DNA from: Anaerolineae bacterium
GTDB taxonomy: Bacteria; Chloroflexota; Anaerolineae; CG2-30-64-16
NCBI GenBank assembly: GCA_026645775.1
Contig: JAPKMS010000343.1
Span: 1 to 38,757, forward strand
Reading direction: 5' to 3'
Length of the DNA stretch: 38,757 bases
Numbering within the stretch: the first letter of the stretch is position 1; each line of letters opens with the position of its first letter. Shown in pieces: positions 1 through 38,757 of the stretch. The position numbers and the translations under genes are program-made. A model generated the notes under the pieces. The model searched no databases. It was not told the origin of the DNA and saw nothing but the letters and a program-made list of their open reading frames with translations.

Positions 1-1
1 A

Positions 2-1402
2 GCTGACGTTCTGGCGATGGCTGCGAATGTGAAGATGGTGGACCTCCGCTTCACCGATCTGCCGGGGGTTTGGCAGCATTTCACGATCCCGGCCCACGTG
101 TTGTCCGAAGATACCTTTGAGAACGGCGTGCCGTTCGATGGCTCCTCAATCCGCGGGTTCAAGGAGATCCACGAGTCGGACATGCTGTTGATGCTCGACC
201 CGACCACCGCCTTCATTGACCCGATTTTTGAGATCCCGACCCTGGTGATCATCGGTGACGTCTACGATCCGATCACGCTGGAGCCGTATTCGCGTGACCC
301 GCGCTTTATCGCCGCCCGCGCCGAGACCTATCTAAAGCAGACCGGTATCGGCGACGCCGCATTTTTCGGGCCTGAGCCGGAGTTCTTCATCTTCAACGAT
401 GTGCGGTACGGCAGCGGCACCAACGAGTCTTTCTATCACATCGACAGCCGCGAGGGCTGGTGGAACAGCGGCAAGAGCCTGGGGCCGAACTTCGGCGGCC
501 AGATCGCGCCGAAGCGCGGCTACTTCCCCACCCCGCCCACCGACACGCTGCAGGACGTGCGCAGCAAGATCGTGATGGCGATCGAGGGTGCGGGCATCCC
601 GGTGGAAATCCATCACCACGAAGTCGCCACCGCGGGCCAGACCGAGATCGGCATGCGCTTCAGCACACTGAAGCGCACGGCCGACAACGTGCAGATCTAC
701 AAGTACATGGCCAAGAACGTCGCGCGGCAGAACGGCCTCACCGCCACCTTTATGCCCAAGCCGATTTTCGGCGACAACGGCAGCGGCATGCACGTCCACC
801 AGAGCATCTGGCGGGGCGATAAAAATATGTTCTACGACGAGGCCGGCTACGCCCAGCTTTCCGACCTGGCGAAGTATTACATCGGCGGCCTGCTGAAGCA
901 TGCGCCGGCGTTGCTGGCGCTGGTAGCGCCGGGCACCAATTCCTACAAGCGCCTGGTGCCGGGCTTCGAGGCGCCGGTGAACCTGGCCTACTCGCAGCGC
1001 AACCGCTCGGCGGTGTGCCGCATCCCGGTCGGCTCGCGCAGCCCGAAGTCCAAGCGCGTCGAATTCCGCGCGCCCGATCCGTCGTGTAACCCGTATCTGT
1101 GCTTCTCGGCCCTGTTGATGGCCGGGCTGGATGGCATCCAGAACCGGATTGATCCGGGCGAGCCCGCGGACAAGGACCTCTACGGCCTGCCGCCGGAGGA
1201 AGCCAAGAAGATCAAGCAGGTGCCCGGTTCGCTGGACGCGGTGCTGGCGGCCCTGGAGGCCGATCACGAGTTTCTGCTGAAGGGTGATGTGTTCACCGCC
1301 GACATGCTGGAGACCTACATCGCGTACAAGCGCGAGACCGAGGTCGATCCGATGCGCATGCGGCCGCACCCCTACGAGTTCACGCTCTACTACGACGCGT
1401 AA
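2..1402 (+). CDS. glnA: Glutamine synthetase type I (5' end outside window)
   Basis: Makes glutamine from glutamate, ammonia and ATP in the cytosol, the entry step of nitrogen assimilation. The reading frame is open to the window edge, and the codons before the ATG at 17 (ADVLAMAANVKMVDLRF) match the usual N-terminal region of the family, so the real start lies a few codons upstream and the ATG at 17 is internal. Visible signatures are DLPGVWQHF near the N-terminus, the ATP/metal-site block KPIFGDNGSGMHVH (around 760-800) and NRSAVCRIP. A tyrosine at 1181-1183 in DLYGLPPEEAK aligns with the adenylylation tyrosine of the GSI-beta type, so covalent control is possible. The length (over 461 residues) fits that type. 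The downstream neighbours amtB and glnB make this an ammonium-assimilation cluster. Confidence 0.97.
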   Translation, partial: ADVLAMAANVKMVDLRFTDLPGVWQHFTIPAHVLSEDTFENGVPFDGSSIRGFKEIHESDMLLMLDPTTAFIDPIFEIPTLVIIGDVYDPITLEPYSRDPRFIAARAETYLKQTGIGDAAFFGPEPEFFIFNDVRYGSGTNESFYHIDSREGWWNSGKSLGPNFGGQIAPKRGYFPTPPTDTLQDVRSKIVMAIEGAGIPVEIHHHEVATAGQTEIGMRFSTLKRTADNVQIYKYMAKNVARQNGLTATFMPKPIFGDNGSGMHVHQSIWRGDKNMFYDEAGYAQLSDLAKYYIGGLLKHAPALLALVAPGTNSYKRLVPGFEAPVNLAYSQRNRSAVCRIPVGSRSPKSKRVEFRAPDPSCNPYLCFSALLMAGLDGIQNRIDPGEPADKDLYGLPPEEAKKIKQVPGSLDAVLAALEADHEFLLKGDVFTADMLETYIAYKRETEVDPMRMRPHPYEFTLYYDA

Positions 1403-1412
1403 GCGCGCCGAC

Positions 1413-1450
1413 ACGGAACCGGGTTTCACGATGAAGCCCGGTTCCGTCTT
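1413..1450 (+). terminator. Hairpin terminator after glnA
   Basis: The arms 1413-1427 and 1433-1447 form a 15-bp stem with a single G-U wobble and a 5-nt loop (ACGAT), starting 11 bases after the glnA stop. Only a short T-rich tail follows, so it may be a weak intrinsic terminator or a 3' stabilising structure. Confidence 0.75.
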
Positions 1451-1549
1451 GTGATGCGCCCCCGCCCTCAGTTGACCCCACGCCGCGCCGCGCATATACT
1501 CCGCTTCAACCGTACCGCAGTTGCGCAAACATGCATTTCGGGGGATACC

Positions 1550-2416
1550 ATGAGCGATCTTCTTGTACGCGCGCTGGCCTCACAGGTCGGCGTGCGGGCC
1601 GTGGCTTGTATCACAACTGAACTGACACGCGAGGCTGGCGAGCGTCACACAGCCTATCCGATCGCCGTCGCCGCCCTGGGGCACGGGCTGACCGCGGGCG
1701 TGCTGCTGGGCGCACTGCTGAAAGCCCAGGAGCGGGTGGCCCTCAAGATCGAGGGGGACGGCCGGTTGCGCAAGCTGGTGGTGGAGGCCGACGCCACCGG
1801 TCACGTGCGCGGTTACGTCGGCGTGCCCGATGCGTCATCGCCGCTGCCGGTGAATCGCGCGGCGGTCGCCGAGGCGATCGGCGGCGCCGGCCTGTTGACC
1901 GTCGTCATGGACCTGCATCTGAAGGACCTGTATCGCAGCGTGATCGCGCTGGAAAGCGGCGCACCGGATGCGGAGCTTACCCGTTACTTCGCCGCTTCCG
2001 AGCAGTTGCCGTCGCTGGTGACCATCGATGTGCTCATGGATGAGGCCGGCAGCCTGGTGGCAGCCGGCGGACTGCTCGTCCAGGTGATGCCGGGCCACAG
2101 CGTCGGCGCGCTGGCGCAGGTGGCCGCCAACCTGGCCGCCCAGCCGTCGTTGGAGACGCTGCTTGCCACAGGCCTGACCCCGGACGAGCTCCTGGCGCAC
2201 GCTTTCGCCGGCATCGACTACGAGGTGCTGGAGCGCTACCCGGTGGAATTCCGCTGTTCATGCAGCCGCGCGCGCTCGGAGCAGGCCCTGCGGACGTTGG
2301 ACCGGGACGACCTGTTAGCGCTGGTCGCCGACGGCAACGCGACCGTCGACTGCCATTTCTGCAACGCGCGCTACGAGTTCACCGAGGCCGAGCTCAGGGC
2401 CATGCTGGAAGCGTAA
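1550..2416 (+). CDS. hslO: Redox-regulated chaperone Hsp33
   Basis: Holdase chaperone of the cytosol, activated when oxidation releases zinc from its C-terminal switch. The 288-residue product shows the N-terminal Hsp33 fold (VRALASQVGVRAVACITTEL) and, near the end, the four zinc ligands as C236-x-C238 and C268-x2-C271, the classic CxC/CxxC redox switch. The frame is open back to 1451, but the start at 1550 is preferred because GGGGG (1540-1544) sits 5 nt ahead of it and the resulting length matches the family. It stands alone between the glnA terminator and the amtB promoter region. Confidence 0.95.
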   Translation: MSDLLVRALASQVGVRAVACITTELTREAGERHTAYPIAVAALGHGLTAGVLLGALLKAQERVALKIEGDGRLRKLVVEADATGHVRGYVGVPDASSPLPVNRAAVAEAIGGAGLLTVVMDLHLKDLYRSVIALESGAPDAELTRYFAASEQLPSLVTIDVLMDEAGSLVAAGGLLVQVMPGHSVGALAQVAANLAAQPSLETLLATGLTPDELLAHAFAGIDYEVLERYPVEFRCSCSRARSEQALRTLDRDDLLALVADGNATVDCHFCNARYEFTEAELRAMLEA

Positions 2417-2446
2417 GCATCCGGTCAGAAGCCGCCACGCCCAGTG

Positions 2447-2482
2447 AGGCGCAAGGTCCGGTAGGTAAATGGCCTTGCGCCT
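2447..2482 (+). terminator. Stem-loop after hslO
   Basis: AGGCGCAAGG (2447-2456) pairs perfectly with CCTTGCGCCT (2473-2482) across a 16-nt loop, 30 nt after the hslO stop. There is no T run, so its role as a terminator is uncertain. The rest of the 2417-2776 gap shows no convincing gene. Confidence 0.45.
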
Positions 2483-2680
2483 TGCCAGCAGTCAGGAGAT
2501 CAAATCCCTCGCCTGACACTGACGGGCGGGAAGGCTGCCTCAGTAGTTCAAGAGGACCGCCTTTAGAATTCCTTCCGCCCCGCGGGTCCGCTTGACGGCA
2601 AAGAAACTCCCCGGCGTCTATTCACCCGGATCCACGCACGAACTGTACCCATACGGGTAGTAGAACTTCCGGCCTGCACT

Positions 2681-2689
2681 TGCTACACT
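2681..2689 (+). promoter_or_regulatory. Possible extended -10 promoter of amtB-glnB
   Basis: TGCTACACT is an extended -10 type element (TGn followed by TACACT). No good -35 hexamer stands 16-18 nt upstream (TAGAAC at 2661-2666 is weak). A small palindrome TACCC/GGGTA (2646-2659) lies just upstream and could be an operator. This would give a 5' leader of about 80 nt for amtB. Confidence 0.4.
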
Positions 2690-2776
2690 ATCCCCATCAA
2701 TAGCCTGTCAGGATGGCGGTCTGGCTGTGCTCCCGTCCGTCCTGACCCGGCGAGACACATCAACCGGAGGTTCACC

Positions 2777-4000
2777 ATGGACAATCTCAATACCGGCGAC
2801 ACCGCCTGGGTCCTGATCTCCACCGCCCTGGTGCTGATGATGACTCCAGCCCTGGCGTTTTTCTACGGGGGAATGGTGCGCAAGAAAAACGTCCTCTCGA
2901 CGCTGAACTTCAGCTTCATCCTCATGGCGCTTATCAGCCTGCAGTGGGTCTTGTTTGGCTTCACCTTGGCATTCGGCAAGACCGCAAACGGCATCATCGG
3001 CGGTCTCAACTACCTGGGACTGACCGGCGTGGGCGCAGAACCGAACGCGGACTACGCCGGCACCATCCCGTTTCTGCTCTTCGCCGCCTATCAGATGATG
3101 TTCGCAGTGATCACACCGGCGCTCATCTCCGGCACGTTCGTGGAGCGCGTCAAGTTCAAGGCGTTCCTGATCTTCAGCCTGCTGTGGGCGACGCTGGTCT
3201 ATGATCCGGTCGCCCATTGGGTCTGGGGCGTGGGCGGCATCCTGCGGAACCTGGGCGCTTTGGACTTTGCGGGCGGCACGGTGGTCCACATCACCGCCGG
3301 CTTCTCGGCCCTGGCCTTCGCCCGGGTGATCCGCGCCCGCCGCGGGTTCGGCAACGGCAGCATGGAGCCGCACAACATCCCCTACTCCGTGCTGGGCGCG
3401 GGGCTGCTGTGGATGGGCTGGTTCGGCTTCAACGGCGGCAGCGCGCTGGGCGCCAATGGGCTGGCAGTGACTGCGCTGATGAACACCAACACCGCTGCGG
3501 CCGCGGCCGGCGTCGTCTGGATGCTGCTGAGTTGGCGCGATCATAAGCCAAGTGTGTTGGGGATCATCACCGGCGCGGTGGTTGGCCTGGTTGCCATCAC
3601 ACCCGCGGCCGGCTACGTGACCCCCCTCGCGGCCCTGGCTATCGGCGCGGCGGCCGCCCCCATCAGCTACTTTGCCATCAAGCTGCGCCAGGGCCGGCAC
3701 CTGGACGAGTCGCTGGACGTGTGGGCATGTCACGGCATGGGCGGCCTGTGGGGCGCGTTAGCGACTGGGCTCTTCGCCTCGAAAGCGGTCAATGCAGCCG
3801 GCGCGGATGGCCTCTTCTACGGCAACCCGCGCCTGTTCCTGGTGCAACTGCTTGCCGCCGCGGTCACCTTGATCTTCGCTTTCGGCATGACGTTCCTGCT
3901 GGCCACTGCGCTCAAGCGCACGATCGGCCTCAGCGTGTCGGACACCGAGGAACAGGTGGGGCTGGATATCGCCGAGCACGGCGAACGAGCGTATGCATAA
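2777..4000 (+). CDS. amtB: Ammonium transporter
   Basis: Conducts ammonium/ammonia across the inner membrane. The 407-residue protein is almost wholly hydrophobic, with about 11 predicted membrane segments. It carries the Amt pore histidines: H171 in GGTVVHITAG and H319 in VWACHGMGGLWG. The segment PALAFFYGGMVRKKNVL after the first helix is typical. The start is supported by GGAGG (2766-2770) 6 nt upstream. It is followed after 84 nt by glnB, the usual pairing in which the PII protein docks onto and blocks AmtB when nitrogen is plentiful. Confidence 0.97.
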   Translation: MDNLNTGDTAWVLISTALVLMMTPALAFFYGGMVRKKNVLSTLNFSFILMALISLQWVLFGFTLAFGKTANGIIGGLNYLGLTGVGAEPNADYAGTIPFLLFAAYQMMFAVITPALISGTFVERVKFKAFLIFSLLWATLVYDPVAHWVWGVGGILRNLGALDFAGGTVVHITAGFSALAFARVIRARRGFGNGSMEPHNIPYSVLGAGLLWMGWFGFNGGSALGANGLAVTALMNTNTAAAAAGVVWMLLSWRDHKPSVLGIITGAVVGLVAITPAAGYVTPLAALAIGAAAAPISYFAIKLRQGRHLDESLDVWACHGMGGLWGALATGLFASKAVNAAGADGLFYGNPRLFLVQLLAAAVTLIFAFGMTFLLATALKRTIGLSVSDTEEQVGLDIAEHGERAYA

Positions 4001-4002
4001 CA

Positions 4003-4054
4003 CGGTCAGGCGTCCCTTGCGGGCGCCCGGCGGGCAGGCGCAAAGCCCTGCCCG
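4003..4054. repeat. Double hairpin in the amtB-glnB spacer
   Basis: Two adjacent stem-loops lie here: GGCGTCCC/GGGCGCC with a bulged T (about 4010-4028), then a perfect 8-bp stem CGGGCAGG (4031-4038) with CCTGCCCG (4047-4054). There is no T run. It looks like an intergenic REP-type element that may adjust the amtB to glnB ratio. The class is inferred from appearance only. Confidence 0.4.
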
Positions 4055-4084
4055 TACCGATGGCCTGAGCACCAGGAGAGGACC

Positions 4085-4462
4085 ATGACCAAAAAGATCG
4101 AAGCCATTATCCGAGAAGAGAAACTGAACGACGTCAAGGACGCGCTGCAAGCGATCGGCATTGTGGGCATGAACGTAACCGAGTGCCGGGGACACGGCCG
4201 GCAAGGCGGCATTGAGCTGGTGGGCCGCTCCGGCGCATACAAGGTTGACATGCTGCCGCGCGTGCAAATTAACATCGTGCTGAGCGACCACAACCTGGAG
4301 CAGGCTATCGACACGATCTGCCACGCCGCGCAGACGGGCAGCGTGGGCGATGGCTTGATCTTCGTCTACCCAGTGGAAGATGTCGTCCGCATCCGCACCG
4401 GCGAACGCGGCCGCGCCGCACTGATGTACCCGGGTGACATCGACACTCGACCGCTGGGATAA
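4085..4462 (+). CDS. glnB: Nitrogen regulatory protein PII
   Basis: Trimeric signal protein that reads ATP/ADP and 2-oxoglutarate and controls AmtB and glutamine synthetase activity. The 125 residues hold the T-loop with Tyr52, in the position of the uridylylated Tyr51 of E. coli, and the second signature TGSVGDG...VRIRTGE. Unusually, three positions that bind nucleotide or 2-oxoglutarate in E. coli PII differ: Lys58 is Arg59, Glu62 is Asn63, and the B-loop Lys90 is Leu91 (GDGLIF instead of GDGKIF). The start has AGGAGAGG just upstream. GlnB versus GlnK cannot be decided from sequence; linkage to amtB favours a GlnK-like role. Confidence 0.93.
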   Translation: MTKKIEAIIREEKLNDVKDALQAIGIVGMNVTECRGHGRQGGIELVGRSGAYKVDMLPRVQINIVLSDHNLEQAIDTICHAAQTGSVGDGLIFVYPVEDVVRIRTGERGRAALMYPGDIDTRPLG

Positions 4463-4533
4463 CGGCAACATCGCCGCGGCATGGGCGCCAACGCCCGTGC
4501 CGCGCTCGCGAAAACCGCCGTCTTCTCGTCTTC

Positions 4534-4562
4534 TTGTGAGGGCCTGGAGCTTGGACTATAAT
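4534..4562 (+). promoter_or_regulatory. Promoter of the kinase/regulator operon
   Basis: TTGTGA (4534-4539), a 17-nt spacer, then a perfect TATAAT (4557-4562). It lies downstream of the ATG at 4434 that opens the longest reading frame, so transcripts from it would use the later start at 4605. Confidence 0.75.
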
Positions 4563-4604
4563 CCCCAACATCTGATTCGTGATTTCAATGTCTGTGAGCG
4601 CGCA

Positions 4605-6884
4605 ATGGGAAGCCAAGCGATCAAACCACTGGGCGAGGGCGGCCGCGATCATCTGCTCCTGGCGGCGCTGGCACGCGTCAACGCGATCGGCGCCAGCATC
4701 AACCGCATCAATTGGGGCGATTCCGCGGGCGTCGACGCCACCCTGCGCCTGATCGTTGAAAGCGCCATCGAGATGGTGCCCGATGCCTCAGCGGTGATCT
4801 ACGCCTATGACGAGCAGCGTCGGATGCTCGACCCGGTCTCACGCGTGGCCGCCGGCCCTGCCGCCCCCGCGCTGATGGTCGACGGGCCCCGGGCCGATGG
4901 CGTGGGCCGACGGGCGCTCGATCAGCGCCGGCCGATCCTCTCCTACGAAGAGCCCGATCTCGCGATCCACCCGGCCCAGCAGGCCGCAGGCGCCCAGGCC
5001 GTCATCGGGCTGCCGCTGGTCGTGGCCGACGAGCCACTGGGTGTTCTTTATGTCTACTTATATCAAGAACGCCGGCTGAGCCAGCTCGAGCTCTTACTGC
5101 TGGACAACTTCGTCAACCAGGCCGCGATGGCGATCTACCATGCCGGACGCTTCACCGATGCCCGGCGCACGCTGGCGCGCAAGGAAGACGAGGTGGCCCT
5201 GATGCGCCGCGCCGCCCTGCTGATCTCATCCCGCACGCGCCTTGAGGCGACGCTGGAGGCGATCCTTCAGATGGCGCTGGAGGTGACGGGGGCGCGCTAC
5301 GGCATCTTTCGCCTGGTCGACGCGACCGGCCAGAGCCTGGTGATGCGCGCCATCGCGGGCGAACATTTGGGCCGGCCCGCGGTCGAGGCACTGCCCATCA
5401 ACACCACCAGCGTCATGGGCTGGGTCGCCAGGAGCCGCCAGCCCTTGAACATCGCGGATGTGCGCGTCCCCCCCTGGTCGCGCATCTACTACCCGCTGGA
5501 TCACGGCCTGCAGATGCGCTCCGAGCTCGCTGTGCCGTTGATCGGCGCAGGCGGCCGGCTGGAGGGCGTCTTGAACATGGAGAGCCCGCAGGTCGGCGCC
5601 TTCTCAGAGGCCGACAGCTTGCTGCTCCAAACGCTCGCCACCCAGGCGGTGACGGCCATCCAGGAAGCGCGGCTGCTGGATGTCTTGCAGCAGATGGCCG
5701 AGCACCTGTTGACCCGGCCCGCCCAGCAGGTGTTGGATCATCTGGTCGCGCTGGCTTGTGACCTGTTGGGCGGCGCCGCCAGTGCGATCTGGCTGCTGGA
5801 TGAGGACGAGCTCACGTTGCAGGCCGCCAGCACCGGTCACGCCCGCGGCGACCGGCTCGCGCTGCACGGCAGCCTGACGGGGCAGGTGATTCTCAATCGC
5901 GAGTGCTTGATCAGCGAAGACGTCGCCGCCGATCCGCGCTTCGGCTGGCCGGAGTTGGCGCGCGCCCAGGGCTGGAAGCGCGCGCTCATCGTGCCGCTGA
6001 TCGCCGCCGCGGAGAACGAGCCGATGGGCGCGTTCAGCGTCTACGGCTCCGCGACCGACCAGGACCGCTTCACCGCCTCCGATTGGGACAAGAAGGTGCT
6101 GACTATCCTGGCTCATTACGCAGCGCTGGCGGTGCGCAACGCGGCCAATCAGACCGCGCTGCGCACCGCGGAGGAGCAGCGCGCCACTGCCGAGACCTTT
6201 GCGGTCATCGGTGACATCGCTGCCAACCTGCTCCACCGCCTGAACAACAAGGTCGGCACGATCCCGGTGCGCGTTGAAGGCATCGAGGACAAGTGCGAGG
6301 CTGTGCTGGCGGCCGACTCGTATCTGGCCAGCAACCTGCGCGAGATCGAGCGCAGCGCACGGGAAGCGATGGAGACCGTCCGCGAGACGCTTTTTCACCT
6401 GCAGCCCATGCCGCTGGCCCCCGTCCGCGTGGCCGACTGCGTAGCAGACGCGCTGACAAGCCTGAAGCCGCCCGCAGGCATCCGCATCGAGGTAGCCGGC
6501 CTGGCCGGGCTGCCGGCGGTGTTGGCGCACCCGCGCGGCCTCAGCCTGGTGTTCGCCAACCTCCTGGAGAACGCCGCCGACGCGATGAGCGGCGCCGGGG
6601 AGATCACGATCGCCGGGGGCGAAGGGCGCGGATGGGTGCAGGTCACGGTCAGCGACACCGGCCCAGGCATCGCGCCGGAGCTTCACGAACGGATCTTCGA
6701 GCTGAATTTTTCGGGCCGGCGCACCGGGCGATCCGGCAAGCTGGGGTTTGGCCTGTGGTGGGTGCGCACGCTGATGGCGCGGCTGGGCGGCACGGTCAGC
6801 GTCGCCAGCGACTGCACCCGCGGCGCCAGCTTTGTACTGCGCCTGCCGTCCGCCGCGCAGCCCGACGAAACGCAGTGGGGTTGA
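4605..6884 (+). CDS. Soluble three-GAF sensor histidine kinase
   Basis: Cytosolic sensor kinase that should phosphorylate the regulator encoded 1 nt downstream. The frame is open from 4434 inside glnB, but the promoter at 4534-4562 points to the ATG at 4605 (759 residues). Three GAF-like ligand domains lie at about 43-180, 208-355 and 375-512. The dimerisation/phosphoacceptor helix has His544 in [14 protein letters not shown]. The ATPase domain shows the N box at N652 ([10 protein letters not shown]), DTGPGI at D684 and the G2 loop GFGL at 714-717. No membrane segment is seen, so the signal is likely intracellular, such as a small molecule, redox state or gas. The ligand cannot be predicted. 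Confidence 0.9.
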
Positions 6885-6885
6885 C

Positions 6886-7944
6886 ATGAGCCAAGAACCG
6901 GTGCGCGCCCTGGTCGTCGAAGATGACCCTTCGTGGCAGCAGATCGTCAGCGAGATTTTGGCCGACATCGGCCTGGCCGTCGACGTGGCTGACAGCGTCG
7001 AGGCTGCCGAATCGGCGTTGCGCGCGGCGCCGCACCGCCTGGCCGTGGTCGATCTGTCGTTGAGCGGGCCGGACCATCACAACCGAGACGGTCTGGCGGT
7101 CCTGACGGCCATCGGGCGCCAGGACCCTGGCTGCACCGCGCTCCTGCTGACCGGCTTCGCGACGGTCGAGCTGGCCGTTACCGCGCTCACCGAGTACGCC
7201 GCCTTCACCTGTCTGCGCAAGGAAGCGTTCCGCCGCGCCGAATTCCGTGCGCTCGTGCAGCGCATCCTGGCCCAGGCGCCGGCGCCACCTCCCGCCGGCA
7301 CGCCCGCAGCCGAAACCGTCGCGCCGGCACAGCCCGCGGCCCCATCGGCGGAAACCGGACAGGTCTTGTTGGTGGAAGACGACGCGGGCTGGCGCAGCAT
7401 CCTGGCCGAGCTCCTGGCCGACGCCGGCTACCGCGTGCGCCCCTGTCTCAGCTATGGCGAAGCGCTGGGCCATCTACGCCGCGAGACGTTCGCTCTGGCC
7501 GTGGTGGACCTGTCGCTGGCCAGCTCTGCGGCGCCCACCGCCAACCGGGATGGCTTCCAGGTGCTGCACGAAGCCCGCAGCGCCAGACTCCCGGCCATCG
7601 TCGTGAGCGGGCTGGCGACCCCTGACGACATCGAACGGCTTTACGCCGAGTTCGAGATCTTTGCGTGTCTGGAGAAACAGCGGTTCGAGCGGGCCGGCTT
7701 CCTGACGCTGGTCGCAGAAGCCATCGCTGCGGGGCAGGCAGGGGACGGGGAGCTTGCCCGCCTCACCCGGCGCGAGCGGGATGTGCTGGCGCTGCTGATT
7801 ACCGGGCTGACCAACAAGGGAATCGCCCGCGAGTTGGTGATCTCCGAGAACACGGTGAAGCGCTATCTCAAATCGATCTTCGAGAAGCTGAACGTGGACA
7901 GCCGCGCGGGCGCAGTGGCGGTGGCGTTGACGAAGTCGGGGTAA
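6886..7944 (+). CDS. Response regulator with two receiver domains and LuxR HTH
   Basis: Probable DNA-binding partner of the upstream kinase; the stop and start are separated by one base (TGA-c-ATG). The 352 residues form REC1 (about 5-125), a Pro/Ala-rich linker (131-155), REC2 (158-282) and a LuxR/GerE helix-turn-helix (about 292-350, [20 protein letters not shown]). Both receivers look active: acidic pairs VEDD, acceptors D56 and D208 in VVDLSL, Thr/Ser switch residues in LLLTG and IVVSG, and lysines K112 and K264. Two intact receivers suggest phosphorelay or two-input control. GTGGGG upstream serves as the ribosome site. The gene converges on the CHAT gene. Confidence 0.9.
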
Positions 7945-7973
7945 GCGGTTCCGGTCATTCGGCTACGCTGAAC

Positions 7974-10900
7974 TTACCCGATGATCACGAACGGCGCCCA
8001 GTTGAACGCTGGCTCACCCTCGTCCCTGAGGGCCCGCTGTGCGGCGGCAAGCGCCGCAACAGGCTGCGCACCGGCCAGCAGCGCCGCATAAAACCGCGCC
8101 ATCAGCCGCCTAGTCGCGGCATCATCGACCTGCCACAAGCTCACCAGCAACGCGCCCGCCCCCGCAAAAAGCAGCGCCTCGCGCAAGCCCAACAGCTCAT
8201 CCCCCGGCTCCAACCGGCTCAACGCGGTCTGGCACGCGGAGAGCGTCACCAGGCGGGCATTTAATCGCAGGCGGAAGAGATCCGGCACGGCCAGGCCACC
8301 GTCAGCCAGCAGGATCTGGCTGGTCAGCGGCCGCGTGCCGTTGAACACCGCATGGGTTGCCAGGTGCACGATGTCGAAGTCGGCCAGCGTGCCCCGATCG
8401 CTCCAGGCCAGTAGTTGATCGAGGCCGGCCGCCCCGTCTAACAGCAGGGTCGCCCGTGGGCCGAACTGCGCAGCCAGATCGTGGGCCTCGATCTCACTAC
8501 AACGCAACGCCGGGGCGCGGTCGCCGAAATCGCCCACCCCGCAGAACAGTGCGCGGCCCACCGCGTCGCGGGAGCGCGCGGCCGCGCGCCGGGCCAGGCC
8601 CTCCCAGACCCGCAGCGTCGGGGCATAGCTCACCGCCGCGTGTCGGAGCAGCGGTCGGCCATCGGGCAAGATCAACGCTTGAAACGGCAGATAGTGCAGC
8701 AGCCCGTGCGGCGCGATCAGCAGCCGGCGATCCGGCGCCAGCTCGGCGTGCAGCTCCGGCGGGATCAACAGTGCGGCGAGGGCGCCAAGGATGCGGCGGC
8801 CGGGCGGATCGGGCTGCGCCATGCCCCGCAAGCGTCCGGCGTAAAGCAACTCGCGGGCTTCGGGTTCGGGGTCAACCGCGTGGCGCAGCTTGGCCAGATC
8901 GAGACGCGAGAGCGAGCGGCGCCAGGCGCGCACAGTGTCGGCTGTGACCCAGAAAATATCCAAACGATCGCGGCGCAGGTAGTAGACCAGAGCCCCCCAG
9001 CGCGGCCCGCACGTCGCCTCGGCCTGCGCCCGAAACTGAGCGAGCGAAAAAGGCCGGCCCGGATCGAGCAGATCGTAACTGGCTGCCGAACGCCGGATCC
9101 GCTCGAACAGGGCGGATTGCTGCTCGGCCAGGCGCGCCAGCCGGCCAGCGGTGTCGCCGGGCGCATGTTGGAGCGCATCGGTGAGGGCGATCAAGCTGCG
9201 GGTGCCACCGGCCTCGGCCGCGGGCCAACGCGCCCGCAAGGTATCCAGCTCGCGGCTCACCGCCCACGTCTGTTCCCACAGCGCGCGCACGGCGGGCGTC
9301 TGACCCAGGAAGGCCGCACTGACCACCTCGCCCTGTTCCAGCAGGGCCGCCAGCACCTGTCCCTTGCTTGCCTCGGCCACCCGCAGCCCCGCAGCCGCCT
9401 CCCCGACCGCCAGCCAGCCATCCAACGCGTCCTCATAGATGGGACGCCGGGCCTCGAAAAAGCTTCCGGCGTGCTGCTCGGTGACGATGCCCCGGCGCGC
9501 GGTCGTGACGTGCGCCACGGCCCGATCCCAATGCTCGGCCGCGGCGCGTGGCTGGTTTTGCGCCTGCGCCACGCGGCCCAGCAGATGCTCGGCCCGGGCG
9601 GCCATGTCGGGAAAACCGGGGACAAAGGCGGGCAGTGCAGCCTCGAGCTGCTCCCCGGCGGCGGCGAGATCGCCGGCGGCCAGGCAGGCCTCGCCCAGCC
9701 CCAACCGGCACAGCGCGGCATCGGTCCCCTGGCCGCTGGCCAGGAAATAGGCCAGGGCAGCGCCGTAGGAACGCAGGGCAGCCCTGGGCCGGCCGGATGC
9801 AGCCGCGATCTCGCCGGCGGTGAGATCGCAAAACGCCAGCGAGCCGGCGCGGCCGTTCGCCCTGAAGTAACGCCGCGCCTGGCCCAACAGCCGCCGGGCC
9901 GCCGGCTCCTGGCCCATCAAGTGCAGAACTCCCGCCTGCTGCGCCACCGCCACGTGTGCGTCGAACTCGCCGCGGGTGCGCCGGTAGACGCGCCGCGCCC
10001 GGCGGTAGCACGTCACGGCCTCGGCATACCGCCCCAGCCGGCCGTTCAGCATCGCCATGCTGTGCAGGGTGGTCGCCTCCAGAAAGGTCAAACCCGCCGC
10101 ACGGCCGCCGGCCAGGACGCGCTCATAGATCGCCAGCGCAGCATGGTAGTAGCCGCGGTCTTCCTGGATGATGGCCTGGTTCTTCAACGCCGTCAATTGC
10201 TCGTGAGGCAAATGGGCGCTCTCGAAACAGGCCAGCGCCCGTTCGTAGGCTGCCAGCGCCGCGTCGTAGCGGTTCCAGGCCTGGTTGATCAGCCCCAGCG
10301 CGTGGTGGCAGCGCCCGATCGCGGCCGTGTGGCCGAGCGCCGTGAAAGCGGCCAGGGCAGCCTCCGCGGCTGCCTGCGCCGCCTCGTAGCGGCCCGTCCG
10401 CCAGTAAAGCGAGGCCAGCCCGCGACGGCAGACCGCGACATAGTAATCGCACCCCTCATCGGCATAGACCTGCGTAGCCGCCCCCATGTGCGCCTCGGCG
10501 CCCGCGAAGTCGCCCTGCTGCGCCATCAACAGGCCTTGCATCAGCCGGACGTGCGCGCCATCCAGCCGCCAGCCTTGTGCATCGCAGCGCGCCACCAACT
10601 CGCGGTAGGCGGCCGCGGCATCGGGATAGCGAGTCTGGCTGAACCAGGTATCGGCGCGTTGAATCTCGACCCGGCAGGCCAGCCAGGCGTCGACTGGGGA
10701 AAGTCCGGCTGCCGCATCGACCAGGCGGGTCGCATCCGCAAAACGCGTCTGCTCGGCATGGCAGCGTGCCAGCTCCAAGAGCGCCTCCACCTGACCGGAC
10801 CGGTCGCCTGCAGCGGCACATGCGACCTGCGCCTGGGCCAGCAGCGTTAGCGCCTCAGCATGTCGCCCGCGCGCCAGCGCCGCAGAGCCTTCGACCAGGT

Positions 10901-11306
10901 CGCACCGTGCCGCGCCGAGGGCAGCGTTCGGCCCAGCGCCCGACGCAGCCAGGAGGGCGCGGGCGTGCACGGCGGCCTCAACGGCTTCAGCACCCGCCCG
11001 GCGCGCCGCGTGAAGCTGCGCCAGACACAGCCAAAGATCGGCCAGCCAGGGGGCATCCTGATCGGAAGCCGAGTCATGAAGAAGAGGGGCTGCCAACAAG
11101 GCCTGGGCGCAGCGCACCGCGCGGGACGAAAACCGCCGGCCGGCCGCGCTCAACTCAGCCGCGGCCGCGCGCGCCAGGGCAGGTGTCAGGGGTGCGCCAT
11201 CGCCAAGGGTGCACAGGGCGGGGGCAGAGGCAGCGCCGAGCGCATCCGCGAGCGCACGGCAGGTCGCAGCAGGTGTTTCACCGACCGACGCAGCGCCGGG
11301 GATCAT
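7974..11306 (-). CDS. TPR-CHAT caspase-like protease
   Basis: Large (1110 residues) soluble protein. A long array of tetratricopeptide repeats fills roughly residues 60-660, ending in a C-terminal CHAT domain (about 790-1110), a caspase-HetF-type cysteine peptidase fold. The catalytic dyad is visible as H985 in HLATHAVFNG and C1025 in LSACQTAL, followed by the family blocks GDELLGLREALLFAGA and LLVSLWQVDD. TPR regions in this family usually sense or bind a partner. The start overlaps the stop of the anti-sigma gene by 4 nt (ATGA), so it is the third gene of a sigma/anti-sigma/protease operon. A role in cutting the anti-sigma factor is my inference. No signal peptide or membrane segment is seen. 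Confidence 0.9.
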   Translation of the reverse strand: MIPGAASVGETPAATCRALADALGAASAPALCTLGDGAPLTPALARAAAAELSAAGRRFSSRAVRCAQALLAAPLLHDSASDQDAPWLADLWLCLAQLHAARRAGAEAVEAAVHARALLAASGAGPNAALGAARCDLVEGSAALARGRHAEALTLLAQAQVACAAAGDRSGQVEALLELARCHAEQTRFADATRLVDAAAGLSPVDAWLACRVEIQRADTWFSQTRYPDAAAAYRELVARCDAQGWRLDGAHVRLMQGLLMAQQGDFAGAEAHMGAATQVYADEGCDYYVAVCRRGLASLYWRTGRYEAAQAAAEAALAAFTALGHTAAIGRCHHALGLINQAWNRYDAALAAYERALACFESAHLPHEQLTALKNQAIIQEDRGYYHAALAIYERVLAGGRAAGLTFLEATTLHSMAMLNGRLGRYAEAVTCYRRARRVYRRTRGEFDAHVAVAQQAGVLHLMGQEPAARRLLGQARRYFRANGRAGSLAFCDLTAGEIAAASGRPRAALRSYGAALAYFLASGQGTDAALCRLGLGEACLAAGDLAAAGEQLEAALPAFVPGFPDMAARAEHLLGRVAQAQNQPRAAAEHWDRAVAHVTTARRGIVTEQHAGSFFEARRPIYEDALDGWLAVGEAAAGLRVAEASKGQVLAALLEQGEVVSAAFLGQTPAVRALWEQTWAVSRELDTLRARWPAAEAGGTRSLIALTDALQHAPGDTAGRLARLAEQQSALFERIRRSAASYDLLDPGRPFSLAQFRAQAEATCGPRWGALVYYLRRDRLDIFWVTADTVRAWRRSLSRLDLAKLRHAVDPEPEARELLYAGRLRGMAQPDPPGRRILGALAALLIPPELHAELAPDRRLLIAPHGLLHYLPFQALILPDGRPLLRHAAVSYAPTLRVWEGLARRAAARSRDAVGRALFCGVGDFGDRAPALRCSEIEAHDLAAQFGPRATLLLDGAAGLDQLLAWSDRGTLADFDIVHLATHAVFNGTRPLTSQILLADGGLAVPDLFRLRLNARLVTLSACQTALSRLEPGDELLGLREALLFAGAGALLVSLWQVDDAATRRLMARFYAALLAGAQPVAALAAAQRALRDEGEPAFNWAPFVIIG

Positions 11307-12031
11307 GCCAGCAACCGCAGAGCGAACCCTTCCGCCGGCGCCTCTGCGGCCTCCAGCACCGCCAGCGGCACGGCGGGGAAGGAGCCGTTGCCGTCCGGGG
11401 TCAACATGGCCTCGAACTCCTCGCCGCCCCAGACCAGCACTGCCGCCTGCGGCATCGGCTCCGCAGCCGCCACCACGGTCAGCAGGCAGTGCGCGGGGTC
11501 ATCGGGGCTGCGGCGGGCATAGAGCTGCACCATCACCTCACCGGTGGGGGTGTCGCCCATGTACGAAAGAAGCAAGCTGTCGCCGCGGACAGGGCCGCTC
11601 TCGGCAAGACGCGTGCCCGGCACCCCGGCGGCCGGGCGCAGGCTTTGGCGCAGGTACGTCGGCGCAAAAACAAACGTGAGCGCCGGCCGCGCTGAAGACT
11701 GGGCAGAGCCAAACTGCATCTGCCAGGATGCCTGGGGCGCCGGTGCGCTGTTCGTGCGCCGCGGCGGCAGCGCGGCCAGCTGCCCCTGGGCGTCCAGCGT
11801 GAGCAGCTTCAACAGGTCATCGTGCTCGGCCCGACAGATCACGCAGCCCTGGAGATGCCGCCACAAGTCGGGGTGGCGGACATGCACATCGCGGCCGTCC
11901 AGCTCATCACTGACGTAAAGATCGAGTTTTTCCTGCACCATCGCACACTCATGCGCAATCGGCGGTTCATGGGCCGCCAGATCCGAAAGCAAGGCGCGCA
12001 ACCCGGCCATAATACGATCCTGCTCGGTCAT
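11303..12031 (-). CDS. Soluble zinc-binding anti-sigma factor
   Basis: Probable inhibitor of the ECF sigma factor encoded just upstream. The N-terminal 80 residues carry the ZAS (zf-HC2) arrangement: C29, then H59-x3-C63-x2-C66 in RHLQGCVICR. Residues 90-242 form a separate region that looks beta-rich, with no recognised domain and no membrane helix, unlike many anti-sigma factors. Its ATG overlaps the sigma stop by 4 nt and its stop overlaps the CHAT start by 4 nt, so the three genes are translationally coupled. The unassigned C-terminal region is a candidate sensory part or protease target (inference). Confidence 0.8.
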   Translation of the reverse strand: MTEQDRIMAGLRALLSDLAAHEPPIAHECAMVQEKLDLYVSDELDGRDVHVRHPDLWRHLQGCVICRAEHDDLLKLLTLDAQGQLAALPPRRTNSAPAPQASWQMQFGSAQSSARPALTFVFAPTYLRQSLRPAAGVPGTRLAESGPVRGDSLLLSYMGDTPTGEVMVQLYARRSPDDPAHCLLTVVAAAEPMPQAAVLVWGGEEFEAMLTPDGNGSFPAVPLAVLEAAEAPAEGFALRLLA

Positions 12032-12993
12032 CGGGGGAGTCCTTCCTGGGCAGTCTGTAGATCCAACGCGGGACGAGAGCGGCGCCTCTCAGCTTGCAAG
12101 GAAGAAAGGGCGCTGGTCAGGCCCAATCTTTCATCTGCCAGCGCGAACTTGCGCAGCTTCTCGATGGCGCGGAAACGCAACACGTAAACATTGCCGACCG
12201 ACACGCCGAGTGTGGCCGCGATCTCATCCGCCGGCACCCCTTCCAAGTACCACAGATGCACGATGCGACGCTGGCGTTCATCCAGGAGTTCGAGGGTCTG
12301 GAGGAGCGCCTCCCGGTTCGCAGACTGCTCCAGCCAGGCCAGCAAGGAGTCATCGACCAGGAGCTCGCCCACGGTGGGCGAGTCGGGCGTGCGGAAGGCG
12401 GCGCGATCGAGGGAGCCGACCAGATGGCGCTCCAACGTGGCGCGGCGGCGGCTCGCCTCGCGCAGCCGATTCAGCAGCGCGCGCGCCGCCCAACGCTCGA
12501 ACGGCACATCAAATGGGTAAGGATGCCCCTGCAGCCACTGCCAGAGGTCGGCGCAGGTAACGCCGGTCACTTCGCGGGCCTCCCAAGCGGCCCAATCCTC
12601 GCGCCCCACCGGCCCCAGCCAGTTATAGCTCAACCGCTCCATCCAATCGATCATCGCCGCCCAGGTGGCTGAATCGCCACGCTGTAAACGCTGCAGCAGG
12701 TCTGATTCGGCCAATAACTCCTGCAGAACCTGGCCCGCATAGCTCAACAGTGTGGCCTGTTCTCCAAGCCCATCGCCCTGATATTGCCGTGCGCTCGTGA
12801 ACCGACCGGTCGCCAGGTTGTGCGCCAGGATCGCTGCCGCGCGGTCAAGCCAGGGGGCGGGATCTTGGGCCGCGGTCAAATCGGGACGCGCGGCGGCCAG
12901 CCGGGCCCAGGCAACAGCGAGCAGCCCGCACAGAAATCTTGCAGGCGGGGACGCCGGGGAGGCGCTCTGAGCCAATTCGGGTTGGGGTTCCAT
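12028..12993 (-). CDS. ECF-type RNA polymerase sigma factor with long N-terminal region
   Basis: Alternative sigma factor of 321 residues. Sigma region 2 lies at about 98-185 (EARE...DVPFERWAARALLNRLREASRR). Region 4 lies at about 228-285 with a clear helix-turn-helix (ADEIAATLGVSVGNVYVLR). The first 95 residues are an extension not found in minimal ECF factors; they are mostly helical in appearance and hold a mildly hydrophobic stretch but no obvious transmembrane helix. It heads the operon with the anti-sigma and CHAT genes and is divergent from the pheA operon. A -10-like TAGAAT lies so close to the ATG that the mRNA may be leaderless. Confidence 0.87.
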   Translation of the reverse strand: MEPQPELAQSASPASPPARFLCGLLAVAWARLAAARPDLTAAQDPAPWLDRAAAILAHNLATGRFTSARQYQGDGLGEQATLLSYAGQVLQELLAESDLLQRLQRGDSATWAAMIDWMERLSYNWLGPVGREDWAAWEAREVTGVTCADLWQWLQGHPYPFDVPFERWAARALLNRLREASRRRATLERHLVGSLDRAAFRTPDSPTVGELLVDDSLLAWLEQSANREALLQTLELLDERQRRIVHLWYLEGVPADEIAATLGVSVGNVYVLRFRAIEKLRKFALADERLGLTSALSSLQAERRRSRPALDLQTAQEGLPR

Positions 12994-13002
12994 AGGTGAC
13001 TG

Positions 13003-13008
13003 ATTCTA
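13003..13008 (-). promoter_or_regulatory. Possible promoter of the sigma operon
   Basis: On the minus strand TAGAAT (13008-13003) follows TGC, an extended -10 element, only 9 nt before the sigma start codon. No strong -35 is seen. The transcript would have almost no 5' leader. An imperfectly placed hairpin (AATCCGCCC 13031-13039 with GGGCGGATT 13053-13061) lies just upstream, between the two divergent operons, and could be an operator. Confidence 0.4.
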
Positions 13009-13088
13009 GCACGAACGCGCCGACTGATAAAATCCGCCCCTGCGCATTTTCCGGGCGGATTCGGACGGGTCACAGCGGAGGGGGACAT

Positions 13089-13117
13089 TTGACAAGCCTT
13101 GCGGGCCATGCTATCAT
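13089..13117 (+). promoter_or_regulatory. Strong promoter of aromatic operon 1
   Basis: A consensus TTGACA (13089-13094), a 17-nt spacer ending in TGC, and TATCAT (13112-13117). It lies about 50 nt before the leader peptide and 240 nt before pheA. Confidence 0.85.
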
Positions 13118-13166
13118 CCCGCCCGTCTTACAGGGAAATCGCACGATCACCCGGACAAAACACACC

Positions 13167-13268
13167 ATGCAGCACACCGCTTTTCGCTTCTATTATACCT
13201 TTTACTTTCCGAGACCGGAGAGGGGATGTCCCGCGCCGGCTGGGAAGAGGGTGATGCAGAAGCGCTAA
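13167..13268 (+). CDS. Phe/Tyr-rich leader peptide of the attenuator
   Basis: A 33-codon ORF between the strong promoter and a transcription terminator. Codons 6-14 (13182-13208) read FRFYYTFYF, with four Phe and three Tyr codons in nine. This is the hallmark of attenuation leaders such as PheL, but sensing both aromatic amino acids. There is no good Shine-Dalgarno before the ATG. Just after the aromatic run the RNA can form short alternative stems, for example GGCTGG near 13238 with CCAGCC near 13280. I could not resolve a single antiterminator by hand. Confidence 0.8.
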   Translation: MQHTAFRFYYTFYFPRPERGCPAPAGKRVMQKR

Positions 13269-13296
13269 AGCCCAATCCAGCCTAGATCGACCAGAC

Positions 13297-13330
13297 GAGC
13301 GTGGAGGCATCAGCCCCACGCTCTTTTTTT
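13297..13330 (+). terminator. Attenuator terminator upstream of pheA
   Basis: GAGCGTGG (13297-13304) pairs with CCACGCTC (13316-13323). Inside, past a bulged A, GGC/GCC pairs around an ATCA loop. Seven T residues (13324-13330) follow. It is a textbook intrinsic terminator, 28 nt after the leader stop and 28 nt before the pheA start, and so positioned for attenuation. Confidence 0.9.
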
Positions 13331-13357
13331 CATCTGGAATCATAACAGGAGGCCTTT

Positions 13358-14614
13358 ATGCCCTGCCGAGGTGTCCGCGGCGCCACCACCGCAACTGAGA
13401 ACAGCGTCGAAGCGATCCTGGCAGCCACCCGTGAGCTGCTCCAAGCCCTGGTGGCTGCCAACGGTCTTCAGGTCGAGGACCTGGCCAGCGCCATTTTCAC
13501 CGTCACGCCAGATCTGGATGCGGCCTACCCGGCCCGGGCCGCGCGAGAATTGGGTTGGAACCACGTGCCCCTGCTCGGCAGCCTGGAAATCGCCTCACCC
13601 GAAGGGTTGCCCCGCACCATCCGCATCCTCATCCACTGGAACACCGAACGCCCTCCCTACGCCATCCGCCACATCTATCTGCACGACGCCATCAAGCTCC
13701 GCCCCGATCTGGGGAACGAATTCACTCCGCCCGAACCCGCGGCCGAAACCGCCTCAGACGGCGCGCCGAAGATGAACGGGGCATCGAGCCTGGGCGGCCT
13801 GGCCGTCGTGGCCTACCAGGGCGAGCCCGGCGCCAACTCACAGGAGGCCATCTACCAGCATCTGGGCACGCAGGTCACCACCCTGGCGTGCCGCAGCTTC
13901 GATGACGTTTTCGCTGCGGTGGAAGAGGATAAAGCCACCCTGGGGCTGTTGCCGGTGGAAAACTCAACGGCCGGCTCCATCAACTCAGCCTACGATCTGC
14001 TGCTGGATCACGACCTGCGCGTGGTGGGCGAAGTGAAGTTCCGCGTGCGGCATTGCCTCCTGGCCGTGCCCGGCATCCACGCCGAAGAGATCGTGCGCGT
14101 GAAGTCGCATCCGCAGGCGTTGGCCCAGTGCGACCGTTACCTGCGCACGCGCGGCTGGGAACCGGTGCCGGCTTACGATACCGCCGGGGCCGCCCGCCAA
14201 CTGGCCGAGCACCCCGAACCCGGCACCGCCGTCATCGCCAGCGCCCTGGCCGGGCAAACCTACGGCCTGGAGACGTTGGACGCCGGCATCGAGGACTCGA
14301 TCGATAATACCACTCGTTTTTTCCTGCTGGGCCGCGAAGAACCCGCGCCGGCCAAGCGCAACAAAACCTCCATCGTTTTCGCCACGCTGCACACCCCCGG
14401 TGCGCTCTACAGCGTCCTGGGCGAGCTTGCCAGCCGCGGCATCAACCTCACCAAGATCGAAAGCCGGCCGCGGCGCAACCGGCCGTGGCACTACGTTTTC
14501 TACGTCGATCTCGAGGGCCACTGGCAGGATTCCGGCGTAAACCGGGCCTTGATGGGCCTGTTGACCCGCACGGCGTTCTTGAAGCTGCTCGGGAGCTATC
14601 CGGCCGCGGAGTGA
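13358..14614 (+). CDS. pheA: AroH-type chorismate mutase / prephenate dehydratase fusion with ACT domain
   Basis: Converts chorismate to prephenate and then phenylpyruvate, the Phe branch. Residues 1-118 match the AroH (Bacillus type) chorismate mutase: RGVRGATT with Arg7, E77, R89 and Y107 align with that enzyme's active-site residues. After a linker (120-147), residues 148-326 are prephenate dehydratase with the catalytic TRF at 319-321 ([10 protein letters not shown]). Residues 335-418 are an ACT domain with the Phe-binding motifs GALY (348-351) and ESRP (368-371), so feedback inhibition by Phe is expected. The common PheA fusion uses an all-helical AroQ mutase; here the mutase is the unrelated AroH fold, an unusual fusion. 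AGGAGG (13347-13352) fixes the start. Confidence 0.92.
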
Positions 14615-14623
14615 GAGGGGAAC

Positions 14624-14677
14624 GGTAGATTGGTAAATTGGTAACTGGTAACCTGGTAAACGGGTAGATTGGTAATA
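14624..14677. repeat. Degenerate GGTAA tandem repeat between pheA and aroF
   Basis: The spacer consists of about eight loose copies of a GGTAAattG-like unit of 6-9 nt. The aroF ribosome site GGAGGGG follows directly. It is one of several low-complexity spacers in this cluster. Confidence 0.7.
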
Positions 14678-14688
14678 CGGAGGGGCTT

Positions 14689-15702
14689 ATGATCATCGTT
14701 ATGAAACATCGCGCTTCGGCGGCCGACATCGATGCCGTGGTGAAGCAGGTCGAGACATCCGGGTACAAGGCGCACCTTTCGCAGGGCACCGAGCGCACGA
14801 TCATCGGCGTGGTGGGGGACGACCGGCCGGTGCAGAGCCACAATCTCGAGATGCTGTCGGGCGTCGAGCAGGTGGTGCGCATCCTGCAGCCGTTCAAGCT
14901 CGCCAGTCGCGACTTCCACCCGGAAGACACCGTGATCAGCGTGCGCGGCGTCCCGGTGGGCGGACCGCGGCTCACGATCATCGCCGGCCCCTGCTCGGTG
15001 GAAAGCCGCAGCCAGCTTCTTGAAACCGCCCTGGCGGTCAAAGAGGCCGGCGCCGACATGTTGCGCGGCGGCGCGTACAAGCCGCGCACGTCGCCGTATG
15101 CCTTCCAGGGGATGGGGGAAGAGGGACTGGAGCTGCTGGCCGAAGCACGCGAGGCCACCGGCCTGCCCATCGTCACAGAGGTCATGGCGCCGGAAACCGT
15201 CTCGGTGATCGGCAAGTACGCCGATATATACCAGATCGGCGCGCGCAACATGCAGAATTTCCCGCTGCTCACCGCGGTCGGCAAGACGCGCATCCCGGTC
15301 TTCCTGAAACGGAGCATGATGGGTACGGTGCAGGAGCTGCTGATGGCCGCCGAATACATCCTGGCCGGCGGCAACCGCCAGGTGATGGTGTGCGAGCGCG
15401 GCATCCGCACCTTCGAGACGGCCACCCGCAACACGCTGGACATCAACGCGATCCCGCTGCTGAAGAAGTGGACGCACCTGCCCGTCTTCGCCGATCCCAG
15501 CCACGCCACCGGCAAGTGGGACCTGATCGCGCCCACGGCCAAGGCCTGCATCGCGGCCGGGGCAGACGGCCTCATCATCGAGGTACACCCGCATCCGGCT
15601 GAAGCCATGTCCGACGGCGCGCAATCGCTCAAGCCGGAACGCTTCGCGCAGTTGGTGCGGGAGCTCCGCGTTCTCGCACCGGCAGTGGGACGGATGATGT
15701 AA
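14689..15702 (+). CDS. aroF: 3-deoxy-7-phosphoheptulonate (DAHP) synthase, type I-beta
   Basis: Condenses phosphoenolpyruvate and erythrose 4-phosphate, the first committed step of the shikimate pathway. Residues 1-70 form the ferredoxin-like regulatory domain ([17 protein letters not shown]) seen in Thermotoga-type enzymes, where it mediates feedback by Tyr or Phe. The TIM barrel follows, with [27 protein letters not shown] and DPSHATGKW blocks containing the metal and PEP residues. The length of 337 fits. GGAGGGG (14679-14685) precedes the ATG. It is the second structural gene of the attenuated operon. Confidence 0.95.
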
Positions 15703-15708
15703 TGGTTA

Positions 15709-15850
15709 CAGGTGCAAGGTTCAAGGTGCAAGGTCGAAGGTTCAAGGTTGGAAATGAGCCGATCTGCGAGAGGAGCTTGGTATGGCAATTGAGGTGGCGA
15801 TGGATCGCCAGGTAACCTTCAACCTTCAACCGTCTCAACCTTCAACCCTC
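15709..15850. repeat. Inverted GGTTCAAGG / CCTTCAACC arrays around the tyrA start
   Basis: Tandem GGTTCAAGGT-like units (15709-15750) lie before tyrA, and reverse-complement units (CAACCTTCAACC at 15820-15831 and again to 15847) lie inside its first codons. GGTTCAAGGTTG (15739-15750) and CAACCTTCAACC match at 11 of 12 pairs, so the ribosome site and start codon of tyrA would sit in the loop of a hairpin. Confidence 0.65.
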
Positions 15851-16705
15851 TGTGTCATCGGCCTCGGCCTGATGGGCGGGTCGCTGGCGCTGGCGCTGGC
15901 GCGGCGCGCGGCCGAGGAACGCATCGGGCCGCTGCGCATCGTCGGCGTGAGCCGCAACCCGGCCACACTGGATGCAGCTCGCGCGGCCGGCGCCATCCAT
16001 GCGGGCACAACGGATCTAGCCGAGGGCATCGCGCGCGCGGATGTGGTCGTGCTGGCGACGCCGGCCCGCACCATCCTCCGCCAGATCCCGGAGGTGGGCC
16101 GCCACGCCCGGCCCGGCGCGCTGGTGCTCGACCTGGGCAGCACAAAGGCCGAAATCTGCGCGGCGCTGGCTGGGCTGCCGGCAGGCTTGCAACCGGTGGG
16201 CGGGCACCCGATGTGCGGCAAGGAGGTCGCCGGGTTCGCGGCCGCGGAGGCCGGGCTGTTCCGGGGCAAGACCTTCGTGCTGTGCCCACTGCCGCGCACC
16301 TCAGAGGCGGCGCTGGCGCAGGCGCAGGCGCTCGTGGACGCAGTCGGCGCCCGCGCGGTGCTGCTGGACCCGGCGGTGCACGACCGCGCCGTCGCGGCCA
16401 TCAGCCACCTGCCTTATCTGGCCGCGGTCGCGCTGGTGAACGCCGTCGAGGCCGGGGGCGCCATCTCGGAGACAGCCTGGCAGTTGGCGTCTTCCGGGTT
16501 CCGAGACACCAGCCGTCTGGCCGCCAGCGACGTTGATATGATGCTGGACATCCTGCTGACCAACCGCGCGGCCGTGCTCGATTGGCTGGGGGAGCTGCAA
16601 GGGCAACTTGCCGACCTAAAGCTGGCCCTGATGACTGGAGATGAAACGGCCCTGCGTGCCCAGTTGACCGCCGCGCAGAGCCGTCGCGTGGGACTGAAGT
16701 TATGA
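15782..16705 (+). CDS. tyrA: Prephenate (or arogenate) dehydrogenase
   Basis: Oxidative decarboxylation on the Tyr branch. The 307 residues have an NAD(P)-binding motif GLGLMGGS near 30, DLGSTK, GGHPMCGKEVAG and the helical dimer domain with SHLPYLAAVAL, whose histidine is expected at the active site. The first 23 residues are encoded largely by the repeat array and are not conserved. The start at 15782 has AGGAG 6 nt upstream (15771-15775); another in-frame ATG lies at 15800. There is no ACT domain, so allosteric Tyr control is not evident. The substrate (prephenate or arogenate) cannot be settled by eye. Confidence 0.93.
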   Translation: MAIEVAMDRQVTFNLQPSQPSTLCVIGLGLMGGSLALALARRAAEERIGPLRIVGVSRNPATLDAARAAGAIHAGTTDLAEGIARADVVVLATPARTILRQIPEVGRHARPGALVLDLGSTKAEICAALAGLPAGLQPVGGHPMCGKEVAGFAAAEAGLFRGKTFVLCPLPRTSEAALAQAQALVDAVGARAVLLDPAVHDRAVAAISHLPYLAAVALVNAVEAGGAISETAWQLASSGFRDTSRLAASDVDMMLDILLTNRAAVLDWLGELQGQLADLKLALMTGDETALRAQLTAAQSRRVGLKL

Positions 16706-16715
16706 TCCCAATAGA

Positions 16716-16860
16716 ACGCTGATAACGCAGATTTGCGCTGATTTGCGCTGATAACGCTATAGATGTTCAGATAGTCTTCTGGACTGGAGGCTTCAGCCGG
16801 TTGCGCTCGCGACCCAAGAAAACCGGCTGAAGCCTCTATTCCGGATCGCGAATCCCAAAA
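16716..16860. repeat. Spacer with tandem repeats and a 65-bp palindromic element
   Basis: The tyrA-aroA gap (16706-16960) holds CGCTGATAACGC/GATTTGCGCTG tandem copies (16720-16757). It then holds a palindromic element at about 16781-16843 with arms GAGGCTTCAGCCGGTT and AACCGGCTGAAGCCTC around a loop containing CGCGACCC. A close copy with the same loop core sits inside aroKB at 27361-27426. The aroA leader, from about 16860, shows only an AT-rich stretch. Confidence 0.8.
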
Positions 16861-16960
16861 CTTCATCTGACTTTCTATATTTTCATCTCTCGTGATACAA
16901 CGACACGCAATGAATCTCGCGTTATCTGCCACCAGCCATTTGCCATACGCGGAGCTTGCC

Positions 16961-18388
16961 ATGCCAAATTTGATCCTCCACCCTTCCGGCCCCTTGCGCG
17001 GCCACACAGCCGTGCCGGGCGATAAATCCATCACGCACCGGGCGCTCATCCTGGCCGCGCTGGCCGAGGGCGACACCCGTGTTCAGGGCTGGGTGCCTGC
17101 CGAGGTCTGCCTGGCCACGCTGCGCTGCATGGAGGCGCTGGGCGTGAGTGTGGAAGAAAGCCGATCCCGGAAGATCGAGGGGGGGCACGGTCAGGAGACC
17201 GGCCCCAGCCAGGATTTACTCATCCACGGCGTAGGGCTGCGCGGGCTACGCGAGCCGGCCGACGTGCTGCACTGTGCGGGATCGGGCACGACGATCCGGC
17301 TGCTGGCGGGCCTGCTGGCCGGGCAGCCGTTCACCAGCGTGCTCACCGGCACCGAGCCGCTGCGCCGCCGGCCGATGGGCCGAGTGGCCGAGCCGCTGCG
17401 CCAGATGGGCGCGACGATCCTGGGTCGCGACGGCGGCAAGCTCGCGCCGCTGACGATCCGCGGGGGGGACCTGCGCGGGATCAACTACGCCATGCCGGTC
17501 GCCAGCGCCCAGGTTAAGTCGGCGATCCTGCTGGCCGGGTTGTTTGCCGAAGGCGAGACGATCATCCACGAGCCGGGGCCGTCGCGCGATCACACCGAGC
17601 GGATGCTGGCGGAGTTTGAGGTTGAGGTTGAGGTTAAGGCTGAGGTTGAGGGACGAGGGGCGGCCGTCCGGTTGGCCGGTGGGCAGCGGCTGATCGGCGG
17701 CGGCACGCTGACCATCCCAGGCGACTTCTCGTCCGCAGCGTTTCCCCTGGTCGCGGCCGCCATCGTGCCCGGCTCCGACGTGCGGCTGACCGGCGTCGGC
17801 GTGAATCCCACGCGGACGGGGTTGTACGATCTGCTGGTCGCGATGGGGGCAGAGGTCAGAATGGGAGACGCGGAGACACGGAGACACGGAGACAGTCATC
17901 TCGCCGCGTCCCCGCGTCCCCGCGTCTCCGCGTCCGGCCACGGTGAACCGATCGCCGATCTCACCATCCGCCACAGCCCCTTGCGCGCGGCCGAGGCCTG
18001 CGGCGACCTGATCGTGCGCGCTATTGATGAGTTCCCGATCTTCGCCGTCGCCGCGACACAGGCGGAGGGGACGACCGTCGTCCGCGAGGCCGCGGAACTG
18101 CGCGTCAAAGAGTCGGATCGCATCGCCTCCGTCGCCGGGGAGCTGCGCAAGATGGGCGCACAGATCGAGGAACGGCCCGACGGGATGCTGATCCACGGCC
18201 CAACGCGGCTCCGCGGCGCGATCGTCGAGTGCCATCGCGACCACCGCCTCGCCATGGCGCTCGCCGTCGCCGGCCTGATCGCGGACGGCCCGACCGAGGT
18301 CCACGGCGCGGAGGCTATCGGCGACTCGTTTCCCGGCTTCGTGGAGACGATGCGTGCGCTGGGCGCGGACGTGGCGTGGAGCGAATGA
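16961..18388 (+). CDS. aroA: 5-enolpyruvylshikimate-3-phosphate synthase (EPSPS)
   Basis: Transfers enolpyruvyl from PEP to shikimate 3-phosphate, shikimate step 6. Motifs run in order: GDKSITHRALILAALAEG, SGTTIRLLAG, SAQVKSAILLAGLFAEG, SRDHTERML, GDFSSAAFPLVAAA, RVKESDRIA and DHRLAMALAVAG. At 475 residues it is longer than the usual 430. The excess lies partly in an EVEVEVKAEVE stretch encoded by GAGGTT repeats and in a 25-residue in-frame palindromic insert (17867-17934), plus about ten residues near 17160-17210. The frame is open from 16892, but ATG 16961 begins the conserved protein and has GGAG (16951-16954) 6 nt ahead. Confidence 0.95.
   Translation: MPNLILHPSGPLRGHTAVPGDKSITHRALILAALAEGDTRVQGWVPAEVCLATLRCMEALGVSVEESRSRKIEGGHGQETGPSQDLLIHGVGLRGLREPADVLHCAGSGTTIRLLAGLLAGQPFTSVLTGTEPLRRRPMGRVAEPLRQMGATILGRDGGKLAPLTIRGGDLRGINYAMPVASAQVKSAILLAGLFAEGETIIHEPGPSRDHTERMLAEFEVEVEVKAEVEGRGAAVRLAGGQRLIGGGTLTIPGDFSSAAFPLVAAAIVPGSDVRLTGVGVNPTRTGLYDLLVAMGAEVRMGDAETRRHGDSHLAASPRPRVSASGHGEPIADLTIRHSPLRAAEACGDLIVRAIDEFPIFAVAATQAEGTTVVREAAELRVKESDRIASVAGELRKMGAQIEERPDGMLIHGPTRLRGAIVECHRDHRLAMALAVAGLIADGPTEVHGAEAIGDSFPGFVETMRALGADVAWSE
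17613..17655. repeat. GAGGTT hexamer repeats inside aroA
   Basis: About six near-copies of GAGGTT, in frame, encode alternating Glu-Val in a surface-type stretch just after the conserved SRDHTERML block. Confidence 0.85.
17867..17934. repeat. In-frame palindromic element inside aroA
   Basis: GACGCGGAGAC (17867-17877) and GTCTCCGCGTC (17924-17934) are perfect 11-nt inverted arms. Between them lie further ACGGAGAC and CCCCGCGT tandem copies. The element adds about 25 codons between the conserved AMGAEV and EPIADL blocks without breaking the frame. Confidence 0.85.
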
Positions 18389-18490
18389 CGAATTACGAAT
18401 GACGAAGGGCGAATGACGAAAGATGAAGGACGAATGCCACAAGACACGCGACAAGAAATAATTCGCAATTCGCAATTCGTAATTCACAGT
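18389..18490. repeat. Tandem repeat spacer that supplies the AroE N-terminus
   Basis: GAATGACGAA-like units (18389-18436) are followed by CGCAATT heptamers (about 18461-18478). The same two motifs recur at the aroC/aroKB junction (26095-26126) and in the aroKB linker (26757-26789). Confidence 0.75.
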
Positions 18491-19450
18491 TCAACCCGCC
18501 TGGTCGGCGTGATCGGCTGGCCGGTGAGCCACAGCCGGAGCCCGCGGATGCACAACGCGGCGTTCGCGGCGCTGGGGCTGGATTGGGCGTACGTGCCGCT
18601 GCCGGTGCCGCCGGAGCGCGTGGGGGAGGCGGTGCGAGGGTTGGCCGCGCTGGGCTTCGCCGGTGCAAACATCACCGTGCCGCACAAGCAGGCCGTCATC
18701 CCGTTCCTGGATGAGCTCACGCCCATCGCGCGGGCGGTTGGTGCGGTCAACACCCTCGTCGTCCGGCCCGACGGCTCGCTGCTGGGCGACAACACCGATG
18801 GTGCGGGGTTCATGGCGGACTTGTGGGCGCATGGAGTGCGTGTGTGTGGGAGTATGGGGGTGTCGGAGTACAAACCCTCCGCTCTCCCACACTCCCACAC
18901 CCCAACACGCGCCCTCGTCCTCGGCGCGGGCGGCGCGGCGCGGGCGGTGGTCTATGCATTGGCTGAAGCCGGCGCGAGGGTGGCCGTTGCCAATCGCACG
19001 CAGGACCGGGCGCAGGCGCTTTGCCAGGCGCTTGGCGCGGCCCTCGAAGCCACCGCTGAGACGCAGAGTGCGCAGAGGGATTCGGAGTGCCTCAGCGATC
19101 TCCGCGTCTCTGCGGTGCGGCCGTCTAGCCGGCTGAGCGCGCACCCGTTCCCCGATGCCCTGCCTGAATTGGCCGCGGAGGCCGAGCTGATCGTCAACAC
19201 GACCAGCCTGGGGCTGCACGAGGGCGATCCGCTGCCGTGGGACGCCGCGCTCCCCTTCCGGCCCGGCCAGGTCGTCTACGACCTGATCTACAACCGCCCC
19301 ACCGCGCTGCTGGCGCTGGCGCGCTCGCAAGGCGCGACGGCCATCGATGGGCTGGGCATGTTAGCCCATCAAGGGGCGCGGGCGTTTGAACTGTGGACGG
19401 GCGTCGCCGCGCCGGCCGAGGTGATGCTGGAGGCGATTCGAGAGCCGTGA
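18413..19450 (+). CDS. aroE: Shikimate dehydrogenase
   Basis: Reduces 3-dehydroshikimate with NADPH, shikimate step 4. Conserved parts are GVIGWPVSHSRSPRMHNAAF, ITVPHKQAV (catalytic Lys), DNTDGAGF (Asp) and the nucleotide loop LGAGGAARAVVYAL. The first 27 residues come from repeat sequence, and the start is uncertain (ATG at 18413 or 18434). Two in-frame repeat elements interrupt it: one before the nucleotide loop (18844-18900, about 18-20 residues) and one in the NADP domain (19051-19117, about 25 residues). This explains a length of 345 against the usual 270-290. It is the last gene of aromatic operon 1. Confidence 0.92.
   Translation: MTKDEGRMPQDTRQEIIRNSQFVIHSSTRLVGVIGWPVSHSRSPRMHNAAFAALGLDWAYVPLPVPPERVGEAVRGLAALGFAGANITVPHKQAVIPFLDELTPIARAVGAVNTLVVRPDGSLLGDNTDGAGFMADLWAHGVRVCGSMGVSEYKPSALPHSHTPTRALVLGAGGAARAVVYALAEAGARVAVANRTQDRAQALCQALGAALEATAETQSAQRDSECLSDLRVSAVRPSSRLSAHPFPDALPELAAEAELIVNTTSLGLHEGDPLPWDAALPFRPGQVVYDLIYNRPTALLALARSQGATAIDGLGMLAHQGARAFELWTGVAAPAEVMLEAIREP
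18844..18900. repeat. In-frame palindromic element 1 inside aroE
   Basis: GTGTGGGAGT (18844-18853) is the exact reverse complement of ACTCCCACAC (18891-18900). The region between contains GGGGGTGT and TCCCACAC variants. It encodes residues such as SEYKPSALPHSHTPT that are absent from ordinary AroE. Confidence 0.85.
19051..19117. repeat. In-frame palindromic element 2 inside aroE
   Basis: The arms 19051-19068 (CACCGCTGAGACGCAGAG) and 19100-19117 (CTCCGCGTCTCTGCGGTG) pair over 18 positions with two mismatches. The same family (TCACCGCAGAG / CTCCGCGGTGA) is found in azlC. Confidence 0.85.
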
Positions 19451-19474
19451 CGAGGTTGCGAGGTTGAAGTTGTG

Positions 19475-19503
19475 TTGACTTGTGACTGCATCGGCGGTAT
19501 GAT
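19475..19503 (+). promoter_or_regulatory. Promoter of the toxin-antitoxin pair
   Basis: TTGACT (19475-19480), a 17-nt spacer, and TATGAT (19498-19503), only 25 nt after the aroE stop and 42 nt before the antitoxin start. Confidence 0.75.
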
Positions 19504-19544
19504 GGTTTTGGGCGATGATGTTTACACAGACTGAGAGGTGCTCG

Positions 19545-19790
19545 ATGGTTGCCACGAACGCGATTACTGCCGATACGGTCTTGGGCATGCTGCGACGCCT
19601 GCCGCCGCGAGAGCGCCTGAGCGTCATCGCAAAAGCGTTGCCGGAGACGGAACGGGATCTCGCAGGACAGGCCCAAGCGCTGATCTCACTGAAGGGCCTG
19701 TGGAAAAGCCTGGACTTTGACGTCACTCCTGAAGCCATTGACAGTGCTCGTCGCGAGATGTGGGCCGACTTCCCGCGAGAAGATTTCTGA
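19545..19790 (+). CDS. Putative antitoxin of a PIN-type toxin-antitoxin pair
   Basis: Small protein of 81 residues, coupled to the PIN toxin by a 1-nt overlap (TGATG). I see no clear DNA-binding fold by eye. The C-terminus (DSARREMWADFPREDF) resembles the acidic/aromatic toxin-wrapping tail of VapB-like antitoxins. The frame is open from 19515; the ATG at 19545 is chosen because AGAGGTG lies just before it. It has its own promoter at 19475. The assignment rests mainly on position. Confidence 0.7.
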   Translation: MVATNAITADTVLGMLRRLPPRERLSVIAKALPETERDLAGQAQALISLKGLWKSLDFDVTPEAIDSARREMWADFPREDF

Positions 19791-20191
19791 TGATCGGTGC
19801 GATTGCCGACACGCATGCCGTGATCTGGTATCTGCTCGACTCGCCGCGCCTGTCAAGACGAGCCGTTGCCGAGTTTGAGAGATGTCGAACTACTGCGATG
19901 CTCGTTGGGGTGTCGAGCATGACGATCATCGAGATCGTCTACTTAATCGAGAAGAACCGCATCCCCGAGATGACGCTTGGCTTGCTCAAGGAACGCTTGG
20001 AGCAGCCAAGCGCACCGCTGGAGATCGTGCCAATCACGCATGACATCGCGTCAGCAGTGCAACTGGTTCCCCGCGATCAAGTTCCTGACCTGCCGGACCG
20101 CGTTATTGCGGCTACTTCAGTGTGCCTGGGTGTGCCGCTGATCAGCAGGGATGGCAAGATTCGTGTCTCCGATGTAGAGACGATCTGGTAG
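19790..20191 (+). CDS. vapC: PIN-domain ribonuclease toxin (VapC family)
   Basis: Likely a metal-dependent RNase that arrests translation unless bound by the antitoxin. The 133 residues carry the four acidic PIN positions: D7 (IADTHAVIWYL), E48 (TIIEIVYL), D103 (DLPDRVIAAT) and D121 (LISRDGKIR). The start at 19790 overlaps the antitoxin stop (TGATG). The pair sits exactly between the two aromatic operons, beginning an accessory block. Confidence 0.87.
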   Translation: MIGAIADTHAVIWYLLDSPRLSRRAVAEFERCRTTAMLVGVSSMTIIEIVYLIEKNRIPEMTLGLLKERLEQPSAPLEIVPITHDIASAVQLVPRDQVPDLPDRVIAATSVCLGVPLISRDGKIRVSDVETIW

Positions 20192-20245
20192 GAGATGGAA
20201 ATATAGGATAGGTTGGTAACCTGTCCATCAGCGCGGCGTCAGCTG

Positions 20246-20692
20246 TCAATCATACGACATGCCGGCAAACAGAATGCTGGACGGCTGCTCATCTTCATAG
20301 CACACGACGTAGACGCAGTGCCCGCGCTCCAGCGAGAAGAGAATCTCGTCGAGGGCTATTCTGGCATCCAAGGATGAAGGCTGCGTCGTCCCCATGAGTT
20401 CCTCCAACTCCTCATCGGTCAACGGTGCAGCCACGCTGAAATCGGGTTCATCCGCGACGCAGTCTATATCCAGGATCGAGCGCGTGCCGTCCGTGCCGGA
20501 GGCAGCCAGCGCGGCACTGATCGAGCCGCAGCGCCGGCCAGAGCCAGAGAACAGCGCCGAGAAAGGTGATTGCGGAAAGGGCATAGCAGGGTTGTAGCGC
20601 CCCGCTTCGAACTCGCGCTGCCGAAGCGCCTGCAGCGCGTGATTGATGTCCGGTTCGTAGTCCACTTGGTAGACATAGGAGTAAGCTGCCAT
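20246..20692 (-). CDS. Hypothetical protein, last gene of the minus-strand operon
   Basis: A 148-residue acidic protein I do not recognise (MAAYSYVYQVDYEPDINHAL; C-terminal half rich in Asp/Glu, ending in ILFAGMSYD). It has no membrane helix or Cys motif. A GAGGA ribosome site lies before the start, which is 9 nt after the stop of the preceding small ORF, so it is probably the last gene of the operon read from 23361. Its size and acidity would suit an inhibitor or immunity-type partner, but nothing in the sequence proves that. Confidence 0.6.
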   Translation of the reverse strand: MAAYSYVYQVDYEPDINHALQALRQREFEAGRYNPAMPFPQSPFSALFSGSGRRCGSISAALAASGTDGTRSILDIDCVADEPDFSVAAPLTDEELEELMGTTQPSSLDARIALDEILFSLERGHCVYVVCYEDEQPSSILFAGMSYD

Positions 20693-20701
20693 AGGCGATC
20701 C

Positions 20702-20944
20702 TCAATCGTAGAGCCACCCGTGGCGCAGCGCGGGGCGGTTCTGCTCGGTCGTATGATATCCAGTTTTGTAGACGCGGTACACGTAGTCCAAATCCGCTGC
20801 CGTGCGGTGGACAGCAACCACCTGAATCTGAATCTCGCCCAGGCTGTTGAGCGGCTCGGTCACCACGGCGTCGAAGGCAATCTGCTTGCCATCCACCGAA
20901 ACCTTGTCTCCGAGGCGCAGGGATCAAAAATCTGAGTCTGTCAT
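20702..20944 (-). pseudogene. Small ORF interrupted by an in-frame TGA
   Basis: An ATG at 20944 has a strong GGGAGG ribosome site (20955-20950) at ideal spacing, but codon 7 is TGA (20926-20924, after MTDSDF). The same frame then runs for 73 more codons to 20702 (SLRLGDKVSVDGKQIAF...RHGWLYD). Translation could instead start at GTG 20896, which has AAGG 5 nt upstream, giving 64 residues. So this is either a gene broken near its start or a gene with an internal start plus a six-residue upstream peptide. The function is unknown. It lies in the minus-strand operon. Confidence 0.5.
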
Positions 20945-20962
20945 CGAATCCTCCCGCGGCTT

Positions 20963-21235
20963 CTACTGCTTGGTCCCCTTCTTCCACTGATCAAGCACCT
21001 CATCGGCGATGCGTTTGGTCTCTGGCGGCAGTTGCTGGCCGAGTACTGCCGCTCGATCCTCAGTCGCATCGCGCCGATCCATCACCGCCCAAGCAGCTTC
21101 TTCTTTCGCCTGAACCCCGGCAGGATTAAGAAGCTTCTCCAACGGACCTACATGGGCCGCCTTCAGTGCCCGGTTGGCAATTTCGACTTCCTGCTGCGCC
21201 CGCACATACTCGGCGGCCTTTTCCATTTCGTCCAT
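20963..21235 (-). CDS. Hypothetical helical protein
   Basis: A 90-residue charged, helix-rich protein (MDEMEKAAEYVRAQQEVEIANRALKA), with no recognised family. The frame is open to 21415, but the upstream part overlaps the DnaJ-like gene in another frame, and AAGGAG before the ATG at 21235 supports the shorter form. It ends 18 nt before the next ORF start, within the seven-gene operon. Confidence 0.6.
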   Translation of the reverse strand: MDEMEKAAEYVRAQQEVEIANRALKAAHVGPLEKLLNPAGVQAKEEAAWAVMDRRDATEDRAAVLGQQLPPETKRIADEVLDQWKKGTKQ

Positions 21236-21255
21236 GATCGTGATCTCCTTGTGAA

Positions 21256-21510
21256 TTAGGATTTTACCCCCGTGCCACGACACGTGGGGCAGTTCGTCCC
21301 GAAAGCATAGCCTCGGCCTTCGCAATGCGTACAGCGGGTAGTTCCCCCCTTGCCGTCCGCCATGACGGAGTTGCCCCGCGCTCCACCCGGACGATAATTG
21401 TGGCACACCGGGCATACAGCGTTACCGGTACCGCTGCACGCAGGACATGGTTCATCCCACAAATTCTTTCCCATCTGATTGTATAACCTGCCTTTCTGCT
21501 TGGATGTCAA
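21256..21510 (-). CDS. Small DnaJ-type zinc-finger protein
   Basis: An 84-residue protein with four CxxC pairs in the DnaJ cysteine-rich style: CPACSGTG, CPVCHNYRPG, CTHCEGRG and CPTCRGTG. There is no J domain, so it is not a DnaJ. It may be a zinc-stabilised adaptor binding unfolded or partner proteins. Its ATG overlaps the stop of the TPR-membrane gene by 4 nt (ATGA), showing translational coupling with it. Confidence 0.75.
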   Translation of the reverse strand: MTSKQKGRLYNQMGKNLWDEPCPACSGTGNAVCPVCHNYRPGGARGNSVMADGKGGTTRCTHCEGRGYAFGTNCPTCRGTGVKS

Positions 21511-22877
21511 ATCGAAGACTTCGTGAATCCTTGCGCCGCGCCGCCATCTTCAAACAAAGGGCGCGTCCTCTGCTCAAGCTGTGACAGATCCGAGCCATTG
21601 CGCGCCTTGATGTACTCCTTGAAGAATTCAGAAAATGCCGGCATCTGCGCCTCACGCGCGGCTATCTCGCGGAAATAGATCTCGGCATTCCTGGCTTGCT
21701 GGCGAGGTTTCTGGATCCGCTCCCGAATCACCCAACCTGCCAGCACGAAGGGAAGAATAATGATCCCGATTGCACCACATCCCGAGTCGCTCTTACTCAA
21801 CACAACAGAATACACTACCGCTAGCACGCCATATGACCCCACCAGGGTCAGCACTCCCAACACTATTGACGTCAGGTAGTTTGGTCTGGTCCGAGTATCG
21901 GCATCAGCAGGGACTTTGGTGAACCCTAATCCATGCATTTCCTTGGCGGCCCGGAGATAGGTCGTGTACTTGTCGTCCAAGGCTTTTAGTTTCAGCGCAG
22001 TTGCCTCATCCTGCTCGGCTGCAGAATCGTTGCCGATTGAACGGAATGCTCCCGCCCTCAACTGATAGTTCTCCCGATGCGTGGGGGCCATATCCACCGC
22101 TTTCTGGAATTGCTGGAGCGCATCCTGACTCCGGCCCAAAGAAAGCAGATACTTACCAAACTCACGAAAGCCGTAGGCGTCGGCCACCAATTTGCTGTAG
22201 CTTTCGAAATCCGCGAGGGCGCGGGGCGTATCTCCCAATGCAGCATAAGCTTGTGCGCGCCCCAAATGCACATAGCAATTGCCACCCTTCCAGGCGATGT
22301 TGAAATCAGCTATTGCCAACTCGTGGGCTTTCATAGCCGAGAGGGTCTGCGCCCGGCCGATGTAGGCATCGTACTTATCAGGGGTTACGCGAATTGCCGC
22401 GCTGTAATCGTCCAAAGCCTTTTTCAGATCATTTGTTTCGCGGTAACACTCGGCTCGAGTAATGAAGAGTTCCGTGAGTATGCCGCCATCGATAAGCTCC
22501 CGATATCGCGCGTCGTTCTGTATGCCACCGATGGCAATTGTCAGGTCGTTAATTGCGTCAGGGTAGAGCTCCAAACCAAACAAAGCCGTCCCGCGAACCT
22601 GATAGGCTTCCACGCGAGTCTGATTGTCGCACTTAGTGACCAACAAGCTGCCAATGGCGAAAGCCTGTTCGTACTCCCCAGCCTTAACATGTTGAAAGCC
22701 CATCTCATAGAGCCGTGGAAAACCTTCAGTTTGCAACGACTTGGGCAGAGCCAAAAGCGATTGGGTGGCATTCCGAGCCGCTATCGGTGCAAACTCGCCA
22801 TTGGAGGTCTGCTGCCTCAGCACGAGCCTCGGGTTGCCGAACGGATCGGTCTCGTCCTTCAAAACGTACTTTGACAT
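21507..22877 (-). CDS. TPR protein with two C-terminal membrane helices
   Basis: 456 residues. Tetratricopeptide-like repeats occupy about 55-320 (for example TRAECYRETNDLKKALDDYS and GRSQDALQQFQKAVDMAP). Two hydrophobic helices follow at about 334-360 and 368-384, and then a basic, soluble tail. It is probably a membrane-anchored scaffold with its TPR face in the cytosol. AGGAG 6 nt before the ATG supports the start. It is the core gene of an uncharacterised operon with zinc-finger and small membrane proteins. No enzymatic motif is seen. Confidence 0.75.
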   Translation of the reverse strand: MSKYVLKDETDPFGNPRLVLRQQTSNGEFAPIAARNATQSLLALPKSLQTEGFPRLYEMGFQHVKAGEYEQAFAIGSLLVTKCDNQTRVEAYQVRGTALFGLELYPDAINDLTIAIGGIQNDARYRELIDGGILTELFITRAECYRETNDLKKALDDYSAAIRVTPDKYDAYIGRAQTLSAMKAHELAIADFNIAWKGGNCYVHLGRAQAYAALGDTPRALADFESYSKLVADAYGFREFGKYLLSLGRSQDALQQFQKAVDMAPTHRENYQLRAGAFRSIGNDSAAEQDEATALKLKALDDKYTTYLRAAKEMHGLGFTKVPADADTRTRPNYLTSIVLGVLTLVGSYGVLAVVYSVVLSKSDSGCGAIGIIILPFVLAGWVIRERIQKPRQQARNAEIYFREIAAREAQMPAFSEFFKEYIKARNGSDLSQLEQRTRPLFEDGGAAQGFTKSSI

Positions 22878-22980
22878 GCTGGCTCCTGTTCTCTATTCGC
22901 GCCTGATGATCTGGGCCATTCTGCACGTCCATTCATACCATTGGGACGTGGCATGCAAAAACCTTCTTCCTCGTAAAAAG

Positions 22981-23136
22981 TCAGCGGGAAGCCATGAAAA
23001 TGATAACGCCGATAACGACGAGAAAAGGGATCATCACTTTGGGATACTTGAAGGCCAAGATGAAGATTCCGAACAATAAGTACACCACAGCCATCACCGC
23101 GAGGTTAGCCATTTTGTCTGCTGTATCGTCCCGCAT
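22981..23136 (-). CDS. Small two-helix membrane protein
   Basis: A 51-residue ORF with a perfect GGAGG ribosome site (23147-23143) 6 nt before the ATG. The product begins MRDDTADKMANLAVMAV, and two hydrophobic stretches (about 11-29 and 33-49) are separated by the short basic turn KYPK. It is oriented with the operon and lies between the zinc-ribbon gene and the TPR-membrane gene, so it may assemble with the latter in the membrane. No family recognised. Confidence 0.7.
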   Translation of the reverse strand: MRDDTADKMANLAVMAVVYLLFGIFILAFKYPKVMIPFLVVIGVIIFMASR

Positions 23137-23166
23137 GTTATACCTCCAACCGATACTCCGACGCGC

Positions 23167-23361
23167 CTACTTTGCGTAGCACTTCCCGTTCGTTCTGAAC
23201 CGCCGCGACCGGCAGCGCGGGCATTCGCGGCCGCCGTTGCTGCCGGGGCAACGATGGCAGAACTCCGTACCACAGTCGTCGCAGCGGTAAATCTCCATGT
23301 GCGAAGCGCCCCAGCTATCGGGCTTGTGACCACAGTTAGGACAGCGATGATAATCGGACAT
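23167..23361 (-). CDS. Small multi-zinc-ribbon protein
   Basis: A 64-residue protein built from CxxC pairs: CPNC, CDDC, CHRC and CPRC, suggesting two zinc sites. AGGAGG lies just before the ATG. It appears to be the first gene of the minus-strand operon ending at 20246. The function is unknown; similar short ribbons often bind nucleic acid or partner proteins. Confidence 0.72.
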   Translation of the reverse strand: MSDYHRCPNCGHKPDSWGASHMEIYRCDDCGTEFCHRCPGSNGGRECPRCRSRRFRTNGKCYAK

Positions 23362-23488
23362 ATTGCCTCCTGTTCAGGCTGAAGTTTTGCGGGCAATTGC
23401 ACGTCTTGCGTAAACCTGGGTCGAGTCGGTGAAGATTGATTGAGTTCTGCCGATCGCGCCTCCTTCTCGCGCAACCAGGCGCGATCAA

Positions 23489-23518
23489 TTGACTGCCTGA
23501 CCTCACTTATGCTATCAT
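23489..23518 (+). promoter_or_regulatory. Promoter of the HTH-membrane regulator
   Basis: TTGACT (23489-23494), an 18-nt spacer ending in ATGC, and TATCAT (23513-23518). The block ATGCTATCATCCCGCC is shared with the pheA operon promoter at 13108. The gap 23362-23647 shows nothing else clear; a minus-strand promoter for the zinc-ribbon operon must be here but could not be pinned down. Confidence 0.65.
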
Positions 23519-23647
23519 CCCGCCTATTCCACCGCGTGCCAACTTACCAGAAACCGTTGCTCTTGTCTACCGTCTGAAAACTGCCGCGGCCGGCAATTAA
23601 CTGCCAACGGCACAAAAAAGCGTTTCCCCTATGCGAGGACGTCCCTT

Positions 23648-24802
23648 ATGAAAAGCGCCGGACCAACCGACCAACCAACCGCCGACCTGGTTGAGAGACA
23701 ATGGGCTGTGTTGAGTCTGTTGGCCCAGGGCTTCATCAACAAGGAGATCGCCCGTCAGCTCGGGCTATCCAAGAACGTCGTTGATAAGATGCTCAGCAAT
23801 GGCCCCAGTCACTACGCCATCTACCCCAAACTACCCGGCGTGACGAACGCCAAGGGGGCGGTTGCCTGGTATCTGCAACACATGCCGCACGCAACCGCAG
23901 CTGTTGAACCACCAGCAGCCCTGCAACGCGTGGCCGAGGTGTCTGTCAGTGCGCCACGTGACGCCCCGCGGCTCCTCTATCTGACGATACTGGGCACGGC
24001 CTATCTCTGCCTGATTCTCCTGCTCTTCATTCGTATCTGGCTACGTCCCGGTCCCGACAGCCAGGATAGCATCTGGGCGAACACGTTTTTAATCATCCCC
24101 GCATTGGCGGGGCTCTATGGTCTGCGCCATGCGCCCGGAGAGCGCGCAGGGCTCAGCACACGTGAGCGTCGGGCGTGGCGCATTTTAAGCGCCGGGCTGG
24201 TGTGTTGGGCGGTCGGCGCATTGATCTCTGCCGTTTACAGTGCCTTCACGGGCCTGACCGCCCCTTATCCCTCTGTGGCGGATTTCGGCTACTTCTTGCA
24301 AACGGGCTGCCAAACTACGGCGTTTGCCCTCTGGTGGTGGGTATCATTTCGCCACGGCGCGCAGCGCGCCTGGCTGTGGCTGCTCATTGCGTCACCACTC
24401 ACACTGCTGTATCTGGCGTCAACGTTCGCGGTGCAGAATCCACGCGCTGACCTCGCCTCCCAACCGCTGCAGTCGCTGCTCGACCTCTTCTACGCGTTTG
24501 GGGACAGCGCCAGCCTGGCCCTGGCGATCTGCCTGGTACTCACACCGAATATGATCCGTCTTCAGCCCTCCCTCCAACGCGCGACGCGATTCCTGACTGC
24601 CGGGATGGCGTTGATGTTTCTAGCCGGTTGGGCGTTCATGGTCACCAGCTACCTGCCGGATGGTCACATGTTAAAATTCTCCAACGGCAATCCAGTAGAC
24701 CTCATCTTCGCCACCGCGTTTCTATTGATGGGCATCGCGATTGGCCTCGTTCCCCAAAACAACTTGAGCGATGCACGACAGCCAGCCGCCCTGGTTGACT
24801 GA
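23648..24802 (+). CDS. LuxR-type HTH fused to an eight-helix membrane domain
   Basis: A 384-residue one-piece regulator. Residues 12-50 form a LuxR/GerE-like helix-turn-helix (LAQGFINKEIARQLGLSKNVV). After a linker, about eight membrane helices lie near 109-131, 143-159, 177-198, 211-233, 240-260, 278-298, 313-333 and 350-368. The loop PYPSVADFGYFL resembles membrane sensor modules found in front of signalling domains in other bacteria (inference). DNA binding would take place at the membrane. It has its own promoter and is divergent from the minus-strand operon, so it could control it. GAGG lies about 9 nt before the start. Confidence 0.75.
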   Translation: MKSAGPTDQPTADLVERQWAVLSLLAQGFINKEIARQLGLSKNVVDKMLSNGPSHYAIYPKLPGVTNAKGAVAWYLQHMPHATAAVEPPAALQRVAEVSVSAPRDAPRLLYLTILGTAYLCLILLLFIRIWLRPGPDSQDSIWANTFLIIPALAGLYGLRHAPGERAGLSTRERRAWRILSAGLVCWAVGALISAVYSAFTGLTAPYPSVADFGYFLQTGCQTTAFALWWWVSFRHGAQRAWLWLLIASPLTLLYLASTFAVQNPRADLASQPLQSLLDLFYAFGDSASLALAICLVLTPNMIRLQPSLQRATRFLTAGMALMFLAGWAFMVTSYLPDGHMLKFSNGNPVDLIFATAFLLMGIAIGLVPQNNLSDARQPAALVD

Positions 24803-24808
24803 AGCACT

Positions 24809-24837
24809 TTGCCCCGATCTCCCTTTCATGCTAAACT
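24809..24837 (+). promoter_or_regulatory. Promoter of aromatic operon 2
   Basis: TTGCCC (24809-24814), a 17-nt spacer ending in TGC, and TAAACT (24832-24837). The transcript would have a leader of about 45 nt, and no attenuator is visible there. Confidence 0.65.
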
Positions 24838-24888
24838 GCGCGCGAATCGCCCCGAAGAGTACTTCCTGGGGCACACAAGGGGATACCC

Positions 24889-26130
24889 ATGTCTCTACTT
24901 CGTTTCCTCACCGCCGGTGAAAGCCACGGCCCGGCCCTGACAGCAATCCTCGAAGGCATGATCGCCGGGCTGCCCATCACAGCGGAGATCATCAACCGCG
25001 ACCTGGCGCGGCGGCAGATCGCGTACGGCGCGGGCGGTCGGATGAAAATCGAGCGGGATGCGGCGCGGATCACCGCCGGTGTGATGGCCGGCCTCACGAC
25101 CGGCGCGCCGATCAGCCTCGAAGTGTCCAACCTGGACTACCGGGCCTGGGCGAAGCGAGACGTCCCGCCGATGACGGTCCCGCGGCCGGGCCACGCCGAC
25201 CTGACCGGTGCGATCAAGTACGGCTACCGCGACCTGCGTCCGGCCCTGGAACGCGCGAGCGCGCGGGAGACCGCGATGCGCGTGGCGGTCGGCGGGATCT
25301 GCCGGGCCTATCTGGCGCAGTTCGGCATCACCGTGGGCGGCTATGTGACGGGCATCGGCGAGGTGGACGCCGCTATCCCGGATGAGCTGCCGTACCCTGA
25401 GCGGTTCGCCCTGGCCGAGGCCAGCGATGTGCGCTGCCCCGATCCCGCTGCGGCTGAGGCGATGCGACAGGCCATTTGGGAGACGATGCAGGCGAAGGAT
25501 ACGCTCGGCGGCGTGTTCGAGATCGTTGCGCTGGGCCTGCCGCCGGGGCTGGGCAGCCACGTCCACTTCGACCGCAAGCTCGACGGCCGCCTGGCAGCCG
25601 CGCTGATGTCGATCCAGGCGATCAAAGGGGTCGAGATCGGCCCCGCCTTCGCCAACGCGCGGCTGCGCGGGACGCAGGTGCATGACGAGATTGTACTCTG
25701 CGACGTGCCTGGCACTTGCGAAGTGCCAGGCACGTCACGTCTGGTTCGCGCCACCAACCGCGCGGGCGGACTCGAGGGCGGCATCACCACCGGCGAGCCG
25801 ATCGTGCTCCGTGCAGCCATGAAACCCATCGCCACGACGCTGACCCCGATGCAGTCCGTTGACCTGGCGACCGGCGAACCTGCGCCTACGCGCTACGAAC
25901 GCTCCGACTTCTGCGCCGTCCCGCGCGCCGTCGTCATCGGCGAGGCGATGGTCGCGTGGACCCTGGCCGACGAGCTGCTGCGCAAGCTGGGCGGCGACTC
26001 GCTGGCCGAGCAGCTCCCCCGCTTCGCCGCGCTGCGGCAAAGCCGGCTGGAAGACTTGCCGATGGACAACGCGGCGTGGCGGTTCGGGTATGAGACGAAT
26101 GATGAAGGACGAAGGACGGATGGCAAATGA
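24889..26130 (+). CDS. aroC: Chorismate synthase
   Basis: Makes chorismate from EPSP using reduced FMN, shikimate step 7. Hallmarks: TAGESHGPALTAILEG, RRQIAYGAGGRMKIE, RPGHADLTGAIKYG, RASARETAMRVA and TNRAGGLEGGITTGEPIV. The 413-residue length is slightly above the norm. A perfect 16-bp inverted repeat (25702-25736) inserts residues of the type DVPGTCEVPGTS before TNRAGG, and the last residues (ETNDEGRRTDGK) come from a GACGAA-type spacer repeat. AAGGGG precedes the start. The stop overlaps the aroKB start (ATGA). Confidence 0.95.
   Translation: MSLLRFLTAGESHGPALTAILEGMIAGLPITAEIINRDLARRQIAYGAGGRMKIERDAARITAGVMAGLTTGAPISLEVSNLDYRAWAKRDVPPMTVPRPGHADLTGAIKYGYRDLRPALERASARETAMRVAVGGICRAYLAQFGITVGGYVTGIGEVDAAIPDELPYPERFALAEASDVRCPDPAAAEAMRQAIWETMQAKDTLGGVFEIVALGLPPGLGSHVHFDRKLDGRLAAALMSIQAIKGVEIGPAFANARLRGTQVHDEIVLCDVPGTCEVPGTSRLVRATNRAGGLEGGITTGEPIVLRAAMKPIATTLTPMQSVDLATGEPAPTRYERSDFCAVPRAVVIGEAMVAWTLADELLRKLGGDSLAEQLPRFAALRQSRLEDLPMDNAAWRFGYETNDEGRRTDGK
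25702..25736. repeat. In-frame perfect palindrome inside aroC
   Basis: GACGTGCCTGGCACTT (25702-25717) and its exact reverse complement (25721-25736) flank a GCG loop. A related ACGTGCC/GGCACGT element lies after the last complete gene (38648-38662). Confidence 0.9.
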
Positions 26131-27875
26131 GAAATGACTGGCTTCCAGCTTCGAGCTTCCAGCTTCCAGCTTCGAGCTTCCAGCCTCCAGCACACAACAT
26201 CATCCTCACCGGCTTCATGGGCACAGGCAAGAGCAGCATCGGGCGGGAAGTTGCCGCGCGGACGGGCCGGCCGTTCGTGGATCTGGATGACGTGATCGCC
26301 CAGCGCGCTGGCAAGTCCATCCCAGACATCTTCGCGCAGGACGGTGAGCCGGCATTCCGGGCGCTGGAGGCGGCGGTCTGCGCGGAGATGGCCGCACCGG
26401 CCGGGCTCGTGATCGCCACGGGCGGCGGCGCCGTGCTCGACCCAGCGAACCGGGAGGCGCTGGCGGCCGGCGGGATACTGATCTGCCTGGAGGCCGCGCC
26501 GGAGACGATCCTGCGCCGCGTGGGCCGCGGGGCCGAGCGCCCCATGCTGGCCGGCGGCGATCCGCTGGCGCGCATCTGTGAACTGCTGGCCGAGCGCGCC
26601 GGTGCATACGCCGCCATCCCCCACCGCCTGGACACGACCCATCTCTCCATCGCGGCCGCGGCCGAGCGCGTGCTGGGGATCGCCGCAGGATTGCCGGCAG
26701 GCGGACACCGGGTCATTGTGGATTGTGGATTGCCGACTCCGGATTCCTCTTCCGAATTTCGCAATTCGCAATTCGCAATTCGCAATTACGATGTCCTCAT
26801 CGCCGAAAATCTCCTGGGGGAAGCCGGGCAGCGCATGGTCGAAGCCGGCCTCAAGCCGGGCCGCTGCGCCGTGATCACCAACCCGACGGTGGGCGGACAA
26901 CATCTCCCGACCTTGATCGCCGCGCTGAGGGCTGCCGGCTTCGAGCCGCTGATCTTCGAGGCGCCCGACGGCGAGCAGTTCAAGACGCTGGCGACCGTGT
27001 CCGACCTCTACGCGGGCCTGGCGGAGGCGAAGCTGGCGCGCGGCGAGCCGGTGATCGCGCTCGGCGGCGGCGTGATCGGCGACATGGCGGGGTTCGTCGC
27101 CGCAACATGGCTGCGCGGCGTGCCGTTCGTGCAGATCCCGACCAGCCTGCTGGCGATGGTCGACGCCAGCGTCGGCGGCAAGGTCGCCGTGGATCTGCCG
27201 GCGGGGAAGAACCTGGTGGGCGCGTTCAAGCAGCCGGAGCTGGTGATCATTGACCCCGCGCTGCTGGCCACGCTGCCGGGGGGCGAGTTCCGGTCGGGGC
27301 TGGCCGAGGTGTTGAAAGCCGGCATCATCGGTGACCCGGTGCTGTTTGCTTACCTGGCGACTGGAATCGAGGCTTCAGCCGGTATCTCCCGCGACCCCAA
27401 ACAACCGGCTGAAGCCTCGATTCCGGTTAGTCACACACTCACCGGCATTATCGCGGATGCAGTGCGGGTCAAGGCCCGCATCGTCGAACGCGACCCGTTC
27501 GAGATGGGCGACCGGGCCTGGCTCAACCTGGGCCACACCTTCGGCCACGCGCTGGAGCTGATTTCGGGCTACACGCTGCGCCACGGCGACGGGGTCGCGT
27601 TGGGCACCATCGCCGCGGCCTATATGAGCGCCAGCCTGGGCCACTGCGATGCGGCCCTGCCGGCACGCGTCGAGAATACCGTCCACCGGCTGGGCCTGCC
27701 GGCCCGCCACGCCTTCAACCCACAGGCAGCCCTGGCCGCGATGGGCACCGACAAGAAACGCCGCGGCCGGTCGCTGCGCTTCGTGCTAATCAGGAAGGTG
27801 GGCCAGGTATTTGTCGCGGAGGATGTGCCAGTGGCCGCGGTTGTCGCCGCACTCGAAACGATACGTAAAGCTTGA
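26127..27875 (+). CDS. aroKB: Bifunctional shikimate kinase / 3-dehydroquinate synthase
   Basis: Combines steps 5 and 2 of the shikimate pathway. Residues 24-185 are shikimate kinase (Walker A GFMGTGKSS, DLDD, ATGGGAV). Residues 215-582 are dehydroquinate synthase (ALGGGVIGDMAGFVAA, IPTSLLAMVDASVGGKVAV, GKNLVGAFKQP, LNLGHTFGHALE). AroK-AroB fusions are known in other bacteria such as Thermotoga. Three parts are repeat-encoded: the first 20 residues (26141-26191), the interdomain linker (26757-26789) and a 22-residue palindromic insert in the synthase domain (27361-27426). The start overlaps the aroC stop by 4 nt; its first codons are poorly conserved. Confidence 0.93.
   Translation: MRNDWLPASSFQLPASSFQPPAHNIILTGFMGTGKSSIGREVAARTGRPFVDLDDVIAQRAGKSIPDIFAQDGEPAFRALEAAVCAEMAAPAGLVIATGGGAVLDPANREALAAGGILICLEAAPETILRRVGRGAERPMLAGGDPLARICELLAERAGAYAAIPHRLDTTHLSIAAAAERVLGIAAGLPAGGHRVIVDCGLPTPDSSSEFRNSQFAIRNYDVLIAENLLGEAGQRMVEAGLKPGRCAVITNPTVGGQHLPTLIAALRAAGFEPLIFEAPDGEQFKTLATVSDLYAGLAEAKLARGEPVIALGGGVIGDMAGFVAATWLRGVPFVQIPTSLLAMVDASVGGKVAVDLPAGKNLVGAFKQPELVIIDPALLATLPGGEFRSGLAEVLKAGIIGDPVLFAYLATGIEASAGISRDPKQPAEASIPVSHTLTGIIADAVRVKARIVERDPFEMGDRAWLNLGHTFGHALELISGYTLRHGDGVALGTIAAAYMSASLGHCDAALPARVENTVHRLGLPARHAFNPQAALAAMGTDKKRRGRSLRFVLIRKVGQVFVAEDVPVAAVVAALETIRKA
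26141..26191. repeat. GCTTCCA/GCTTCGA tandem repeat at the aroKB 5' end
   Basis: Seven near-copies of a 7-nt unit encode the non-conserved LPASSFQ-type N-terminus of the protein. GACGAAGGACG units precede it at the end of aroC (26095-26120). Confidence 0.85.
26757..26789. repeat. CGCAATT heptamer array in the AroK-AroB linker
   Basis: Four perfect CGCAATT copies (26760-26787) lie exactly between the kinase and synthase domains. Being 7 nt long, the unit changes frame every copy, giving the mixed sequence FRNSQFAIRNY. Confidence 0.9.
27361..27426. repeat. In-frame copy of the 65-bp palindromic element inside aroB
   Basis: The arms 27361-27382 and 27405-27426 pair over 22 positions with a single G-U pair. 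The central loop keeps the CGCGACCC core of the copy at 16781-16843. It encodes GIEASAG...QPAEASIP between the conserved FAYL and TGIIADAVRVKA segments. Confidence 0.92.
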
Positions 27876-27921
27876 GACGTGAACGGAATCAGAGCATCTC
27901 ACGCCTCACGTGATCACAGCC

Positions 27922-27971
27922 CAAGGAGCATTCTCTGGATGAAAAACATCCTCGTCCTTCACAGTCCCAAC
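27922..27971. repeat. Duplicate of the aroQ ribosome site and first codons
   Basis: From CAAGGA through the first 13 codons this segment matches 30654-30706. In the coding part (codons 3-13) 31 of 33 bases agree, differing only at one base of codon 9 and one of codon 12. The upstream CAAGGA and ATTCT also match. Confidence 0.9.
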
Positions 27972-30641
27972 CTGAACTTTGCAAGAATCGGCATTTCCGT
28001 CATCTGCATTCTCAGCATAGCCTGGACGGCTCTTCCTGTTGCGTGGCAACGGACCTCGGCCCAGGCACCGCGGGACAAAGATAGCTTGGCCATCGAAGGT
28101 GCGGGGCTTATAACCTCACTCGGCCCGCTGCTGACTGACGTCACAGCCCTCGCGGCAGGTGACGACTTCACCTGCGCGTTAACAACCGGTGGTGGGGTCA
28201 AGTGCTGGGGATATAACGTCTATGGTCAACTTGGCAGCATCACGCCCAGTTATGTGCAGAGTACGCCGGTGGATGTGAGTGGACTGACGAGCGGCATAGT
28301 GGCTATTGCGGCAGGCGGACGTCATGCCTGCGCACTGACGGCCAACGGTGGGGTCAAGTGTTGGGGATACAACGATTATGGTCAACTCGGTGATGGCTGG
28401 TACGGCCCATACGGCGTGCCGGTGGACGTAAGTGGACTGACCAGCAGCGTAACCGCGATTACTGCGGGAGCGTGGCATACCTGTGCGCTGACCACCAGCG
28501 GTGGGGTGAAATGCTGGGGTTCCAACCGGGATGGGCAAGTTGGCAACGGCACGATCTCCCAGGCGTACAGCACGCCAGTGGACGTAAGTGGGCTATCGAG
28601 CGGTGTCAAGGCAGTGGCAGCAGGCGGACACCACACCTGTGCATTGACCGCTAACGGTGGGGTGAAGTGCTGGGGCGGTAACTCGCTAGGTCAACTTGGT
28701 GACGGCACACCCACCTATCGCACCACACCAGTCGATGTGAGCGGGCTAACAAGCGGCGTAAAGGCTCTCGCGGCAGGATCGTATTATACCTGCGCGCTGA
28801 CTACTAACGGTGGGGCCAAGTGCTGGGGGGCTAACGAATACGGTCAACTTGGTGACGGTACAACCGTTACCCACATCACGCCGACGGATGCGATCGGGCT
28901 GTCGGGTGGCATCACGGCATTGACGACAGGCTGGGGTCACACCTGCGCACAAACTGCCAGCGGTGGGATCAAGTGCTGGGGGGCAAACGCATACGGCCAA
29001 CTTGGCAACGGCAGGGTCGAGGATCTCACCACGCCGGAGGACGTGAGCGGGCTGACAAGCGGTATCACAGCACTTGCAGCGGGCGGACTTCACACCTGCG
29101 CGCGAACCGCCAGCGGTGGAGTTAAATGCTGGGGATATAACAGGTACGGTCAATTAGGTGACGGGACGATCGCCTGGGGGCGCAGCACACCGACAGATAT
29201 GAGCGGCCTGACGAGCGGCGTCACAATGCTCACGGCGGGTGAGTCTCACACCTGCGCACTGGCGAATGGCGGCGGAGTCAAGTGCTGGGGCGAAAACCAG
29301 TGGGGGCAGCTTGGCGATGGCACGACCATCCAACGCGGTGTACCGACTGATGTAGATGAGCTGACCAGCGGCGTGACGATACTCGCAGCGAAGAGCTATC
29401 ACACCTGCGTGCTGACCGCCAGCGGTGGGGTCAAGTGCTGGGGCAAAAATGAGTACGGCCAACTCGGCGACGGGACGGCCGATGATCGCCATACCCCGGT
29501 GGATGTGGTCGGGCTGACGAGTGGTATGGTAGCCCTCGCGACGGGTTCGGACCACACCTGCGCGCTGACCGCCAACGGCAAGGTCAAGTGCTGGGGCGAG
29601 AATAACGACGGTCAACTCGGTGATGGCTCGACCGCCCAACACCGCACGCCGGTGGACGTGAGCGGGCTGGCGAACGGTATCAAGGTGCTGGTGGCAGGCG
29701 GTAGTCACAGTTGCACGCTGACTGCCGATGGGGGAGTGAAGTGTTGGGGCAACAACTCGTGGGGGCAACTTGGCGATGGCACAAACCTTGATCGCAGCAC
29801 CCCCGTGGACGTCAGCGGACTGATCAGTGGGGTGATCGCACTTGCAGCGGGCAGGGATCACACCTGCGCACTGACCAGCGCTGGCGGCGTCAAGTGCTGG
29901 GGCTATAATGGCTATTATGGTCAACTCGGCGATGGGACAACCACAAGTCGTTACACGCCAGTGGACGTAAGCGGGCTGACGAGCGGCATCGGGGCGCTTG
30001 CGGCGGGCGGGGACCACACTTGTGCGCTGACCGTCAGTGGTGGAGTCAAATGCTGGGGGCGGTTCTTGGAAGGCGTATTCGGTGACGGAACGCCCGATGC
30101 CCACCTCACGCCGGTGGATGTCAACGGACTGGCCCGCGGTGTCACAGCGATTGCAGCGGGGGTATGGCACACCTGTGCGTTGGTGGGCAGCGGCCGTCCC
30201 AAGTGCTGGGGAGCGGATTACGCTGGACAGTTGGGCTTGGGCACTTTGACCCAAAGCCTGATGCCAGTAGACGTGCTGAGTTCGGTTTCGCCATCGCTCA
30301 CGGTCAATTATCCGGACGGCCAGCCCGGCAGTTTCTTGACTCTCACCGGTGACCATTTCGCACCTTACGGTGCGATAACAATCGCTGTGAATCTCAGGTC
30401 TTTCTCGGAGGAGGTCATAGCGGACCAAACCGGCAGCTTTCTTGTTTTCCTGGCAACAACCGCGGCCGACCAGGGCCGCTACCTTGTCACTGCAGGCGTT
30501 GAGCCATCTGTTTCCGCCCAGTTCATCCTGGATGCGAACGCGCCCTTACGCGGCCAAGAAGGGGGTGGACAAACGCTGTATGTTCTCGGTGGGCTGAGCG
30601 GCATCTGGCGGGAGATCCATTTCCCATTGGTGACAAGATGA
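27939..30641 (+). CDS. Secreted RCC1-repeat protein with aroQ-derived 5' end
   Basis: A 900-residue exported protein. The start at 27939 is preferred, with AAGGAG at 27923-27928. Its first 13 codons (MKNILVLHSPNLN) are a near copy of the aroQ start and serve as the n-region of a signal peptide. A hydrophobic core (IGISVICILSIAWTALPVAW) and a likely cleavage site near TSAQA follow. Fourteen RCC1-like repeats of about 51 residues follow, each with HTCALTxxGGVKCWGxNxxGQLGDG, two Cys per repeat, likely a beta-propeller array outside the cell. The C-terminal 110 residues resemble an Ig/IPT-like module and end in IHFPLVTR. The partner or ligand is unknown. It interrupts the aroKB-aroQ order. Confidence 0.85.
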   Translation: MKNILVLHSPNLNFARIGISVICILSIAWTALPVAWQRTSAQAPRDKDSLAIEGAGLITSLGPLLTDVTALAAGDDFTCALTTGGGVKCWGYNVYGQLGSITPSYVQSTPVDVSGLTSGIVAIAAGGRHACALTANGGVKCWGYNDYGQLGDGWYGPYGVPVDVSGLTSSVTAITAGAWHTCALTTSGGVKCWGSNRDGQVGNGTISQAYSTPVDVSGLSSGVKAVAAGGHHTCALTANGGVKCWGGNSLGQLGDGTPTYRTTPVDVSGLTSGVKALAAGSYYTCALTTNGGAKCWGANEYGQLGDGTTVTHITPTDAIGLSGGITALTTGWGHTCAQTASGGIKCWGANAYGQLGNGRVEDLTTPEDVSGLTSGITALAAGGLHTCARTASGGVKCWGYNRYGQLGDGTIAWGRSTPTDMSGLTSGVTMLTAGESHTCALANGGGVKCWGENQWGQLGDGTTIQRGVPTDVDELTSGVTILAAKSYHTCVLTASGGVKCWGKNEYGQLGDGTADDRHTPVDVVGLTSGMVALATGSDHTCALTANGKVKCWGENNDGQLGDGSTAQHRTPVDVSGLANGIKVLVAGGSHSCTLTADGGVKCWGNNSWGQLGDGTNLDRSTPVDVSGLISGVIALAAGRDHTCALTSAGGVKCWGYNGYYGQLGDGTTTSRYTPVDVSGLTSGIGALAAGGDHTCALTVSGGVKCWGRFLEGVFGDGTPDAHLTPVDVNGLARGVTAIAAGVWHTCALVGSGRPKCWGADYAGQLGLGTLTQSLMPVDVLSSVSPSLTVNYPDGQPGSFLTLTGDHFAPYGAITIAVNLRSFSEEVIADQTGSFLVFLATTAADQGRYLVTAGVEPSVSAQFILDANAPLRGQEGGGQTLYVLGGLSGIWREIHFPLVTR

Positions 30642-30667
30642 TCGTTTCCTAATCAAGGATAATTCTT

Positions 30668-31096
30668 ATGTCTAACATCCTCGTCCTTCACGGTCCCAAC
30701 CTCAACCTCCTCGGCACGCGCGAGCCGGGGGTATACGGCACGGTCACGCTGGCCGAGATCAACGCCCGGCTGGAGGCGGCCGCGGCCGAGCGGGGCGCGA
30801 CGCTGCGCAGCCTCCAGTCGAACCACGAGGGCGCACTGATCGACGCGATCCATGAGGCGCGCGGCTGGGCCGACGGCATCCTGATCAACCCCGGCGCGCT
30901 GACGCACTATTCCTATGCGTTGCGCGATGCGATCAGCGCGGTGGGGCTGCCGACGGTCGAGGTGCACCTGAGCAACATCCACGCCCGCGAGCCGTTCCGC
31001 CACACCTCAGTCATCGCGCCGGTCTGCCGCGGGCAGATCAGCGGCTTTGGGGCGCAGAGCTATTTGCTGGGCTTAGCCGCGCTCTTGGCCGGCTGA
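30668..31096 (+). CDS. aroQ: 3-dehydroquinate dehydratase, type II
   Basis: Dehydrates 3-dehydroquinate, shikimate step 3, as a dodecameric cytosolic enzyme. The 142 residues show the complete type II pattern: [18 protein letters not shown] (with the catalytic Tyr), [46 protein letters not shown] and the closing [16 protein letters not shown] lies 9 nt before the start. It completes the pathway begun by the neighbouring genes. Confidence 0.97.
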
Positions 31097-31120
31097 TTCA
31101 TGATCGGGCAAACTGAGCCC

Positions 31121-32014
31121 ATGAGTGACTCACGCAACGAATTCCTGGCCGGTGTCCGCGCCGAACTGCCGATCCTGCTGGGCGTCGCGCCTTTCGGGAT
31201 GATCTACGGCGCGCTCGCGGTGGCCGCCGGGCTGCCGACCGCGGCCGCGCAGGCGATGTCGGCCATCGTCTTCGCGGGCTCGGCGCAGTTTATCCTCACG
31301 CAGTTGATCGCGACCAGCACGCCGCCCGTTGTGCTCCTGCTGACGGTATTTGTGGTAAATCTGCGCCACATGCTCTACAGCGCGTCGGTTGCGCCCTACG
31401 TCCATGGGCTGAAGACGCGCTGGAAGTGGCTCCTCGCCTACCTGCTGACCGACGAAGCCTACGCCGTCACCATCACGTACTACCAGCAGACCACTGCGCA
31501 AACTCACCGCAGAGACGCAGAGGCCGCGGGAGTCGAGCCCGGGATGTCTCAGCATTCTCCGCACCTCCGCGGTGAAGTTCCAGAGGACGCAGGAGCAGAT
31601 AAGCGCCACTGGTTCTTCCTCGGCGGGGGGCTGGCGCTGTGGAGCTGCTGGCAGGTCTGCACGGCGATCGGGATCTTCCTGGGCGCGCAGGTGCCGCCGA
31701 GCTGGTCGCTGGATTTCACACTGCCGCTGACGTTCATCGCGCTGGTGATCCCGGCCCTGGTGGATCGGCCGGCGGTCGCCGCCGCGCTCACCGCCGGAAT
31801 CGTCGGGGCGATCGGCGCCGGCTGGCCGTACAAAACGGGGCTGGTGGCCGCTGCGTTGGTCGGCATCGCCGTGGGAACGTGGCTCGATTCAACACAGCGT
31901 GCGCGGCAGCAGCGGGAATATCGCAACGAATCGGCCGGACTGACCGAATCGAACAAGCCGGATTCGCTTCACCCTGTTGATTCGCTGCCCTATCCCGCTT
32001 CCGAGGAGAAGTGA
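31121..32014 (+). CDS. azlC: AzlC-family branched-chain amino acid exporter, large subunit
   Basis: Inner-membrane permease that works with AzlD to export branched-chain (and related) amino acids. Conserved parts include LPILLGVAPFGMIYGALA, FAGSAQFILTQLI, NLRHMLYSAS and LTDEAYAVT. An in-frame palindromic element (31504-31575) adds about 30 hydrophilic residues in a loop before KRHWFFLGGGLALW. Starts at 31100 or 31121 are both possible; 31121 gives the usual N-terminus. It follows aroQ after 24 nt, and may be co-transcribed with the aromatic operon. Confidence 0.9.
   Translation: MSDSRNEFLAGVRAELPILLGVAPFGMIYGALAVAAGLPTAAAQAMSAIVFAGSAQFILTQLIATSTPPVVLLLTVFVVNLRHMLYSASVAPYVHGLKTRWKWLLAYLLTDEAYAVTITYYQQTTAQTHRRDAEAAGVEPGMSQHSPHLRGEVPEDAGADKRHWFFLGGGLALWSCWQVCTAIGIFLGAQVPPSWSLDFTLPLTFIALVIPALVDRPAVAAALTAGIVGAIGAGWPYKTGLVAAALVGIAVGTWLDSTQRARQQREYRNESAGLTESNKPDSLHPVDSLPYPASEEK
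31504..31575. repeat. In-frame palindromic element inside azlC
   Basis: TCACCGCAGAG (31504-31514) pairs with CTCCGCGGTGA (31565-31575) with one mismatch. It is the same family as the second element in aroE (19051-19117). Confidence 0.85.
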
Positions 32015-32015
32015 G

Positions 32016-32348
32016 ATGACGTCCGCCACACTCTGGCTGACCCTGCTTGCGGGCGGCCTGATCACCTACGCCATCCGCCTGTCGCTGATCCTGGCGTGGG
32101 GCCGGGTGACGCTGCCGCCGACGCTCCAGCGCGGGCTCCGCTTCGTGCCGCCGGCAGTGCTCTCGGCGATCATCTTCCCGGAGATCCTGCGCCACGATGG
32201 GCCGTTGGACGTCTCATTCGGCAACACCCGGCTGCTGGCCGGCCTGGTCGCCGCGCTGGTCGCCTGGCGGACGAAGAACGCGCTCCTGACGATCGCCGCA
32301 GGGATGGCGGTGCTGTGGGGACTGCAAATGCTATTCAGAGGTGTGTGA
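32016..32348 (+). CDS. azlD: AzlD-family branched-chain amino acid exporter, small subunit
   Basis: Partner of AzlC: 110 residues with four hydrophobic helices (LWLTLLAGGLITYAIRLSLI, then FVPPAVLSAIIFPEIL, RLLAGLVAALVAW and NALLTIAAGMAVLWGL). The start at 32016 lies 1 nt after the azlC stop and has GAGGAG 7 nt upstream, so the frame's longer upstream extension is rejected. Confidence 0.92.
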   Translation: MTSATLWLTLLAGGLITYAIRLSLILAWGRVTLPPTLQRGLRFVPPAVLSAIIFPEILRHDGPLDVSFGNTRLLAGLVAALVAWRTKNALLTIAAGMAVLWGLQMLFRGV

Positions 32349-32367
32349 ATAGGTGTTTCGAGCGGCG

Positions 32368-32874
32368 CTACGCGCTCTCCCGCTCCAGCATCGCCACCAG
32401 TTTCAACAAACTGACCTTGCTCTCCGCGGTGGTTTCACCCAGCAGGCCGGCGATCTCGTGTGCGACGCGCATCTGATTGTTGATCACCTCGCCGACGCGC
32501 TGGATCGTCTCCTGTTTGAGATCACGCATCTCGTTCTTCTGCTGCCACTCATGGGTCAGATCCACCATGATGGCCGCGATCACGCCTTCGTCGCGAATCG
32601 GGAACATCACCTTGCGCACGTAGACATCGTACGCCGGATAATGCTTTTCGCGCGGTTTCGCTGGCTGATTTTCGTTCCAGACCCTCAGGAAATCATCCGG
32701 GTCATTCAGGAGGGTGGCAACCGGTCGGCCGATGATGGCCTCCGGCGTGGTCTTGAACATGGCGCACAGCGCCGGGTTTACCAGCGTCACGATGAGATTC
32801 GTATCCACGACCAGTAAGCCGTTGGGGTCGTAATCCCACAACAGCTCCCAAAGAGTTTTCTGAGCTGACTCCAA
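32368..32874 (-). CDS. Single PAS-domain sensor protein
   Basis: A soluble 168-residue protein. A PAS domain fills about 10-115 (YDPNGLLVVDTNLIVTLVNP, then GRPVATLL). A helical tail (QMRVAHEIAGLLGETTAESK) follows, of a kind seen in stand-alone PAS proteins that partner phosphatases or redox enzymes (inference). The frame allows a GTG at 32898 that overlaps the acetyltransferase stop, but AAAGGAGG stands 5 nt before TTG 32874, which I take as the start. It is coupled to the GNAT gene upstream. No output domain. Confidence 0.8.
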   Translation of the reverse strand: MESAQKTLWELLWDYDPNGLLVVDTNLIVTLVNPALCAMFKTTPEAIIGRPVATLLNDPDDFLRVWNENQPAKPREKHYPAYDVYVRKVMFPIRDEGVIAAIMVDLTHEWQQKNEMRDLKQETIQRVGEVINNQMRVAHEIAGLLGETTAESKVSLLKLVAMLERESA

Positions 32875-32894
32875 TGCTGCCTCCTTTGTTGCAA

Positions 32895-34232
32895 TCACGC
32901 CACCGGCCAGAAGTTCGAGGACTGCTTGGGGAACAGCGCCTCGAGCAACGCCCGGGGCTCATCGCCGGCCACCCAGCAGTCGGGGAAAGCGGCCTGTAAC
33001 TCTTCCACCGAACGATACCCGAACAACAATTGCAGGAATGTGAGGCCGGGGAAACCGGCCGCCCCGCCATCGTCATGGCTGGGAGTCCACTGCTCGACCA
33101 CGGCGATGCGCCCGGCATCGAAGACCAGCCGCAGCCCATCCCGAAAAAAGCTCAGTTTGAGCTCGCCGGTGTGGCCTGGGGCCACCGAACGGGCCAACCG
33201 TCTCTCCAGCGCCGGTGCGATGCGCCGCACAAACGCGGGGAGATCCGGCACGCGCAGATACCAGGCATAGCTCGGGCGTTCCTCGGGCAGCCGATCGCGC
33301 GTCACCTTGTAGAAGGGATGTCCTGCGCCCAGGCTGAAGTACACCTTCTCCAACGTCTTCGTCTCCGCCGCAGCCTTGGCCTCGCCGGTGGTCCGTGCCC
33401 AACGCAAGATGCTGGGCGCCACCAGCCAGGACGCGCCCGGCCAGAGTTCCAGCGCTTGAACCCCCAGCGTCGTGCCCCACAGCATCGGTGAACAGCCCGC
33501 GACGCCCACCGGCTCACCAGCCGTGTCCTCGAATATGGACCACTCCAGCCGGTTCACATTCAGTGCGCGCTTGCCGAGCAACTCGTAACGCCATTGCGTC
33601 TCATCACGCACGCAGGTCACCCGCGACCGTTGCGCCGCCTCCCGATAGACGGCCATCACGAACGGCTCATCCGCCGCGACCGCCGGCCGGCCGCGACACG
33701 GCTCGACCTCGCCCTCCTTCAAACGGGGCATCAAGGCGGCCGCGGCCGCTCGCCCGCCGCCCAGGGCCATCGCCATCTCGTAGCCAAACTGGCGGTAGTA
33801 GTAGGGGATGCCGGTGATGGCCTGGACCAACTCCCCGCGTTCGGCGCTCCAACGGTGGATCACATCGAACTGGGCGCGAACCAGGCCCCGCCGCCGATAT
33901 TCGGGCGCCGTGCCCACCAGCTCGGGCCGGCCTACGCCGAATGGGATGCCGTCGTAGGTCCAGGTCTGCGAGATCAGGGCGAGGCTGGAGACGATGCGCC
34001 CGGTCGCTGTGTCCTCGACCAAGGTGAAATCGTTGACAGCGAAGGTCGGGTGATCCCCGCACAGCAGGTCCCGCGTCCAGGCCGCGATGCCCTCATCCGG
34101 CTCAACCACGCCCGAGTCCCGATGGACCATCTTGTTGAAGTCAGCCAGGGCATCGGCATCGGCCGCTGTCGAGCGGCGCAGGATCAGGCCGTTGCCCAAG
34201 TTGATCCGTAATGAAGTGTCTGCTGAAGTCAT
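32895..34232 (-). CDS. GNAT acetyltransferase with C-terminal extension (Eis-like)
   Basis: A 445-residue protein. The N-terminal GNAT domain has the acetyl-CoA loop region PEYRRRGLVRAQFDVIHRW. A second part ends with a sterol-carrier-like module (TGELKLSFFRDGLRLVFDAG). This layout resembles the Eis group of N-acetyltransferases that act on amines, including aminoglycosides, but the substrate here is unknown. The frame is open to 34295; the ATG at 34232 is chosen because AGGAA lies 7 nt upstream. The PAS gene follows on the same strand. Confidence 0.85.
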   Translation of the reverse strand: MTSADTSLRINLGNGLILRRSTAADADALADFNKMVHRDSGVVEPDEGIAAWTRDLLCGDHPTFAVNDFTLVEDTATGRIVSSLALISQTWTYDGIPFGVGRPELVGTAPEYRRRGLVRAQFDVIHRWSAERGELVQAITGIPYYYRQFGYEMAMALGGGRAAAAALMPRLKEGEVEPCRGRPAVAADEPFVMAVYREAAQRSRVTCVRDETQWRYELLGKRALNVNRLEWSIFEDTAGEPVGVAGCSPMLWGTTLGVQALELWPGASWLVAPSILRWARTTGEAKAAAETKTLEKVYFSLGAGHPFYKVTRDRLPEERPSYAWYLRVPDLPAFVRRIAPALERRLARSVAPGHTGELKLSFFRDGLRLVFDAGRIAVVEQWTPSHDDGGAAGFPGLTFLQLLFGYRSVEELQAAFPDCWVAGDEPRALLEALFPKQSSNFWPVA

Positions 34233-34310
34233 GGTCATTTCCTGAGAAGATGTGTGAACAGAGCGCATTGTAGTGCTTGCGTGGGCAGACGTCAAAGCCG
34301 GCGTCTTGAT

Positions 34311-34338
34311 TTGACAGTCCTCACGCTTTGAATATACT
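34311..34338 (+). promoter_or_regulatory. Strong promoter of the rsgA leader transcript
   Basis: A consensus TTGACA (34311-34316), a 16-nt spacer, and TATACT (34333-34338). The distance to the rsgA start is over 300 nt, implying a long 5' leader. Confidence 0.85.
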
Positions 34339-34382
34339 AAACCTATCTTTGGTTTTTACCTCACCGAAAGGAGGCGAGTGTG

Positions 34383-34454
34383 ATGGCTCATATCAAGAAC
34401 CTCTCGCAAGCGGTTGCTTGCGCTGATCCCGCTCGTCCTCCCGTGACTGGTTGA
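34383..34454 (+). CDS. Short upstream ORF in the rsgA leader
   Basis: A 23-codon ORF (MAHIKNLSQAVACADPARPPVTG) with a very strong ribosome site AAAGGAGG (34367-34374) 8 nt before the ATG, placed directly after the promoter and before two terminator hairpins. It is followed by the hairpin GGAGCAC/GTGCTCC (34468-34487). A regulatory leader peptide is the best explanation. It has no run of one amino acid, but it is rich in Pro/Ala, with a PARPP segment where ribosomes may slow. Confidence 0.65.
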   Translation: MAHIKNLSQAVACADPARPPVTG

Positions 34455-34504
34455 GATAATCTTGGACGGAGCACACACCGGTGCTCCCACCTACGATGAC
34501 TCCA

Positions 34505-34547
34505 GGCCATGAGCAGACGACGCGATCGCACAGCTCGTGGCCTTTTT
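34505..34547 (+). terminator. First terminator in the rsgA leader
   Basis: GGCCATGAGC (34505-34514) pairs with GCTCGTGGCC (34533-34542), 10 bp with one wobble, 18-nt loop, followed by TTTTT. Its arms can also pair with those of the second hairpin. Confidence 0.75.
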
Positions 34548-34613
34548 GTTGCACCGGACCCAGCGCTCCTCAGGATGCCCTTGTGGCGGCCGGGCCGGGG
34601 TGCAACCATTTGA

Positions 34614-34650
34614 GGCCATGAGCAAAATGCTCATGGCCTTTCGCTTTTCT
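34614..34650 (+). terminator. Second terminator in the rsgA leader
   Basis: GGCCATGAGC (34614-34623) and GCTCATGGCC (34629-34638) form a perfect 10-bp stem with an AAAAT loop, followed by TTTCGCTTTTCT. The 5' arm is identical to that of the first terminator. A TTGCACC/GGTGCAA stem (34549-34605) sits between the two. Confidence 0.8.
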
Positions 34651-34657
34651 CTGACCG

Positions 34658-35881
34658 ATGGAGATAACAGAGTTGGCTACTCGACAAGAAAAGATCTGGC
34701 AGCATATCCGAGAAGATGCTGCGCTGCGGGAAGCCCGCAAACAAACCAAAAAGACGCCCAAGGAAGAGCGGGTGCGGCAGAGGGGGTGGACGGCCACCTT
34801 CGCCGAAGACCCGGAAAGCTACTATGACCTGGACATCGCTGACCGCGAGCGGGTGATGCCAAAGGGCGAAACCGAGGCGCGCCGGGGCACGGCGCCTGTT
34901 TCGCCGCTTCACAGCGGGCTCGGCCTGGACGTGCGTACCCGCTCGGACCCGGCGCAGGCAGACACCGTGCCGGAGCAGTCTCAGGGCACGGTCGTGGAGG
35001 TCAGCTCGGGCCTCTGCCGCGTGACGGTGGGCAGCCGCCTGTTGCTGTGCAGCCTGCGCAACTCGCTGCGGACGCCGCACAGCGGCTTCAGTAACGTCGT
35101 CGCCGCGGGCGATGCAGTGCTGGTGTCGCACAATGGGCATGACCGTGGGCTGGTAGAGGCGGTGTTGCCGCGGCGCAGCGCGCTGGCCCGGCCCGACAGC
35201 TTCTACCCCCACCTGCAACAGGTCATCGTCGCCAATGTAGATCAGGTGCTGATCGTCGCCTCGTGGCGCGAGCCGGCATTCTGGCCTGAGCTGGTGGACC
35301 GCTACCTGATCGCCGCGGCCCGCCACAACCTGGCGCCGACCCTCTGTATCAACAAGATCGATCTCGCCGATGACCCCGCGGCGCTGAACGCGGTCGTGCA
35401 GGCCTATGAACAGGCCGGCTGCCGGGTCATTTTGACCAGTGCGGTCAACGGGACCGGGCTGGCCGTGCTGCGTGAAACGCTGCAAGGCCGGACCACCGCG
35501 CTGGCCGGTCTATCGGGCGTGGGCAAATCATCGCTGCTGCGCGCGGCCGAGCCCGGCCTCAACCTGAAGGTGAGCGAGGTGAGCGACCGGCGCCACGAGG
35601 GGCGGCACACGACCACACAGGTATCGCTGCACCCGCTCGACGGCGGCGGTTTCGTGGCCGACACGCCCGGCATCCGGGAGTTCGGCCTGAGCGGATTGCG
35701 TCGCCCCGACCTGGCGCGCTTCTACCCCGAGATCGCGGCTGAGGCCGACGCATGCACCTACGCCAACTGCACCCATACGCGCGAGCCGGGCTGCGCAGTC
35801 AAGCAGGCGGTGCGCACGGGACGAATGCCGGCGATGCGCTACGATAGCTATCGGAAAATCCTGCGGGATCTGCCTGAGTGA
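34658..35881 (+). CDS. rsgA: Ribosome biogenesis GTPase RsgA
   Basis: Circularly permuted GTPase that checks late maturation of the 30S subunit. Motifs in permuted order: G4 NKID, G1 GLSGVGKSS and G3 DTPG, after an OB-fold region (about 105-165). The C-terminal zinc knuckle is present (CTYANCTHTREPGC). Residues 1-100 form a charged extension longer than in many RsgA proteins. The ATG at 34658 lacks a good ribosome site; TTG at 34673, preceded by GGAG, is an alternative start. It lies behind a long leader with a short ORF and two terminators. Confidence 0.93.
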   Translation: MEITELATRQEKIWQHIREDAALREARKQTKKTPKEERVRQRGWTATFAEDPESYYDLDIADRERVMPKGETEARRGTAPVSPLHSGLGLDVRTRSDPAQADTVPEQSQGTVVEVSSGLCRVTVGSRLLLCSLRNSLRTPHSGFSNVVAAGDAVLVSHNGHDRGLVEAVLPRRSALARPDSFYPHLQQVIVANVDQVLIVASWREPAFWPELVDRYLIAAARHNLAPTLCINKIDLADDPAALNAVVQAYEQAGCRVILTSAVNGTGLAVLRETLQGRTTALAGLSGVGKSSLLRAAEPGLNLKVSEVSDRRHEGRHTTTQVSLHPLDGGGFVADTPGIREFGLSGLRRPDLARFYPEIAAEADACTYANCTHTREPGCAVKQAVRTGRMPAMRYDSYRKILRDLPE

Positions 35882-35898
35882 TATCGCGTCACACCAAA

Positions 35899-35924
35899 GC
35901 AGCCCGGCATTTTCGCCGGGCTGC
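35899..35924 (+). terminator. Hairpin after rsgA
   Basis: GCAGCCCGGC (35899-35908) and GCCGGGCTGC (35915-35924) form a perfect 10-bp GC-rich stem with loop ATTTTC, 18 nt after the rsgA stop. There is no T run. Confidence 0.6.
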
Positions 35925-35934
35925 CAGTTCGTGC

Positions 35935-35940
35935 TAAAAT
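35935..35940 (+). promoter_or_regulatory. Possible extended -10 of the phosphatase gene
   Basis: TGC-TAAAAT lies 7 nt before the ATG of the next gene; a transcript from it would be essentially leaderless. The -35 region is occupied by the hairpin and has no good match. Confidence 0.35.
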
Positions 35941-35947
35941 CCACGCC

Positions 35948-36685
35948 ATGGATCTATACATCATACGACACGCGCAATCGACCAACAATGCCCTGCCCCC
36001 GGAGACCGAAGCGGCCACCCGCGTCTGCGATCCGCTGCTGACCGAGCTGGGGCATCGTCAGGCTGAGCTGCTGGCCGAGCACCTGGCAACCGGCTGCGAC
36101 GGCTGGAGCGAGACCGTATCGGCCGACCCGGAAGCCGGGGGCGATGGCTGTGTGAGCACCTACGGCATCACGCACCTGGTATGCAGCCCGATGCGCCGCA
36201 CCTTGCTCACCGCGCAGCCCATCGGCCGGGCGCTGGGGCTCCAGCCGGAGGTCTGGCTGGATATCCATGAGCACGGCGGGATCTACCTCGATCACGACGC
36301 GCCGGTCGGCCGCGTCGGTTATCCGGGCATCACGCGCGGGGAACTGGAGATGCAGTTTCCGGGCTACCGCGCGCCGGACGAGCTAACGGAAACGGGCTGG
36401 TGGCGCGATGGCTTTGAGGAATGGAAGCTCTGCGTGGCCCGCGCGGCGGGCGTCGCCAGCCGCTTGCGGGAGCAGGCCACCAGCACCGGGCGGATCGCGA
36501 TGGTCACCCACGGAGCATTCGCCAGCGTGCTCATCATGGCGCTGGTGAGCACGCCGCCCAGCGCAGGCGTTCACTTCAGCCACAACAACACCGGCATCTC
36601 CCTGGTCCGGTTCCGGCCCGACGGGGGGATCAGGCTGCGCTACCTGAACCGCGTGGCGCACCTGCAGCCGGCCATGATCACCTGA
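35948..36685 (+). CDS. Histidine phosphatase superfamily protein
   Basis: A 245-residue member of the phosphoglycerate mutase-like branch. The catalytic RHG-type motif is RHAQSTNN with His8. Further active-site parts are CSPMRRTLLTAQPI and the second histidine in VTHGAFASVLI. It is more likely a phosphatase than a glycolytic mutase, but the substrate cannot be predicted. It is close to the GH13 gene (7 nt apart), suggesting co-transcription and perhaps a sugar-phosphate role. No good ribosome site is visible. Confidence 0.87.
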   Translation: MDLYIIRHAQSTNNALPPETEAATRVCDPLLTELGHRQAELLAEHLATGCDGWSETVSADPEAGGDGCVSTYGITHLVCSPMRRTLLTAQPIGRALGLQPEVWLDIHEHGGIYLDHDAPVGRVGYPGITRGELEMQFPGYRAPDELTETGWWRDGFEEWKLCVARAAGVASRLREQATSTGRIAMVTHGAFASVLIMALVSTPPSAGVHFSHNNTGISLVRFRPDGGIRLRYLNRVAHLQPAMIT

Positions 36686-36692
36686 GAGCAGG

Positions 36693-38603
36693 ATGTTGAT
36701 GCCGTACGCCACCCAACCCACCCCCCTGGATACCATCCATCACGACGGTTCAGCGCGCTATGTGCGCCCGGCCGCTGGCGCGGTCCCGCGCCTCGGCGAC
36801 GAGATCACGCTCCGCCTGCGCACCGGCCGCCGGGCTGCCGTTCAGCGCGTCCTGCTGCGCACCTGTCCCGATGGCGAGCAGGCGTTCAGCGAGCTGCGGC
36901 CGGCCGGCGAAAGCCCCGTCTGTTTTTGGTGGGAGGTGACGCTCCGGCTGACCATGCCGGTTACCGGCTACCGCTTCCTGATCGTGACGGAGGAGGGCGC
37001 CTGGTGGTACAACGGCCTCGGCCTCCAGCAGCACACGCCCACCGACGCCGACGATTTCCGGATTTTGGCCGACTACGCTGCGCCGGCCTGGGTCCATCGC
37101 AGCGTCTTTTACCAGATCTTCCCCGATCGATTCGCCGATGGCGATCCGGCATCCAACGTGCGCGATGGCGAGTGGGAGTACCGCGACATGCGCACGATCG
37201 CCCGGCCCTGGGGCGAACCGCCCGCGCAGGGCTGGGCCGGGCTGTGGGAGTTCTATGGCGGTGACCTGCCCGGCATCGAGGCCCGGCTGGACTATTTGGC
37301 CGAGACCGGCATCAATGCGCTGTATCTCAACCCGATCTTCACCGCCTACAGCAACCACCGCTACGACGTGGCCGACTACGACGCGGTCGACCCGCACCTG
37401 GGCGGCAACGCCGCGCTGGCCAACCTGCGCCGCGCCCTGTCGGCGCGGGAGATGCGCTACATTCTGGATATCGTGCCTAACCACTGCGGCATGATGCACC
37501 CGTGGTTCCTGGCGGCGCAGGCCGATCCCCAGGCGCCGAGCGCCGAGTATTTCACCTTCCACAGCCACCCCGTTGATTACGCGTGCTGGTTGGGCCACCC
37601 CTCGCTGCCAAAGCTAAGCTATCGCAGCGCCGCGTTACGCGAGGTGATGTACGCCGGGCCGGATGCGATCTTCCGGCGCTGGCTGCGGCCCCCGTACGCG
37701 GCCGATGGCTGGCGCATCGACGTTGCGAATATGCTGGGGCAGCAGGGCGCCGACCAATTGGGGGCGGAGATCGCCCGCGGCGTCCGACAGGCCGTCAAGG
37801 CGGAAAATCCCCAGGCCTATCTGATGGGCGAGCACTTCTTCGACGGCACCCCACAGCTCCAGGGGGATTGCTGGGACGCAACCATGAACTACAGCGGCTT
37901 CACCAAGCCGCTGCGATACTGGCTGAGCGGGTTTGCGCTCAACCAACACAACGAGCCGCGGGTGATCCGGTCGCCGGGCCGCTGGCCCACCTCGGCGCTG
38001 GTCGAAACCTGGGCCGGCTTCCGGGCCGCGATCCCGTGGACGATCGCCTGCCAGCAGTTCAACCTGCTGGACAGCCACGATACGCCGCGCATCAAGGTCA
38101 CCCTCGGCGGCGATCCGGCGCTGCACCGGTTGGCGGTGGGCATCCAGCTCACCTATCCGGGCGTGCCGTGCATCTACTACGGCGATGAGATCGGGCTGCC
38201 CCTCGGATTTCAGCCGGGCGATGATCCGGAAGAAGGCGCACGCGCCACCCGTGCCTGTATGCCTTGGGACCGCGAGCAGTGGGACCAGGCGCTGTGGGCG
38301 TTCTACCGGGAGCTGATTCATCTGCGGCGTACCGCGCCGGCGCTCATTGAGGGCGGGTTCCAGATCCTGGCCGCCGAGCCCGACACGTTGGTCTACGTGC
38401 GCGACACAGACGACCAACAAATCATCGTGGTTGCGCACCGCGGGCCGGGCGAGCGGCCCGCCGGCCCCGTTCCCGTCGCGCACGGGGCCATCGCGGATGG
38501 CGCTGACTTCATTGAAGCCCTCGGCGGCGCACGCCTCACGACCGCTGACGGACACTTGCCGCTCCCAGCCCTGCCGGCAGGGATTACGATCTGGGTGCAC
38601 TAA
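36693..38603 (+). CDS. GH13 alpha-glucan hydrolase (neopullulanase / maltodextrin glucosidase type)
   Basis: A 636-residue enzyme of the alpha-amylase family acting on alpha-1,4 (and perhaps alpha-1,6) glucans or maltodextrins. An N-terminal beta domain (about 15-125) precedes the TIM barrel, as in GH13_20 enzymes. Catalytic residues: nucleophile D343 (GWRIDVAN), acid E380 (MGEHFF) and D463 (LLDSHDTPR). The first conserved region is DIVPNHCG. A C-terminal beta domain ends near 636. There is no signal peptide, so a cytosolic role in maltodextrin use is likely. Start 36693 or 36699. Confidence 0.92.
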   Translation: MLMPYATQPTPLDTIHHDGSARYVRPAAGAVPRLGDEITLRLRTGRRAAVQRVLLRTCPDGEQAFSELRPAGESPVCFWWEVTLRLTMPVTGYRFLIVTEEGAWWYNGLGLQQHTPTDADDFRILADYAAPAWVHRSVFYQIFPDRFADGDPASNVRDGEWEYRDMRTIARPWGEPPAQGWAGLWEFYGGDLPGIEARLDYLAETGINALYLNPIFTAYSNHRYDVADYDAVDPHLGGNAALANLRRALSAREMRYILDIVPNHCGMMHPWFLAAQADPQAPSAEYFTFHSHPVDYACWLGHPSLPKLSYRSAALREVMYAGPDAIFRRWLRPPYAADGWRIDVANMLGQQGADQLGAEIARGVRQAVKAENPQAYLMGEHFFDGTPQLQGDCWDATMNYSGFTKPLRYWLSGFALNQHNEPRVIRSPGRWPTSALVETWAGFRAAIPWTIACQQFNLLDSHDTPRIKVTLGGDPALHRLAVGIQLTYPGVPCIYYGDEIGLPLGFQPGDDPEEGARATRACMPWDREQWDQALWAFYRELIHLRRTAPALIEGGFQILAAEPDTLVYVRDTDDQQIIVVAHRGPGERPAGPVPVAHGAIADGADFIEALGGARLTTADGHLPLPALPAGITIWVH

Positions 38604-38616
38604 ACACAGCCGCGCC

Positions 38617-38669
38617 TGGCACGTCGTTAGGTTAGATTTTGCACCGACGTGCCTGGCACGTAAAATCTA
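38617..38669. repeat. Palindromic element after the GH13 gene
   Basis: TAGATTTT (38633-38640) and AAAATCTA (38662-38669) flank ACGTGCC-T-GGCACGT (38648-38662), and another GCCTGGCACGTC lies at 38615-38626. It is related to the aroC palindrome. It may double as a bidirectional terminator between converging genes. Confidence 0.7.
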
Positions 38670-38682
38670 GCTTCACACGGTG

Positions 38683-38757
38683 CTAGTGCTGGCCCACGCT
38701 CCACGCATCGTCGTCGCCCACCACGCGCAGCCGGCGCATGCCGCCATCCGGCGCATA
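38683..38757 (-). CDS. 3' end of an unidentified minus-strand gene
   Basis: The minus strand is open from the window edge for 24 codons and ends in TAG at 38685-38683; the visible residues include YAPDGGMRRLRVVG. The PDGGxxRLRV pattern resembles allantoicase, but the piece is too short to name. It converges on the GH13 gene. Confidence 0.5.
   Translation of the reverse strand, partial: YAPDGGMRRLRVVGDDDAWSVGQH

Follow-up and report, generated by a model that had tools for sequence, protein, structure and literature searches.

Two described systems come closest to the leader studied here. The bmrB-bmrCD leader of Bacillus subtilis, placed before a heterodimeric ABC multidrug exporter, combines an upstream ORF (uORF) with an intrinsic terminator, an antiterminator and an anti-antiterminator, and bmrCD is induced via the uORF by ribosome-targeting drugs; its authors describe the antiterminator as less stable than the terminator and suppose that folding is co-transcriptional (PMC4191407). 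The rli80-hflXr leader of Listeria monocytogenes follows a similar plan, with a short uORF overlapping an anti-antiterminator, an antiterminator and a terminator, and its target, an HflX homologue, acts on the ribosome (PMC6310831). Here we describe the leader of rsgA in an Anaerolineae bacterium, located in the 38,757-nucleotide stretch of DNA that was analysed (hereafter 'the window'). The family to which it belongs appears to share the sequence-level features of bmrCD/hflXr-type attenuators (uORF, terminator, antiterminator and anti-antiterminator), and we take it, with a probability of roughly three in four, to be a ribosome-mediated transcription attenuator whose ON state arises while ribosomes are detained in the early part of the uORF. 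An earlier sequence-only reading of the locus held that no element of this kind had been described, which is too strong, since bmrCD and hflXr share its logic (PMC4191407, PMC6310831).

The features of the leader are collected in Table 1. The strong promoter, the 23-codon ORF with its good ribosome site and the GGAGCAC/GTGCTCC hairpin noted in the sequence-only reading are all found where it had placed them, and the sequence agrees with its description of two terminators, T1 and T2, with identical 5' arms, 3' arms one base apart (GCTCGTGGCC and GCTCATGGCC, respectively) and a TTGCACC/GGTGCAA stem between them. The leader folds at -132.5 kcal/mol, a z-score of -4.5 against dinucleotide shuffles (0 of 100 as good), and both terminators are strong by predicted fold; T1 is absent from a simple terminator scan because the scan tolerates no interrupted stem. 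The perfect hairpin GGCCATGAG..CTCATGGCC has one occurrence in the 4.38-Mb genome, which rules out T1 and T2 as generic terminators of these genomes.

Table 1. Features of the rsgA leader in the window
Feature	Position	Strand	Remarks
Sigma-70-type promoter	34311..34338	+	TTGACA-16 nt-TATACT, near-consensus
uORF ribosome site AAAGGAGG	34367..34374	+	Near-invariant in alignment
P1 5' strand GGAGGCGAGTG, putative anti-antiterminator	34370..34380	+	Overlaps ribosome site; MFE fold, covariation
uORF MAHIKNLSQAVACADPARPPVTG, 23 codons	34383..34454	+	ATG 34383, stop TGA 34452-34454
P2 hairpin CGCAAGC/GCTTGCG	34405..34422	+	Inside uORF; fold and alignment
P1 3' strand CGCTCGTCCTCC	34430..34441	+	Within uORF; switch strand common to P1 and AT1
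AT1, predicted antiterminator, 5' side	34433..34450	+	Partner ~34501-34520 (T1 5' arm and loop start)
P3 hairpin GGAGCAC/GTGCTCC	34468-34474/34481-34487	+	Nested in AT1
Terminator T1	34504-34543; to 34548 with U tract	+	Fold; conserved in relatives
T1 5' arm GGCCATGAGC	34505-34514	+	Identical to T2 5' arm
T1 3' arm GCTCGTGGCC	34533..34542	+	AT2 (second antiterminator, proposed), 5' side
P4 stem TTGCACC/GGTGCAA	34549-34555/34599-34605	+	Nested in AT2, between T1 and T2
Terminator T2	34612-34640; to 34650 with U-rich tail	+	Terminator scan, arm comparison
T2 5' arm GGCCATGAGC	34614-34623	+	Complementary to T1 3' arm
rsgA (RsgA GTPase)	34673..35881	+	TTG start; PF03193 2.7e-55, TIGR00157

The longest rsgA ORF opens at ATG 34658, and the conserved N-terminus of its relatives begins at TTG 34673. 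From this conservation, TTG 34673, with its ribosome site ATGGAGATAACAGAG, is the probable start, and the leader coordinates should extend up to it. The spacing is 32 nt from T2 to rsgA in the window and about 25 nt from T1 to rsgA in leader L012. A second copy of the leader in the window's genome (G000:C53:22294-22446, L042 and L043, with the uORF MGYRFFDRHPTRSPFPAFVQQT) sits about 35 nt upstream of two consecutive ABC exporter genes. Such distances leave no space for a further promoter; this argument applies to leaders with close spacing, the target gene being further downstream in some ABC-type relatives (L038-L041). Two other features of the window lie upstream of the leader: a promoter-like site on the minus strand (34267-34295), back to back with the leader promoter and directed divergently toward an acetyltransferase-like gene, and a large tandem-repeat ORF (27879-30641) with the repeat GGVKCWGxNxYGQLGDGT, which is RCC1-like.

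A DNA search of 60 genomes identified short conserved blocks upstream of rsgA and of another gene. Covariance models built from seven leaders (R1) and from 19 leaders (R2) matched 15 and 19 of the 396 genomes of the class, respectively, and a third from 23 leaders (R3) brought few additions from a sample of the whole phylum and from other groups; antisense matches of the T1 hairpin were excluded by a stricter cut-off. In all, this covariance search, which had been proposed with the sequence-only reading, gave about 25 relatives of the leader, spread over about a dozen families in two classes of a single phylum; 8 of the 10 genomes of the window's own family have it. Both the arms and the ORF are conserved in these relatives, so that the objection that reading had foreseen, a lack of such conservation, falls. 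The order is invariably uORF, T1, gene. Most relatives have a TTGACA/TATA-type promoter in the equivalent place and, by inspection, a hairpin at the P3 position; the T1 arms are near-invariant in sequence, and P2 is kept mainly in the window's own family. No Rfam covariance model, those of riboswitches, r-protein leaders and the rimP-leader included, matched at its gathering score (only chance-level matches appeared, with E up to 5), and the leader is not, as judged by these models, a known Rfam family. One weak match (L068, in G773) was dismissed, being without ribosome site, uORF and T1. In G056 (L033/L049), T1 and T2 are present upstream of an rsgA remnant, and the 5' half (promoter, uORF and P1) is unconvincing. 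In rsgA-type leaders (for example L008, L030 and L035), ACCTCC, identical to the anti-ribosome-site core of 16S rRNA, recurs about 20 nt upstream of T1 and may be a competitor for the ribosome site of the uORF.

Comparison of the relatives brings out a switch that lies upstream of the terminators. P1, a helix between the ribosome site and the uORF end, overlaps the uORF as an anti-antiterminator. It covaries, GGCGAG/CTCGCC being replaced by GGCAAG/CTTGCC or by GGCATGTGTGAT/ATCACGCACGTC, and leaders favour their own P1 partners over swapped ones (p=5e-5), as is likewise the case for T1 (p=5e-5). Masking the uORF start, in imitation of a bound ribosome, makes the P1 3' strand, together with the bases that follow it, pair with the T1 5' arm and loop in nearly every leader. 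The resulting antiterminator AT1, exclusive with T1, is predicted in 23 leaders, in L053 only when the ribosome is placed further into the uORF. According to base-pair probabilities, the mean expected number of AT1 pairs is 6.8 in the free leader, 10.9 with a ribosome at the start and 0 when the uORF is covered; several relatives do not fully shut AT1 out in the free state, and their switch would thus be leaky.

To examine co-evolution, we slid 16-nt windows along the leaders and compared their duplex energy with the leader's own T1 5' arm and with swapped arms. Pairing with the own arm peaks at the P1 3' strand, at -14 to -15 versus about -8 kcal/mol, and this is the only place where own pairing exceeds swapped pairing. 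The association holds for 19 leaders (p=0.001), for 25 leaders (p=0.0002) and for 13 leaders taken as one per family or target (p=0.0007). Shared ancestry alone is an unlikely cause, since it would mark other positions too. The AT1 duplex found in the window ranks with the weaker ones and, taken alone, does no better than shuffles (z = +0.8), so the case for AT1 rests on the family. The sequence-only reading had proposed mutually exclusive folds; this stands for arms pairing across the hairpins, but the main switch, P1 versus AT1, was overlooked there, being visible by comparison only. Its proposal that the leader reads translation of its own uORF to decide on termination is supported. In the window and in L002, the uORF start GGCTCAT can also pair weakly with ATGAGC of T1; we dismissed this pairing as the switch because it is present in these two leaders and unconserved.

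At equilibrium, even a ribosome placed at the start leaves the ON fold (-95.0 kcal/mol) about 10 kcal/mol short of the OFF fold (-105.6 kcal/mol) in stability. The decision must therefore fall during RNA synthesis, by co-transcriptional folding. We infer the folding order and polarity of the switch as follows. RNA polymerase would start near 34345 and make the uORF, T1, T2 and rsgA in turn. With no ribosome on the uORF, P1 would lock the switch strand, and T1 and T2 would form (OFF). With the uORF translated to its end, the ribosome would cover the switch strand while T1 is made, and T1 would again form (OFF). If a ribosome is detained at the uORF start or shortly past it, for instance by slow elongation or an inhibitor of translation, it would cover the ribosome site and leave the switch strand free to form AT1 with the 5' arm and the loop of T1; this pairing, which encloses P3, would block T1; the freed T1 3' arm would then pair with the T2 5' arm (AT2, with P4 nested), blocking T2 and letting transcription reach rsgA (ON).

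Which signal would such a leader report? The gene behind it is rsgA in twelve genomes of the class and in one member of another class (G853), with a broken gene or a remnant in two more (G003, G056); ABC exporter genes in nine genomes, among them the window's own; an MFS exporter gene in one (G650); and a gene for a RIO1-like kinase in one (G389). In G006, an intact-looking leader has no gene behind it. By kind, these genes would fit targets linked to drug export or ribosome rescue, drugs as substrates of the exporters and a protective role of RsgA being putative. Since exporters, RsgA and a RIO1-like kinase have this switch in common, the signal is most likely blocked translation in general; ribosome-targeting antibiotics would be the stimulus, and additional RsgA would be of benefit under it. 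Ribosome maturation and drug export are thus, these targets suggest, handled by these bacteria as one response to blocked translation. The feedback loop specific to ribosome maturation put forward in the sequence-only reading is not supported in that form, given the exporters and the kinase behind the same leader. It is conceivable that the leader senses the supply or maturation state of ribosomes itself, scarce or immature 30S subunits altering initiation on the uORF and hence the level of RsgA: RsgA and the RIO1-like kinase are among the targets, and the initiation site of the uORF belongs to the switch. We regard this as unlikely in view of the ABC and MFS exporters, and of the several family members that carry the leader and have lost rsgA. 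Moreover, low initiation favours P1, that is the OFF state, so that ribosome scarcity would lower rsgA expression rather than raise it.

The RsgA proteins behind the leader form one supported clade and share, at the N-terminus, a basic extension some 100 residues long that contains an RxRxKxW-like motif (34673-35160 in the window); among the relatives sampled, classic RsgAs lack the leader. In the window's genome, which is 98% complete, a single RsgA passes the cut-off. In another genome, G011, a leaderless paralog of the same clade (G011:C1:22441-22968, L073) occurs alongside a leader-bearing RsgA. Leaders have outlasted the loss or decay of rsgA in G006:C203 (L008/L027), G003:C448 (L050) and G056:C248 (L049). 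Five sampled relatives have no RsgA over the cut-off; RsgA therefore seems dispensable in this group.

The pairing of arms across the two hairpins, already proposed from the single sequence, is borne out between the T1 3' arm and the T2 5' arm. In 14 leaders, an element 25-80 nt past T1 can form 8-12 bp with the T1 3' arm, and own arms pair better than swapped ones (p=1e-4). Compensatory changes are found as GGTC/GACC (L040), CGTG/CACG (L034), ACTC/GAGT (L033) and CGTGGTTT with AAGCCACG (L053), while L002 and L025 retain a GGCCATG element though the stem of T2 itself employs other bases. The spacer between T1 and T2 often forms a hairpin able to draw the arms together (P4 in the window). A duplicated T1 could also have produced the complementarity; in view of the compensatory changes, this is less probable as its sole account. 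The complementarity suggests a relay that would open T2 whenever T1 is opened. A tentative extension, to which we give somewhat less than even credence, is a two-stage design in which the 3' arm of an opened T1 antiterminates T2, so that a single ribosome event would open both gates and the OFF state would be doubly tight. Under this proposal, the exporters, a distinct RsgA subfamily and the RIO1-like kinase would form one translation-stress response, and RsgA and RIO1 would in these bacteria be induced to protect ribosomes instead of acting as constitutive assembly factors.

Could T1 and T2 simply be constitutive partial terminators or processing hairpins that lower rsgA expression, the uORF being a non-functional by-product or an mRNA stabiliser only? 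Both are strong, folds of a single genome would look alike in either case, and regulation here is predicted from sequence. Such terminators, however, give no reason for the uORF end to co-evolve with the T1 5' arm and with the ribosome site, nor for the presence of a uORF in every member, and we hold this explanation to be distinctly improbable.

The uORF is a constant feature that varies in what it encodes. In 23 of 23 leaders examined, it comprises 21-41 codons, directly follows the ribosome site and has its stop between the P1 3' strand and T1. Outside the window's own family, the peptides are unrelated, and different members read the P1 3' strand in all three frames, which argues that the RNA is kept and not the peptide. 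The uORFs of these 23 leaders have neither a conserved codon run or residue nor a conserved stalling motif (RLR and similar macrolide-stalling motifs). Peptide-specific stalling was accordingly dismissed, on the grounds of unconserved peptides and of a switch strand that falls in three frames. The same observations make it very improbable that charged tRNA is sensed through codon runs in the uORF: the combination of uORF, terminator and alternative folds does recall the trp/his plan of amino-acid attenuators, but the peptides are wholly different, the switch strand is used in every frame and the target genes are not biosynthetic. That the uORF yields a small functional peptide, or that the leader is a trans-acting small RNA ended by T1 or T2, is hardly credible: the leader of G006 would suit it, but uORF peptides are unconserved, and as G006 has no RsgA over the cut-off and other relatives have rsgA remnants behind the leader, this orphan is better taken as a case of gene loss. 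Our preferred reading remains an attenuator governed by ribosomes on the uORF; its anatomy, its conservation, the co-evolution of P1, AT1 and T1, the complementarity of the T1 and T2 arms and the target genes are what the comparative evidence documents.

If this reading is true, the leader represents an unnamed class of translation-sensing RNA switch, detectable with a covariance model, in a large and mostly uncultured phylum (Chloroflexota-type). 30S-maturation factors (RsgA and possibly the RIO1-like kinase) would join exporters in an inducible response to ribosome-targeting compounds, which would bear on the role of RsgA when drugs or impaired translation stress the cell. Two terminators relayed by way of a shared arm would be a simple design for a tighter attenuator, and the family supplies a list of probable drug exporters. 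In the literature searched, which included few subscription journals, we found no description of the leader family, its target set or the relay, and no paper that deals with attenuation of rsgA or with arm-sharing terminators in tandem. What appears undescribed is thus the family, together with its relay and the use of rsgA and RIO1 as targets, on a logic already known from bmrCD and hflXr.

The likeness to bmrB-bmrCD extends to the second leader copy of the window's genome, which also precedes two ABC exporter genes; however, the terminator of bmrB lies within the uORF, whereas here the uORF ends ahead of T1, no second terminator with shared arms is described for bmrB, and the two leaders belong to different phyla, with no sequence relationship found (PMC4191407). 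In rli80-hflXr, a single terminator is present, the uORF carries the macrolide-stalling RLR motif, unlike the present family with its lack of a conserved peptide motif, and HflXr recycles stalled ribosomes whereas RsgA matures 30S subunits (PMC6310831). The leaders of vmlR and other ABCF genes similarly use a uORF and attenuation of transcription upon translation inhibitors, but with an ABCF ATPase as target, other structures and extra translational control (PMC9226507). The rimP-leader is also an attenuator before a gene for a 30S maturation factor, with a tandem second terminator in some Gammaproteobacteria; it concerns a different gene, and the portion of the source considered here describes no uORF switch for it (PMC2965389). 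In Streptomyces, the RsgA paralog SCO6149 is activated by WblC (WhiB7) when cells respond to translation inhibitors, and the wblC gene is in turn controlled by uORF attenuation; SCO6149 is controlled by this transcription factor and not by a leader of its own (PMC7157823). HflXr (PMC6310831) and the RsgA paralog of the WblC regulon (PMC7157823) are thereby precedents for the choice of such targets when translation is blocked.
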